From assembly GCA_009921465.1 (NCBI GenBank), contig RFXS01000002.1, positions 1 to 50,690 of the forward strand: 50,690 nt of DNA, read 5' to 3'. Below are positions 1 to 50,690 of this stretch, piece by piece. This DNA comes from Betaproteobacteria bacterium. GTDB lineage: Bacteria; Pseudomonadota; Gammaproteobacteria; Burkholderiales; Burkholderiaceae_C. Below the pieces are notes generated by a model, which saw nothing but the letters and a program-made list of their open reading frames with translations, was not told the DNA's origin and did not search any database. The translations under genes and the position numbers were made by a program. Position 1 is the first letter of the stretch, and every line of letters starts with the position of its first letter.

Positions 1-1
1 T

Positions 2-670
2 AGCAGCCGAGGGCCTGACGGCACCTTGTCACTGCCGGGCATGGTCGAGGGCCTTCGCGCATTGATGTGGCAACTCAAGCTCACGCCCAAAGTCATTGTG
101 GGCCACTCGGCTGGGGCCGCCATTGCCGCGCACATGGTGCTAGAGCACGCCCACATGGCAGGCACCACCCTGATCGGCCTGAACCCGGCTTGGCTGCCTT
201 TGCCGGGTGCGGCAGCGTGGTTGTTTGGCCCTGCCGCCAAACTGGCCCAGCTCAACCCACTGTCGGCTTGGGCCACGGCCAAGATGGCCAGCAAGCCAGG
301 GACCATGGCGCGTTGGTTGCAACGCACAGGCTCTCAACTCGATGCACAAGGCGTGGACCTGTATCACCGTGTGCTTGGCCACCCAGGCCATGTGCATGGC
401 GTGTTGTCGATGATGGCGGCTTGGCAACTCAAGCCCCTGGCCTCTCGGTTGCACGAGATCCGAAACCCGGTTTACATGGCCATTGGCAGCCACGACCAGA
501 CCGTCCCACCCGTTTTGGCCGAGCAGGCCTGCCTGCGCTTGCCGCAGGCGGTAAAAATACTGCAACATGGGCTGGGACACCTGGCCCATGAGCAAGACCC
601 GTTGGGCACCGCGCAACAAATCTTGCGCTGGTGTACCCAAAGCTCAGCGCCGGAGCATGCGCAGACTTAA
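2..670 (+). CDS. bchO: BchO, Mg-chelatase accessory alpha/beta hydrolase (5' truncated)
   Basis: The frame is open to the left edge, so the gene begins outside the window; 222 residues are visible. It is an alpha/beta hydrolase: the nucleophile elbow GHSAGA lies at visible residues 34-39, an Asp turn (GSHDQTVPP) follows around residue 154, and a C-terminal His motif (GHLAHEQDP) completes a triad-like set. The N-terminal stretch SLPGMVEGLRAL is typical of BchO. The family is normally encoded directly after bchI and bchD and is thought to assist magnesium insertion into protoporphyrin IX; its biochemical role is not settled. It converges on the minus-strand gene ending at 682 with only 11 bases between them. 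A TTG at 26 could be misread as a start, but the frame continues upstream of it. Confidence 0.88.
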   Translation, partial: SSRGPDGTLSLPGMVEGLRALMWQLKLTPKVIVGHSAGAAIAAHMVLEHAHMAGTTLIGLNPAWLPLPGAAAWLFGPAAKLAQLNPLSAWATAKMASKPGTMARWLQRTGSQLDAQGVDLYHRVLGHPGHVHGVLSMMAAWQLKPLASRLHEIRNPVYMAIGSHDQTVPPVLAEQACLRLPQAVKILQHGLGHLAHEQDPLGTAQQILRWCTQSSAPEHAQT

Positions 671-681
671 AAAACTGGCGA

Positions 682-1521
682 TCAGCGCGCTGATGAGCCC
701 CGGATCAAGCGCTTGACCGCGCCCACCGCGTCCCGCGCATCGGTCAATATGGCGTCTGCGCCCAGTGACATTGGGCTGAGTGTTTTGATCGAAAAAATCG
801 GGCCGCCCAACACCACCCGCACTTTCGGGTTGCCCGAACTTTTCCTCAGGTGCGCGATCAACGAGGGCAAGGTCGACAACTGCGCGTCCAGCGCGACCGA
901 AATACCCACCACGTCAAACCACTCGTTGGCCACAGCGCGCAACAACTCCGACTCCGTCGAAGAGATTTCAAGCACCACATCGGCACCGGCCTTTCTAAAA
1001 AAGTCCGCAACGATGGTCAGCCCCAAAAAATGCTGCGACCCCGGCGCACAGGCCAACATGACCCGCTCTTTGTCGTCCTGCTCGTGGGTGCTGGCAGGTG
1101 ACTCGTAGCCCAGGCGATAAATCATCTGGTGCATGATGGCCAAGCCGCAGGTCACCTGTGTAAAGTCACACAAATCTTGTTCCCACAAAACGCCCAAATG
1201 CCTGGCCGCCGGGGCGATCAACGCCAAAAAGATGTGCTCCTGAGGTGTCCCACCGGCAATCAAGGCGTCAACGACTTCATTGGCGTGCAGAGAATCGTTT
1301 TTCAGGCAATGCTGCGTGAAAGCCTGGAACTCAGGCAACTCAGCGGCGGGGGCAGGCGGGTTTGGGGTTTGATCGCTGGAGAAAAAATGTTGGACATTGA
1401 GCAGCCTTGGAATGATCTGCTTTTCAAGCGTTGCCAGCAAGGATTCTTTGCATTCCTCCCCCAGGCTGGGGGGTGGCTTGTAGCCATATGCATGCCCACC
1501 CAAGCCATTGAACTCCGACAT
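682..1521 (-). CDS. AerR/PpaA-like cobalamin-binding regulator, first paralogue
   Basis: A 279-residue soluble protein with a B12-binding (SCHIC/AerR-type) fold. The helical part carries GVLWEQDLCDFTQVTCGL at about 110-127. The Rossmann-like part carries the ligand motif PGSQHFLGL, with His164 as the expected lower cobalt ligand, and ends with a VVLGGPIF strand. AerR/PpaA proteins sense light through cobalamin and antagonise the repressor PpsR/CrtJ. I chose the ATG at 1521 because AAGGA sits just upstream; an in-frame ATG at 1539 is possible. It lies downstream of tspO on the same strand but has its own likely promoter (1622-1650). A second paralogue sits beside ppsR at 7377-8213, so this is the non-canonical copy. 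Assignment to the antirepressor family is firm; the exact signal and partner are inferred. Confidence 0.8.
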   Translation of the reverse strand: MSEFNGLGGHAYGYKPPPSLGEECKESLLATLEKQIIPRLLNVQHFFSSDQTPNPPAPAAELPEFQAFTQHCLKNDSLHANEVVDALIAGGTPQEHIFLALIAPAARHLGVLWEQDLCDFTQVTCGLAIMHQMIYRLGYESPASTHEQDDKERVMLACAPGSQHFLGLTIVADFFRKAGADVVLEISSTESELLRAVANEWFDVVGISVALDAQLSTLPSLIAHLRKSSGNPKVRVVLGGPIFSIKTLSPMSLGADAILTDARDAVGAVKRLIRGSSAR

Positions 1522-1621
1522 ATTGGTTCCTTGCAGCAAATGCGCATCACTTTTCAGTAAGTGAAAATCAGGGCGTCATTGCGCCAGCGATATAGCTTTC
1601 CGATTCGCATCCGCAGGATAA

Positions 1622-1650
1622 TTTATAGTTTTTTTTACATCTTGCATCAA
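1622..1650 (-). promoter_or_regulatory. Predicted sigma70 promoter of the first aerR-like gene
   Basis: On the minus strand a -35 hexamer TTGATG (1645-1650) is followed after exactly 17 bases by a -10 hexamer TATAAA (1622-1627). The spacer contains a run of eight A. This lies about 100 bases upstream of the ATG at 1521. No TGT-N12-ACA box is near it, so this gene does not look PpsR-repressed. Confidence 0.5.
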
Positions 1651-1761
1651 GCATGGCAAACCCTAGGCTGGACAAACCGGGCTTGAGCAGCTGATAAAGC
1701 CTTTGAATACCGAGGAAATTCGGGGATAAAACCACTCGTCAAGAGGGGTTAATACACCCCC

Positions 1762-2259
1762 TTAACGTCCAGTCAGCCCAACAAAAGGGCCATTGAGGAC
1801 CACGGTTTGCAAGTTCAGCACCGACGCAATGGAGACCCAAAAGAAGTAGGGGAGCAGCAACAAACTGGCCCAGCGCGACAGTCGCCACAGCCCAACCATC
1901 AGACAGACAATGGAAAACCACAAAAACACCACCTCCACCAGGGCCCAATCCGGCCGCTGCAACTTGAAATACAAAGCGCTCCAGAAAATATTGAGGGCTG
2001 CATTGAGGCCAAACAAAACGACCACACGTCGCCGCTTGGCCGCGCTGTCGCTGGCCTGCCAAGCCAGCCAAGCACTGACGGCACACAGGGTGAAAATCAG
2101 CGTCCAAATCACCCCAAATGCCACATCGGGCGGCTTCCACTCAGGCTGGCGCAGAGAAAAGTACCAAGGGCCAAGTTCCGTCAAAGCCCCACCAATGCCA
2201 GCCGTCGCGTAGCTCAGTACCACGGACAGGGCCAAACGAAAAAGGGATTGCCGGTTCAT
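1762..2259 (-). CDS. tspO: TspO/MBR family tryptophan-rich sensory protein
   Basis: A 165-residue integral membrane protein with five predicted hydrophobic helices and the TspO/MBR signature WKPPDVAFGVIWTLIF at about 41-56, followed by LNAALNIFWSALYF and the cholesterol/porphyrin-binding-like segment LLLLPYFFWVSIASVLN near the C-terminus. Length matches the family (about 155-165). In purple bacteria TspO (CrtK) sits in the outer membrane, binds tetrapyrroles and dampens photosynthesis gene expression under oxygen. It lies between bchP and an aerR-like gene, all on the minus strand, with a 65-base gap after bchP and 240 bases before the next start. Family assignment is secure; its effect in this organism is inferred. 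Confidence 0.92.
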   Translation of the reverse strand: MNRQSLFRLALSVVLSYATAGIGGALTELGPWYFSLRQPEWKPPDVAFGVIWTLIFTLCAVSAWLAWQASDSAAKRRRVVVLFGLNAALNIFWSALYFKLQRPDWALVEVVFLWFSIVCLMVGLWRLSRWASLLLLPYFFWVSIASVLNLQTVVLNGPFVGLTGR

Positions 2260-2324
2260 GGGGCGTATTCTCGCCAGAAAAAACCGGCTACGGTTCGTTC
2301 AGCCAAGCCTGCCCCAGCCAGCGG

Positions 2325-3533
2325 TCAGGTGCGCGCCAAACCCAGCAAATGCGCCATGTCTTTGAGAAAGATGCGCACATGCGCCATGGGGTCTTTGCGG
2401 GCGAGTTCCTTGTTCATATAGGACTCGAAAGTCAAACGCTGAACGTCACGGTCTTCGCAGATCTTGACGAATTTTTCACGCCGGCGATCGTTTTGGTACC
2501 AGAAGTACTGCATCACCCCCAGAATCCAAAAAACGCGACCATGCTGCTTCATGAAGCTCTTTCTGCCTTGTTTGAGGCAAGCACTGTCACCCGTTTTCAG
2601 GGCCATGTGCGCCCCCAGGGCCACTCGCCTGGCACAGTCCATCGCATAGTAAATACCTTCACCCGACGAGGGAGCAACCACGCCCGCGGCATCGCCCACC
2701 ACCACCACATCTCGGCCGTTGTCCCATTGGGGCAAGGGTTTGAGCGGAATGGGCGCACCTTCGCGGCGCAAGGTGGGTGCGTGCGTCAAGCCGGCAATTT
2801 CGCGCAAGCGTGCCGTGGCCGTGCGCAGCGAGTAGCCTTTATCAGCGCTGCCCATGCCCACGCTCATGGTCTTGCCGTGCGGAAACACCCAGCCGTAAAA
2901 GTCGGGCGAGACCACCCCTTGGTAATAAACATCGCAGCGCCCCGCGTCGTACCCAGGCTGACCCACGGGTGACTCGATGATCTCGTGATAGGCAAAAACA
3001 TATTTGGTTTTGTGCGCATTTGCAATGGCCTGGCGCGCCACTTCAGAGCGAGCGCCATCGGCCCCCACGACCATGCGCGTGCTGACCTTGATAGGGATGG
3101 CCTGTTCGCTGGCCGCGTGGTCCTTGCGCGAGACCGGTGTGTAGTGCACCCACAACTGGCCACTGGGGTCGCGCTCTATTTTGTCGAAGATGGCCTGGCA
3201 ACGCACGGCCCCAGCTTGGGCGGCGCGCACACGCAAAAATTCATCGAACTCGTCGCGGTCGACCATGCCGACAAAGCCGTTGTCGATCGGGATGTCCACT
3301 TTGTTGTCTGCAGGGGAAATCATGCGGGCGCAACGCACCTTGGCCACCAGCAAATGATCGGGAATGTCAAAGTCCTTGATCAAGCGCGGCGGGATCGCGC
3401 CACCACAGGGTTTGGTGCGGCCCAGGCGGTCCAGCAACAAGACACGCCATCCTTGGCGCACCAAGTCGTGTGCGGCCGTGGCCCCTGATGGGCCGCCGCC
3501 CACCACAACAAAATCGTAATTGGTTTGGCTCAT
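2325..3533 (-). CDS. bchP: BchP, geranylgeranyl reductase
   Basis: A 402-residue flavoprotein that stepwise reduces the geranylgeranyl tail of bacteriochlorophyll (or geranylgeranyl diphosphate) to phytyl. The N-terminal dinucleotide fold carries VVVGGGPSGATAAHDL (residues 9-24), followed by PCGGAIPPRL and a second FAD contact VVVGDAAGVVAPSSGEGI. Length matches the family (about 390-400). It is the third gene of the cassette bchG-ORF428-bchP; its ATG overlaps the stop of the upstream gene in an ATGA (3530-3533), so translation is probably coupled. The order matches Rhodobacter clusters. Confidence 0.95.
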   Translation of the reverse strand: MSQTNYDFVVVGGGPSGATAAHDLVRQGWRVLLLDRLGRTKPCGGAIPPRLIKDFDIPDHLLVAKVRCARMISPADNKVDIPIDNGFVGMVDRDEFDEFLRVRAAQAGAVRCQAIFDKIERDPSGQLWVHYTPVSRKDHAASEQAIPIKVSTRMVVGADGARSEVARQAIANAHKTKYVFAYHEIIESPVGQPGYDAGRCDVYYQGVVSPDFYGWVFPHGKTMSVGMGSADKGYSLRTATARLREIAGLTHAPTLRREGAPIPLKPLPQWDNGRDVVVVGDAAGVVAPSSGEGIYYAMDCARRVALGAHMALKTGDSACLKQGRKSFMKQHGRVFWILGVMQYFWYQNDRRREKFVKICEDRDVQRLTFESYMNKELARKDPMAHVRIFLKDMAHLLGLART

Positions 3534-4873
3534 GTGCGCGACCCACCTTTCAACATCAAAATCGGACCCAAGGACAAGGGCTTTCGTTTTGCCACACCGT
3601 TGGCAAGTGTTGCCGCCGCAGCAAACATGAGCGCTTGCATGCCAAACACGGCCGCATAGGCCGTGCGTTGTTCACCCAGCAGCACTTGTGCCAAGTCACT
3701 GGCAGCGGTGCCCAACAGCCCCCCCAGACCAAAGGCGGCAGCTTGCGCCGCGCCCCACAAGCCCATGCGCGTGCCTTCGCGGCCCGGGCCGCCCTGACTG
3801 GCCAAGCGCATCATGGTGGCAATGGCGGCAATCGAAAAAGCGCCATTGGCCACTCCGAGCAAGACCACATTGGCTCTCAGTGGCCACGTCTGCGACAAGG
3901 CTGAGCCAAACAAGCCCACGGTGGCCAAAGACGATGCCAAGCAGCCCCCCACCATCCATGCCTGAACCGAGCCCAGTCGCCCTGCCGCCCAGCGCGAGCC
4001 CGCGCCCGCCACAGCCAGCATGCCAACCAACACCCCCATGTGGTGAAAGCCCGAAAGTTGGGTGGTCTGTCCCGGAGAAAAGCCATGGACCGCACCCGCA
4101 AACGGCTCCAAGATCAGGTCTTGGGCGCTGTAGGCGAGCATGGACATGAAAACAAACACAGTGAAAGTGCGCGCGGCAGGCTCGGACAACACTTCCTGCA
4201 ACGCAGCCCTGAAATCTTGTTTTTGCAAATCTGCTGCCACGGGTGGGCTTGGCGACTGACCATCCACCAACGTCGGATTCTCCAGCCCCCACAAGCAAAT
4301 GGCCGTGATCAGGCTGGTCAACACACTCAATCCCGCTGATACCTGTAGCAACACCTGTGGGCTATAGGGGTCAATGAGTTTGCCAACCAAACCTGCAGTG
4401 ACGGCAAAGCCCAAAATCATCATCATCCAAACAGCGGTTGCCGCTGGTGCGCGCCGCTCTTCTGGCACTTGCTTGGCCATCAATGCCAGCAATGAAGTAC
4501 CGCAAGCGCTGACGCCAAAACCAATCAGCGCAAACGACAGCACCGCCAATAAAGCCCCGTACAAAGGCTGCGTGCCCATCCACACGGTGGCAACGGCGGC
4601 CAAGACGCCGCCCACACCCAACACCAACATGCCGCCCATCATCCAGGGCGTGCAGCGCCGCCCTTTGTCGGCCCCAAAGCCCATGCGCGGTCGCACCATT
4701 TGAACGGCGTAATGCCAAGCCACCAAGAAGCCGGGCAGCAATGCGGGCAGCGCCAGTTCAACAACCATGATGCGGTTGAGGGTGGACGTGGTCACCACCA
4801 CCACGGCACCCAAACAAGCCTGGATCAAACCGAGACGGGCTATTTGCAACCAACCAAAAAAGGGCTTGTTCAT
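3530..4873 (-). CDS. PucC-family (BCD/MFS) transporter, ORF428 type
   Basis: A 447-residue polytopic membrane protein with about twelve hydrophobic segments. It begins MNKPFFGWLQIARLGLIQ and has TLNRIMVVEL, the family mark of PucC/LhaA, and the central signature AQDLILEPFAGAV. In Rhodobacter the gene between bchG and bchP is orf428 (bch2), a PucC/LhaA relative proposed to handle bacteriochlorophyll delivery. The start at 4873 is chosen because ATGA at 4870-4873 overlaps the bchG stop and GGAGG precedes it; a longer frame begins at 4891 inside bchG. It is one of three PucC-family genes here (with lhaA and the damaged pucC) and, unlike pucC, is intact. Confidence 0.85.
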   Translation of the reverse strand: MNKPFFGWLQIARLGLIQACLGAVVVVTTSTLNRIMVVELALPALLPGFLVAWHYAVQMVRPRMGFGADKGRRCTPWMMGGMLVLGVGGVLAAVATVWMGTQPLYGALLAVLSFALIGFGVSACGTSLLALMAKQVPEERRAPAATAVWMMMILGFAVTAGLVGKLIDPYSPQVLLQVSAGLSVLTSLITAICLWGLENPTLVDGQSPSPPVAADLQKQDFRAALQEVLSEPAARTFTVFVFMSMLAYSAQDLILEPFAGAVHGFSPGQTTQLSGFHHMGVLVGMLAVAGAGSRWAAGRLGSVQAWMVGGCLASSLATVGLFGSALSQTWPLRANVVLLGVANGAFSIAAIATMMRLASQGGPGREGTRMGLWGAAQAAAFGLGGLLGTAASDLAQVLLGEQRTAYAAVFGMQALMFAAAATLANGVAKRKPLSLGPILMLKGGSRT

Positions 4874-5805
4874 GTCGCCTCCAACAGCCAATGCGAGGCT
4901 TGGATTTGGCGCAGCCCCCAGGCACTGACCATCATGCCGGTGACAAACATGGGAACGCCAAAAGCGCTGACATGCAAGGCTCGCTCAACCGGTTGACGTA
5001 AAAATTTGGCCATCAACGGCCACTGCGCCAGCGTCAGCGCCAACACCGCTGCGGCGTGCAAAGGCAACTGCCAGAAAGCCAACAACAACACCACGGCCAC
5101 CTGTGCCAACACCATCAGCGAACACGCCACACGCGCAGCGCCATGTGCACCCAACTGCACCGGCAATGAGGCGACGCCCAAGCGGTGGTCTCCCTCGATG
5201 GCCTTGAAATCGTTGAGCGTCATGATGCCGTGCGCACCCATGCTGTAGAGCAACGCCAACGCCAAGGAATGCGGCCCTGGCCAGGCCCCACCCAACATCA
5301 CGGCCGTGCCTGTGAGCCATGCCAAGCCCTCGTAGCTCAATGCGCAAGCGGCATTGCCCCACCAACCGTTGTTTTTCAATCGCACAGGGGGGGCGCTGTA
5401 GGCCCAAGACAACGCGATTGCCAAGCCACATGCGGCAAATCCCCAAGGCCCCATGAGGGTGGCCCACAGCAGTGACAGCACCGTCCAGCCCACCGCAATG
5501 CCCAGGCCCCAACGACCGGGCATGCGCCCAGACGGAATGGGGCGCAGCGGCTCGTTGATGGCGTCTACATGGCGGTCAAACCAATCGTTGACGGCTTGGC
5601 TGCTGGCACACACCAGAGGTCCGGTGAGCACCAGACCCAACACAAGCATGCCCCAGTGCGTGCCCAGGTCCTGGCCAGAGGCCACCACGCCACATGCAAA
5701 GGCCCACATGGGCGGAAACCAAGTGATGGGTTTGAGCAACTCTGCCACCGTGCCCAAGGCAGGCCGGTTGGGAGGGGCAGACAGAGCAAGGGGCGGGTTG
5801 TCCAT
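4870..5805 (-). CDS. bchG: BchG, bacteriochlorophyll synthase
   Basis: A 311-residue UbiA-type prenyltransferase that esterifies bacteriochlorophyllide a with geranylgeranyl or phytyl diphosphate in the membrane. The first Asp-rich motif NDWFDRHVDAINEP lies at about residues 73-86, followed by LRPIPSGR; the second, NDFKAIEGDHRLG, is near residue 200. Some eight hydrophobic helices are visible. It heads bchG-ORF428-bchP, with two exact PpsR-type palindromes directly upstream (5834-5851 and 5857-5874), which argues for its own PpsR-controlled transcription start after ppsR. Confidence 0.95.
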   Translation of the reverse strand: MDNPPLALSAPPNRPALGTVAELLKPITWFPPMWAFACGVVASGQDLGTHWGMLVLGLVLTGPLVCASSQAVNDWFDRHVDAINEPLRPIPSGRMPGRWGLGIAVGWTVLSLLWATLMGPWGFAACGLAIALSWAYSAPPVRLKNNGWWGNAACALSYEGLAWLTGTAVMLGGAWPGPHSLALALLYSMGAHGIMTLNDFKAIEGDHRLGVASLPVQLGAHGAARVACSLMVLAQVAVVLLLAFWQLPLHAAAVLALTLAQWPLMAKFLRQPVERALHVSAFGVPMFVTGMMVSAWGLRQIQASHWLLEAT

Positions 5806-5833
5806 GCCCCCATTGTGAAGACAAGCCCAGAAA

Positions 5834-5851
5834 TGTCAACAAGGGTTGACA
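5834..5851. promoter_or_regulatory. PpsR/CrtJ box 1 upstream of bchG
   Basis: TGTCAACAAGGGTTGACA is an exact TGT-N12-ACA palindrome with extended TGTCAA/TTGACA arms, 29 bases upstream of the bchG start. It forms a tandem with the next box, five bases away, as expected for cooperative PpsR binding. Confidence 0.8.
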
Positions 5852-5856
5852 CTAAC

Positions 5857-5874
5857 TGTTAACTCAATGTGACA
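5857..5874. promoter_or_regulatory. PpsR/CrtJ box 2 upstream of bchG
   Basis: TGTTAACTCAATGTGACA is a second exact TGT-N12-ACA palindrome. Its centre is 23 bases from that of the neighbouring box, about two helical turns, and it ends three bases before the ppsR stop codon. Confidence 0.75.
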
Positions 5875-5877
5875 CTT

Positions 5878-7266
5878 TCAGGGGTTTTCGGCTTCAGCTT
5901 CGGCCACCATGCCAAAACGGCGCAACTTGACGTACAGACTTTGGCGCGACAAACCCAGCATCTCCGCAGCTGAGGCACGGTTGTTGTGAGTCAGCCCCAG
6001 GGCCGCCTCGATGCACATGCGCTCGATGGTGTCGACGGTCTCGCCCACGATGTCCTTGATCGGGCGGCGGCCCACCAGTTGGGACAGCTCGGCAAAAGGG
6101 CTGGCCTGGGCGGGCGACAAGGCAGTGCTGCCTTGCAACCTGCGTTCCATGTCGCGCACAAAAAATACATACAAGGTTTCGGGTCGTGCCAGACAAACGG
6201 CAGATACCTCCACGGGCAAAGTCACGCCGGAGAGGGTTCTCACTTCGGTCGCGAAATTGCGCACTGGCTGAAGTTGGCGCAAACTGGTGCTGAGCACACC
6301 CCAATCGACCGCACCTCGCAACAGCCAGCGCTCCATGTTTTGGCCCACCACCTGCGACGTGGCAGTCAGACCCAGCAAAGCCATGCCTTCTTCATTGATG
6401 CTTTTGATCACGCCCGTGGTGTCGGTCAACAACCAGCCATCCGGGAAATACGCCATGGCTTCACTCAAAACCGCAAACGACTGGGGGTCGTGACTGGGCT
6501 CGGCAGCGGTCTCGCGGCTCAACAAACGCACCAAGAAATGAGCACCCCCTTCTTGGCGAAACACCGTGGCCGAAACCGTCCACGGCGTGGGCAAACCGGC
6601 CACACGGGCAGAGCACATTTCAATCCGACCTGTGGCCAGCGCCATGCGCAGCAAAGCCTGCACTTCGCCTTGGCTGTCAGCGTGAAAACATTCACGCACG
6701 TCACGCCCCACCAAGCGCTTGCCTGCATCTTTTAGCAGCGATTGGGCCCCCACATTGGCCTCCAACACCCGTTGGTTATTGGCATCGACCATCAACACCG
6801 CTTCCGAAGAAGTGTCAAACAAAACACGGTAACGGGCTTCAATGTGGCGAAGTCGCAAATAGTCTCGCTCCATGGACTGCTGAGTCTCCACCAATCGGCG
6901 TTGCAACTCGGCCAAACTTTCCAAGTCTCGGCCCATGGCGAGCAACTGGCCTGCGCCCAGGGGCAACACGACATATTGCAAAGCCACCTCATTGCCCAAT
7001 GGCGAGACGTGGTTCACATGGCGCCAGCGCATCTGGTCGGGGGCACCTTGCGACTTCAGCATTTCCTGAATTTTGATGCGGCTTTCTGTGGTGACGGTGT
7101 CGACCCAGCGCCTACCCATCCAAGTCTGACAGCCCAACGATGCCAATTTGTCTCGCCCAGTCGACACGTCTTGAATCACGCCCTGCGCGTCCATCACCAA
7201 GGTGACATCAGACACCACCCCCAACAGTTGGGAAAAGGTGGGCGAATCCAGTGCGGGCAATTTCAT
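5878..7266 (-). CDS. ppsR: PpsR/CrtJ, redox/light-responsive photosynthesis repressor
   Basis: A 462-residue PAS-PAS-HTH regulator. PAS-like regions begin near residues 10, 150 and 265 (for example TDTTGVIKSINEEGMALLG), and the C-terminus is a Fis-type helix-turn-helix, NRASAAEMLGLSRQSLYVKL. PpsR/CrtJ represses bch, crt and puc genes in air by binding TGT-N12-ACA. The conserved redox-active cysteine of the DNA-binding region is present (ERMCIEAALG, about Cys418). The matching palindromes in five promoter gaps of this window strongly support the call. Start 7266 gives the usual N-terminus MKLPALDSP; an in-frame ATG at 7278 has no better ribosome site. It lies downstream of an aerR/ppaA gene, the usual pairing. 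Confidence 0.95.
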   Translation of the reverse strand: MKLPALDSPTFSQLLGVVSDVTLVMDAQGVIQDVSTGRDKLASLGCQTWMGRRWVDTVTTESRIKIQEMLKSQGAPDQMRWRHVNHVSPLGNEVALQYVVLPLGAGQLLAMGRDLESLAELQRRLVETQQSMERDYLRLRHIEARYRVLFDTSSEAVLMVDANNQRVLEANVGAQSLLKDAGKRLVGRDVRECFHADSQGEVQALLRMALATGRIEMCSARVAGLPTPWTVSATVFRQEGGAHFLVRLLSRETAAEPSHDPQSFAVLSEAMAYFPDGWLLTDTTGVIKSINEEGMALLGLTATSQVVGQNMERWLLRGAVDWGVLSTSLRQLQPVRNFATEVRTLSGVTLPVEVSAVCLARPETLYVFFVRDMERRLQGSTALSPAQASPFAELSQLVGRRPIKDIVGETVDTIERMCIEAALGLTHNNRASAAEMLGLSRQSLYVKLRRFGMVAEAEAENP

Positions 7267-7376
7267 GATGTAAACCAAAGTAGATTAAGTATCAGAAAGT
7301 TGACGCTTAAATTTATAATATCAGTGTACATCTATTAACACCTGAGAGGGGTCTAAATTCAATGGTTCTGATGAAA

Positions 7377-8213
7377 TTACCCCTGCACATTAAGGGTTTT
7401 ACCTGATGTCAAAGCGAGCACAGGCATCCGCTGGGCGACCCATTTGACCGTGGCTGGCGCATCATGAGCCACCACCTCTGCAGGCATGCTTTTGAGCCGC
7501 GCAGGCTCGAGCACGGCCATGGGCCCCCCGACAAAAAATTGCATGCTCGGGTTGACGGTGCTGTCTTTGAGTTGGCGCAGTGCCGTCGCCAAGGCCTGCA
7601 AATGCCGGTCGGTGCTGATGGACACGCCCACAGCATCAAACCAATCAGATTGCGCCAGGCGCTTGAATTCAGCCATGTCTTGGGGCACGCCTGTGGTGAC
7701 CGTCCAGCCGTCGCGCCTGAAGAATTCACTGAGCATGAACAAACCCATGCTGTGCTGGGCACCTGGCTCGGTCAGCAGCAGCAAACTCCAGCCGTTGCGC
7801 TCCTTGGGCGCCTCTTGCAAAAACTCCGCGCTGAATTCATGCAGTAATTGCTGCAAATGGGCAGCCACGATGGTGGTTGAGGCGAAATCGAGCGTATCTT
7901 CGCTCCACCATTGCCCAATCAATCTGGCGCAAGGCGCAACGCCCCGCACATAAATATCGGCCAAAACCTGACCCTGGCGTCGCCAGCCCAAAACCACCCG
8001 CCTGGCCGCGTCCAAGCCTTGCAAACAAGCCTGCGCCAGGACTTCCACCTGCGCCTCGTCCAATGCGGACTTGCCCGTGAAGGTGGTCCCACCCACCAGG
8101 CGAGGGCCCGCTGGCCCACCCCGCCACACGGCTTGCTGCGAAGGGTTCACCGATCCGCTTTCTCGGGCAGCGGACTGGAAACTGTCGACATTGAATTGCG
8201 CCATGGCAAGCAC
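7377..8213 (-). CDS. ppaA: PpaA/AerR, cobalamin-binding antirepressor next to ppsR
   Basis: A protein of about 278 residues with the B12-binding/SCHIC architecture. The ligand-loop motif EPGAQHSMGLFMLSEFFRR contains the expected cobalt-ligand His, followed by DWFDAVGVSISTDRHL and a FFVGGPM strand. It is upstream of ppsR and divergent from bchF, as in Rhodobacter (bchF-ppaA-ppsR), so it is the canonical copy; the paralogue at 682-1521 shares the QHxxG motif. The start is uncertain: a GTG at 8213 lies four bases after GAGG, while an ATG at 8204 lies 13 bases after it. AerR/PpaA modifies PpsR binding in a light- or oxygen-dependent manner; that function is inferred from the family. Confidence 0.85.
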   Translation of the reverse strand: MLAMAQFNVDSFQSAARESGSVNPSQQAVWRGGPAGPRLVGGTTFTGKSALDEAQVEVLAQACLQGLDAARRVVLGWRRQGQVLADIYVRGVAPCARLIGQWWSEDTLDFASTTIVAAHLQQLLHEFSAEFLQEAPKERNGWSLLLLTEPGAQHSMGLFMLSEFFRRDGWTVTTGVPQDMAEFKRLAQSDWFDAVGVSISTDRHLQALATALRQLKDSTVNPSMQFFVGGPMAVLEPARLKSMPAEVVAHDAPATVKWVAQRMPVLALTSGKTLNVQG

Positions 8214-8376
8214 CCGTCCTCAGGTTAAAACACGAACGGCAAGCCCCAACAAATCGGTGCGCTCACCGCAAAAGCTGCGTGGAGTAAGGCACACCGTGCC
8301 ACAACAACACACAGACGGTAGTGTGATTTGAAATGCGCCCAACGCCTTCAGTGTAAACCCTAAATTCCATAATTTA

Positions 8377-8394
8377 TGTCAATTTATGTTGACA
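8377..8394. promoter_or_regulatory. PpsR/CrtJ box in the ppaA-bchF gap
   Basis: TGTCAATTTATGTTGACA is an exact TGT-N12-ACA palindrome. Its right arm TTGACA coincides with the predicted -35 of bchF, so bound PpsR would block polymerase. The gap 8214-8449 holds this box, the bchF promoter and nothing else I recognise. Confidence 0.85.
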
Positions 8395-8417
8395 CACCGT
8401 ATTGCTCGACTTACATT
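8389..8417 (+). promoter_or_regulatory. Predicted promoter of the bchF operon
   Basis: A perfect -35 TTGACA (8389-8394), a 17-base spacer and a -10 TACATT (8412-8417) precede the bchF ATG at 8450. The -35 is the right half of the PpsR box. This promoter could drive the whole bchF-to-crtB run. Confidence 0.6.
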
Positions 8418-8449
8418 CATCCCCAACACACCGGCATCACAGAAACCCC

Positions 8450-10230
<1,781 letters not shown>

Positions 10231-10247
10231 AAGCTCAGGAACACAAC

Positions 10248-11838
10248 ATGCAACTGACGCTTTGGACTTATGAAGGCCCTCCCCATGTGGGCGCAATGCG
10301 GGTGGCCACGGCCATGCGAGACGTTCACTATGTGCTGCATGCGCCACAGGGTGACACATACGCCGACTTGCTGTTCACCATGATCGAGCGGCGTTCTCAA
10401 CGTCCACCGGTGACGTACACCACCTTTCAAGCACGCGACCTCGGCGGCGACACCGCGGAACTCTTCAAGGAAGCCGCCCGCCAAGCGATGGAGAGGTTCA
10501 AGCCCGCCGCCATGTTGGTGGGGTCGTCTTGCACCGCCGAGCTGATCCAAGACGACCCCGGTGGTCTGGCCCAGGCCCTGCAACTGCCCATCCCTGTGGT
10601 GGCGTTGGAGCTGCCTTCATACCAGCGCAAAGAGAACTGGGGCGCCAGCGAAACTTTTTACCAACTCTGTCGCCACCTGGTGCACAAACCCAGTGCGCCG
10701 ATTAAAAAAAATCGCCCCAGCTGCAACATCCTCGGACCCACCGCGCTGGGCTTTCGCCATCGCGACGATGTGAAAGAGATCACCCAACTGCTCAATCAAC
10801 TGGGGGTTGACGTGGCCGTGGTGGCCCCATTCAACGCCAGTGTGGCCGACATTCAAAAGCTGGCCCAAGCCGACTTCAACGTGGTGCTTTACCCCGAAAT
10901 TGGATTGAGTGCAGCCCAATGGTTGCAACGCCAGTTTGAACAACCTTTCACAAAAACAGTGCCGCTGGGCAGCCATGCCACACGCGATTTCATCGCTGAA
11001 GTCTGTGCCCTCACAGGCATACCTGTGCCAACACAAGACCCTGTCAACTCACATGCGCCTTGGTACGCCAAGTCGGTCGACTCAACCTACCTCACGGGCA
11101 AGCGCGTTTACATCTTTGGCGACGCCACCCATGCGGTGGCCGCTGCCCGCGTGGCCCATCAAGAAATGGGCTTCGAAGTGGTCGGCATTGGCACCTATAG
11201 CCGTGAATTTGCGCGCGAAGTGCGTGACTGCGCCAAGGGCTTGGGCATTGAGGCCTTGATCACTGACGACTACCTTGAGGTGGAAGATCAAATTCAGGCG
11301 CTGCAACCTGAATTGATTTTGGGCACGCAAATGGAGCGCCACATCGCCAAGCGGCAAGGCATCCCTTGCGCCGTGATTTCTGCGCCGGTTCATGTGCAAG
11401 ACTACCCGGCGCGCTACGCACCTCAAATGGGCTTTGAAGGCGCCAATGTGTTGTTTGACACGTGGGTGCACCCCCTGATGATGGGTCTGGAAGAACACCT
11501 GATCGGCATGTTCCGAGAAGACTTTGAGTTCCATGCCGGTGCCGCGCCATCGCACCTTGGCAGCACCCGACCCGCGGGTGAAGCAATCCTCACACCACCA
11601 ACGCCCGTGCATGCCACCACAGCGGTTGCGCCCAGCGACCCGACAGCGTCTGCGCCCACGACCACTGCGGCGCGTGCCATGCCCACCCAAGCGGCTTCGA
11701 ACCAAGCCACGTGGAGCATGGAAGCCGAAAAGGAACTTGGAAAAATTCCGTTTTTTGTGCGTGGCAAAGCGCGCCGCAACACAGAGCGATTTGCCCTGGA
11801 CCAGGGCGTTGCAACCATCACCGTGGAGACCCTCTACG

Positions 11839-11864
<26 letters not shown>
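10248..11864 (+). CDS. bchB: BchB, dark-operative protochlorophyllide reductase subunit B
   Basis: A 538-residue partner of BchN. The N-terminus [20 protein letters not shown] leads to Asp36 ([11 protein letters not shown]), the unusual aspartate fourth ligand of the NB [4Fe-4S] cluster, which is conserved here. A variable Ala/Pro/Thr-rich linker at about 425-480 precedes the C-terminal domain common to BchB ([19 protein letters not shown]). Its last 26 bases overlap the proposed bchH start. Confidence 0.96.
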
Positions 11865-16598
<4,734 letters not shown>

Positions 16599-16619
16599 AT
16601 CCACCCGGAGCGCCACACC

Positions 16620-17327
16620 ATGAACACCACCGCCTACGAACAACGCCGCAGCCAAATCGAACATTACTTCGACCGCACTGCCGCAGATGCCTGGGCCCGT
16701 TTGACGTCCAACGAACCAGTGGGGCGCATCCGCGCCACCGTTCGCGCCGGGCGCGACACCATGCGCGAAACCCTCTTGTCATGGTTACCGCAAGACATGC
16801 GTGGACTGCGCTTGCTCGATGCCGGTTGCGGCACTGGCGCGCTGGCCTTGCAAGCCGCCTTGCGTGGCGCCGATGTGGTGGCCATTGACCTGTCGCCTAC
16901 TTTGGTCAAGCTCGCAGCACAGCGCATGCACGCAGAGCACCCGAGCTTGCCCGGATCGGTGATGTTTTTATCGGGCGATATGCTGAGCCCAGACCTGGGC
17001 CTCTTTGACCACGTCGTGTGCATGGACTCGCTGATCCATTACGACAGCGAACAAATTGCAGATGCATTGGCGGGACTGGCGCAACGCACGCGCAACTCCA
17101 TGGCATTCACCTTTGCCCCGCGCACCCCGCTGTTGGCCTTGATGCACAGCGCAGGCCGCCTGTTTCCTCGCAGTGACCGCTCGCCATCGCTGTCCCCCGT
17201 GGCGCATGCCGACCTGCTCGATCGCATGCAACGGCAGGCGTCACTGCAATCCTGGGCAGGTGCACGCATGCAGCGCGTGGCCAGTGGTTTTTACACTTCG
17301 CAGGCTTGGGAGTGGACACGCACATGA
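16620..17327 (+). CDS. bchM: BchM, Mg-protoporphyrin IX O-methyltransferase
   Basis: A 235-residue class I SAM methyltransferase that methylates the C13 propionate of Mg-protoporphyrin IX, making the substrate of AcsF. The SAM-binding motif I LLDAGCGTGALALQAAL is at about 64-80, followed by GADVVAIDLSP. The N-terminus YEQRRSQIEHYFDRTAADAW is typical of BchM. The ribosome site CCGGAG precedes the ATG. Its stop overlaps lhaA in ATGA (17324-17327). Confidence 0.95.
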   Translation: MNTTAYEQRRSQIEHYFDRTAADAWARLTSNEPVGRIRATVRAGRDTMRETLLSWLPQDMRGLRLLDAGCGTGALALQAALRGADVVAIDLSPTLVKLAAQRMHAEHPSLPGSVMFLSGDMLSPDLGLFDHVVCMDSLIHYDSEQIADALAGLAQRTRNSMAFTFAPRTPLLALMHSAGRLFPRSDRSPSLSPVAHADLLDRMQRQASLQSWAGARMQRVASGFYTSQAWEWTRT

Positions 17328-18772
17328 AACTGCGCATCCCTGTTCCCCGTTGGATCACGGCTTATGGCACGCGCTTCATGCCGTTTGCCGATGCGGCCTC
17401 GGCCGAACTGCCCATGGCACGTTTGCTGCGTTTGTCACTGTTTCAAGTGGTGATCGGGATGGTCACCGCTTTGTTGGTCGGTACGCTCAACCGCGTCATG
17501 ATTGTCGAGTTGCACGTCTCAGCATGGTGGGTGGCATTGGCTGTGGCCATACCCATGGTGTTTGCGCCGCTGCGCACCCTGATTGGTTACCGAAGCGACA
17601 CCCATCCATCGGCACTGGGACTGCGCCGCATCCCCTTCATGTGGACGGGCACTTTGCTGTTGTTTGGCGGTTTGTCCATCATGCCATTTGCTTTGCTGCT
17701 GCTGTCCGAACCCGACAGCGCCAACCTGTGGGTCGGACAAGTTGGGGCATTTTTGGCCTTTGTGATGGTGGGTACGGGCATCCAAGTCACCCAGACCGCA
17801 GGCATGGCCTTGGCCCATGACCTGGCCACACCCGAAAAGCGCCCTCGCGTGGTGGCCTTGCTCTACAGCATGCTGCTGGTGGGCATGATTGCCAGCAGCT
17901 GTTTGTTCGGTTTGGTCTTAGACAACTTCAGTGCACAAAAGCTGATACAGATGGTCCAAGGTTGTGCCGTGATGGTGGCTGTGCTGAACCTGGCCTCATT
18001 GTGGAAACAAGAAGCCCGTCAGGCCAAACGCGGCCGCCGTGAAGCAGGTGGCTTTGCACAAAGTTGGCGCACCCTTATGACGCAACCCCAAATGCGGCGT
18101 TTTTTGTGGACGCTGGGGTTGGGCACATTTGCCTTCAATATGCAAGACATCGTGCTCGAGCCCTATGCCGCCGAAATACTCCATCTCGATGTGGGCATGA
18201 CCAGCACACTCACCGCACTGAGCGCCGGTGGTGCATTGCTGGCGTTCATGCTCTCGGCACGTTGGCTATCGGGCGGCCTGCACGCTTGCCGCTTGGCCAG
18301 TATGGGTGTGGTGCTGGGTCTGCCTGCTTTTGCCATGGTGATTTTTTCTGGCCCGCTGGAAGCGACCTGGTTGTTCCGCGCAGGGGTGGCTTTGATTGGC
18401 CTGAGTGGCGGCTTGTTTTCCGTCGGGATGTTGGTGGCAGCCATGGGCATGGGCCATGCGGTGGACGGTGGCAGACTGAGTGGCTTGGTGGTTGGCACCT
18501 GGGGTGCTGTGCAAGCCACCAGCGCGGGTGCTGCCATGGCCTTGGGTGGTGCACTGCGCGACGGCGTCTCCATGTTGGCCATGTCTGGGGCGATGGGCGA
18601 GGCCTTGATCTCACCCATCACCGCTTACAGCTTTGTCTACCACCTGGAAATATATTTGCTGTTTGTTGTGTTGGTGGCACTCGGACCCATGCTGCGTGCC
18701 AGTCGGTCCACACCTGTCCCCCACGCAGACAACCCAAGAACCCCATTTGGTCTGGCCCAACTGCCAGGTTGA
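17324..18772 (+). CDS. lhaA: LhaA, LH1 assembly factor (PucC family)
   Basis: A 482-residue, roughly twelve-helix membrane protein. The N-terminus FMPFADAASAELPMARLLRL and TLNRVMIVELHV mark the PucC/LhaA family; the central signature NMQDIVLEPYAAE is intact. LhaA between bchM and puhA is the LH1-specific member, proposed to deliver bacteriochlorophyll to, and assemble, LH1 polypeptides. It serves as the intact reference that shows which segment is missing in pucC (25524-26755). The start at 17324 is set by ATGA overlap with bchM; a longer frame begins at 17306. Confidence 0.92.
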   Translation: MKLRIPVPRWITAYGTRFMPFADAASAELPMARLLRLSLFQVVIGMVTALLVGTLNRVMIVELHVSAWWVALAVAIPMVFAPLRTLIGYRSDTHPSALGLRRIPFMWTGTLLLFGGLSIMPFALLLLSEPDSANLWVGQVGAFLAFVMVGTGIQVTQTAGMALAHDLATPEKRPRVVALLYSMLLVGMIASSCLFGLVLDNFSAQKLIQMVQGCAVMVAVLNLASLWKQEARQAKRGRREAGGFAQSWRTLMTQPQMRRFLWTLGLGTFAFNMQDIVLEPYAAEILHLDVGMTSTLTALSAGGALLAFMLSARWLSGGLHACRLASMGVVLGLPAFAMVIFSGPLEATWLFRAGVALIGLSGGLFSVGMLVAAMGMGHAVDGGRLSGLVVGTWGAVQATSAGAAMALGGALRDGVSMLAMSGAMGEALISPITAYSFVYHLEIYLLFVVLVALGPMLRASRSTPVPHADNPRTPFGLAQLPG

Positions 18773-18800
18773 TGTTTGATTTTTTACAAGGAGCACTGGT

Positions 18801-19565
18801 ATGGAAACAGGCGCAATCACACAGTACATCGATGTGGCCCAAATCGTTTTGTACATGTTCTGGGCTTTTTTTGCAGGGCTGATTTATTACCTCTTGCGTG
18901 AAAACCACCGCGAAGGCTATCCCATGGATTCTGGCCGTGAAAACGGTCCCCAGATTGAAGGCTGGCCGCCCGTGCCCGAGCCCAAAGCGTTCAAAACCCA
19001 AGATGGCCACACCTACTTGGCCCCGGACCTGAACCGACCTGACGGCACCTACAGCGGTCAGCCCACACATGGCTGGAACGGCGCACCCCTGGAGCCCGTG
19101 GGCGACCCACTGCTGGCTGGCGTGGGCCCCGGCGCTTGGGCCATGCGCAGCGACACCCCTGACAGGGACCCGCACGGTCACCCCAAGATCGTGCCCTTGC
19201 GCGCGGCCACAGATCACGCCGTGGCCAAGCAAGACGTGGACCCCAGAGGACTGCCTGTGTGGGGTGCTGACAAACAGATTGCAGGCACGGTGTGCGAGTT
19301 GTGGGTAGACCGCATGGAAATGATGTTTCGTTATGCCGAAGTGCAGTTGAGCGGTTCTGACAAGCGCGTCTTATTGCCCATGACTTTCGCGCGCATCAAA
19401 AAAGATGGCACGCATGTTCAGGCCATCTTGGCGCACCAATTTGCCAACGTGCCACAAACCAAGTCATTTGAACAAATCACCCTGCTCGAAGAGGAAAAAA
19501 TCTGCGCTTACTATGGTGCGGGCACCTTGTATGCCACCCCTGAGCGGCAGGAACCCATCATATGA
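18801..19565 (+). CDS. puhA: PuhA, reaction centre H subunit
   Basis: A 254-residue single-span protein. The N-terminal periplasmic end and membrane helix (IVLYMFWAFFAGLIYYLLR, about 14-32) are followed by REGYPMDS and a large cytoplasmic PRC-barrel-like domain (GLPVWGADKQIAGTVCELWV). It caps the L/M core on the cytoplasmic side and guides proton delivery to QB. AAGGAG lies ten bases before the ATG. The stop overlaps puhB in ATGA (19562-19565). Confidence 0.97.
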   Translation: METGAITQYIDVAQIVLYMFWAFFAGLIYYLLRENHREGYPMDSGRENGPQIEGWPPVPEPKAFKTQDGHTYLAPDLNRPDGTYSGQPTHGWNGAPLEPVGDPLLAGVGPGAWAMRSDTPDRDPHGHPKIVPLRAATDHAVAKQDVDPRGLPVWGADKQIAGTVCELWVDRMEMMFRYAEVQLSGSDKRVLLPMTFARIKKDGTHVQAILAHQFANVPQTKSFEQITLLEEEKICAYYGAGTLYATPERQEPII

Positions 19566-20245
19566 ACGCCTCGCACGAGCACGAATGGGAAGCGGCCCCC
19601 GGCCTGCCCAGCCGCTTGCCAGCCAACGAACGCGTGGTCTGGCAAGGCGCGCCCGATTGGCGCAGCTTGGCCTGCCATGCTTTTCATGTGCCCAAGCTTG
19701 CCGCTTACTTTGCTTTGATGCTGTTGGTGCAATTGATCAACCTGGCCAGTCCTGACAGCGGTGTGGGCTGGAAGCCTGTGGACGCGATTGAGCTCAAATC
19801 GCTTTTTGTGGCCGCAGGCTTATACGCTCTGGCCTTGGGCCTGCTGATGGGCGCCGCTTGGATGTCGGCCAGCACCACCTTGTACACACTGACCAACAAG
19901 CGTGTGGTCATGCGCATTGGCATCGTGCTGACACTGACTTTTAATATCCCTTACAAGCGAATCGCTGGTGCATCACTCAAGCCTTACCGAGACGGCAGGG
20001 GTGATATTGCATTGGCCTTGTACCCAGAGGATCGCATTGGTTGGGCCCACCTGTGGCCGCACCAGCGGGCGTGGCACATCAGCCAACCTCAACCAACTTT
20101 GCGGTGCTTGTCCGATGGCCGACAAGTAGGCCAAATGCTACTGGATTTATGGCGTACCGAACGCGCTGGCGAGAGCTTGAACTTGGGTGATGTGAATGCT
20201 GGCACAGCCACTTTGACGCCCACACATGACGGCATACTGGCATGA
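19562..20245 (+). CDS. puhB: PuhB, reaction centre assembly protein (PH domain)
   Basis: A 227-residue membrane protein with an N-terminal soluble stretch (LPANERVVWQGAPDWRSLA), two or three hydrophobic helices (about 42-60 and 77-100), then a bacterial PH-type domain starting LYTLTNKRVVMRIGIVLTLT. PuhB is needed for efficient reaction centre assembly in Rhodobacter. Coupled on both sides by ATGA overlaps with puhA and puhC. Confidence 0.93.
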   Translation: MNASHEHEWEAAPGLPSRLPANERVVWQGAPDWRSLACHAFHVPKLAAYFALMLLVQLINLASPDSGVGWKPVDAIELKSLFVAAGLYALALGLLMGAAWMSASTTLYTLTNKRVVMRIGIVLTLTFNIPYKRIAGASLKPYRDGRGDIALALYPEDRIGWAHLWPHQRAWHISQPQPTLRCLSDGRQVGQMLLDLWRTERAGESLNLGDVNAGTATLTPTHDGILA

Positions 20246-20715
20246 ACACCTTGGGTAATTCCGGCGCGTTGCCACAACACCAAAGCCTGAGCCGCCCCAT
20301 GGCCTTGATCGGCGTGGCTCTTGTGGCTGTGGTCGTTGCCATTGGCTTGGCACGCTGGTCCGGGCTGGACCCGCGCACTCCAGATGCGGCGGTGCAATGG
20401 CAGCGCTCACTGCAATTCACAGATCTGCCAGATGGCGACATTGCCGTGCTGGACGCCACCCGGCACACACCGGTGGCCCGTTTTTCTGGTGAGCAAGGTT
20501 TTTTGCGCAGCACATTGCGTGCGTTGGCCCGCGAGCGTCACCGCGAAGGCATTGGTGCAGATGCCCCATTCTTGTTGATTGGTCGCACCGACGGTCGATT
20601 GACTTTGCTCGATCCGGCCACTGAGCAGCGCATAGACCTGGAGTCCTTTGGCCCCACCAATGCAGCTTTGTTTGCGGGTCTGCGTTTGGCAGGCCTTCAA
20701 AACAGCAACCCCTGA
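20242..20715 (+). CDS. puhC: PuhC, photosynthetic complex assembly protein
   Basis: A 157-residue protein with one N-terminal membrane helix (MALIGVALVAVVVAIGLA, about 20-37) and a periplasmic-type domain containing the family segment FTDLPDGDIAVLDA and GEQGFLRSTLRALARER. PuhC affects LH1-RC organisation. Its start overlaps the puhB stop in ATGA (20242-20245); acsF begins 36 bases later. Confidence 0.92.
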   Translation: MNTLGNSGALPQHQSLSRPMALIGVALVAVVVAIGLARWSGLDPRTPDAAVQWQRSLQFTDLPDGDIAVLDATRHTPVARFSGEQGFLRSTLRALARERHREGIGADAPFLLIGRTDGRLTLLDPATEQRIDLESFGPTNAALFAGLRLAGLQNSNP

Positions 20716-20751
20716 ACCCATCAAATACTTTCAACCGCAATGGAGACTCCC

Positions 20752-21834
20752 ATGAATGCGACCGCTGTCCACACCATCGAAACGGCAGAAGACGCCAACC
20801 ACAAAGCCGTGCACAGTGACTTGATCAGTCCACGTTTTTACACCACCGACTTTGCCGCCATGGACCGCATCAACGTTGAGCCCGTTCGCGCCGAGTGGGA
20901 CAAGATGATGGCCGAATACGAGGGCGACAACAACCACGATCACTTTCAGCGCGATGCGGCATTTGCCGACGAAGTGGCCGCTGGCATGGCTTCACTGTCG
21001 CCTGAAATGCGCCAAGAGTTCATGGACTTTTTGGTCAGCTCACTGACCTCCGAATTTTCGGGTTGCATCTTGTACAACGAAATCCGAAAGAACGTCTGCA
21101 ACCCTGACATCAAACGTCTGATGACATACCTGGCACGGGATGAATCGCGACATGCAGGGTTTATCAACCTGTCGCTGCGCGACTTCAATCTGGGCATTGA
21201 TTTGGGCAACTTAAAGCGCACCAAAAAATATACATTCTTCAAGCCCAAGTACATCTACTACGCGACCTACTTGTCAGAAAAAATCGGCTATGCCCGCTAC
21301 ATCACCATATTTCGTCAACTTGAAAAACATCCCGAAAAGCGATTTCATCCCATTTTTCGCTGGTTTGAACTGTGGTGCAACGACGAGTTTCGCCACGGCG
21401 AATCCTTTGCCCTGATCATGCGCGCCAACCCCCATTTGCTGCGCGGGGCCAACAAACTGTGGATCCGCTTTTTCCTGTTGGCCGTCTACGCCACCATGTA
21501 CGTTCGCGATCACACCCGACCCATGTTGCATGAAGCCATGGGTCTTGATTCGAGCGAGTACGACTACCAGGTTTTTCGAATCACCACCGCCATCACACAA
21601 CAAGTTTTCCCGTTGGCGTTGGACACAGACAACCCAGCTTTCCGTCGCGGCTTGGAGCGCTTGTTTGCCATATCTCAAGACATGGAAAAAGCCAAAGAAC
21701 GCGGCGGGGTGGTGGGCAAATTTCAGCAAGGCGTTTGCGCCCTCAAAGCCATGGTCACTTTTGCCCGCTTGTACTGCATGCCTGTGATTGAGCAAGATGT
21801 GCTGCCCCAGGTTCGAATGGAACCCGCATGGTGA
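20752..21834 (+). CDS. acsF: AcsF, aerobic Mg-protoporphyrin IX monomethylester cyclase
   Basis: A 360-residue di-iron monooxygenase that forms ring E of protochlorophyllide with O2. Ligand motifs are [25 protein letters not shown] and [12 protein letters not shown]. It is the only ring-E cyclase in the window; the oxygen-independent BchE was not found. I start at the ATG at 20752 because GGAG sits eight bases upstream; an ATG at 20740 is itself next to that site and is less likely. The gene lies between puhC and puhE as in many proteobacterial clusters; its end overlaps puhE by seven bases. Confidence 0.95.
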
Positions 21835-22610
21835 ATGAAGTGGTATGGGCCTGCGTTTTCACGGCCATGTGCTGGTGGTTGGGCACGGGCGTGATTTTGT
21901 GGCTCGACCGATTGCACCCGCGCAGCTTTCGTTTCAGCCTGGCTGCTTGGACAGTGTTGCTGGCCTTGAGCTTTTGGGGCGTGGCGCACAGCATGCAAGA
22001 AGTCAGCGTGGTCAACGCTTATCTGGCCTTTGGCAGTGTCATTGTCATGTGGGGCTGGCACGAACTGACCTTTCTGACCGGATGGATCACTGGCCCGCGC
22101 AAAACACCACTCGACGAAGGTGTTCAAGGCTGGTCCAGATTTGTGCAATCGGCGCAAGTCATGATTTACCACGAACTGGCCTTGCTGACCAACTTTGGCT
22201 TGCTTTGGTGGATGCAGCAAGACCAACGCAACCACGTGGCGATTTGTACCTATGCCTTGCTTTGGTTCATGCGCTTGTCGGCCAAGCTGAATTTGTTTTT
22301 TGGCGTTCCGCATAACGGTGCTCAATACCTGCCCAAACACCTGTTGTATTTGGCCAGTTATTTTCGAACTCGAAATATGACCTTGTGGTTCGTGTGCTCG
22401 ATGGGGGTGGCCATGGGTACCTGGTTTTGGCTGGTGTGGCTGGCCCAACAAGGTGCGGTGGCCATCACAACAGGCTGGGTCATGCTGGCCACCTTGCTGG
22501 GGCTGGCGATTGTTGAGCACCTGATCATGATTTTTCCTTGGCCCATGGAACGTCTATGGGGTTGGGCCATGGGGCACACCTCCAAACCAGCTTTGGACAT
22601 GCGCGCTTAA
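21828..22610 (+). CDS. puhE: PuhE, photosynthetic complex assembly protein 2 (DUF3623)
   Basis: A 260-residue integral membrane protein with seven or so hydrophobic helices. Family-typical segments are [10 protein letters not shown]-like ([12 protein letters not shown]), [18 protein letters not shown] and [19 protein letters not shown]. It is needed for normal reaction centre levels in Rhodobacter; the mechanism is unknown. It starts within the end of acsF (seven-base overlap), with crtI nine bases downstream. Confidence 0.92.
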
Positions 22611-22619
22611 AGGACCTGG

Positions 22620-24176
22620 ATGAACGCATTTCGCACCGAAGGTTTCGACCAAGGCATCTCGCTGCAAGGGCCGACATCCGTCAGCACAAGTGCGCCGCCT
22701 CAACCTGTGGCCGTGGTCATCGGCAGCGGCTTTGGGGGATTGGCCGCGGCCATACGGCTCAGTGTGATGGGCTATCAGGTCAAAGTGTTTGAAAAACTCG
22801 ATGCCCCCGGTGGCCGTGCATACGTGCACCGGCAAGATGGATTTACCTTTGACGCCGGTCCGACCATCATCACCGCGCCCTTTTTGCTGGAAGAGTTGTG
22901 GGCGCTTTGCGGCAAGCACTTTGCTGACGATGTGAAACTGGTGGCGATGGACCCGTTTTACCGGGTGCGGTTCCATGACGGCACCTGGTTTGACTACAAC
23001 GGTGACGCCGAGCACATGCGCGCCGAAGTGGCCCGATTTGATCCCGATGATCTGCCTGGCTACGAGCGGTTTTTGCAAGATGCCGAACGCTGCAAGACCT
23101 TGGGTTTTGAAGGCATGGGCGACATGGCTTTTGACAAAATCACTGACTTGATCGCCGCCATCCCCGACTTCATGCGCATGGGTGCTTGGCGCAGCCTGTA
23201 CAGCTTGGTGGCCAAGCACTTTCGCAATGAAAAATTGCGCATTGTGATGAGCTTTCATCCCTTGCTGATTGGTGGCAATCCTTTTGCCGTCACCTGCGCC
23301 TATGCCTTGATCAACTCGCTCGAACGCACCTGGGGTGTTCACTCTGCCATGGGTGGAACCGGGTCTATCGTACGTGGACTGGTCGGCCTGTTGGAAGGCC
23401 GAGGCGTGCAAGTGCGTTGCAATGCACCGGTCACCGAAATTTGCATTCAAAATGGCCGTGCCTGTGGCGTGAAATTGCAAAGTGGCGAGGTCATTTCGTC
23501 CGACATCGTGGTCAGCAATGGCGATACGGCCTGGACTTACAAGCACCTGGTGGCTCCTGAGTACCGTCGCGTATGGAGCGACCGAAAAATCGACAACGGT
23601 CAGTACTCCATGGGTTTGTTTGTTTGGTACTTTGGCACTTCACGCCAATACCATGATGTCCCGCATCACATGATGGTGCTGGGCCCGCGCTACAAAGGGC
23701 TGTTGCAAGACATCTTCAAGCGTCACCACTTGGCCAAAGACTTCAGTCTGTATTTGCACCGGCCCACAGCCACTGATCCTGCTTTGGCCCCCCAAGGCTG
23801 CGACACTTTTTATGTGCTCTCACCCGTGCCTCACCTGGACAGCGGTACAGATTGGGCCAGCCAGGCCGAGCCCTACCGCGCGGCCATTGCCCAAGCTTTG
23901 CACGACAGCGTGCTGCCGGGTTTGCAAGACTGCATCGTCACCTCCAAAGTGACCACACCGCAAGATTTTCAAGATCGCTTGTGGTCATACAAAGGGGCAG
24001 GCTTTGGTCTGGAGCCACTGCTGCTGCAAAGCGCCTGGTTTCGCCCTCACAACCGCAGCGAAGATGTACCAGGTCTTTACGTCGTCGGGGCCAGCACCCA
24101 CCCGGGTGCAGGTGTGCCCGGTGTGCTCATGTCTGCAAAAGCATTGGAAACGGTGGTCCCCCATGTCCATGTCTGA
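22620..24176 (+). CDS. crtI: CrtI, phytoene desaturase
   Basis: A 518-residue flavoprotein that desaturates phytoene to neurosporene and/or lycopene. The FAD fold AVVIGSGFGGLAAAIRLSV is at about 31-49, followed by EKLDAPGGRAYV and DAGPTIITAP. The C-terminal CrtI signature GLYVVGASTHPGAGVPGVLM is intact. The first 28 residues before the FAD fold are variable. It overlaps crtB by 14 bases. Whether it takes three or four desaturation steps cannot be read from the sequence. Confidence 0.94.
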   Translation: MNAFRTEGFDQGISLQGPTSVSTSAPPQPVAVVIGSGFGGLAAAIRLSVMGYQVKVFEKLDAPGGRAYVHRQDGFTFDAGPTIITAPFLLEELWALCGKHFADDVKLVAMDPFYRVRFHDGTWFDYNGDAEHMRAEVARFDPDDLPGYERFLQDAERCKTLGFEGMGDMAFDKITDLIAAIPDFMRMGAWRSLYSLVAKHFRNEKLRIVMSFHPLLIGGNPFAVTCAYALINSLERTWGVHSAMGGTGSIVRGLVGLLEGRGVQVRCNAPVTEICIQNGRACGVKLQSGEVISSDIVVSNGDTAWTYKHLVAPEYRRVWSDRKIDNGQYSMGLFVWYFGTSRQYHDVPHHMMVLGPRYKGLLQDIFKRHHLAKDFSLYLHRPTATDPALAPQGCDTFYVLSPVPHLDSGTDWASQAEPYRAAIAQALHDSVLPGLQDCIVTSKVTTPQDFQDRLWSYKGAGFGLEPLLLQSAWFRPHNRSEDVPGLYVVGASTHPGAGVPGVLMSAKALETVVPHVHV

Positions 24177-25293
24177 AGTTATCCCGCGTCCTGAGGGCAC
24201 TGCCATCCCTGCCCAGCCCGAGATGCATGCTGCGCCACAAGCACTGAACTTTGACTCACAAGACCTGCAAGCCTGTGTGTCCATGATGCAAGGGGGGTCT
24301 AAAACTTTTTTTGCAGCCAGTCGTTTGCTCCCGCCTCGGGTGCGCAGTGCCGCCATTGCGCTGTACGCGTTTTGCCGAGTGGCTGATGATTTGGTCGACG
24401 AAGCTCAGACACAAGACGCGCCTTTGGAGGTATTGCAAACGCGCCTTGATGCCATTTATGCCGGCACACCGCACGACCATGTGGAAGACCACGCTTTGAG
24501 CCTGGTGGTGCAACAGTACAAATTGCCGCGCCATTTGCTGGACGCCTTGATCGAGGGCTTTGCGTGGGATGCGGGTGGTCGAATTTACGACAGCATTGAA
24601 GACCTGCATGCCTATGCTGCCCGGGTGGCTGGCAGTGTTGGCGCCATGATGAGTTGGATCATGGGACCACAAAGCACAGACACATTGGCCCGCGCATGCG
24701 AACTGGGCGTGGCCATGCAGTTGACCAACATTGCACGTGACGTGGGGCACGACGCCAGCATTGGCCGTTTGTATTTGCCGCGCCAATGGCTGTCCGAAGC
24801 AGGCGTCAGCCCTGCTGCCTGGCTGGTTCGCCCCACCTTCACACCGGCCATCGCACAGGTCATCGAGCGCTTGCTCGACGAAGCCGACCGCCTTTACAAA
24901 CAAGCCCATTCAGGCATTGCTGCTTTGCCCCCGGACTGCCGCGCCGCCATTTGCGCGGCCAGCATGATCTACGCTGAAATTGGTCACCAATTGCGCCGCG
25001 AAGGTTTGGATTCTGTCAGCAAGCGCACCGTGGTGAGCACCACACGCAAGCTCATGCTGTTGGCCAGCGCATGGACACAAGTTCATTGGATAAGGGTGGC
25101 AGACCACCACCCCGCCCCACTGGCAGCGATTGTGGGTTTGGTTCAAGCATGCCAAACAGCAACGCAACAATCGGGGCACAAAGCCTACTTTCCCAATCGG
25201 GCCATGCCCCAACGGGTGGCTTGGATGCTCGATTTGTTCGAACGCCGCGAGACCGAAAGGCTAGACCGCAATGCGTTGCGGCAAACGGCATGA
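24163..25293 (+). CDS. crtB: CrtB, phytoene synthase
   Basis: About 376 residues of the squalene/phytoene synthase family, condensing two geranylgeranyl diphosphates to phytoene. Both Asp-rich motifs are present: CRVADDLVDEAQ and NIARDVGHDASIGRLYLP, with GSVGAMMSWIMG between them. ATG 24163 and 24169 are both possible starts inside the end of crtI. It is the last gene of the bchF-to-crtB run and converges on the small gene ending at 25383; two hairpins lie in the 89-base gap. Confidence 0.94.
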   Translation: MSMSEVIPRPEGTAIPAQPEMHAAPQALNFDSQDLQACVSMMQGGSKTFFAASRLLPPRVRSAAIALYAFCRVADDLVDEAQTQDAPLEVLQTRLDAIYAGTPHDHVEDHALSLVVQQYKLPRHLLDALIEGFAWDAGGRIYDSIEDLHAYAARVAGSVGAMMSWIMGPQSTDTLARACELGVAMQLTNIARDVGHDASIGRLYLPRQWLSEAGVSPAAWLVRPTFTPAIAQVIERLLDEADRLYKQAHSGIAALPPDCRAAICAASMIYAEIGHQLRREGLDSVSKRTVVSTTRKLMLLASAWTQVHWIRVADHHPAPLAAIVGLVQACQTATQQSGHKAYFPNRAMPQRVAWMLDLFERRETERLDRNALRQTA

Positions 25294-25294
25294 A

Positions 25295-25321
25295 CACCCC
25301 TGGTGACCCTTTCAGGGGGTG
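25295..25321 (+). terminator. Stem-loop after crtB
   Basis: CACCCCTG pairs with CAGGGGGTG (one bulged G) around a ten-base loop, directly after the crtB stop. There is no U-run, so it could be a terminator or an mRNA-stabilising hairpin. Confidence 0.4.
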
Positions 25322-25342
25322 ACCGATCTGTGCCACTGAGCT

Positions 25343-25370
25343 GCAGCAGACACCCAAGGGTGGTTGCTGC
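25343..25370. terminator. Stem-loop between convergent operons
   Basis: GCAGCA pairs with TGCTGC, and inside it ACCC pairs with GGGT around AA. It lies between two converging transcription units, just beyond the stop of the 31-codon gene, and could end transcription from either side. Confidence 0.4.
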
Positions 25371-25382
25371 AAAGCACATGAT

Positions 25383-25478
25383 TTATTTGTTTGGTTTTTT
25401 GGGGCGGTTGAGCCAATTGGCCAGCAAAAATACACAAAAAACCGCGTACATGATGATGAGGACGTATTTGACTTCCAT
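25383..25478 (-). CDS. 31-residue single-span membrane protein after pucC
   Basis: A short reading frame with a clear ribosome site (AAAGGAAT five bases before ATG). It reads MEVKYVLIIMYAVFCVF then LLANWLNRPKKPNK: an uninterrupted hydrophobic helix at about 5-23 followed by a Trp and a strongly basic tail, so the C-terminus should be cytoplasmic. It is 45 bases downstream of pucC on the same strand and would be the last gene of the pucBAC unit. The shape (tiny, one helix, basic tail) resembles accessory subunits of membrane complexes such as CydX or light-harvesting gamma chains. I do not recognise the family. Existence is likely; function is unknown. Confidence 0.6.
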   Translation of the reverse strand: MEVKYVLIIMYAVFCVFLLANWLNRPKKPNK

Positions 25479-25523
25479 GGGATTCCTTTGCTAGGTTGGA
25501 GCGGGGTTAAAAAAGAGCCGTCA

Positions 25524-26755
25524 TTATGCAGATTGTTTCAGTGCGTGCACAGATCGCTGTATCAAAGGCCTCATCGCCCACAGCGTCATGGCCAACAACA
25601 TGATTTCGAACAAATAAACAGAAGAATAGCCCATGAAAGAGTTGCTGATCATGGCAAAGCCATCGCGCATGACGCCGCCCAGCGCCATGCCTACGCCGGC
25701 AGCCGTGGCCTGCACGGCCCCCCAGGCCCCCATTGCCAGCCCAGTTTGCTCTATCGGCGCGAGTTGCATGGTGGCCGTCAATGTGCCGTGGGCAAAAAAA
25801 CCGCCGCCCATTCCAATCAAAAAAATACCCAAAGCAAATAAATAGGCCGATGTCCAAAATGGTGCCGCGATCACAGCCACAAATGCGGGTACACCGATCC
25901 AAGCACCCCAACTGGCCATGCGATAGGCGTCTCCTCCCTTGGACAACACACGTGAAGCCCATGCAAAGTATCAGGTCCTTGGGAAAAGCTTTGCCATGCT
26001 TGCATGAACGTTTGCTCAAAGGGTGCACCGGGCTTGCGCAATCGACTGCGCGGTTCTTGTTTCCACAATGCAGCCACGTTCAGCGCCAAAGTCACCACCG
26101 CCACAGCTTGAACCACGCGGATGAGCTGCCCATGGCTGAAGTCTTCTAACAAATGCCCCAAGATCAAGGCACTGCACATCATGCCCACCAATTGCATGAA
26201 ATACATCAGACCAACCACCTTGGGCTGGCTTTCAACCGGTGCCAAGTCGGTGGCCAGCGCCAGACCGGCAGTTTGAACGGTGTGCATGCCCATGCCAACC
26301 AATAAAAAGGCACCGGCTGCACCCACCATCCCCACCCACTCGGGCGCTTGGTTGGACTGCCCAGCACCGGACAGCACCAGCAAAGCAAAAGGCATGATGG
26401 AAAAGCCGCCAAACAACAACAGGCTGCCCATCCAGATGTAAGGCACGCGACGCCACCCCAGTTCTGATCGGTGGTTGTCAGATCGAAAACCAATCAATGC
26501 CCGAAACGGCGCTGCCAACAATGGCAGGGCCACCATCAATGACACCAAGGAGGCTGGCACTTTCAGCTCAACGATCATCACGCGGTTGAGTGTGCCCACC
26601 AGCATGACCATCGCCATGCCCACAGAAATTTGAAACAGCGACAAGCGCAACAGACGCGACAGCGGCAAATCATCGCTGGCGGCATCCGCGAATGGTAAAA
26701 ATCGAGGGGCCAAGTTGGTCAATGACCTGGCCCAAGTGACATGGGATTTGTTCAT
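25524..26755 (-). pseudogene. pucC: pucC, LH2 assembly factor, internally deleted and frame-disrupted
   Basis: The first part (from MNKSHVTWARSL at 26755 to about 25972) matches the N-terminal half of PucC/LhaA: RFLPFADAASDDLPLSRLL, TLNRVMIVELKV. Reading then leaves frame and ends at 25871. A second frame down to 25524 encodes the C-terminal half, beginning FAWASRVLSKGGDAYRMAS. Aligned by eye with the intact LhaA at 17324-18772, about 51 residues are absent at the junction, including helix 7 and the signature MQDI-LEPY, and the lost length is not a multiple of three. It is thus a deletion plus frameshift, either a real pseudogene or an assembly error. PucC normally assembles LH2; the intact pucBA lie just upstream. 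Confidence 0.8.
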
Positions 26756-26763
26756 ACACAGAA

Positions 26764-26789
26764 AGGCCAAGCGCTTGCGCGCCTGGCCT
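26764..26789 (-). promoter_or_regulatory. pucA-pucC intercistronic hairpin
   Basis: On the minus strand AGGCCAGGCGC pairs over all 11 positions (one G-U) with GCGCTTGGCCT around the tetraloop GCAA, then TTTCTGTGT leads into the pucC ATG. Such hairpins after pucBA/pufBA protect the upstream mRNA and/or reduce read-through. This one sits where a pucC ribosome site would be, so it may also limit pucC translation. Confidence 0.7.
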
Positions 26790-26807
26790 CTCGTCGGGTC
26801 ATACCCG

Positions 26808-27002
26808 TTACTTCTTCACAGTGTTGTCTGCAGCAGGAGCTGCGGCGACCACTTTGCTACCTCCATTGAGGAAGTTTTTCACCCAGGTGGTGTTCAAGGT
26901 CAGGGCCAGGTGCACACTGAAGGACGCAATCGCCACAGCAGCAATGAACACTGGAATACCGACCGAGGGCTTCACCACGCACCACATTTTCGAATAGATC
27001 AT
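26808..27002 (-). CDS. pucA: PucA, LH2 alpha polypeptide
   Basis: A 64-residue light-harvesting alpha chain. MWCVVKPSVGIPVFIAAVAI is the typical LH2 alpha N-terminus, His31 in SFSVHLALTLNTTW ligates B850 bacteriochlorophyll, and the Ala/Pro-rich tail (AAAPAADN) resembles the long tail of betaproteobacterial LH2 alpha. AAAGGAGG lies six bases before the ATG. It follows pucB by 12 bases and is followed by a strong hairpin. Confidence 0.93.
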   Translation of the reverse strand: MIYSKMWCVVKPSVGIPVFIAAVAIASFSVHLALTLNTTWVKNFLNGGSKVVAAAPAADNTVKK

Positions 27003-27014
27003 GATGTGCCTCCT

Positions 27015-27167
27015 TTACTTGAGCCAGGGTGAATAAATATAGGCCAGCAGATGGGCGAATGCGGCAATCATGCCGAAAATCTGCGTGCCCTGTATGAGAT
27101 TGCGGTGAATCTCCTCCGATTCGGCCTCGGTCAGTCCCGTTGGCCAGACTTTGTCTGAGTTAGACAT
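27015..27167 (-). CDS. pucB: PucB, LH2 beta polypeptide
   Basis: A 50-residue beta chain: KVWPTGLTEAESEEIHRNLI at the N-terminus, with the first His in the B800/B850 region, then FGMIAAFAHLLAYIYSPWLK, whose His is the B850 ligand and whose end PWLK is typical. AAGGAG precedes the ATG. The 137-base gap to crtC upstream shows no TGT-N12-ACA box and no clear promoter, so pucBA may be transcribed with crtC. Confidence 0.95.
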   Translation of the reverse strand: MSNSDKVWPTGLTEAESEEIHRNLIQGTQIFGMIAAFAHLLAYIYSPWLK

Positions 27168-27304
27168 AGTTTTCTCCTTGCAGAAGACGTGCACGGCCCG
27201 CACGAGGGCTATTCTTGACCACCATGGCCAGGAATGGGGTGGCCTTGAAAGCAGGCACATGCGGGCACTCGCCGCCCATGTGGATCCATTCAAGGCAATG
27301 CATC

Positions 27305-28513
27305 TCAAGCCCGCCGTGGCATGCGCCAAGGCAGCATGGCTTGAACCATCGGTGACACCAAGCGTGGCACCGACAGGGTTTCATGAAAGGCAAGCAATCG
27401 CTCGCCCGCGCAGTTAAATTCAAGCAAGGCACGCTGGTAAAAAGGCGTGTCCTCCAGTTGTTCGCGGATTTGCACACCGCCTTCGCTGCGCATGCGCCGG
27501 TCGATCCGCCAGCGGGTTTTGGGCAATCGTTGAATGGCAGGTGCTGGGATCGGTTCCACCAAGCCCTCAGGTGAGAAACGCAAAGCGAGCACTCTGTCTT
27601 CGGTATCAGGCGAATGCATGTCATAAAAAACCACGGTACTGCCGTCGCTCATTCGCGCGCGCGACCAGTCCCAACTGTGAAAACCACGCTCCAGTGGTTC
27701 GTCCCCCTCGTTGGAATCCAAATAGGCATGCCCACGCCACTTCAAGTCAGGCGAGTTCAATTCAACTTCGATGCGCGCGCTGGGTGCCAAGGGTCCCCAG
27801 CGATGCCTGCCAACGGTGTCCAACGGGGTCGAGAAGGAGAACAGTTGTTGTGGCCAAAGTTTGATGCGCCCTTGGATGCGGTGCGGCAAGGGCACACAGA
27901 CCTCTTGGATATCGATGCTCAGGCATTCGCCGTCCCAGTTCAACTGGCTGGGGCCGATGGTGAATTGTTTGGCACTGCGCGTGCAATGCCTGCGCCCACG
28001 TTCGGTCATGGCCCAGCGCCCTCGCCCTTTGCTGTAGATGGCGACATTCAACGCGCAATGGTTCTCTGGGTCTGCACGACCGCGCCGCCTGGCCCAGGCG
28101 TAATAGGGCGAGAACACGCTGCCGACAAACGCGATCAGGGTGATGCCGTGTTGTCCATCGTCACTCATGGCGTCGATGTACCACCATAGGTAGCCCCCAT
28201 CTGAAACAGACTGGTCGAAGCAAGGCTGGCCATCACGGCCTCGGCCGCCCGCTGTCCCGACAATGCTGCCATCGGCACGCCCGGGCCCGGATGCACGCTG
28301 CCCCCCGCCAAAAACAGACCCGGCAGGGCTGTGGTGGCGCCAGGTCGACTGAAAACGCTCATCCAACCGTGCGTTGCCTGCCCGTAAAGGGCTCCCCCGC
28401 TCGCTGGAAAACGCCGATGAAAGTCCTGCGGGGTTGTTCGCTGGCAGTTGGTCGCTGTTGGTTTGAGATTCAGACCCAAGCGAGCCAGGTGTTGAAAAGT
28501 TATTTGTTGGCAT
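27305..28513 (-). CDS. crtC: CrtC, acyclic carotenoid 1,2-hydratase (start uncertain)
   Basis: Hydrates the psi-end of neurosporene/lycopene-type carotenoids. The family core GGYLWWYIDAMSDDGQHG and IAFVGSVFSPYYAWARRR, then SWDWSRARMSDGSTVVFYD, are clear. The start is a problem: an ATG overlapping the crtD stop (28168) would drop GGYLWWYIDA, yet no ATG, GTG or TTG lies between that motif and a TTG at 28366. The ATG at 28513 has a strong GAGGAGG ten bases upstream and gives 402 residues, overlapping crtD by 349 bases. I recall the Rubrivivax enzyme as longer than that of Rhodobacter, which would favour this start. The C-terminal half is certain; the N-terminus is not. Confidence 0.8.
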   Translation of the reverse strand: MPTNNFSTPGSLGSESQTNSDQLPANNPAGLSSAFSSERGSPLRAGNARLDERFQSTWRHHSPAGSVFGGGQRASGPGRADGSIVGTAGGRGRDGQPCFDQSVSDGGYLWWYIDAMSDDGQHGITLIAFVGSVFSPYYAWARRRGRADPENHCALNVAIYSKGRGRWAMTERGRRHCTRSAKQFTIGPSQLNWDGECLSIDIQEVCVPLPHRIQGRIKLWPQQLFSFSTPLDTVGRHRWGPLAPSARIEVELNSPDLKWRGHAYLDSNEGDEPLERGFHSWDWSRARMSDGSTVVFYDMHSPDTEDRVLALRFSPEGLVEPIPAPAIQRLPKTRWRIDRRMRSEGGVQIREQLEDTPFYQRALLEFNCAGERLLAFHETLSVPRLVSPMVQAMLPWRMPRRA

Positions 28514-29697
28514 TGCGCTGTGGCCTCCTCGGTGATTTGGTCGCCATCACCACATGCCGGCGCGTTGACCAGGCAAAAAATACGCTCAAACTCGCCAGCT
28601 TGCCCCCCGCCTGGCCGGTCTTGTGCACACACATAGACCGTGGGTTGCTGGGGCAAACAGCGATGGTTGAAGATGTCTTCAAATTCGCTGGCATATTCGG
28701 TTTGAAAAAACACGTTGTGCCTGTCCAGCGCCACTCCTTCAACCCGGGTGTGCATGGACCACGTCATGGCCGATAAAGATCGCTGTGCGGTGACCTTGGG
28801 CGCAGCTTGCTGGGCATCGGCACCCAACAACCCTTGGCCCAAAGCCTGCACATCGCCATTGAAAATGACGCGATCTGCAGCCAAAAATTCACCCGATTGC
28901 AGCCAAACACCACACACGCGACCATGGCGCTTTTCAATGCGCTGGCATGTGCTGTTGTATCGCATCGCTGCGCCATGGCGACGTGCCACCCGCGCCAATG
29001 ATTGGGCCAGCCCCACCATGCCCCCTTGAACGGACCATACCCCGTCCATTTCAACCTGGGCAATCAGCATCAAAGTGGCCGGTGCCAGCCAAGGCGATGA
29101 ACCGCAATATGTGGCATAGCGCCCAAACAGTTGACGCAGGCGCGGATCAGTGAACTGGTGTCCCAATTGCTGCCACAGGCTGCGCATCGGACCCAATTGG
29201 GCCAGCACACCCAAGCCGCGCCAACCCATGTCCAACATCAAACCAGCCATGTTCGGGCGTTGGGCTCGAATCATGGGACCTTGCAACGCGTCGTACAAAG
29301 CGCGAGTCGTTTCACAAAAGTTGCGAAAGCGTCGGGCCTCATCGCCCCCCGACCATGCGGCGATGGCCGCTTCGCTGACCAGTGGATCGGCGGACAAGTC
29401 AAGTTGACTGCCATCGGGCCAAAAGTGGCGCGCCAAGACCTGCAACGGGGTAATTTCCATTTCGGCTTGCACACTGGTGCCCACGCTTTCAAGCAATGCA
29501 TCAAAAACCCAACGCATGGTGAACACCGTAGGACCGCTGTCAACGGCCACCCCGTCAACAATGTGGCTGTGGACTTTGCCACCAGGCTCGCCGCTGGCTT
29601 CCACCACGGTGACATCGAGGCCCTGGTGTGCCAGCAATATGGCGCTGCTCAGACCGGCCATGCCCGCCCCAATGATGACCACCTTGTGCTCAGACAT
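28165..29697 (-). CDS. crtD: CrtD, methoxy/hydroxyneurosporene 3,4-desaturase
   Basis: A 510-residue CrtI-family flavoprotein that introduces the C3,4 double bond in 1-hydroxy carotenoids. FAD fold VVIIGAGMAGLSSAILLAHQ at about 6-25, then EASGEPGGKV and DSGPTVFTMRWVFDALL. The C-terminal signature GLFLAGGSVHPGPGVPMAAL is intact. The start at 29697 overlaps the end of crtA by eight bases; a longer frame upstream runs through crtA and is not coding. The last 349 bases are overlapped by the proposed crtC frame. Confidence 0.93.
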   Translation of the reverse strand: MSEHKVVIIGAGMAGLSSAILLAHQGLDVTVVEASGEPGGKVHSHIVDGVAVDSGPTVFTMRWVFDALLESVGTSVQAEMEITPLQVLARHFWPDGSQLDLSADPLVSEAAIAAWSGGDEARRFRNFCETTRALYDALQGPMIRAQRPNMAGLMLDMGWRGLGVLAQLGPMRSLWQQLGHQFTDPRLRQLFGRYATYCGSSPWLAPATLMLIAQVEMDGVWSVQGGMVGLAQSLARVARRHGAAMRYNSTCQRIEKRHGRVCGVWLQSGEFLAADRVIFNGDVQALGQGLLGADAQQAAPKVTAQRSLSAMTWSMHTRVEGVALDRHNVFFQTEYASEFEDIFNHRCLPQQPTVYVCAQDRPGGGQAGEFERIFCLVNAPACGDGDQITEEATAQCQQITFQHLARLGLNLKPTATNCQRTTPQDFHRRFPASGGALYGQATHGWMSVFSRPGATTALPGLFLAGGSVHPGPGVPMAALSGQRAAEAVMASLASTSLFQMGATYGGTSTP

Positions 29698-30508
29698 GAC
29701 TGGGCTCCAAAGTGTGCAAATCCAAAGCAGGCTCGCTTTGTGCATAGTGGGGATCCCTGTGCAGGGGTGGCGCTGCAGGTGCATCAAAGCACCTTCCTTT
29801 CCAAACACCTGACATTTGGTGCACGCGCATGCGAACAAACATGGATTCAGAAAAAAATTGGTGCTTGTATGCGGCCGCACTGGCCAACTGATGTGCACCT
29901 TGTTGGGCGTATTGCACCATCGTCGCCGTGTCTTGCCACAAGCTGAAAGTGCACTGGCGTACCAAAGGTGCCTCGCCCAAACCCATGGCCAGCAAACAAC
30001 CAGAGGAGTGCCCCAGGCCAGCTTGGGCCGCAGGGGCGTAGCGCCAAAATGCCATGGCTTTGGTTGGCACAATGCTCGCACGCGTTAACACAGCAAATGG
30101 CCCTGTAGATGGCGCTATGCCTTGCAGTGCTTGTGCAGTGGTTGGAAGCCAGGCCTGGCGATCCCAAAGACCTCTGGCCGATTGCACCGTCAAAACGCCG
30201 GTCCAAAGCTCGCGCGAACGCTGTCGGTAAGCTTCAACCCAAGGGCTGTCCAAAAATTTCAGGGCGAAATCAAGATGGCTGAAGGTACAAATCAAGCCTT
30301 GGTGGGTGGCACTTGGCCGCAAGCTAAAGCCTCCGCCATGCCCACTGCCCATCACCTTGACCATGGTCAGACCCGGCAAATCTTTATAAGGGGAAGCGCC
30401 GGCCACCAACCGCAGCCAGCCCCAGCCCTGATGCTGTCGCAAAAAATCAGCGAGCACCACCACCACCACACCCGACAACGGGTCATGAAGAGGTGTCTGA
30501 ATTTCCAT
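29690..30508 (-). CDS. crtA: CrtA, spheroidene monooxygenase
   Basis: A 272-residue protein of the CrtA family that adds a 2-keto group to spheroidene (spheroidenone) using O2. Family segments: LPGLTMVKVMGSGHGGGFSL near residue 45, FAVLTRASIVPTKAMAFWRY near 140 and QCTFSLWQDTATMVQYAQ near 190. The position between pufC and crtD is a departure from clusters where crtA is beside crtI or bchID. The enzyme's need for oxygen fits the other O2-dependent steps here. Confidence 0.9.
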   Translation of the reverse strand: MEIQTPLHDPLSGVVVVVLADFLRQHQGWGWLRLVAGASPYKDLPGLTMVKVMGSGHGGGFSLRPSATHQGLICTFSHLDFALKFLDSPWVEAYRQRSRELWTGVLTVQSARGLWDRQAWLPTTAQALQGIAPSTGPFAVLTRASIVPTKAMAFWRYAPAAQAGLGHSSGCLLAMGLGEAPLVRQCTFSLWQDTATMVQYAQQGAHQLASAAAYKHQFFSESMFVRMRVHQMSGVWKGRCFDAPAAPPLHRDPHYAQSEPALDLHTLEPSHV

Positions 30509-30540
30509 GACAGGGAACTGCAGCAGCTGTCTGGGACCAA

Positions 30541-31608
30541 CTACTTGGCAGCCACTTTGGTGGCAACCAATGCAGGTTTAAGCAGCTCAGGAAAATCTTT
30601 GGCCATGGGCGCACCATTGAGTGGTTTGTACGCCCCTTGGTGGCATGTCGCACAGTTGAGCTTGGCCACATCGCCGGTGGGCCCTTTGCGGTGCGCAGGA
30701 AAGACCTCGGTCAAGGACTCCATGTAGGTCAAGTTCAAGTCACGCGCCATGCGTATACCGTGCCATGCCGTTGTTCTTTGGGGTGGGCTGTTGGTCCAGT
30801 TTTGGAAAGACTGTGTGTTGTGGCAATACGTGCAATTGACACCCAGCGCGTTGGACATGTGGGTCATCAAACCATAGGTCCATTCGGCCTGTTTGATCGA
30901 CTGTCTGTTGCCAGAGGGCAGCGCAGTGGGACCGTTGACGCGAATATTTTGCTCACCCAATAAAAACGGTGTGAACGGATCGTTGGGCAATGATGACATG
31001 TTGACCACGGGAGAAGGGGTGTTTTGTCCTGCCTTATCGCCCATGAAGTTCGAGCCATAAGGTTGCGGGTCAGATTTAAACCAGACTGCGTTGGGCACAG
31101 GTTCACCACGGTGACAGGTGTAACAAGTCACACCCGTTTGGGCCACATGGGGCTGCCAGTCGGCATTGATGTGCCGGGTCATCTCGATCATGCGCCGCGC
31201 CACCACTTTGGTGTACTTGCCATCGTCTTCAAAATTGGGCAACTTGTGGCAATAAGCGCATCCCTCTTGGGGTGAGACCCAGCTGCTCATAGAAACCATC
31301 AAGCGGTTGAACTCGCCCACGCTTAAGTTGCCCAGCACTTTCACATTTTTATAAACCTGAGATGCCTTGGGCCCATCAGAACCGGGCGAAGGCAAGGCCA
31401 CGGGTACTTGATTTTTATCGGTTTTGATCTCCAGCAATCGGGTGTTGTATACCTGGACCATGCCCGTGCCTCGGTATCCGCTTTGGACGGATTCAGGGCT
31501 GGGTCGCTCGCACCCGGACAGCATCAACATGGCCACCACAAGGCCAAGCGTTTGGATCAAACTGCTTGCCAATGGCTTGGAAAAAGAGTTCACACAGCGC
31601 TTGCTCAT
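30541..31608 (-). CDS. pufC: PufC, tetraheme reaction centre cytochrome c
   Basis: A 355-residue lipoprotein: signal peptide with lipobox MLSGC (Cys33), then four CxxCH haem sites at 117-121 (CAYCH), 162-166 (CYTCH), 259-263 (CTYCH) and 319-323 (CATCH). It re-reduces the special pair from the periplasm. The start at 31608 is set by ATGA overlap with pufM and a GGAGG site; the frame is open further upstream inside pufM. Confidence 0.97.
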
Positions 31609-32582
31609 GGCTTGCCTCCATTGCTCAGAGATGGATCGACCATCGCTGGAAATATTTCTGGATAAGGCGGTGCCACGCCGTGCTTGATCGCCCACAGGTA
31701 CCAGTTGTCGACCACTGTGCCTGTCAGCAAAATACCGATACCACCTGTGATGGGGCACAACACCGCAAACCACCAGGCCCAACGGTGGATCGACTCCATC
31801 GTGGCGTTGAATCCCATGGTCCAGCGCCAAAACAAAGCGGCCCGTTCTGAGGCTGTGCCGCGGTCGGTGATTTGTTCAATCTCGCGCTCTCCACCAAAAC
31901 GGGTCACAGCCAAAATGGTGGCTCCGTGCATGGCAAACAACAAAGCCGAGCCGTACAAAAACACAATGGAAAGAGCGTGAAATGGGTTGTAAAACAAATT
32001 CCCGTAGCGCAATGAAAATGCGGCCGTCCAGTCCAAGTGGGGGAAGATGCCATAGGGCACGGCCTCACCCCAAGAACCCATCAAAATCGGACGAAACAAA
32101 CCCAATACCAAAAAGAGCCAAATGGCAGCAGCAAAGGCCCAAGCGATGTGCGTGCCCATGCCCAGTTGAACTGCGCGGCGATAAGTGCGGGCCCACCAAA
32201 ACATCACAGAGGCGGTTAAAAACAGGCCTACGATTAAAAACCAGCCACCCTGATTGAGAGGCGGTATGCGCAAGCCATAGCTGGGCGGTGGCGGCTCAAG
32301 CGACAACCAAAACAGTTGGCGCACAAATTGAACCGGGTCGTAATTGACCGAGGCCAACATGTTCATGCCAATCAAGGTGAAGGCGATCAACCCAAAAAAC
32401 AGCGATGCCAGTCCCAAACCCCCCAAGTAAATCGGACCGAGCTGGGCGTTGCCCAACTTGCCGATCCAATAATTGATCAAGGGTTGTCCGGTTCTTGGGC
32501 TGTTGCCATGCCCCAGTTCCACCCCTTGGTGCACTGGGCCCACGGCTTGCACCGTGGTGAACAGGTTTTGATAGTCGGCCAT
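31605..32582 (-). CDS. pufM: PufM, reaction centre M subunit
   Basis: A 325-residue, five-helix membrane protein binding special-pair bacteriochlorophyll, accessory pigments, QA and the non-haem iron. Characteristic segments: [15 protein letters not shown] at the N-terminus, [20 protein letters not shown]-like (here [20 protein letters not shown]), [20 protein letters not shown] with the special-pair His, and [13 protein letters not shown] with an iron-ligand His. GAGGAG lies before the ATG. Overlaps pufC in ATGA. Confidence 0.98.
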
Positions 32583-32631
32583 TGACAATACTCCTCAATA
32601 CTTTTTGTTCATTGCGCGTGCACAGACCGCT

Positions 32632-33468
32632 TCAAACTGGCCATTTGGACCAAATCGGCATGTTCAGCCACCAGCTCCACCACTCTGGCCAGCCACGGCT
32701 CCAAAATGGGCCGCTCAAAACGATGCACAAGGCACTGAAAAGCACAGCAGCCAACGCCAAGAAAAGCCCCAGTCGGTGGATGCCCAAGGTACCAATCGAA
32801 TAACCAATGATGTCGCGAAAGAACGTGTCCTCGTGCTCAGGCGTTCTGACCACATGGCCAGGCGCGGGGTTGGTCGACGACAAAATCAACCCGCCGTGCA
32901 GCGACAAGGCAAACACACTGGCAAAGAAAAAACTCACGGCGATCATGTGCGCCGGGTTGTAGTGAAAATGCAAGTACTGATAACCCACGTTTGATACCCA
33001 ATCCAAGTGGCTGAATATCCCGTACGGAAATCCATGCCCCCAAGCCCCCATGAGCACGGGGCGCACGACCACCAAGGTCACATAGGCAGAGATGGCCACA
33101 CCAAATGCCACGGGCACATGAAAGCCCATGCCCAGCTTTCGGCATATTTCAACTTCGCGCATCATCCACGAGCCAAATGCGCCAATGGCACACACCGTGA
33201 TGAGTTGCCACAGGCCGCCCTCCATCAAGGGTGCAAAGCGCAAGCCATACGACAAGTCGGGGGGCGCAATGCTGATTTGCCAGATGTTCCAGGTGGGACC
33301 TTGTGAGGCGCCCCACAAAATGAGTGCTGTACCCAAAAATGCAAAAAATATGGTTGTGACGCCAAAAAACCCGACGTAAAAAGGGCCTACCCAGAAGTCG
33401 AACAAATCGCCGCCCAGCAAGGTGCCTCCGCGTACGCGGTACTTTTTCTCAAAACTCAGCATGGCCAT
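32632..33468 (-). CDS. pufL: PufL, reaction centre L subunit
   Basis: A 278-residue, five-helix membrane protein. [20 protein letters not shown] is the classic N-terminus; [20 protein letters not shown] and [20 protein letters not shown] carry pigment-binding histidines, and [13 protein letters not shown] an iron-ligand His. ATG 33468 (MAMLSF) has AGAGGA upstream; ATG 33462 is a close alternative. A strong hairpin separates it from pufA; pufM follows after 49 bases. Confidence 0.98.
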
Positions 33469-33497
33469 GGCTTGGTCCTCTTGCTTTCATGAATAAA

Positions 33498-33535
33498 CAG
33501 ATGCCGCTTTGAATGGGGATCAAAGACAGCATCTG
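33498..33535 (-). promoter_or_regulatory. pufA-pufL intercistronic hairpin
   Basis: On the minus strand CAGATGC...GCATCTG (7 bp) encloses CTTTGA...TCAAAG (6 bp) with a small internal loop and a seven-base apical loop, followed by TTTATT. This is the position of the Rhodobacter pufBA hairpin that stabilises pufBA mRNA and sets the high LH1:RC ratio. Confidence 0.75.
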
Positions 33536-33551
33536 GATGGCACGACCTTGA

Positions 33552-33761
33552 TCAGGAATTGGGCACAGTGATCGATGCCACCGCCGCAGGTAGCGGCGAG
33601 TTTTGCGCCGCTGCTGCAACCGGTTTTTTCGCACCGTCGAGCCAATTAAATTTGTTGGTGCTCAGCAAGATGAGGTGAATCATCGCTGCCAGACCAAACA
33701 AGAAAATACCCTGCAGCACCATGGCACGCAAAGGGTCATACAGTCGCCAAATTCTCCACAT
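33552..33761 (-). CDS. pufA: PufA, LH1 alpha polypeptide
   Basis: A 69-residue chain: [20 protein letters not shown] then [20 protein letters not shown], where His27 ligates the B875-type bacteriochlorophyll and the LSTxxFNWL end is typical of LH1 alpha. An Ala/Pro/Val-rich tail of about 25 residues follows. The ribosome site TAGGAG overlaps the stop of the upstream 74-codon gene, 10 bases away. Remarkably, it is separated from pufB by that extra gene. Confidence 0.95.
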
Positions 33762-33771
33762 GATGAATCTC

Positions 33772-33996
33772 CTAGATGATGTGGGACATGAAGGTGTACA
33801 CCGCAGCTTTGACACCTTGGCTCATGCTCTTGGCTTCCTCTGCACCGGGGAGCAGATCTCGCCATTGAACACCCACCAGCTTGGCCAGCAGTGCGGCAAC
33901 GAACAAACATCCGAATCCGATGAGATAGATGGCCCAATAAGCGTGAGAACCGTTCGCGCGCGAATGGCTCTCGTTGAGTTGGGATGTGTTTTGCAT
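33772..33996 (-). CDS. 74-residue single-span membrane protein inserted between pufB and pufA
   Basis: ATG at 33996 preceded by GGAG (nine bases). The product has a polar, Ser/Asn-rich N-terminus ([19 protein letters not shown]), one membrane helix at about 20-42 ([20 protein letters not shown]), then [14 protein letters not shown] and an amphipathic C-terminal helix ending [12 protein letters not shown]. Size and plan resemble PufX (polar end, helix, LP turn, short C-terminal helix) and PufQ (74 aa), but I see no convincing residue-level match to either, and PufX normally follows pufM. Tight packing (stop 10 bases before the pufA start, 44 bases after pufB) means it is co-transcribed with LH1. 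Function unknown; an LH1 or quinone-channel subunit or an assembly factor is a guess. Confidence 0.8.
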
Positions 33997-34040
33997 GACA
34001 GTGACTCCGTCAATCAATGGTTGAAAAAATCAGCTCTGAA

Positions 34041-34184
34041 TCAGAACCAGGGACGCCACGCCCAGACCAAGACGTGGGCCAGCACAGCGACTGCTGTAAA
34101 GCCCACGGTGCCCTGCATCCAGTAGTGGTGGAACTCCTGGGCTTCCTCATCGGTGAGTCCGGAAATAGATGTCTTTGATGACAT
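34041..34184 (-). CDS. pufB: PufB, LH1 beta polypeptide
   Basis: A 47-residue chain: [20 protein letters not shown] at the N-terminus, then [19 protein letters not shown], with the bacteriochlorophyll-ligating His37 and the RPWF end typical of LH1 beta. AGGAG precedes the ATG by nine bases. It is the first puf gene, 144 bases after bchZ. That gap holds no exact PpsR box (the nearest match, at 34290-34306, has 11 instead of 12 spacer bases). Confidence 0.95.
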
Positions 34185-34328
34185 TTTTTGCTCCTGTTAA
34201 CAAGGCCTTTCGACCCGGGTTGCGCACAGCCCGCGCAGATGGGCATCCGCAGCCAACGGCCACGACATCTTGATGGCGGTGTCGTACCTGTCGACATCCG
34301 CGGGGTGAAACCAAATAAGCGATTGCAT

Positions 34329-35834
34329 TCATACAGCCACACCCAGACCCAATTCACGGCTGGCCGCATTCACATGTTCTTGGGTCACCTCGTTGTGACC
34401 TTGCGCTTGCGACAGTTGCTCGGCTTGGTCGCGCAATCGCTTGGCAGCAGAAATTTGCACCAACACAGGCTGGCTTTGCACCACATCGCGCAAACGCTGC
34501 TGCGCCTGGTCTTGCCAACTGGCATTGGGTGGGGCCACACCCCTGGCCTGAGTGGCTTCAACCTTGTCCATCTCAGTGCCCAACGGCAGGATGTGAAACA
34601 GTGCATCAAACAAAGCGTTGCAAACTTCTTGCACCACGTAAGTCGCACCGCTGTACCCCATGAAGGGCGTGCCGGTGTGGCGGCGAATAATGGCCCCGGG
34701 AAATGAAGCCGCGATGAATGCCGCACGCATGGGGCTGCTCCCAGAGACTTCGCTCAAGTACATGCGTTCGTTGTAACTGCCAAACATGATCAGTGGTGTT
34801 TGGGTCTTGACCATTTCACGCACGGCCACGTTGTCGGTTTTGGTTCCAGCGGTGCGCGAGACACTGAAGCGACATGGCAAGCCCATTTCTGCTTCTAAAA
34901 AATGTTTCAAACCACGCGCATAGGTTTCGCCAGCCACCACAGCAAAGCTGGCGGTGGCAAAAAAGTCCTGTGTGACCGAACGCCACAAATCCCACAGCGG
35001 TTTTAGGGTGGTGTGCTTCTCGCGCTCAATGAACGGTTCTGGATCGAGGTTGAGCAATTCACCGAGTTTGCGTAAAAAATAGGTTGTGCTGTGCATGCCA
35101 ATGGGGGCTTGCAGGTAGGGTCGCTCGAGCGCCTCACACAGCATGCGGCCAAATTCGCGGTACATGCAAATGTTGACATCGGCCTCAACCAAGCGCGACA
35201 CATCAGCCAGGTGACTGCCCAAGGGAAACACCATGTTGACTTCTGCACCAATGCCCTGCACCAAACGGCGAATTTCGGCCAAGTCACTGGCACTGTTGAA
35301 TGTGCCGTAACAAGGGCCAATGATGTTGACACGCGGCTTTTCACCCACCGGTCGCTCAGCGAAAGGTTTGCGCGCAGGCACTTTGCGCAAACCGTACTCG
35401 CTCCACAACCAATACATGGCGCGGTTGGCGCACTGCCACTGGTCTTCGTCAATGGTGCGCGGTAAAAAGCGTGAGATGTTCGTGCCCTCAGGTGTCACGC
35501 CGCCGCCGATCATTTCGGCAATGGAGCCTGTCACCACCACTGCAGGCAACTCAGGGTCCAACACCGCGTGGGCACGTTTCATGGCGCCTTCGGTCCCTTC
35601 TCGGCCCAATTGCTCCTCGGCCAAGCCAGTCACCACAATGGGCAACTCGTGTGGCGGTAATGCATCGGTGTAATGCAGCACCGATGTGACGGGCAAGTTT
35701 TCACAACCAACTGGCCCGTCAATGACCACTTGCAAGCCCTTGATGGCCGTGAACACGTACACCGCGCCCCAATATCCGCCTGCGCGATCGTGGTCGAGGA
35801 TCAAAGGAGATTTGAGCATGCTGGGCTGACTCAT
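34329..35834 (-). CDS. bchZ: BchZ, chlorophyllide a reductase subunit Z
   Basis: A 501-residue NifK-like subunit of chlorophyllide a oxidoreductase, which reduces ring B to the bacteriochlorin. [20 protein letters not shown] and [20 protein letters not shown] (cluster Cys) are typical; later [19 protein letters not shown]. Coupled to bchY by ATGA (35831-35834). Confidence 0.96.
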
Positions 35835-37384
35835 TGACCCATCTCCTCGGCTTTGCGTTTCTTCATCAACTTTTCAAGTTGGCGGCGGGTTTCGGCTTTG
35901 AACTCTGGCCTGTCTTTGGGAACCGACTCCCAAACGCCTGCGGCATGGCCCGCGCCCACATCGCCGAAAAAACCCTTCATCGCATTGAATCGGCTTTGGT
36001 TGCCCATGGCCGCTTGCACCACTTGCACCAAAGAGCCGGCACCAGCGACACCCATCAAAGGGCGGGCGGAAATCAAATTGGTGAAATACAGCGAAGGCAC
36101 GCTGTTTTGCTTGGCGATCTGCACCACTGGTGTCGTGCCAATGGCCAGCTCAGGCCGATACTCGTACATGGCATTGAGGTCTTGCTCAAGCGAGGCACGC
36201 ATTTGCACCTGCACACCTTTGGCTTGAAGCCAAGCAATGTCTTGCGCATTCCACTCGCTGGCTGGGCAAGCAGAGCCCACATAGCGCACATCGGCCCCGC
36301 ACTCGATCAGCAAACGCCCGACCAGCAACTCAGAGCCTTCGTACCCACTCAAGGTGATGCGTCCGGTGATCGGCTTTTGCATCAGCAAGCCGCGCATTTG
36401 GCCCAAAGCCTGGTTGCGCGCCAAATCAATTTGGGCTTGGGCCAACCCGGCGGCCTGCCCAATGTTTTGCAACCAGTCTTGGGTGCCTTCTAAGCCCACG
36501 GGTGCAGAGCCAACCACCGGGCGACCGGCTGCGCGGAACTCTCGCACGCTGGCGGTGTAAAAAGGGTGTATCGCTGCAGCGACGCTGCAATCGAGCGCAG
36601 CGTACAGCTCTCGCCATTCGCGGGTTGGCACCACCGGACCAGCGGCCAAACCCATGGGCGCGAGCATCTGCCCGATGATGACGGGATCGGCCGGGAACAT
36701 TTCACCCAACAACGCCACCGTGGGTTTGTCCGCGCGCCCTGCGCGTGGTGCCGCCACGGGTCCACTGATGATTTCTTCGCGCGCGTATTTCAGCATTGCG
36801 CCAGCCAGCACATCTTTGGCCTCTGCATGGGTCGGCACACCAAAGCCTGGCACATCAATGCCAATGATGCGAACACCATTGATTTCTTTGGGCAGCAACT
36901 GCAACGGAACGCCGCTGGCGGTGGGCACACACAAATTGATGATGATCACGGTGTCGACTTGTGATGGATCGGCCTGGGCATGCACAGCCTCACGAATGTC
37001 CTCAAAGAGCTTGCCCGTGACCAAGGATTCCGAGTTGAATGGCACATAGCCCACACTGCGTCGCGCACCATAAAAATGTGAGGTGAACGTTAAACCGTAG
37101 ACGCAACATGCCGACCCAGACAAGATGGTGGCAGTGCGCTTCATGCGCAAACCCACCCGCAATGACCCAAAGGCGGGACACATGCTTTGCGGCTGATCAT
37201 GTGGCCCCGCATCGGGCTGGCGCGGGTAATCACGGGCGTATTGGTCCAGCACCTCTGATTTGCCGACCTCTTTGGCCGCATCCACCATGGCTTGTGTGCC
37301 TGCGTGGCAACCCATGCCGTCGCCTTGCAGACCTTGCGCGTTGACGACTTGCGGGCTTGGGTGAATCGGGATGGTGCGTGTCAT
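35831..37384 (-). CDS. bchY: BchY, chlorophyllide a reductase subunit Y
   Basis: A 517-residue NifD-like subunit pairing with BchZ. Cysteine segments expected to ligate the [4Fe-4S] cluster are [32 protein letters not shown] and [36 protein letters not shown] is also family-typical. It is 35 bases downstream of bchX and overlaps bchZ by four bases. Confidence 0.96.
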
Positions 37385-37419
37385 GGCCTGTTCCTGTACG
37401 GTGTCTGAAGTTGCAGGGG

Positions 37420-38424
37420 TCAGGCGGCGTCGTAGACGACTTCCAGCGAAGGCTTGATGTCTTCGTGTTTGCCCACCATGTCAAAAATGGTGGCTGGCTC
37501 GAGCACCACGTTGCGACCCACCACATCGGCACTGAACAACCCCAACAGCTGGTCTTGTGTTTGTGGCTTGGGTCGCTGAGGCGGGGCCTCGGCCACGTTT
37601 TTGGCCAGTTCCGCAAACAAAGATCCCCACTCACCGTCAGGGCGACCAATGATTTCGTAGCTGGCACTCTTGCGGCGGATGTCTTCGTTGGCAGGAATGG
37701 ATGCCAGCACGGGAATGCCTGCGTTCTCGGCAAAGGCCTGGGCCTCGCCGGTGCCATCGTCTTTGTTGATGACCATGCCAGCCACGCCCACATTGCCACC
37801 GAGCTTGCGGAAATACTCGACGGCCGAGCACACGTTGTTGGCCACATACAGCGACTGCAAGTCGTTGCTGGCGACCACGATCACCTTTTGGCACATGTCA
37901 CGTGCGATCGGCAGACCAAATCCGCCGCACACCACATCGCCCAAGAAGTCGAGCAACACGTAGTCAAAGCCCCAATCGTGAAAGCCCAGTTTTTCCAGTG
38001 TTTCAAAGCCGTGGATGATGCCGCGCCCACCGCAGCCGCGCCCGACTTCGGGCCCACCCAACTCCATGGCAAATACACCATCGCGTTTGAAGCACACATC
38101 GCCAATGCTCACGGCCTGGCCCGACAACTTCAGCTTGGAGGATGTTTCAATGATGGTCGGACAAGCCTTGCCACCAAAGAGCAAACTGGTGGTGTCACTC
38201 TTGGGGTCGCACCCAATCAACAGCACCTTTTTACCTTGTTGGGCCATCATGTACGACAGGTTGGCCAAGGTAAAACTCTTGCCAATGCCACCCTTGCCGT
38301 AGATGGCAATGATTTGCGTTTCTTTGGTCACCTCACTGGTGCTGACGGCGTCGGGTTCAACGTCGGCCTCACGGCGCAGCACCTCAACAAATTTGATGGG
38401 TTGCGTGTTGGTGTTGGTGTTCAT
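37420..38424 (-). CDS. bchX: BchX, iron protein of chlorophyllide a reductase
   Basis: A 334-residue NifH-like ATPase. The P-loop [10 protein letters not shown] is at 42-51; cluster cysteines are in GRGCGGRG and DVVCGGFG. It delivers electrons to BchY-BchZ. Start 38424 is chosen because ATGA overlaps the bchC stop (38421-38424) and GGAG lies upstream; the frame is open to 38439. The second NifH-like ATPase of the window after BchL. Confidence 0.96.
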   Translation of the reverse strand: MNTNTNTQPIKFVEVLRREADVEPDAVSTSEVTKETQIIAIYGKGGIGKSFTLANLSYMMAQQGKKVLLIGCDPKSDTTSLLFGGKACPTIIETSSKLKLSGQAVSIGDVCFKRDGVFAMELGGPEVGRGCGGRGIIHGFETLEKLGFHDWGFDYVLLDFLGDVVCGGFGLPIARDMCQKVIVVASNDLQSLYVANNVCSAVEYFRKLGGNVGVAGMVINKDDGTGEAQAFAENAGIPVLASIPANEDIRRKSASYEIIGRPDGEWGSLFAELAKNVAEAPPQRPKPQTQDQLLGLFSADVVGRNVVLEPATIFDMVGKHEDIKPSLEVVYDAA

Positions 38425-39374
38425 GCGGTGGCACTCCAATCAAGGATCATCTTGAGACAGCTCGCATCTCCGAAGGCTGTCTCGTAGGCATTTCCAGCTT
38501 GGGTCGATGGCTGGGTGTGGGTGATCAAACCGTCAAGGGACAAGCGCTTGGTGTTGACCAACTCGCTGACGGCCAATAAGTCAGGGCGTTTCCATTCGGC
38601 AGCAATGCGCATGCGAGCCTCACGCATAAATGCGGGGGCATAGGCAAATTTCAGGTCTTGCTTGTAAAAGCCAGCCAACACCAGCTCGCCTCCTGGGCGC
38701 AGACGCTGGATCAGGCTGTCTAACAAACTGCCATCGCCACTCACGTCGTAAATCGCGCCATAGTCGCGACGCGGGTCATCTTGTGGGTTTATCACCTGGT
38801 AACCCTGTGCCCCAGCACATCGATCGGCATGTGTTTCCCACACCGTCGGCGCCGGCATGCCTGCAGCCACTGTCAAACGTGCCAGCAAGCGACCCATGAC
38901 ACCATGGCCAATGATCAACTCTGGCGGCGCAAAGGGGTCTTGCCGCCCGCCCCCAGATACGGCGTGGTAGGCCGTGGCGGCCAGCGCCAGCAAAACGGCC
39001 TGGGCGCCCATATGGTCGGCAACGGGCATGACTTTTTGGGCAGAAACCACCAACCTGGAAGCGGCCCCTCCAAACAAGCTTTTGACGCCGGTAAAGCAAT
39101 TGGCGCCAGGCACAAATACGCGTTGCCCGGCGTGCACATCGGTGTCCGGTGCCGCACGAACCACACGGCCCACTGTTTCATAGCCGGGCACCAATGGATA
39201 CCCCATGCCTGGGAAAGGTGGCATGCTGCCGTCCCAGAGCATGCGCTCGGTGCCGGTGCTGATGCCGCTGTACTCGACGGCCACCTCGAGCTGCCCGTTT
39301 TGCATAACTGGCAAGTCCAAGGCCTGTAAGCTCAGCTGCTTGGGGCTGTTGAAAACAACGGCTTGGGATTTCAT
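38421..39374 (-). CDS. bchC: BchC, bacteriochlorophyllide a dehydrogenase
   Basis: A 317-residue zinc-type alcohol dehydrogenase-like (MDR) enzyme that oxidises the 3-hydroxyethyl group to acetyl. Family segments: SGISTGTERMLWDGSMPPFP, GYPLVPGYETVGRVV, LIIGHGVMGRLLARL (nucleotide fold). ATG 39374 (MKSQAVVFN) gives the usual N-terminus; the frame reaches 39422 but would cross the PpsR box at 39404-39421. Confidence 0.95.
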   Translation of the reverse strand: MKSQAVVFNSPKQLSLQALDLPVMQNGQLEVAVEYSGISTGTERMLWDGSMPPFPGMGYPLVPGYETVGRVVRAAPDTDVHAGQRVFVPGANCFTGVKSLFGGAASRLVVSAQKVMPVADHMGAQAVLLALAATAYHAVSGGGRQDPFAPPELIIGHGVMGRLLARLTVAAGMPAPTVWETHADRCAGAQGYQVINPQDDPRRDYGAIYDVSGDGSLLDSLIQRLRPGGELVLAGFYKQDLKFAYAPAFMREARMRIAAEWKRPDLLAVSELVNTKRLSLDGLITHTQPSTQAGNAYETAFGDASCLKMILDWSATA

Positions 39375-39403
39375 GGTTGTATTTTTTGCTTTACTTTGTT
39401 TAA

Positions 39404-39421
39404 TGTCAAAGAAAATTGACA
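39404..39421. promoter_or_regulatory. PpsR/CrtJ box upstream of bchC
   Basis: TGTCAAAGAAAATTGACA, an exact TGT-N12-ACA palindrome 30 bases before the bchC ATG and 12 bases after the crtF stop. Read on the minus strand its right arm TTGACA can serve as the -35 of a bchC promoter with AAAAAT 17 bases on. It marks bchC as the head of a PpsR-controlled bchCXYZ-puf unit. Confidence 0.85.
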
Positions 39422-39432
39422 CTTTTATTCAA

Positions 39433-40626
39433 TTAGCAGGGTAAACACTTAGATTTCCGCCCCAAAAGGATCTGGGCATGGATGGGCATCGCGTTGGGAA
39501 CCCGCTCAACATGGATAAAACCAACCTGCGCCATCATGGTCATCAATTCCTGCGGGGTGCGCAAACGCCCGTCACCCATGGCGAGCAAGTAAAAATGGAA
39601 GTAAGCATCCACCGATGTGTCGTTTGAGCCGGACTCATGCTCGGACTGCGCCATCGGCTCTGCCAGCAACAGGGTGCCTCCCTGGGGCAAAGCGTCATAG
39701 GCTTTTTGCAGAATTTGACGCACCACTGCATCAGGGTGGTCGTGGGCCACGCGCACCAAGGTGATGAGGTCGGCACCAGCAGGCAAGGGGTCGTCTAAAA
39801 AGCTGCCCGGGTGCAAGCTCACACGATCACTCAAACCTTTGGAGCGCAGGTTTTCACGCGCCAAGTCCAGCACCGGAGGCAAGTCAAACATCTTGAATTT
39901 CAAGTGCGGCGCATGGGCAGCCAACTCACTCACAAACCGACCGCGCCCCGCGCCCACATCGAGTACGCAACGGTGTTCTCCAAAGTAATACGAGGACAAT
40001 ATTTCTTGCACCACAAAACCTTGTGAAGCAGCCATCAACTCTGAATAGCGGGTAAATTTATTTAACTCGCCGGCCTGTGGTGCAGATGCAGGCTTGGCAT
40101 GGGCATAGGGCCAGTAATCGGCCATGCCACCGCGCCACGCGTTGCCCAGAAACTCAATGGGGTCTTGCATATCTTGGTAGAGCAAGTGGTTGTGCTCAAT
40201 CATTTGTGCAATGCCTTCGTGCTGGGCCAATGGCACGCCCAACGGGCCCAATCCAAAGCGCCCATGACCACGTTGCTCCAACAACCCCAGCGCCACCGAA
40301 GACAGCAGCAAACGCTGCAAAGCGCTGGGAGCCAAGCTGGTTCGATGCGACAACTCGGCCAAATCTGCAGGAGCCTGTTGCAGTGTGCGAAACAAGTCCA
40401 ATCGCACACAAGCCAACAACACTTGGCTATGCACAAACCCCGCCATCAGGTCAAACAATTTGCGTGTGCGCCGGCGGGTGAGCCAACGCGTTATTGGGTT
40501 TCCCAGAGACCAGCGGTAAAGGCCCGGATGCGCGTACCAGCGCTCTAACTGCGCTTGCCACGCATCTTTGAGTGTGGGCTTGCCATTTGGGGCGGCAATG
40601 ACGGCCAGATCAAGGGGCTGTGACAT
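39433..40626 (-). CDS. crtF: CrtF, hydroxyneurosporene O-methyltransferase
   Basis: A 397-residue SAM-dependent O-methyltransferase that methylates the 1-hydroxyl of acyclic carotenoids. A winged-helix dimerisation domain (LAELSHRTSLAPSALQRLL) precedes the SAM motif VLDVGAGRGRFVSELA (about 246-261), with DLPPVLDLAREN and catalytic-type RVAHDHPD downstream. AAAGGA precedes ATG 40626. It follows crtE by 37 bases, so crtEF is probably one unit that reads on into bchC. Confidence 0.94.
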   Translation of the reverse strand: MSQPLDLAVIAAPNGKPTLKDAWQAQLERWYAHPGLYRWSLGNPITRWLTRRRTRKLFDLMAGFVHSQVLLACVRLDLFRTLQQAPADLAELSHRTSLAPSALQRLLLSSVALGLLEQRGHGRFGLGPLGVPLAQHEGIAQMIEHNHLLYQDMQDPIEFLGNAWRGGMADYWPYAHAKPASAPQAGELNKFTRYSELMAASQGFVVQEILSSYYFGEHRCVLDVGAGRGRFVSELAAHAPHLKFKMFDLPPVLDLARENLRSKGLSDRVSLHPGSFLDDPLPAGADLITLVRVAHDHPDAVVRQILQKAYDALPQGGTLLLAEPMAQSEHESGSNDTSVDAYFHFYLLAMGDGRLRTPQELMTMMAQVGFIHVERVPNAMPIHAQILLGRKSKCLPC

Positions 40627-40663
40627 GGTTTTCCTTTGCGAACCGAGGTGTTTGGCCTTGGGC

Positions 40664-41578
40664 TCAATGCGCTGCCCTGACGTGACCAACGGTCTCGTTG
40701 GCATGCGCTTCAAAATAACCTTGACACAGCTCCTTGGGCACCAAACGTTCTGCCTCGCGTTGAACCAGTTGGCGCAGCAAATCTCGATATGAGCAGGCAG
40801 GAATGGCGTCGGCGGCTTGATCAATCAGGTGGTCAAAATGCGCAATCGCCCCTTCCAAACCCAGGGCCTGGGCAGAACTCGGGCGCGCATGCAGGGCATC
40901 CTGCCCGACCGGCTTGCCCAACACAGCCGCATCGGCAATAACGTCGCGGATGTCGTCGGCCACCTGATAGGCCTCTCCCAAATAAGCACCCAGCGGAGCC
41001 CAAGGCTCAGGGGATTGACCGCAGCTGAGCGCCCCAGCGCGGGTGGCAGACACAAACAATGCCCCAGTCTTGGCCCGTTGGTATTGGCCCAGGTCGGCGC
41101 TGGTTTCGCACTCCCAAGCTTGTCCGGCGACGATGCCATGGGGCAAGCCCACGCCATGGGTCAAGTTGTCCATCAATGCCCACAGCCGAGCGGGGTGCTG
41201 CACCCCCGCTTGCAACATGACCCGGTAGGCCATGACGATCAAGCCATCTCCAGCCAACAAAGCCAAAGGTTCACTGAACGCTTTGTGCACGGTGGGGCGA
41301 CCACGCCGCATCTCGGCGTTGTCGAAAGCGGGCATGTCATCGTGAACCAAGGATGCGCAGTGCATCAACTCCAAGGACACGGCAGCGGCATTGGTCAATT
41401 CGGGCGCATCGTCACCACAGGCGGCGGCCACGGCCATGCACAACTGGGGGCGTATGCGGGCACCGCCGGAAAAAACGGCATGTCGCATGGCCGCTACCAA
41501 GCTTGGAGGCGCCCCAACGCCCGCGGCTTGCGCGAAATACGTGCTCAATGCCTGCTCTGTGCGTGTCAACAAACTCAT
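40664..41578 (-). CDS. crtE: CrtE, geranylgeranyl diphosphate synthase
   Basis: A 304-residue trans-prenyltransferase. First Asp-rich motif HDDMPAFDNAEMRRGRP at about 79-95, second YQVADDIRDVIAD. It makes C20 diphosphate for both carotenoids (CrtB) and the bacteriochlorophyll tail (BchG). GGAGG precedes ATG 41578. It is the first gene of the minus-strand run, divergent from the DUF3422 gene, with promoter and PpsR boxes between them. Confidence 0.94.
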   Translation of the reverse strand: MSLLTRTEQALSTYFAQAAGVGAPPSLVAAMRHAVFSGGARIRPQLCMAVAAACGDDAPELTNAAAVSLELMHCASLVHDDMPAFDNAEMRRGRPTVHKAFSEPLALLAGDGLIVMAYRVMLQAGVQHPARLWALMDNLTHGVGLPHGIVAGQAWECETSADLGQYQRAKTGALFVSATRAGALSCGQSPEPWAPLGAYLGEAYQVADDIRDVIADAAVLGKPVGQDALHARPSSAQALGLEGAIAHFDHLIDQAADAIPACSYRDLLRQLVQREAERLVPKELCQGYFEAHANETVGHVRAAH

Positions 41579-41598
41579 GGGACCTCCAATTGGGCTGA

Positions 41599-41616
41599 TG
41601 TCAATTAAAACTGACA
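41599..41616. promoter_or_regulatory. PpsR/CrtJ box downstream of the crtE promoter
   Basis: TGTCAATTAAAACTGACA, an exact TGT-N12-ACA palindrome, lies between the predicted crtE transcription start and its ribosome site. With the near-match at 41651-41668 it brackets the crtE promoter. Confidence 0.8.
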
Positions 41617-41628
41617 AGGCAAGGTGTC

Positions 41629-41656
41629 AATATAGCCTTATTTCCTGATCTGTCAA
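41629..41656 (-). promoter_or_regulatory. Predicted promoter of crtE
   Basis: On the minus strand a perfect -35 TTGACA (41651-41656) is followed after 16 bases by a -10 TATATT (41629-41634). The -35 is one arm of the box at 41651-41668. The start point would fall near 41622, leaving a leader of about 45 bases. Confidence 0.65.
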
Positions 41657-41668
41657 CTCATATTGACG
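41651..41668. promoter_or_regulatory. Near-match PpsR box over the crtE -35
   Basis: TGTCAACTCATATTGACG differs from TGT-N12-ACA only in the last base. It covers the -35 of crtE and is 52 bases (about five turns) centre to centre from the exact box at 41599-41616. Confidence 0.6.
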
Positions 41669-41800
41669 CACAGAGGCTGTTTACGGATCTGGTGCGAGCA
41701 TAAATTGGCCCTTCAATCTGATCGGAAAAATAGCTTTCCCATGGCCAGGCAAGGGCTCAGGGGTGCGTCCCAGTTGTCATTTAAATGAGGTCTGTGGTAT

Positions 41801-41818
41801 TGTCAACTTAAATTGACA
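41801..41818. promoter_or_regulatory. PpsR/CrtJ box upstream of the DUF3422 gene
   Basis: TGTCAACTTAAATTGACA, an exact TGT-N12-ACA palindrome 28 bases before the ATG at 41847. A weak promoter (TTGTCA 41774-41779, 18 bases, TATTGT 41798-41803) would have its -10 overlapped by the box. Box position suggests control of the plus-strand gene and possibly long-range repression of crtE. Confidence 0.75.
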
Positions 41819-41846
41819 TTCATTTTGTGCGCATTCGAGAATCTGC

Positions 41847-43175
41847 ATGAACCCGACGATGACAAGGCACTTACCCGCCGACGATGTGCAAAGAGTCGTT
41901 TTGCACGACGAAATCCACACGCGACCATCGGCCACCTTCAAGTTGCCGGCATTGATTGTTTACGTGGCCGTGTTAAATAAAGGCGTGAGCAGTGCGTCTG
42001 AATTGGCCCATTTACAACAACTGCCCTCGCAGATCGACCTTCAGCCCAAGATGATGAAGGGAAATTTTTTACAACTGCAGTGTGGTCACTACAAAGTCAT
42101 CTGGGAACGCCACACCGAATTCACCCGTTACACGATTGTTCAACCCCTGCCGACTCACGCCAAATGGGGCAGTCAATTGCCCGAGTTGGCCAGCTTTGTT
42201 GCAACAGGTCCCGAATGGTTGCGCGGCATCCCGGGCGAAACCATCACAGCCATTCACCTGGCCATGCTCAACGAAGGCATGGATGACCCAGACGCTTTCT
42301 TCAAAGCACGGCAATGGCTGGGGGAAGGAACGGTGATTGGGTCCAAGATGGGACGCACCGCTGGTCACCAATCCCACTCGCACTTGATGACCAACTTGCG
42401 CATTGGGGATGATGGATTTGAACGCATGCTCGTCTTGGCCGCACCAGACACATCAGAGAATCGATCAGGTCGGATCGCGCAAAGGCTGCTCGAACTAGAA
42501 ACCTATCGGATCATGTCATTGCTGAGTTTGCCGATGGCCAAAACCTTGGCGGCCAAGCTGACGCAAAGTGAATTGCGTCTGGTCGAGATCAACGACAGAC
42601 TTGAGAGAAAAATAGACAAAGACGAACAGTTGCTTGACGATTTGGCGGGCTTGGCAGCACAAGTAGAGAGCACAACGGCTGAGAACAGTTTTCGATTCTC
42701 AGCAGCCCGCGCGTACGATGCGATCGTGCAGCAACGCATCGCCGAAATGCGCGAGCAACCGCTGTCTGGCATTCAAACGGTGGGTGAATTCATGCAGCGT
42801 CGATTGGCACCCGCAATGGCGACGGTCAATGCAACCTCTGAGCGGCTGTTGGCACTGGCGCAACGGGTGGCACGCGCCAGCCATTTGCTTCGCACCCGAG
42901 TGGACATCGCGACTGAAACGCACAATCAAAAATTGCTGGAAAAGCTCACCAAAGGCCAAGCCATGCAACTGCGTTTACAAACAACGGTGGAGGGTTTGTC
43001 CATTGCCGCAATCTCCTACTATGTGGTGAGTTTGACGTTTTACCTGGGCAAAGCATTTCAAGCATATGGTGTGAATGTGTCGCCTGAGATGGTGGCTGGC
43101 TTTAGCACCCCTGTGGTGTTGTTTATTTGCTGGCGCATGGTGCAAAAAATACACCGAAGCTTGCGAAACGATTGA
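41847..43175 (+). CDS. DUF3422 membrane-anchored protein
   Basis: A 442-residue protein matching, as I recall it, the DUF3422 family: HDEIHTRPSATFKLPALIVY at about 17-36, then ERHTEFTRYTIVQPL and a helical part around 220-350 (LVEINDRLERKIDKDEQLLD) that looks coiled coil. Two hydrophobic helices close the protein (LSIAAISYYVVSLTFYLGKA and VAGFSTPVVLFICWRMVQK), so it is anchored by its C-terminus with most of the chain cytosolic. The family has no established function. An exact PpsR box 28 bases upstream and hemF 70 bases downstream place it in the photosynthesis regulon. Confidence 0.8.
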   Translation: MNPTMTRHLPADDVQRVVLHDEIHTRPSATFKLPALIVYVAVLNKGVSSASELAHLQQLPSQIDLQPKMMKGNFLQLQCGHYKVIWERHTEFTRYTIVQPLPTHAKWGSQLPELASFVATGPEWLRGIPGETITAIHLAMLNEGMDDPDAFFKARQWLGEGTVIGSKMGRTAGHQSHSHLMTNLRIGDDGFERMLVLAAPDTSENRSGRIAQRLLELETYRIMSLLSLPMAKTLAAKLTQSELRLVEINDRLERKIDKDEQLLDDLAGLAAQVESTTAENSFRFSAARAYDAIVQQRIAEMREQPLSGIQTVGEFMQRRLAPAMATVNATSERLLALAQRVARASHLLRTRVDIATETHNQKLLEKLTKGQAMQLRLQTTVEGLSIAAISYYVVSLTFYLGKAFQAYGVNVSPEMVAGFSTPVVLFICWRMVQKIHRSLRND

Positions 43176-43245
43176 ATCATTGCAATCAAATTCATCCCAA
43201 AAAGCGTTCTCTCGCTTCGGCCATCCTCTAAGCATCAGGTGATAC

Positions 43246-44154
43246 ATGGACACAAGTTCAGTCAAGGACTACCTCATCGGTTTGCAAAATCAAATCACCA
43301 CCGCCATTGCGCAAATCGATGGGGGCAACTTTCTGTCAGACGCCTGGGAAAAGCCACCGGGCGAGGCACTGCAGGGCCACGGCATCACCCAAATCCTGGA
43401 AGGGGGTGAGGTGTTTGAGCGCGCTGGTTGTGGCTTTTCTCACGTCAGGGGCCCCCAACTCCCGCCTTCCGCCACCCACGCCAGACCCGAGTTGGCAGGC
43501 GCCCCTTTTGAGGCCATGGGCGTGTCCTTGGTGTTTCACCCACGCAACCCCTACATCCCCACTGTGCACATGAACGTGCGCATGCTGTCGGCGCAAACAG
43601 CCCAGGGGCAAAACGTCGCATGGTTTGGTGGCGGCATGGACTTGACGCCGTACTACGGCTTTGAAGACGACGCCGTGCACTTTCACCGCACCTGTCGCGA
43701 CGCACTCTCGCCTTTTGGCTCCCAGCTGTATCCCAAATTCAAGGCCTGGTGTGATGACTATTTTTGCCTGCGCCACCGCAACGAACAACGCGGTGTGGGG
43801 GGTATTTTTTTCGACGACTTTGCGCAGTTCGATGACAGCCAAAACTTGGCCATGCTCCAAAGCGTTGGCAACGCCTTGTTGCCCGCGTATCTGCCCATTG
43901 TGAAAAAGCGCATGCACACCGCCTACGGTGAGCGCGAACGCGCCCACCAGCTGTACCGCCGGGGCCGCTATGTCGAATTCAATTTGGTGTGGGACCGGGG
44001 CACGCACTTTGGATTGCAGTCGGGCGGGCGCACTGAATCCATCTTGTTGTCCATGCCCCCCTTGGTCAGTTGGTCCTACCAACTCCAGGCAGCGCCCGGT
44101 TCGCCAGAACACGATTTGATGCAACGGTTCATCGTGCGACGAGACTGGCTGTGA
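43246..44154 (+). CDS. hemF: HemF, oxygen-dependent coproporphyrinogen III oxidase
   Basis: A 302-residue soluble enzyme that decarboxylates coproporphyrinogen III to protoporphyrinogen IX with O2. Signatures: [53 protein letters not shown] and [20 protein letters not shown]. Length is typical. It follows the DUF3422 gene on the same strand (70-base gap without a clear promoter) and converges on the response regulator gene, leaving 21 bases between. Confidence 0.96.
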
Positions 44155-44175
44155 TTCACACAGCACCCATTGGGC

Positions 44176-45096
44176 TCAGTTGGTCCGCGATTTCAAAGGC
44201 TGGGTCAACCGGTAGCCAAATCCATGAATGGTTTTGATTTCAAAGGCTTGCGCCTTGAACTTGAATAATTTCGAGCGCAATCGACTGATCACCACTTCCA
44301 AGCGCAATTTATCAAAAGTTGTGCGTTGCGCCTCACCACCCAGTTTGTCAATCAAATCATCGTAGGTGCAGTGCGTAGAAGTCTGGGCCAAGGTGAAGAG
44401 CACAATGGTCTCTTTTGGCGTCAAACTCAACACATCCGCATCTGGCGCGCTCAAAGACATGCTTTTTTGATGCAAAGTCCACACATTGCTGACTGACACA
44501 GCGCTTGAGCCTTGTCGGTCATGCCGACGCATTAAATTTCGAATGACGGCCAATATTTCTTCGGGTCGGGTGGGTTTGGTCAAGTAGACATCGGCACCGG
44601 CCTGGTAACCTTCTGTGCGCTCACTGCCCATCACCCTGGCAGTCAACATCACAATACCCATGAATGGATAAATGTCTCGCAGCCATTTGCACAAACTGAT
44701 ACCGTCCTCACTGGGCAGGTTCAAGTCCAACATGACCACATCTGGTGTCATCATGCCCAACAAAGCCCTCATGTGCTCACCGTCATAAGCACAGCGCGTG
44801 GCGTAACCTGCATTGGTCAGCACCAAAGACAGTTCGTCGCTCACACGTAAATTATCTTCAACCAACAGCACCGCTCCCAAGTGTTGGGTGGGCAGGTCAT
44901 CGCTGACGCCAAGGTCTTGATCGTCAAAATTTTCTAATTTGATGCTCTGATTTTGCAACACAGAGAAGCCACTGTACTTGGCGTAACCAAAATACGCTTG
45001 CCCTTTGCCCATGAGGTTGGACAGATCAGCATCGATGACAAATCTAATTTCAGCAACGGCGAGATAATTAAAGCTGATATTTTTAGATCCTTGCAT
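44176..45096 (-). CDS. OmpR/PhoB-type response regulator with N-terminal extension
   Basis: A 306-residue protein. Residues 75-190 form a receiver: AVLLVEDN (acidic pair 80-81), phospho-acceptor Asp124 in VVMLDLNLPSEDG, Thr152 (VMLTARV) and Lys174 (VYLTKPTRPEE). Residues about 225-300 are a winged helix (SLTPKETIVLFTLAQ, then TIHGFGYRLTQPL). The first 74 residues (containing NYLAVAEIRFVIDADLSNL) precede the receiver and are not part of either domain. No histidine kinase is encoded nearby. The start is uncertain: no good ribosome site precedes the ATG at 45096. A perfect 11-bp inverted repeat lies 28 bases upstream. Target genes unknown; location suggests a role in photosynthesis or haem supply. 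Confidence 0.8.
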   Translation of the reverse strand: MQGSKNISFNYLAVAEIRFVIDADLSNLMGKGQAYFGYAKYSGFSVLQNQSIKLENFDDQDLGVSDDLPTQHLGAVLLVEDNLRVSDELSLVLTNAGYATRCAYDGEHMRALLGMMTPDVVMLDLNLPSEDGISLCKWLRDIYPFMGIVMLTARVMGSERTEGYQAGADVYLTKPTRPEEILAVIRNLMRRHDRQGSSAVSVSNVWTLHQKSMSLSAPDADVLSLTPKETIVLFTLAQTSTHCTYDDLIDKLGGEAQRTTFDKLRLEVVISRLRSKLFKFKAQAFEIKTIHGFGYRLTQPLKSRTN

Positions 45097-45123
45097 TAAT
45101 TAATTGTAAAAAGCGATAACGAA

Positions 45124-45149
45124 ATACCTTGCAAGACTTTGCAAGGTAT
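45124..45149 (-). repeat. Perfect inverted repeat between hemA and the response regulator
   Basis: ATACCTTGCAA and TTGCAAGGTAT form a perfect 11-bp inverted repeat around GACT. It may be the hemA terminator (it lacks a U-run directly after the stem) or an operator for the response regulator gene starting at 45096. Confidence 0.55.
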
Positions 45150-45244
45150 CCATGGCAGCCAACAGATGATCAATTTAAAACCTATATCAATCGCCAGGTT
45201 TTATGTCGCTTGCTGAATGAAAATGCAAGCACGGCAACACCTTT

Positions 45245-46507
45245 TTATGACAGGCCACCGTTAAAGTAAATGTGTTTGACGGCATCGATGGCCTTGGTGC
45301 GTTGGGCGCCATCGGGATGATTGAGTTCGCGCAAAGGATTGTTGAGCATTTTTTTCATCAATCCCATGGACAGAGACTCTAAAACACTGTCAACCGATTG
45401 ACCCTTCTCAATGAGTTTGCGTGCGCGGATCAACTCGGCTTGACGCCAGGCATCGGCTTGGAGATTCAATTGTTGGATCATGGGGACGAGGCTGCGCATC
45501 TCCAGCCATGCCATGAATTTTTGAACCCCTACGTCAATAATCACCTCAGCCTCTGCCACCGCTTCTTGTCGATGGGATTGACCACTGTTGATCACCTGGG
45601 TCAAGTCATCAATGGTGTACAAAAAAACGTCTGACAGGCCTTTGACTTCCGGTTCGATATCGCGCGGGACGGCCAGATCAACCATGAACATCGGCCGATT
45701 TTTCCGCGCACGCAAAGCCCGTTTAACTGCACCAAGCCCAATCAACGGCAAGGTGCTGGCCGTGCAGCTGACCACCACATCAAAATCTGGAAGCCGCGTT
45801 GGAAGATCTGCCAATGCAATGCTTTTTCCACCATGCATTGCTGCCAGCATGTCGGCCCTGGTAGCAGATCTGTTGGCGATCGTGATGGAGCGAGGGGATT
45901 TGGCTGCAAAGTGCGCCACACACAGCTCGATCATTTCACCGGCACCCACAAACAAGACATGGGTGTCTTTGATGTTTTCGAATATTTGACTGGCCAAGCG
46001 AACACTCGCCGCTGCCATGCTGATGGAGTGCGCACCGATGTCTGTCGATGTGCGCACTTCTTTGGCAACCGCAAATGACCGTTGGAACAATTGGTTCAAA
46101 GTGGTACCCAAGGCTCCCGAGTCTGCAGCCACGCGCACCGCATCTTTGAATTGCCCCAGTATTTGGGACTCTCCCAACACCATGGAATCCAGTCCGCTGG
46201 CCACACGAAACGCATGCCGGGCCGAGGCACCACCTTCGAGCTTATAGATGTGTGATTGCAAATCATCCACCTGTGCATTGCCCGCATCTGCCAGCCACGA
46301 CAAAGTATCCTGCCATTGAACCTCGTCGCCAGCACAATAAACTTCTGTTCGGTTGCAAGTCGACAAAATAGCCACTTCTTTGTGCGTATCAAAGTTGCGA
46401 CGCAGACCTTGCAATGACAGTACCAATTGATCAGATGCAAAGGCAAATCGCTCTCGCAAATCAATCGGTGCGGTTCGGTGATTGAGCCCTAAAGTCCAGA
46501 CCGCCAT
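45245..46507 (-). CDS. hemA: HemA, glutamyl-tRNA reductase
   Basis: A 420-residue enzyme for the first step of C5-pathway 5-aminolevulinate synthesis. The catalytic cysteine is Cys51 in AILSTCNRTEVYC; VASGLDSMVLGESQILGQFK is the family signature, and the NADPH fold follows (HVLFVGAGEMIELC). Its ATG directly abuts the dxs stop (TGAATG), so the two are translated from one mRNA. Linking ALA synthesis with the photosynthesis cluster fits the large tetrapyrrole demand. Confidence 0.96.
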   Translation of the reverse strand: MAVWTLGLNHRTAPIDLRERFAFASDQLVLSLQGLRRNFDTHKEVAILSTCNRTEVYCAGDEVQWQDTLSWLADAGNAQVDDLQSHIYKLEGGASARHAFRVASGLDSMVLGESQILGQFKDAVRVAADSGALGTTLNQLFQRSFAVAKEVRTSTDIGAHSISMAAASVRLASQIFENIKDTHVLFVGAGEMIELCVAHFAAKSPRSITIANRSATRADMLAAMHGGKSIALADLPTRLPDFDVVVSCTASTLPLIGLGAVKRALRARKNRPMFMVDLAVPRDIEPEVKGLSDVFLYTIDDLTQVINSGQSHRQEAVAEAEVIIDVGVQKFMAWLEMRSLVPMIQQLNLQADAWRQAELIRARKLIEKGQSVDSVLESLSMGLMKKMLNNPLRELNHPDGAQRTKAIDAVKHIYFNGGLS

Positions 46508-48385
46508 TCAAGCCACCTTTTTGAACATGGGTGATGCATCCGCCTGGGGCCAGGCCTGGACCATGCGCTGACCAATGCCGGCTGCGGTCAGTCCATGCAA
46601 GCGCATCAATTCTTGCGGGTCCCCATGTTCTGTGAACTCATCTTCAAAGCCCATGACCAACACAGGCTTGGCAATGCCCATTTCTTGCATGGCTTCCACG
46701 ACGGCAGCGCCTGCGCCACCCATGCGAACCCCATCTTCGATCGTGATGAAGCGCTCATGCGCTTGTGCTATTTTTTTCACCATCTCTATGTCCAGTGGCT
46801 TGGCCCAACGCATATTGACCACCGTGGCATTGATCGATTCGGCTGCTTTCAGCGCTTCATACAGCAAGGGCCCGAATGCAAAAATGGCAATGCCTTGGCC
46901 TTGACGCCGAATTTGAGCTCGACCAAAGGGCAAGGCGCTCAAATCTGATTGCACGGTGGCACCAACACCTGAACCACGCGGGTACCGCACAGTCACTGGG
47001 CGATCGCTTGCAAAAGCTGTGCTGAGCAATTGCCGGCATTCGTTTTCATCAGCCGGGCAAGCCACTCCCATGTGCGGGATGCAACGGGTAAATGCAATGT
47101 CAAACATGCCAGCGTGGGTGGGACCATCGGGACCCACCAAGCCAGCCCTGTCCAAAGCAAACACCACCGGCAATTTTTGCAATGCCACATCGTGTATCAA
47201 TTGGTCATAGGCTCTTTGCAAAAAAGTGGAGTAAATGGCCACCACAGGTTTGAGGCCTTCGCAGGCCAGGCCTGCGGCGAACGTCACTGCATGCTGCTCT
47301 GCAATCCCCACGTCGTGGTAACGGTCTGGAAATCGCTGGCTGAACGCGACCATGCCGGAGCCCTCTCGCATGGCCGGCGTAATGCCCACCAAGCGCGGGT
47401 CTTGGCTGGCCATATCGCACAGCCATTGCCCAAACACCTGCGTGAATGTTGGTTTTCCCGGTGCGCCCGGCTTCAAACCCACAGCGGGGTCAAATTTTCC
47501 CGGCCCGTGGTAGCTCACGGGGTCCGCTTCCGCTTTGGCATACCCATGTCCTTTGCGGGTGACGACATGCAAAAACTGTGGGCCTTTTTGTTTGGATATT
47601 TTTTTCATCGCTTCGACCAACCCGAGGACATCGTGGCCGTCGATCGGTCCGGTATATTCAAATCCGAGCTTTTCGAATATCGTGTCTGGCTGGATGAACT
47701 GCTCGGCTTGTTGCTCCAAGTGACGCGCCAGTGCAAACAAAGGCGGTGCATTGCGCAGCAGTTGATGGCTCAACTTTTTGGCTTGTGCATAAAAACGCCC
47801 CGACATCAATTCAGAAAGGTATTGGTTCAAGGCCCCCACTGGTGGGCTGATGGACATGTCGTTGTCATTGAGCACCACCAACAGGTCACATTCACTCGTG
47901 CCTGCGTTGTTCATCGCTTCATAGGCCATGCCTGCGGTGAGTGCGCCATCGCCAATGATTGCCACCGACTTTCTGCGGCTGCCCGAGAGTTTTGCCGCCA
48001 TGGCCATGCCCAGTGCCGCCGAGATGCTGGTGGATGAGTGTGCCGTACCAAAAGCGTCGTAGGCACTTTCTTCACGTCGGGGAAACCCGCTCAAGCCGCC
48101 ACGTTGGCGCAAGGTCGCCATGCGGTCCATTCGGCCCGTCAGCATTTTGTGGGCGTAGGTTTGGTGACCCACATCCCAAACCAGTCTGTCCTCTGGGGTG
48201 TTGAAAACATAGTGCAAGGCAATGGTCAGTTCTACCGTGCCCAAATTCGAACTGAAATGGCCACCCGTTTGTGACACCGACGCAATCAGACGTTGACGCA
48301 ATTCATGGGCCAAAGCTGGCAAGCGCTCCTCAGAGAGCGCTCTCAATTGCGTTGGCGATTGAATCCATTCCTGCAAGGCGTCCAT
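46508..48385 (-). CDS. dxs: Dxs, 1-deoxy-D-xylulose-5-phosphate synthase
   Basis: A 625-residue thiamine-diphosphate enzyme that starts the MEP isoprenoid pathway. Signatures: [37 protein letters not shown], the ThDP motif [18 protein letters not shown] and [18 protein letters not shown]. Length is typical. A PpsR-box-overlapped promoter lies upstream (48419-48446), so this copy is probably the photosynthesis-dedicated one; whether another dxs exists elsewhere cannot be seen. Confidence 0.96.
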
Positions 48386-48418
48386 GATTGGTCTTCACTT
48401 TTTACTTCAATGATCGTG

Positions 48419-48446
48419 AATTTACATCCACACGACAAAATGTCAA
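48419..48446 (-). promoter_or_regulatory. Predicted promoter of dxs-hemA
   Basis: On the minus strand a perfect -35 TTGACA (48441-48446) is followed after 16 bases by TAAATT (48419-48424). The -35 is one arm of the PpsR box at 48441-48458. The leader to the ATG would be about 28 bases. Confidence 0.55.
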
Positions 48447-48458
48447 GTTTAATTGACA
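48441..48458. promoter_or_regulatory. PpsR/CrtJ box, dxs side
   Basis: TGTCAAGTTTAATTGACA, an exact TGT-N12-ACA palindrome whose arm doubles as the dxs -35. Confidence 0.85.
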
Positions 48459-48483
48459 GTTTAAATAGGGCACAGTGGACGCC

Positions 48484-48521
48484 ACCAAGGAAAACCCTTG
48501 GTTTACTCCGAGTGAACTCGG
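48484..48521. repeat. Two adjacent small inverted repeats in the dxs-bchI gap
   Basis: ACCAAGG-AAAAC-CCTTGGT (48484-48502) and CCGAGT-GA-ACTCGG (48508-48521) lie side by side midway between the two PpsR boxes. They sit outside both predicted transcripts, so they are more likely protein-binding or structural DNA elements than RNA hairpins. Confidence 0.5.
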
Positions 48522-48560
48522 GCCAGCAGGGTTGAAGAAACGACATTTTTTTAAATTACC

Positions 48561-48578
48561 TGTAAATTTAACTTGACA
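48561..48578. promoter_or_regulatory. PpsR/CrtJ box, bchI side
   Basis: TGTAAATTTAACTTGACA, an exact TGT-N12-ACA palindrome, 120 bases from the dxs-side box. Its right arm TTGACA is the predicted -35 of bchI. Confidence 0.8.
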
Positions 48579-48601
48579 CTTTAACAAGTCTTTTGGATGA
48601 T
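48573..48601 (+). promoter_or_regulatory. Predicted promoter of bchI
   Basis: A perfect -35 TTGACA (48573-48578), 17-base spacer and -10 GATGAT (48596-48601; four of six consensus) give a start near 48608 and a leader of about 23 bases before the ATG at 48631. Confidence 0.5.
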
Positions 48602-48630
48602 GGGCTGAGAATTGTTTTGTGGAATCGCCC

Positions 48631-49656
48631 ATGGCATTGACCTTTCCTTTTGCGGCCATCGTTGGTCAAGACGAAATGACGCTGGCCATCCAGGTGGTGG
48701 CGGTGGACCCTTCTATTGGTGGCGTGCTCGTCTTGGGCGACCGAGGCACTGGCAAATCGACCGCCGTTCGCGCCTTGGCCGACTTGCTGCCCCCCATAGA
48801 GGTGGTCAAGGGCTGCCCCTACCGCTGTGACCCCACCCAACCTGCCAACGCCTGTCCGGTATGCCAGGCGAAAGATCCAAAAACAAAAACCGGGGTGCAG
48901 CGCCAGCCTGTGGCCGTGGTGGATCTGCCTTTGGGGGCCACCGAAGACCGCGTGGTCGGCGCGCTTGACTTGGAAAAAGCCTTGTCCCAAGGCGTCAAGC
49001 AATTCTCGCCCGGCTTGCTGGCGCAGGCACACCGGGGCTTTTTGTACATCGACGAGGTCAACTTGCTCGACGACCACCTGGTGGACTTGCTCATCGATGT
49101 GGCCGCCTCGGGCGAGAACCTGGTCGAACGCGAAGGCCTGAGTGTGCGACACCCGGCCCGCTTTGTGCTGGTGGGCAGCGGCAACCCCGAGGAAGGCGAA
49201 CTGCGGCCCCAGTTGCTCGACCGTTTTGGCCTGTCGGTACAGGTACGCACCCCGCAAGACCTGGCGCTGCGGGTGGAGATCATCAAGCGCCGCGATGGGT
49301 TTGATAAAGACCCGGCTGGTTTCAAAGCGCATTGGCACAAAGAAAACCAAAAACTGCAAAAACGCATCGTCAAGGCACGGGAGCGATTGGCCCAAGTGAC
49401 TGTGAGCGATGACATGTTGATGCTGTGCGCCCGGTTGTGTCAGCAATTGGGTACCGATGGTCTGCGCGCCGAGCTCACACTGCTGCGCGCCACCCGCGCC
49501 TTTGCCGCCTTGCAAGGGCAGCTGTCGGTTCAGGCCCAACACCTGCAAAGCATGGCCCCACTGGCCCTGCGCCACCGCCTTCGCCGCAACCCACTGGACG
49601 ATACCGACTCCGGCGCCCGCGTGCAACGCAGCCTGCAAGAAGTGCTGGCCGCCTGA
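48631..49656 (+). CDS. bchI: BchI, magnesium chelatase ATPase subunit I
   Basis: A 341-residue AAA+ ATPase. Walker A GDRGTGKSTAVRAL at 36-49, Walker B-type GFLYIDEVNLLDD, sensor-type VLVGSGNPEEGELRPQLLDR. With BchD it forms the motor that drives Mg2+ insertion by BchH. ATG 48631 (MALTFPFAAIVGQDEM) is the usual start; a GTG at 48619 is in frame. bchD follows after 20 bases. Confidence 0.96.
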   Translation: MALTFPFAAIVGQDEMTLAIQVVAVDPSIGGVLVLGDRGTGKSTAVRALADLLPPIEVVKGCPYRCDPTQPANACPVCQAKDPKTKTGVQRQPVAVVDLPLGATEDRVVGALDLEKALSQGVKQFSPGLLAQAHRGFLYIDEVNLLDDHLVDLLIDVAASGENLVEREGLSVRHPARFVLVGSGNPEEGELRPQLLDRFGLSVQVRTPQDLALRVEIIKRRDGFDKDPAGFKAHWHKENQKLQKRIVKARERLAQVTVSDDMLMLCARLCQQLGTDGLRAELTLLRATRAFAALQGQLSVQAQHLQSMAPLALRHRLRRNPLDDTDSGARVQRSLQEVLAA

Positions 49657-49676
49657 GTCTGCATGCGCTGGCTGGC

Positions 49677-50690
49677 ATGATCCACGACAACGCACCCAAC
49701 GCTGCGCCAATCGAAGCTTGGAACGATGCACTGACCTGTTTGCAAATATTGCAACTGGACCCACACGGCTTTGGCGGAGTGTGCTTGCGCGCCCCTCATG
49801 GACCGGTGCGCGAGCGCTGGCTGCATGCTTTGGCGCAACTGGGCTTGCCACTGGTCAAAGTGCCGGGGTCGGCCGATGCGCAACGCTTGCTCGGCGGGAT
49901 TGACCTGGCCCACACCCTGCAAACTGGCGAACTGCGCATGCAAGCCGGGTTGCTGCAACAAGCCGATCAAGGGCTGGTCTGCCTGCCCATGGCCGAGCGC
50001 ATGCCCCCAGCATTGTTGGCCCCGCTGGTGCAAGCCCTCGAAAACGGCCAGGTACCCGCAACCCACCACAACACCTTGGCCAGCAACACACGCTTTGGTG
50101 TGGTGGCCTTGGATGAGTCCTTGCCCGATGAACCTGGCGTGGGTGGCGCACTTCAAGAGCGGCTGGGCGTTTGGCTCGACTTGCAAGCTCTCGCGCCATC
50201 GGACATCGACGTCACCCTGTTGGACAAGGCACAAAGCAGTGACAGCCCAGAGCTCGACGCACTGCACATCCAGCTCAGCCCACAGGCTTTGGCGCAAGCA
50301 CGCGCGCGGCTGCAGCACATCCAAGCCAGCGATGAACAGCTGCACGCGCTGTGCGCCAGCGCATTGGCATTGGGCATTGCTTCTTTGCGCGCACCCAGCC
50401 TGGCCTTGCGCGTGGCCTGCGCCCATGCGGCATTGAACGGGCACAGTGAGCTAGACACCGATGACCTGGGTTTTGCTGCCCGCTGTGTGCTGGCCCCACG
50501 TGCCACCCAGTGGCCCAGCGAGCCGCTACCCGATGAATCAAACGCAGATTCAGCGCCCGAAGAAACCAGCGAGCCGATCGAGCCGCCGCCCCACGCGCAA
50601 AACAATGTCCCCGACGAACCCCATGAACCACCGACCGAGCCCGATGCCTCTCCAACCGAACCCAGTGCCCAAGACCTGCAAGAGATGATG
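49677..50690 (+). CDS. bchD: BchD, magnesium chelatase subunit D (3' truncated by window edge)
   Basis: The frame runs from the ATG at 49677 (MIHDNAPNAAPIEAW) with no stop to the right edge, 338 codons. The visible part is the degenerate AAA+-like N-terminal half (LLGGIDLAHTLQTGELRMQA, GLLQQADQGLVCLPMAERMP), ending in an acidic Pro/Glu-rich linker (for example EPLPDESNADSAPEETSEPI) that joins to the integrin I (vWA) domain, which lies beyond the window. As usual for BchD it lacks a proper Walker A. It should be followed by bchO, which is found instead at the left edge of the window. Confidence 0.88.
   Translation, partial: MIHDNAPNAAPIEAWNDALTCLQILQLDPHGFGGVCLRAPHGPVRERWLHALAQLGLPLVKVPGSADAQRLLGGIDLAHTLQTGELRMQAGLLQQADQGLVCLPMAERMPPALLAPLVQALENGQVPATHHNTLASNTRFGVVALDESLPDEPGVGGALQERLGVWLDLQALAPSDIDVTLLDKAQSSDSPELDALHIQLSPQALAQARARLQHIQASDEQLHALCASALALGIASLRAPSLALRVACAHAALNGHSELDTDDLGFAARCVLAPRATQWPSEPLPDESNADSAPEETSEPIEPPPHAQNNVPDEPHEPPTEPDASPTEPSAQDLQEMM

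Follow-up and report, generated by a model that had tools for sequence, protein, structure and literature searches.

Which protein is encoded by the small gene that separates pufB from pufA, the genes for the beta and alpha polypeptides of light-harvesting complex 1 (LH1), and what might it contribute to the antenna? Phototrophic Burkholderiales have a wide distribution; they include Limnohabitans as well as Rubrivivax, which serves as a genetic model. The stretch of DNA analysed here in full (the window) is 50,690 nucleotides long and comes from an incomplete genome (57.6 %, 223 contigs).

The puf operon of the window

The operon lies on the minus strand in the order bchZ, pufB, X, pufA, pufL, pufM and a CxxCH-rich gene, X being our working name for an ORF of 74 codons and a stop (33772–33996, minus strand, from the ORF translation of the window). 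pufB (34041–34184, minus strand; NF040862, E value 1.2e-23) encodes a tail-less form of LH1 beta with both histidines present, and pufA (33552–33761, minus strand; NF040861, E value 1.5e-17) encodes LH1 alpha; Pfam and NCBIfam support both assignments. Upstream, bchZ (34329–35834, minus strand) precedes pufB with no pufQ-like gene between them in our reading of the window, while downstream pufL (32632–33468, minus strand) was identified from its ORF and by profile, and the gene after pufM, rich in CxxCH haem motifs, is pufC by its look. pufB and X are 44 bp apart and X and pufA 10 bp, and a GGAG ribosome-binding site, retained in most close relatives, stands at 34005–34008 (minus strand) within the upstream sequence TGACGGAGTCACTGTC. 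An earlier note on this DNA had described a well-formed gene with its own ribosome site between pufB and pufA, and the ORF and the site bear this out exactly.

Distribution and conservation of X

X matched in 45 of the 101 nearest genomes (E value ≤1e-3), and the pufB-X-pufA synteny, which the earlier note had proposed as a check, was present in all 30 of these 45 genomes whose loci were fetched; among the remaining 15, at least one match (G089) is a tailed beta and not X. A wider scan of the genome collection, with one genome per species, confirmed 92 places, of which 80 were kept, with Limnohabitans, Curvibacter, Methylibium, Piscinibacter, Rubrivivax gelatinosus and R. benzoatilyticus among the record titles. 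The combined set of 110 loci (L001–L030 and L031–L110, the two overlapping in species) holds 94 distinct X proteins. X stands directly before pufA in all 110 loci and is preceded by pufB in 109, L102 beginning inside X; X is downstream of pufB in every locus where both genes were read. Two operon-bearing contigs (L032 and L080) are titled Akkermansia muciniphila and Candidatus Fonsibacter lacus, and these are probably mis-binned or mislabelled MAGs.

Among 399 Burkholderiales genomes, 48 carry pufL and were taken as the denominator. The X profile matched 46 of the 48, a tally that includes any profile match; on reading the flanks, X itself was found in 38 of the 48 (14 of 17 genera), in the order pufB-X-pufA in 37 of them, with the contig of G112 stopping after pufB-X. 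Five genomes (G226, G240, G089, G314 and G344) have no X, the profile matching their own tailed beta. X is also missing from three genomes of genus code g69 (G129, G249 and G280), in which a gene occupies the pufQ position and the profile matches pufB only. G207 and G361, in which the puf region is cut at contig ends, gave no X-profile match. Outside the order, 32 pufL genomes were scanned and 28 read (5 of the same class and 23 of the same phylum; G937, G1007, G1034 and G1164 were left out), and none of the 28 has X between pufB and pufA. The beta and alpha genes are adjacent in all 28, and the adjacency that the earlier note took as its premise therefore holds outside the order but not in most Burkholderiales.

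The reading frame of X is open in all 110 loci. Median dN/dS against the window, calculated from 34 close loci, or from 32 in the case of pufL and pufM, was 0.145 for X, 0.081 for pufA, 0.070 for pufB and 0.024 for both pufL and pufM; X is under purifying selection. A chance ORF or a decaying frame is ruled out by conservation across relatives together with dN/dS, confirming X as a real gene, and the absence or decay of the frame in relatives that the earlier note had named as a ground for doubt was not seen. The note's view of X as a membrane protein made together with LH1 also stands; the protein is conserved, and that of the window has no Pfam or NCBIfam match of its own. Conservation is uneven along the protein, the mean frequency of the commonest residue being 0.43 in residues 1–18, 0.56 in residues 19–42, 0.70 in residues 43–50, 0.61 in residues 51–60 and 0.91 in residues 61–74, the last forming a conserved C-terminal tail (33775–33816, minus strand).

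Kinship of X to LH1 beta

A PDB search with the single X sequence returned LH1 beta chains at a marginal E value (0.092). With a profile made from 42 of the 110 X proteins (alignment A1), the best match was 8z81_B (E value 1.6e-14), followed by 9m8m_B (2.6e-11) and many further LH1 and LH2 beta chains; of the 41 matches with an E value ≤10, the best 38 are labelled antenna beta or antenna alpha/beta subunit, and 17 of these 38 fall below 0.01. This profile search found no X sequence among the PDB chains, and no gamma chain was among its matches. Profile–profile alignment (hhalign) of X with long, i.e. tailed, betas gave an E value of 3.8e-17 (score 84.7, probability 98.9 %), and with all betas 3e-16. 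Over the core columns, X against tailed beta scored 85.5, and the highest of 60 column shuffles reached 23.8; these shuffles preserve the composition of membrane and flanks, and the real score was reached in 0/60 for each of six pairs. Kinship to LH1 alpha was rejected (probability 10 %, score 19, compared with 98.9 % for long beta), and because alpha is also a single-helix protein it serves as a natural control, indicating homology to beta and not merely a common hydrophobic helix. X is thus very probably a divergent LH1 beta paralogue, as judged from these profile comparisons. The earlier statement that X has no clear residue match gives way to profile-level homology to LH1 beta and, to a lesser degree, to the proteins at the pufQ position; its report of no match to PufX is upheld, there being no detectable homology to PufX or to LH1 alpha.

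Family models of beta scarcely reach X: PF00556 matched neither the window protein nor any of the 42 members searched singly, and NF040862 gave no match to the X of the window at an E value of 10 and matched 19 of the 42 members at a permissive threshold (best 2e-5). Weak Pfam names (DUF6753, DUF2567 and others) were returned for at most 5 of the 42 members and never for the X of the window, and were taken as chance matches of a hydrophobic helix.

The bacteriochlorophyll (BChl)-ligating His of beta and the His 18 residues earlier are both absent from 94/94 distinct X proteins. The place of the ligand is occupied by Q (43), K (31), S (13), T (3), R (2), G (1) or E (1), and by Lys39 in the window (33880–33882, minus strand), while Trp+6 is retained in 93 and Trp+9 in 47 of the 94. 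X therefore resembles PufB (PF00556) in its profile homology over the helix and C-terminal region, in Trp+6-Arg and in the LPGxEG tail, which long betas also have, but differs in lacking both His residues and a PF00556 match and in coexisting with a true beta. It lacks the usual BChl ligand, and we infer that X is itself BChl-free.

Tailed betas and the origin of X

At the X loci, the true beta ends 1–2 residues after PW in 109/110 cases, the last locus beginning inside X. Five Burkholderiales genomes without X have a beta with an extension, namely LPGSEGYTSMYEGIKAAVYNVVPYAFMG in G240, LPGAEGYTSMLDGVKAAANTITPYMMS in G226, LPGSGGYTSMIDGVKAAVNSFMPYVFMA in G089 and G344 and MPGANGYVSMVDGVKAAVSSFLPYVYMA in G314, and the tails of these five betas align with the tail of X with an hhalign probability of 98 % (0/40 shuffles as high). 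The two arrangements alternate within a single genus (code g30), where tailed beta stands alone in G089, G314 and G344 and X accompanies a short beta in G135, G178, G217, G402 and G428; this natural swap makes the role of the tail directly testable. At the five tailed-beta loci (L153, L157, L204, L205 and L206, from G240, G226, G089, G314 and G344), neither X nor a gene at the pufQ position was present in the stretch read. At L153, pufB has no bchZ before it, and the upstream frame is methyltransferase-like.

Unrooted trees were built from 74–75 columns with 22 X proteins (every second of 43, that of G112 included). In two trees, X formed a single clade (support 98 and 100) with the G112 sequence apart, and X plus beta was separated from the pufQ group (87 and 83–86), with about half of the branches unresolved (40/70 and 37/72). 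Support for joining X to the tailed betas from G089 and G314 was 73, i.e. below 80; the tailed Burkholderiales betas did not form one clade, the position of G112 shifted between trees, and the first tree also showed a weak beta-only side (75–78). The X of G112 (L170, 979–1212) is very divergent and has a pufQ-group-like end (GVRKAANSVIPLMFM), yet it is located after pufB.

We consider it probable that a tailed pufB was duplicated and its roles split, the tail going to X and the His to pufB. The duplication would date to an ancestor within the Burkholderiales; of its two products, pufB would have retained its His and shed the tail, and X would have lost both His residues while keeping and fixing the tail.

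Relationship to proteins at the pufQ position

In Rhodobacter, pufQ sits between bchZ and pufB, and a small gene occupies this place in many same-phylum genomes (presumably Alphaproteobacteria), in 3/5 same-class genomes and in the g69 genomes. It is possible, if somewhat doubtful, that X takes the part of PufQ in Burkholderiales: as a factor for pigment flux or assembly, it would steer porphyrin towards bacteriochlorophyll (in Rhodobacter via ferrochelatase) without being a lasting part of the complex of reaction centre (RC) and LH1, and its gene would have moved from bchZ-pufQ-pufB to pufB-X-pufA. The distributions are complementary, which fits this reading: of 74 pufL genomes read, 38 have only X, 23 only a pufQ-group gene (Q), 13 neither and none both, and X is as strictly separate from pufQ-group genes as it is from tailed beta. 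Among 158 loci classified out of 159 (a strand rule removed L170, although pufB-X is present there), 115 are bchZ-pufB-X-pufA-pufL, 20 are bchZ-Q-pufB-pufA-pufL and 9 are bchZ-pufB-pufA-pufL, the rest being cut, and X and Q occur together in none.

The sequence comparisons point both ways. The X profile matches several pufQ-position proteins, best those of G576 (3e-12) and G835 (5e-8), in a search of 1622 frames (genome-wide E values 6.4e-11 and 1.1e-6), and X aligns with the pufQ-position group at an E value of 1.4e-14 (hhalign, 0/60 shuffles as high), but with Rhodobacter-type PufQ the probability is only 31 % (score 22.3, best of 60 shuffles 20.8), and the pufQ group is itself mostly defined by gene position (35 % to Rhodobacter-type PufQ). 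The pufQ-group profile, run on 13 X genomes, matches the puf locus only, bar a weak hit in G077 (E value 0.004, two stops), which speaks for the PufQ reading; the trees, which group X with beta, speak against it. The C-terminus is the best conserved part of both families, and the X of G112 bears a pufQ-like tail (94 %); nonetheless, the tails of X and of the pufQ group are no more alike than shuffles allow (7/40 as high), being linked only through G112 and the tailed Burkholderiales betas (95 %). No PF05398-type PufQ was found among PDB chains, which fits this reading, but the co-expression of X with pufBA suggests a dose above a regulator's need. PF05398 matched neither the X of the window nor any of 42 members, the positive control (L185) giving 4.1e-39; of ten proteins compared with this model, the Rhodobacter-type one accounts for that value, one reached 0.021 (below the cut-off), and seven and the X of G112 (L170) gave none.

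X and PufQ or its positional equivalents therefore share one helix, a conserved C-terminus, the same operon, a complementary distribution and, for the non-Rhodobacter group, a profile match, but X differs in gene position, in the lack of a PF05398 match and in the weakness of the link to Rhodobacter-type PufQ. A simple PufQ orthologue has position, PF05398 and the trees against it and the complementary distribution in its favour, and was retained as a rival. A family match to PufX or PufQ, which the earlier note held would overturn its proposal, was absent as far as the Pfam families are concerned, although the wider PufQ-position group did match. X and Q appear to substitute for each other in the operon, with X lying nearer to beta, and the comparisons suggest that the PufQ group may have the same beta ancestry. 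The pufQ-position protein of G483 (L165, 678–926) retains AH at the beta-His position (FAHFMPKKWRGWMPS), unlike the other members compared, and may represent a transitional form linking beta with the PufQ group. In the parts of the literature available to us, PufQ of Rba. sphaeroides is described as binding ferrochelatase and raising bacteriochlorophyll (PMC5725709), and pufQ as absent from NOR5/OM60 and Sphingomonadales (PMC3176799).

Expression, topology and proposed role

The portions of PMC10037100 consulted report an ORF of Roseateles depolymerans, ORF74, that is co-transcribed with pufB and pufA in a major puf message of 1 kb; in a sigma-factor mutant, pufA, pufB and ORF74 were the most reduced loci (0.71, 1.09 and 2.34 % left), with pufL at 9.61 %. 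In the window, a hairpin is predicted between pufA and pufL (33498–33535, minus strand) by single-sequence folding of an 88-nt stretch (−27.4 kcal/mol, z −2.75, 2/200 shuffles equally stable), leaving pufB, X and pufA together upstream of it and apart from pufL. Because of the Roseateles message and this hairpin, X is likely made at an LH1-like and not a reaction-centre-like dose. Mean synonymous divergence rises in the order pufB (0.26), pufA (0.35), X (0.46), pufL (0.58) and pufM (0.61), which we read as an order of expression with X between the LH1 and RC genes.

X is predicted to have one hydrophobic helix, an LPG and a C-terminal helix, with a transmembrane segment at residues ~20–41 (33874–33939, minus strand) according to the hydrophobicity of the alignment. 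The AlphaFold2 model, a poor model of the monomer (mean pLDDT 61.7, pTM 0.32), has helices at residues 7–40 and 59–73. The plan given in the earlier note (one helix, an LP turn and an amphipathic C-terminal helix) is thus recovered by prediction, except that the amphipathicity of the tail was reached by 129/2000 shuffles and is not clearly beyond composition. Of 42 X proteins, the N flank of the helix is the more basic in 24 and the C flank in 12.

Our leading reading, held tentatively and at slightly less than even odds, is that X is a polypeptide without pigment that lies within the LH1 ring or against it; the earlier proposal of a candidate LH1 subunit or pigment-delivery factor is likewise plausible. 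X, beta-like but devoid of pigment, would insert next to the helices of LH1 alpha and beta, and its conserved tail, periplasmic if the beta topology is kept, would touch neighbouring LH1 or RC–cytochrome surfaces. In doing so, X would stabilize or interrupt the ring, as LH1 gamma or a gap protein does. The gamma and gamma-like polypeptides of Blc. viridis and Rpi. globiformis offer an analogy, each being a single helix between beta helices with several copies per ring. PufX genes are located after pufM. Alternatively, X could resemble PufX in occupying a gap in the ring as a single copy and opening LH1 to quinone exchange, as its size, single predicted helix and location in the LH1 operon would allow, but this is improbable: PF11511 was unmatched by the X of the window and by 42/42 members, the gene position is another, several copies of X per RC would be expected from its place in the LH1 segment, and the sequence kinship of X is to beta. 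Still less credible is that X is a functionless leftover of a beta duplication, for although its pigment ligands are lost and its N-terminal part is variable (0.43), the median dN/dS of 0.145, the open frame in 110/110 loci, the conserved tail (0.91) and the mostly kept ribosome site argue against it.

More broadly, the beta family may have yielded pigment-free, antenna-serving branches (X and the PufQ-position proteins), with X a stoichiometric, hitherto unseen RC-LH1 polypeptide of Rubrivivax, Limnohabitans and their kin whose tail replaces that of beta, a combined proposal that we regard as rather unlikely as it stands. The pigment-free partner reading predicts an extra polypeptide to be sought in RC-LH1 structures of phototrophic Burkholderiales. 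As a point of difference, the gamma-like polypeptide of Rpi. globiformis has 22 residues and is encoded far from pufLMC, according to the text seen of PMC9640540.

Earlier reports of the gene

The earlier note treated the gene as unassigned and new, but as an ORF it is already on record, by position, as ORF74 (PMC10037100) and ORF2 (PMC12817894), with no function named and no relation to beta given in the text covered of either paper. The locus tags of Roseateles depolymerans place ORF74 (RD2015_RS05155) between pufB and pufA, as with X, and ORF2 of Rubrivivax gelatinosus lies upstream of pufA, where the R. gelatinosus loci L090 and L098 carry X; the two are very likely the same gene as X, ORF74 being matched by position alone. 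The available part of PMC12817894, citing Nagashima 1994, describes ORF1, which precedes pufB in R. gelatinosus, and ORF2, which precedes pufA, as two ORFs without known function, both deleted in Gemmatimonadota; it compares ORF2 with alpha (PufA2) and rejects it as the source of Gemmatimonas pufA2, noting that the His is missing. We considered ORF1 as a pufQ-like gene, but no such gene is present in L090, L095 or L098, and ORF1 is probably the end of bchZ. The literature covered, with most subscription journals outside its scope, held no statement linking this ORF or PufQ to LH1 beta. What is new here is the identification of X as a putative divergent LH1 beta paralogue, which would give a conserved ORF of unknown function in the middle of the LH1 operon (so described in the part seen of PMC12817894, after the 1994 paper) the identity of a His-less beta paralogue and thereby a testable role.

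The same photosynthesis cluster of the window holds two further PF00556 antenna genes above the cut-off (26880–27125, minus strand), probably pucBA; LH2 genes inside the photosynthesis cluster are described as a peculiarity of Limnohabitans in the portion of PMC12654162 available to us.
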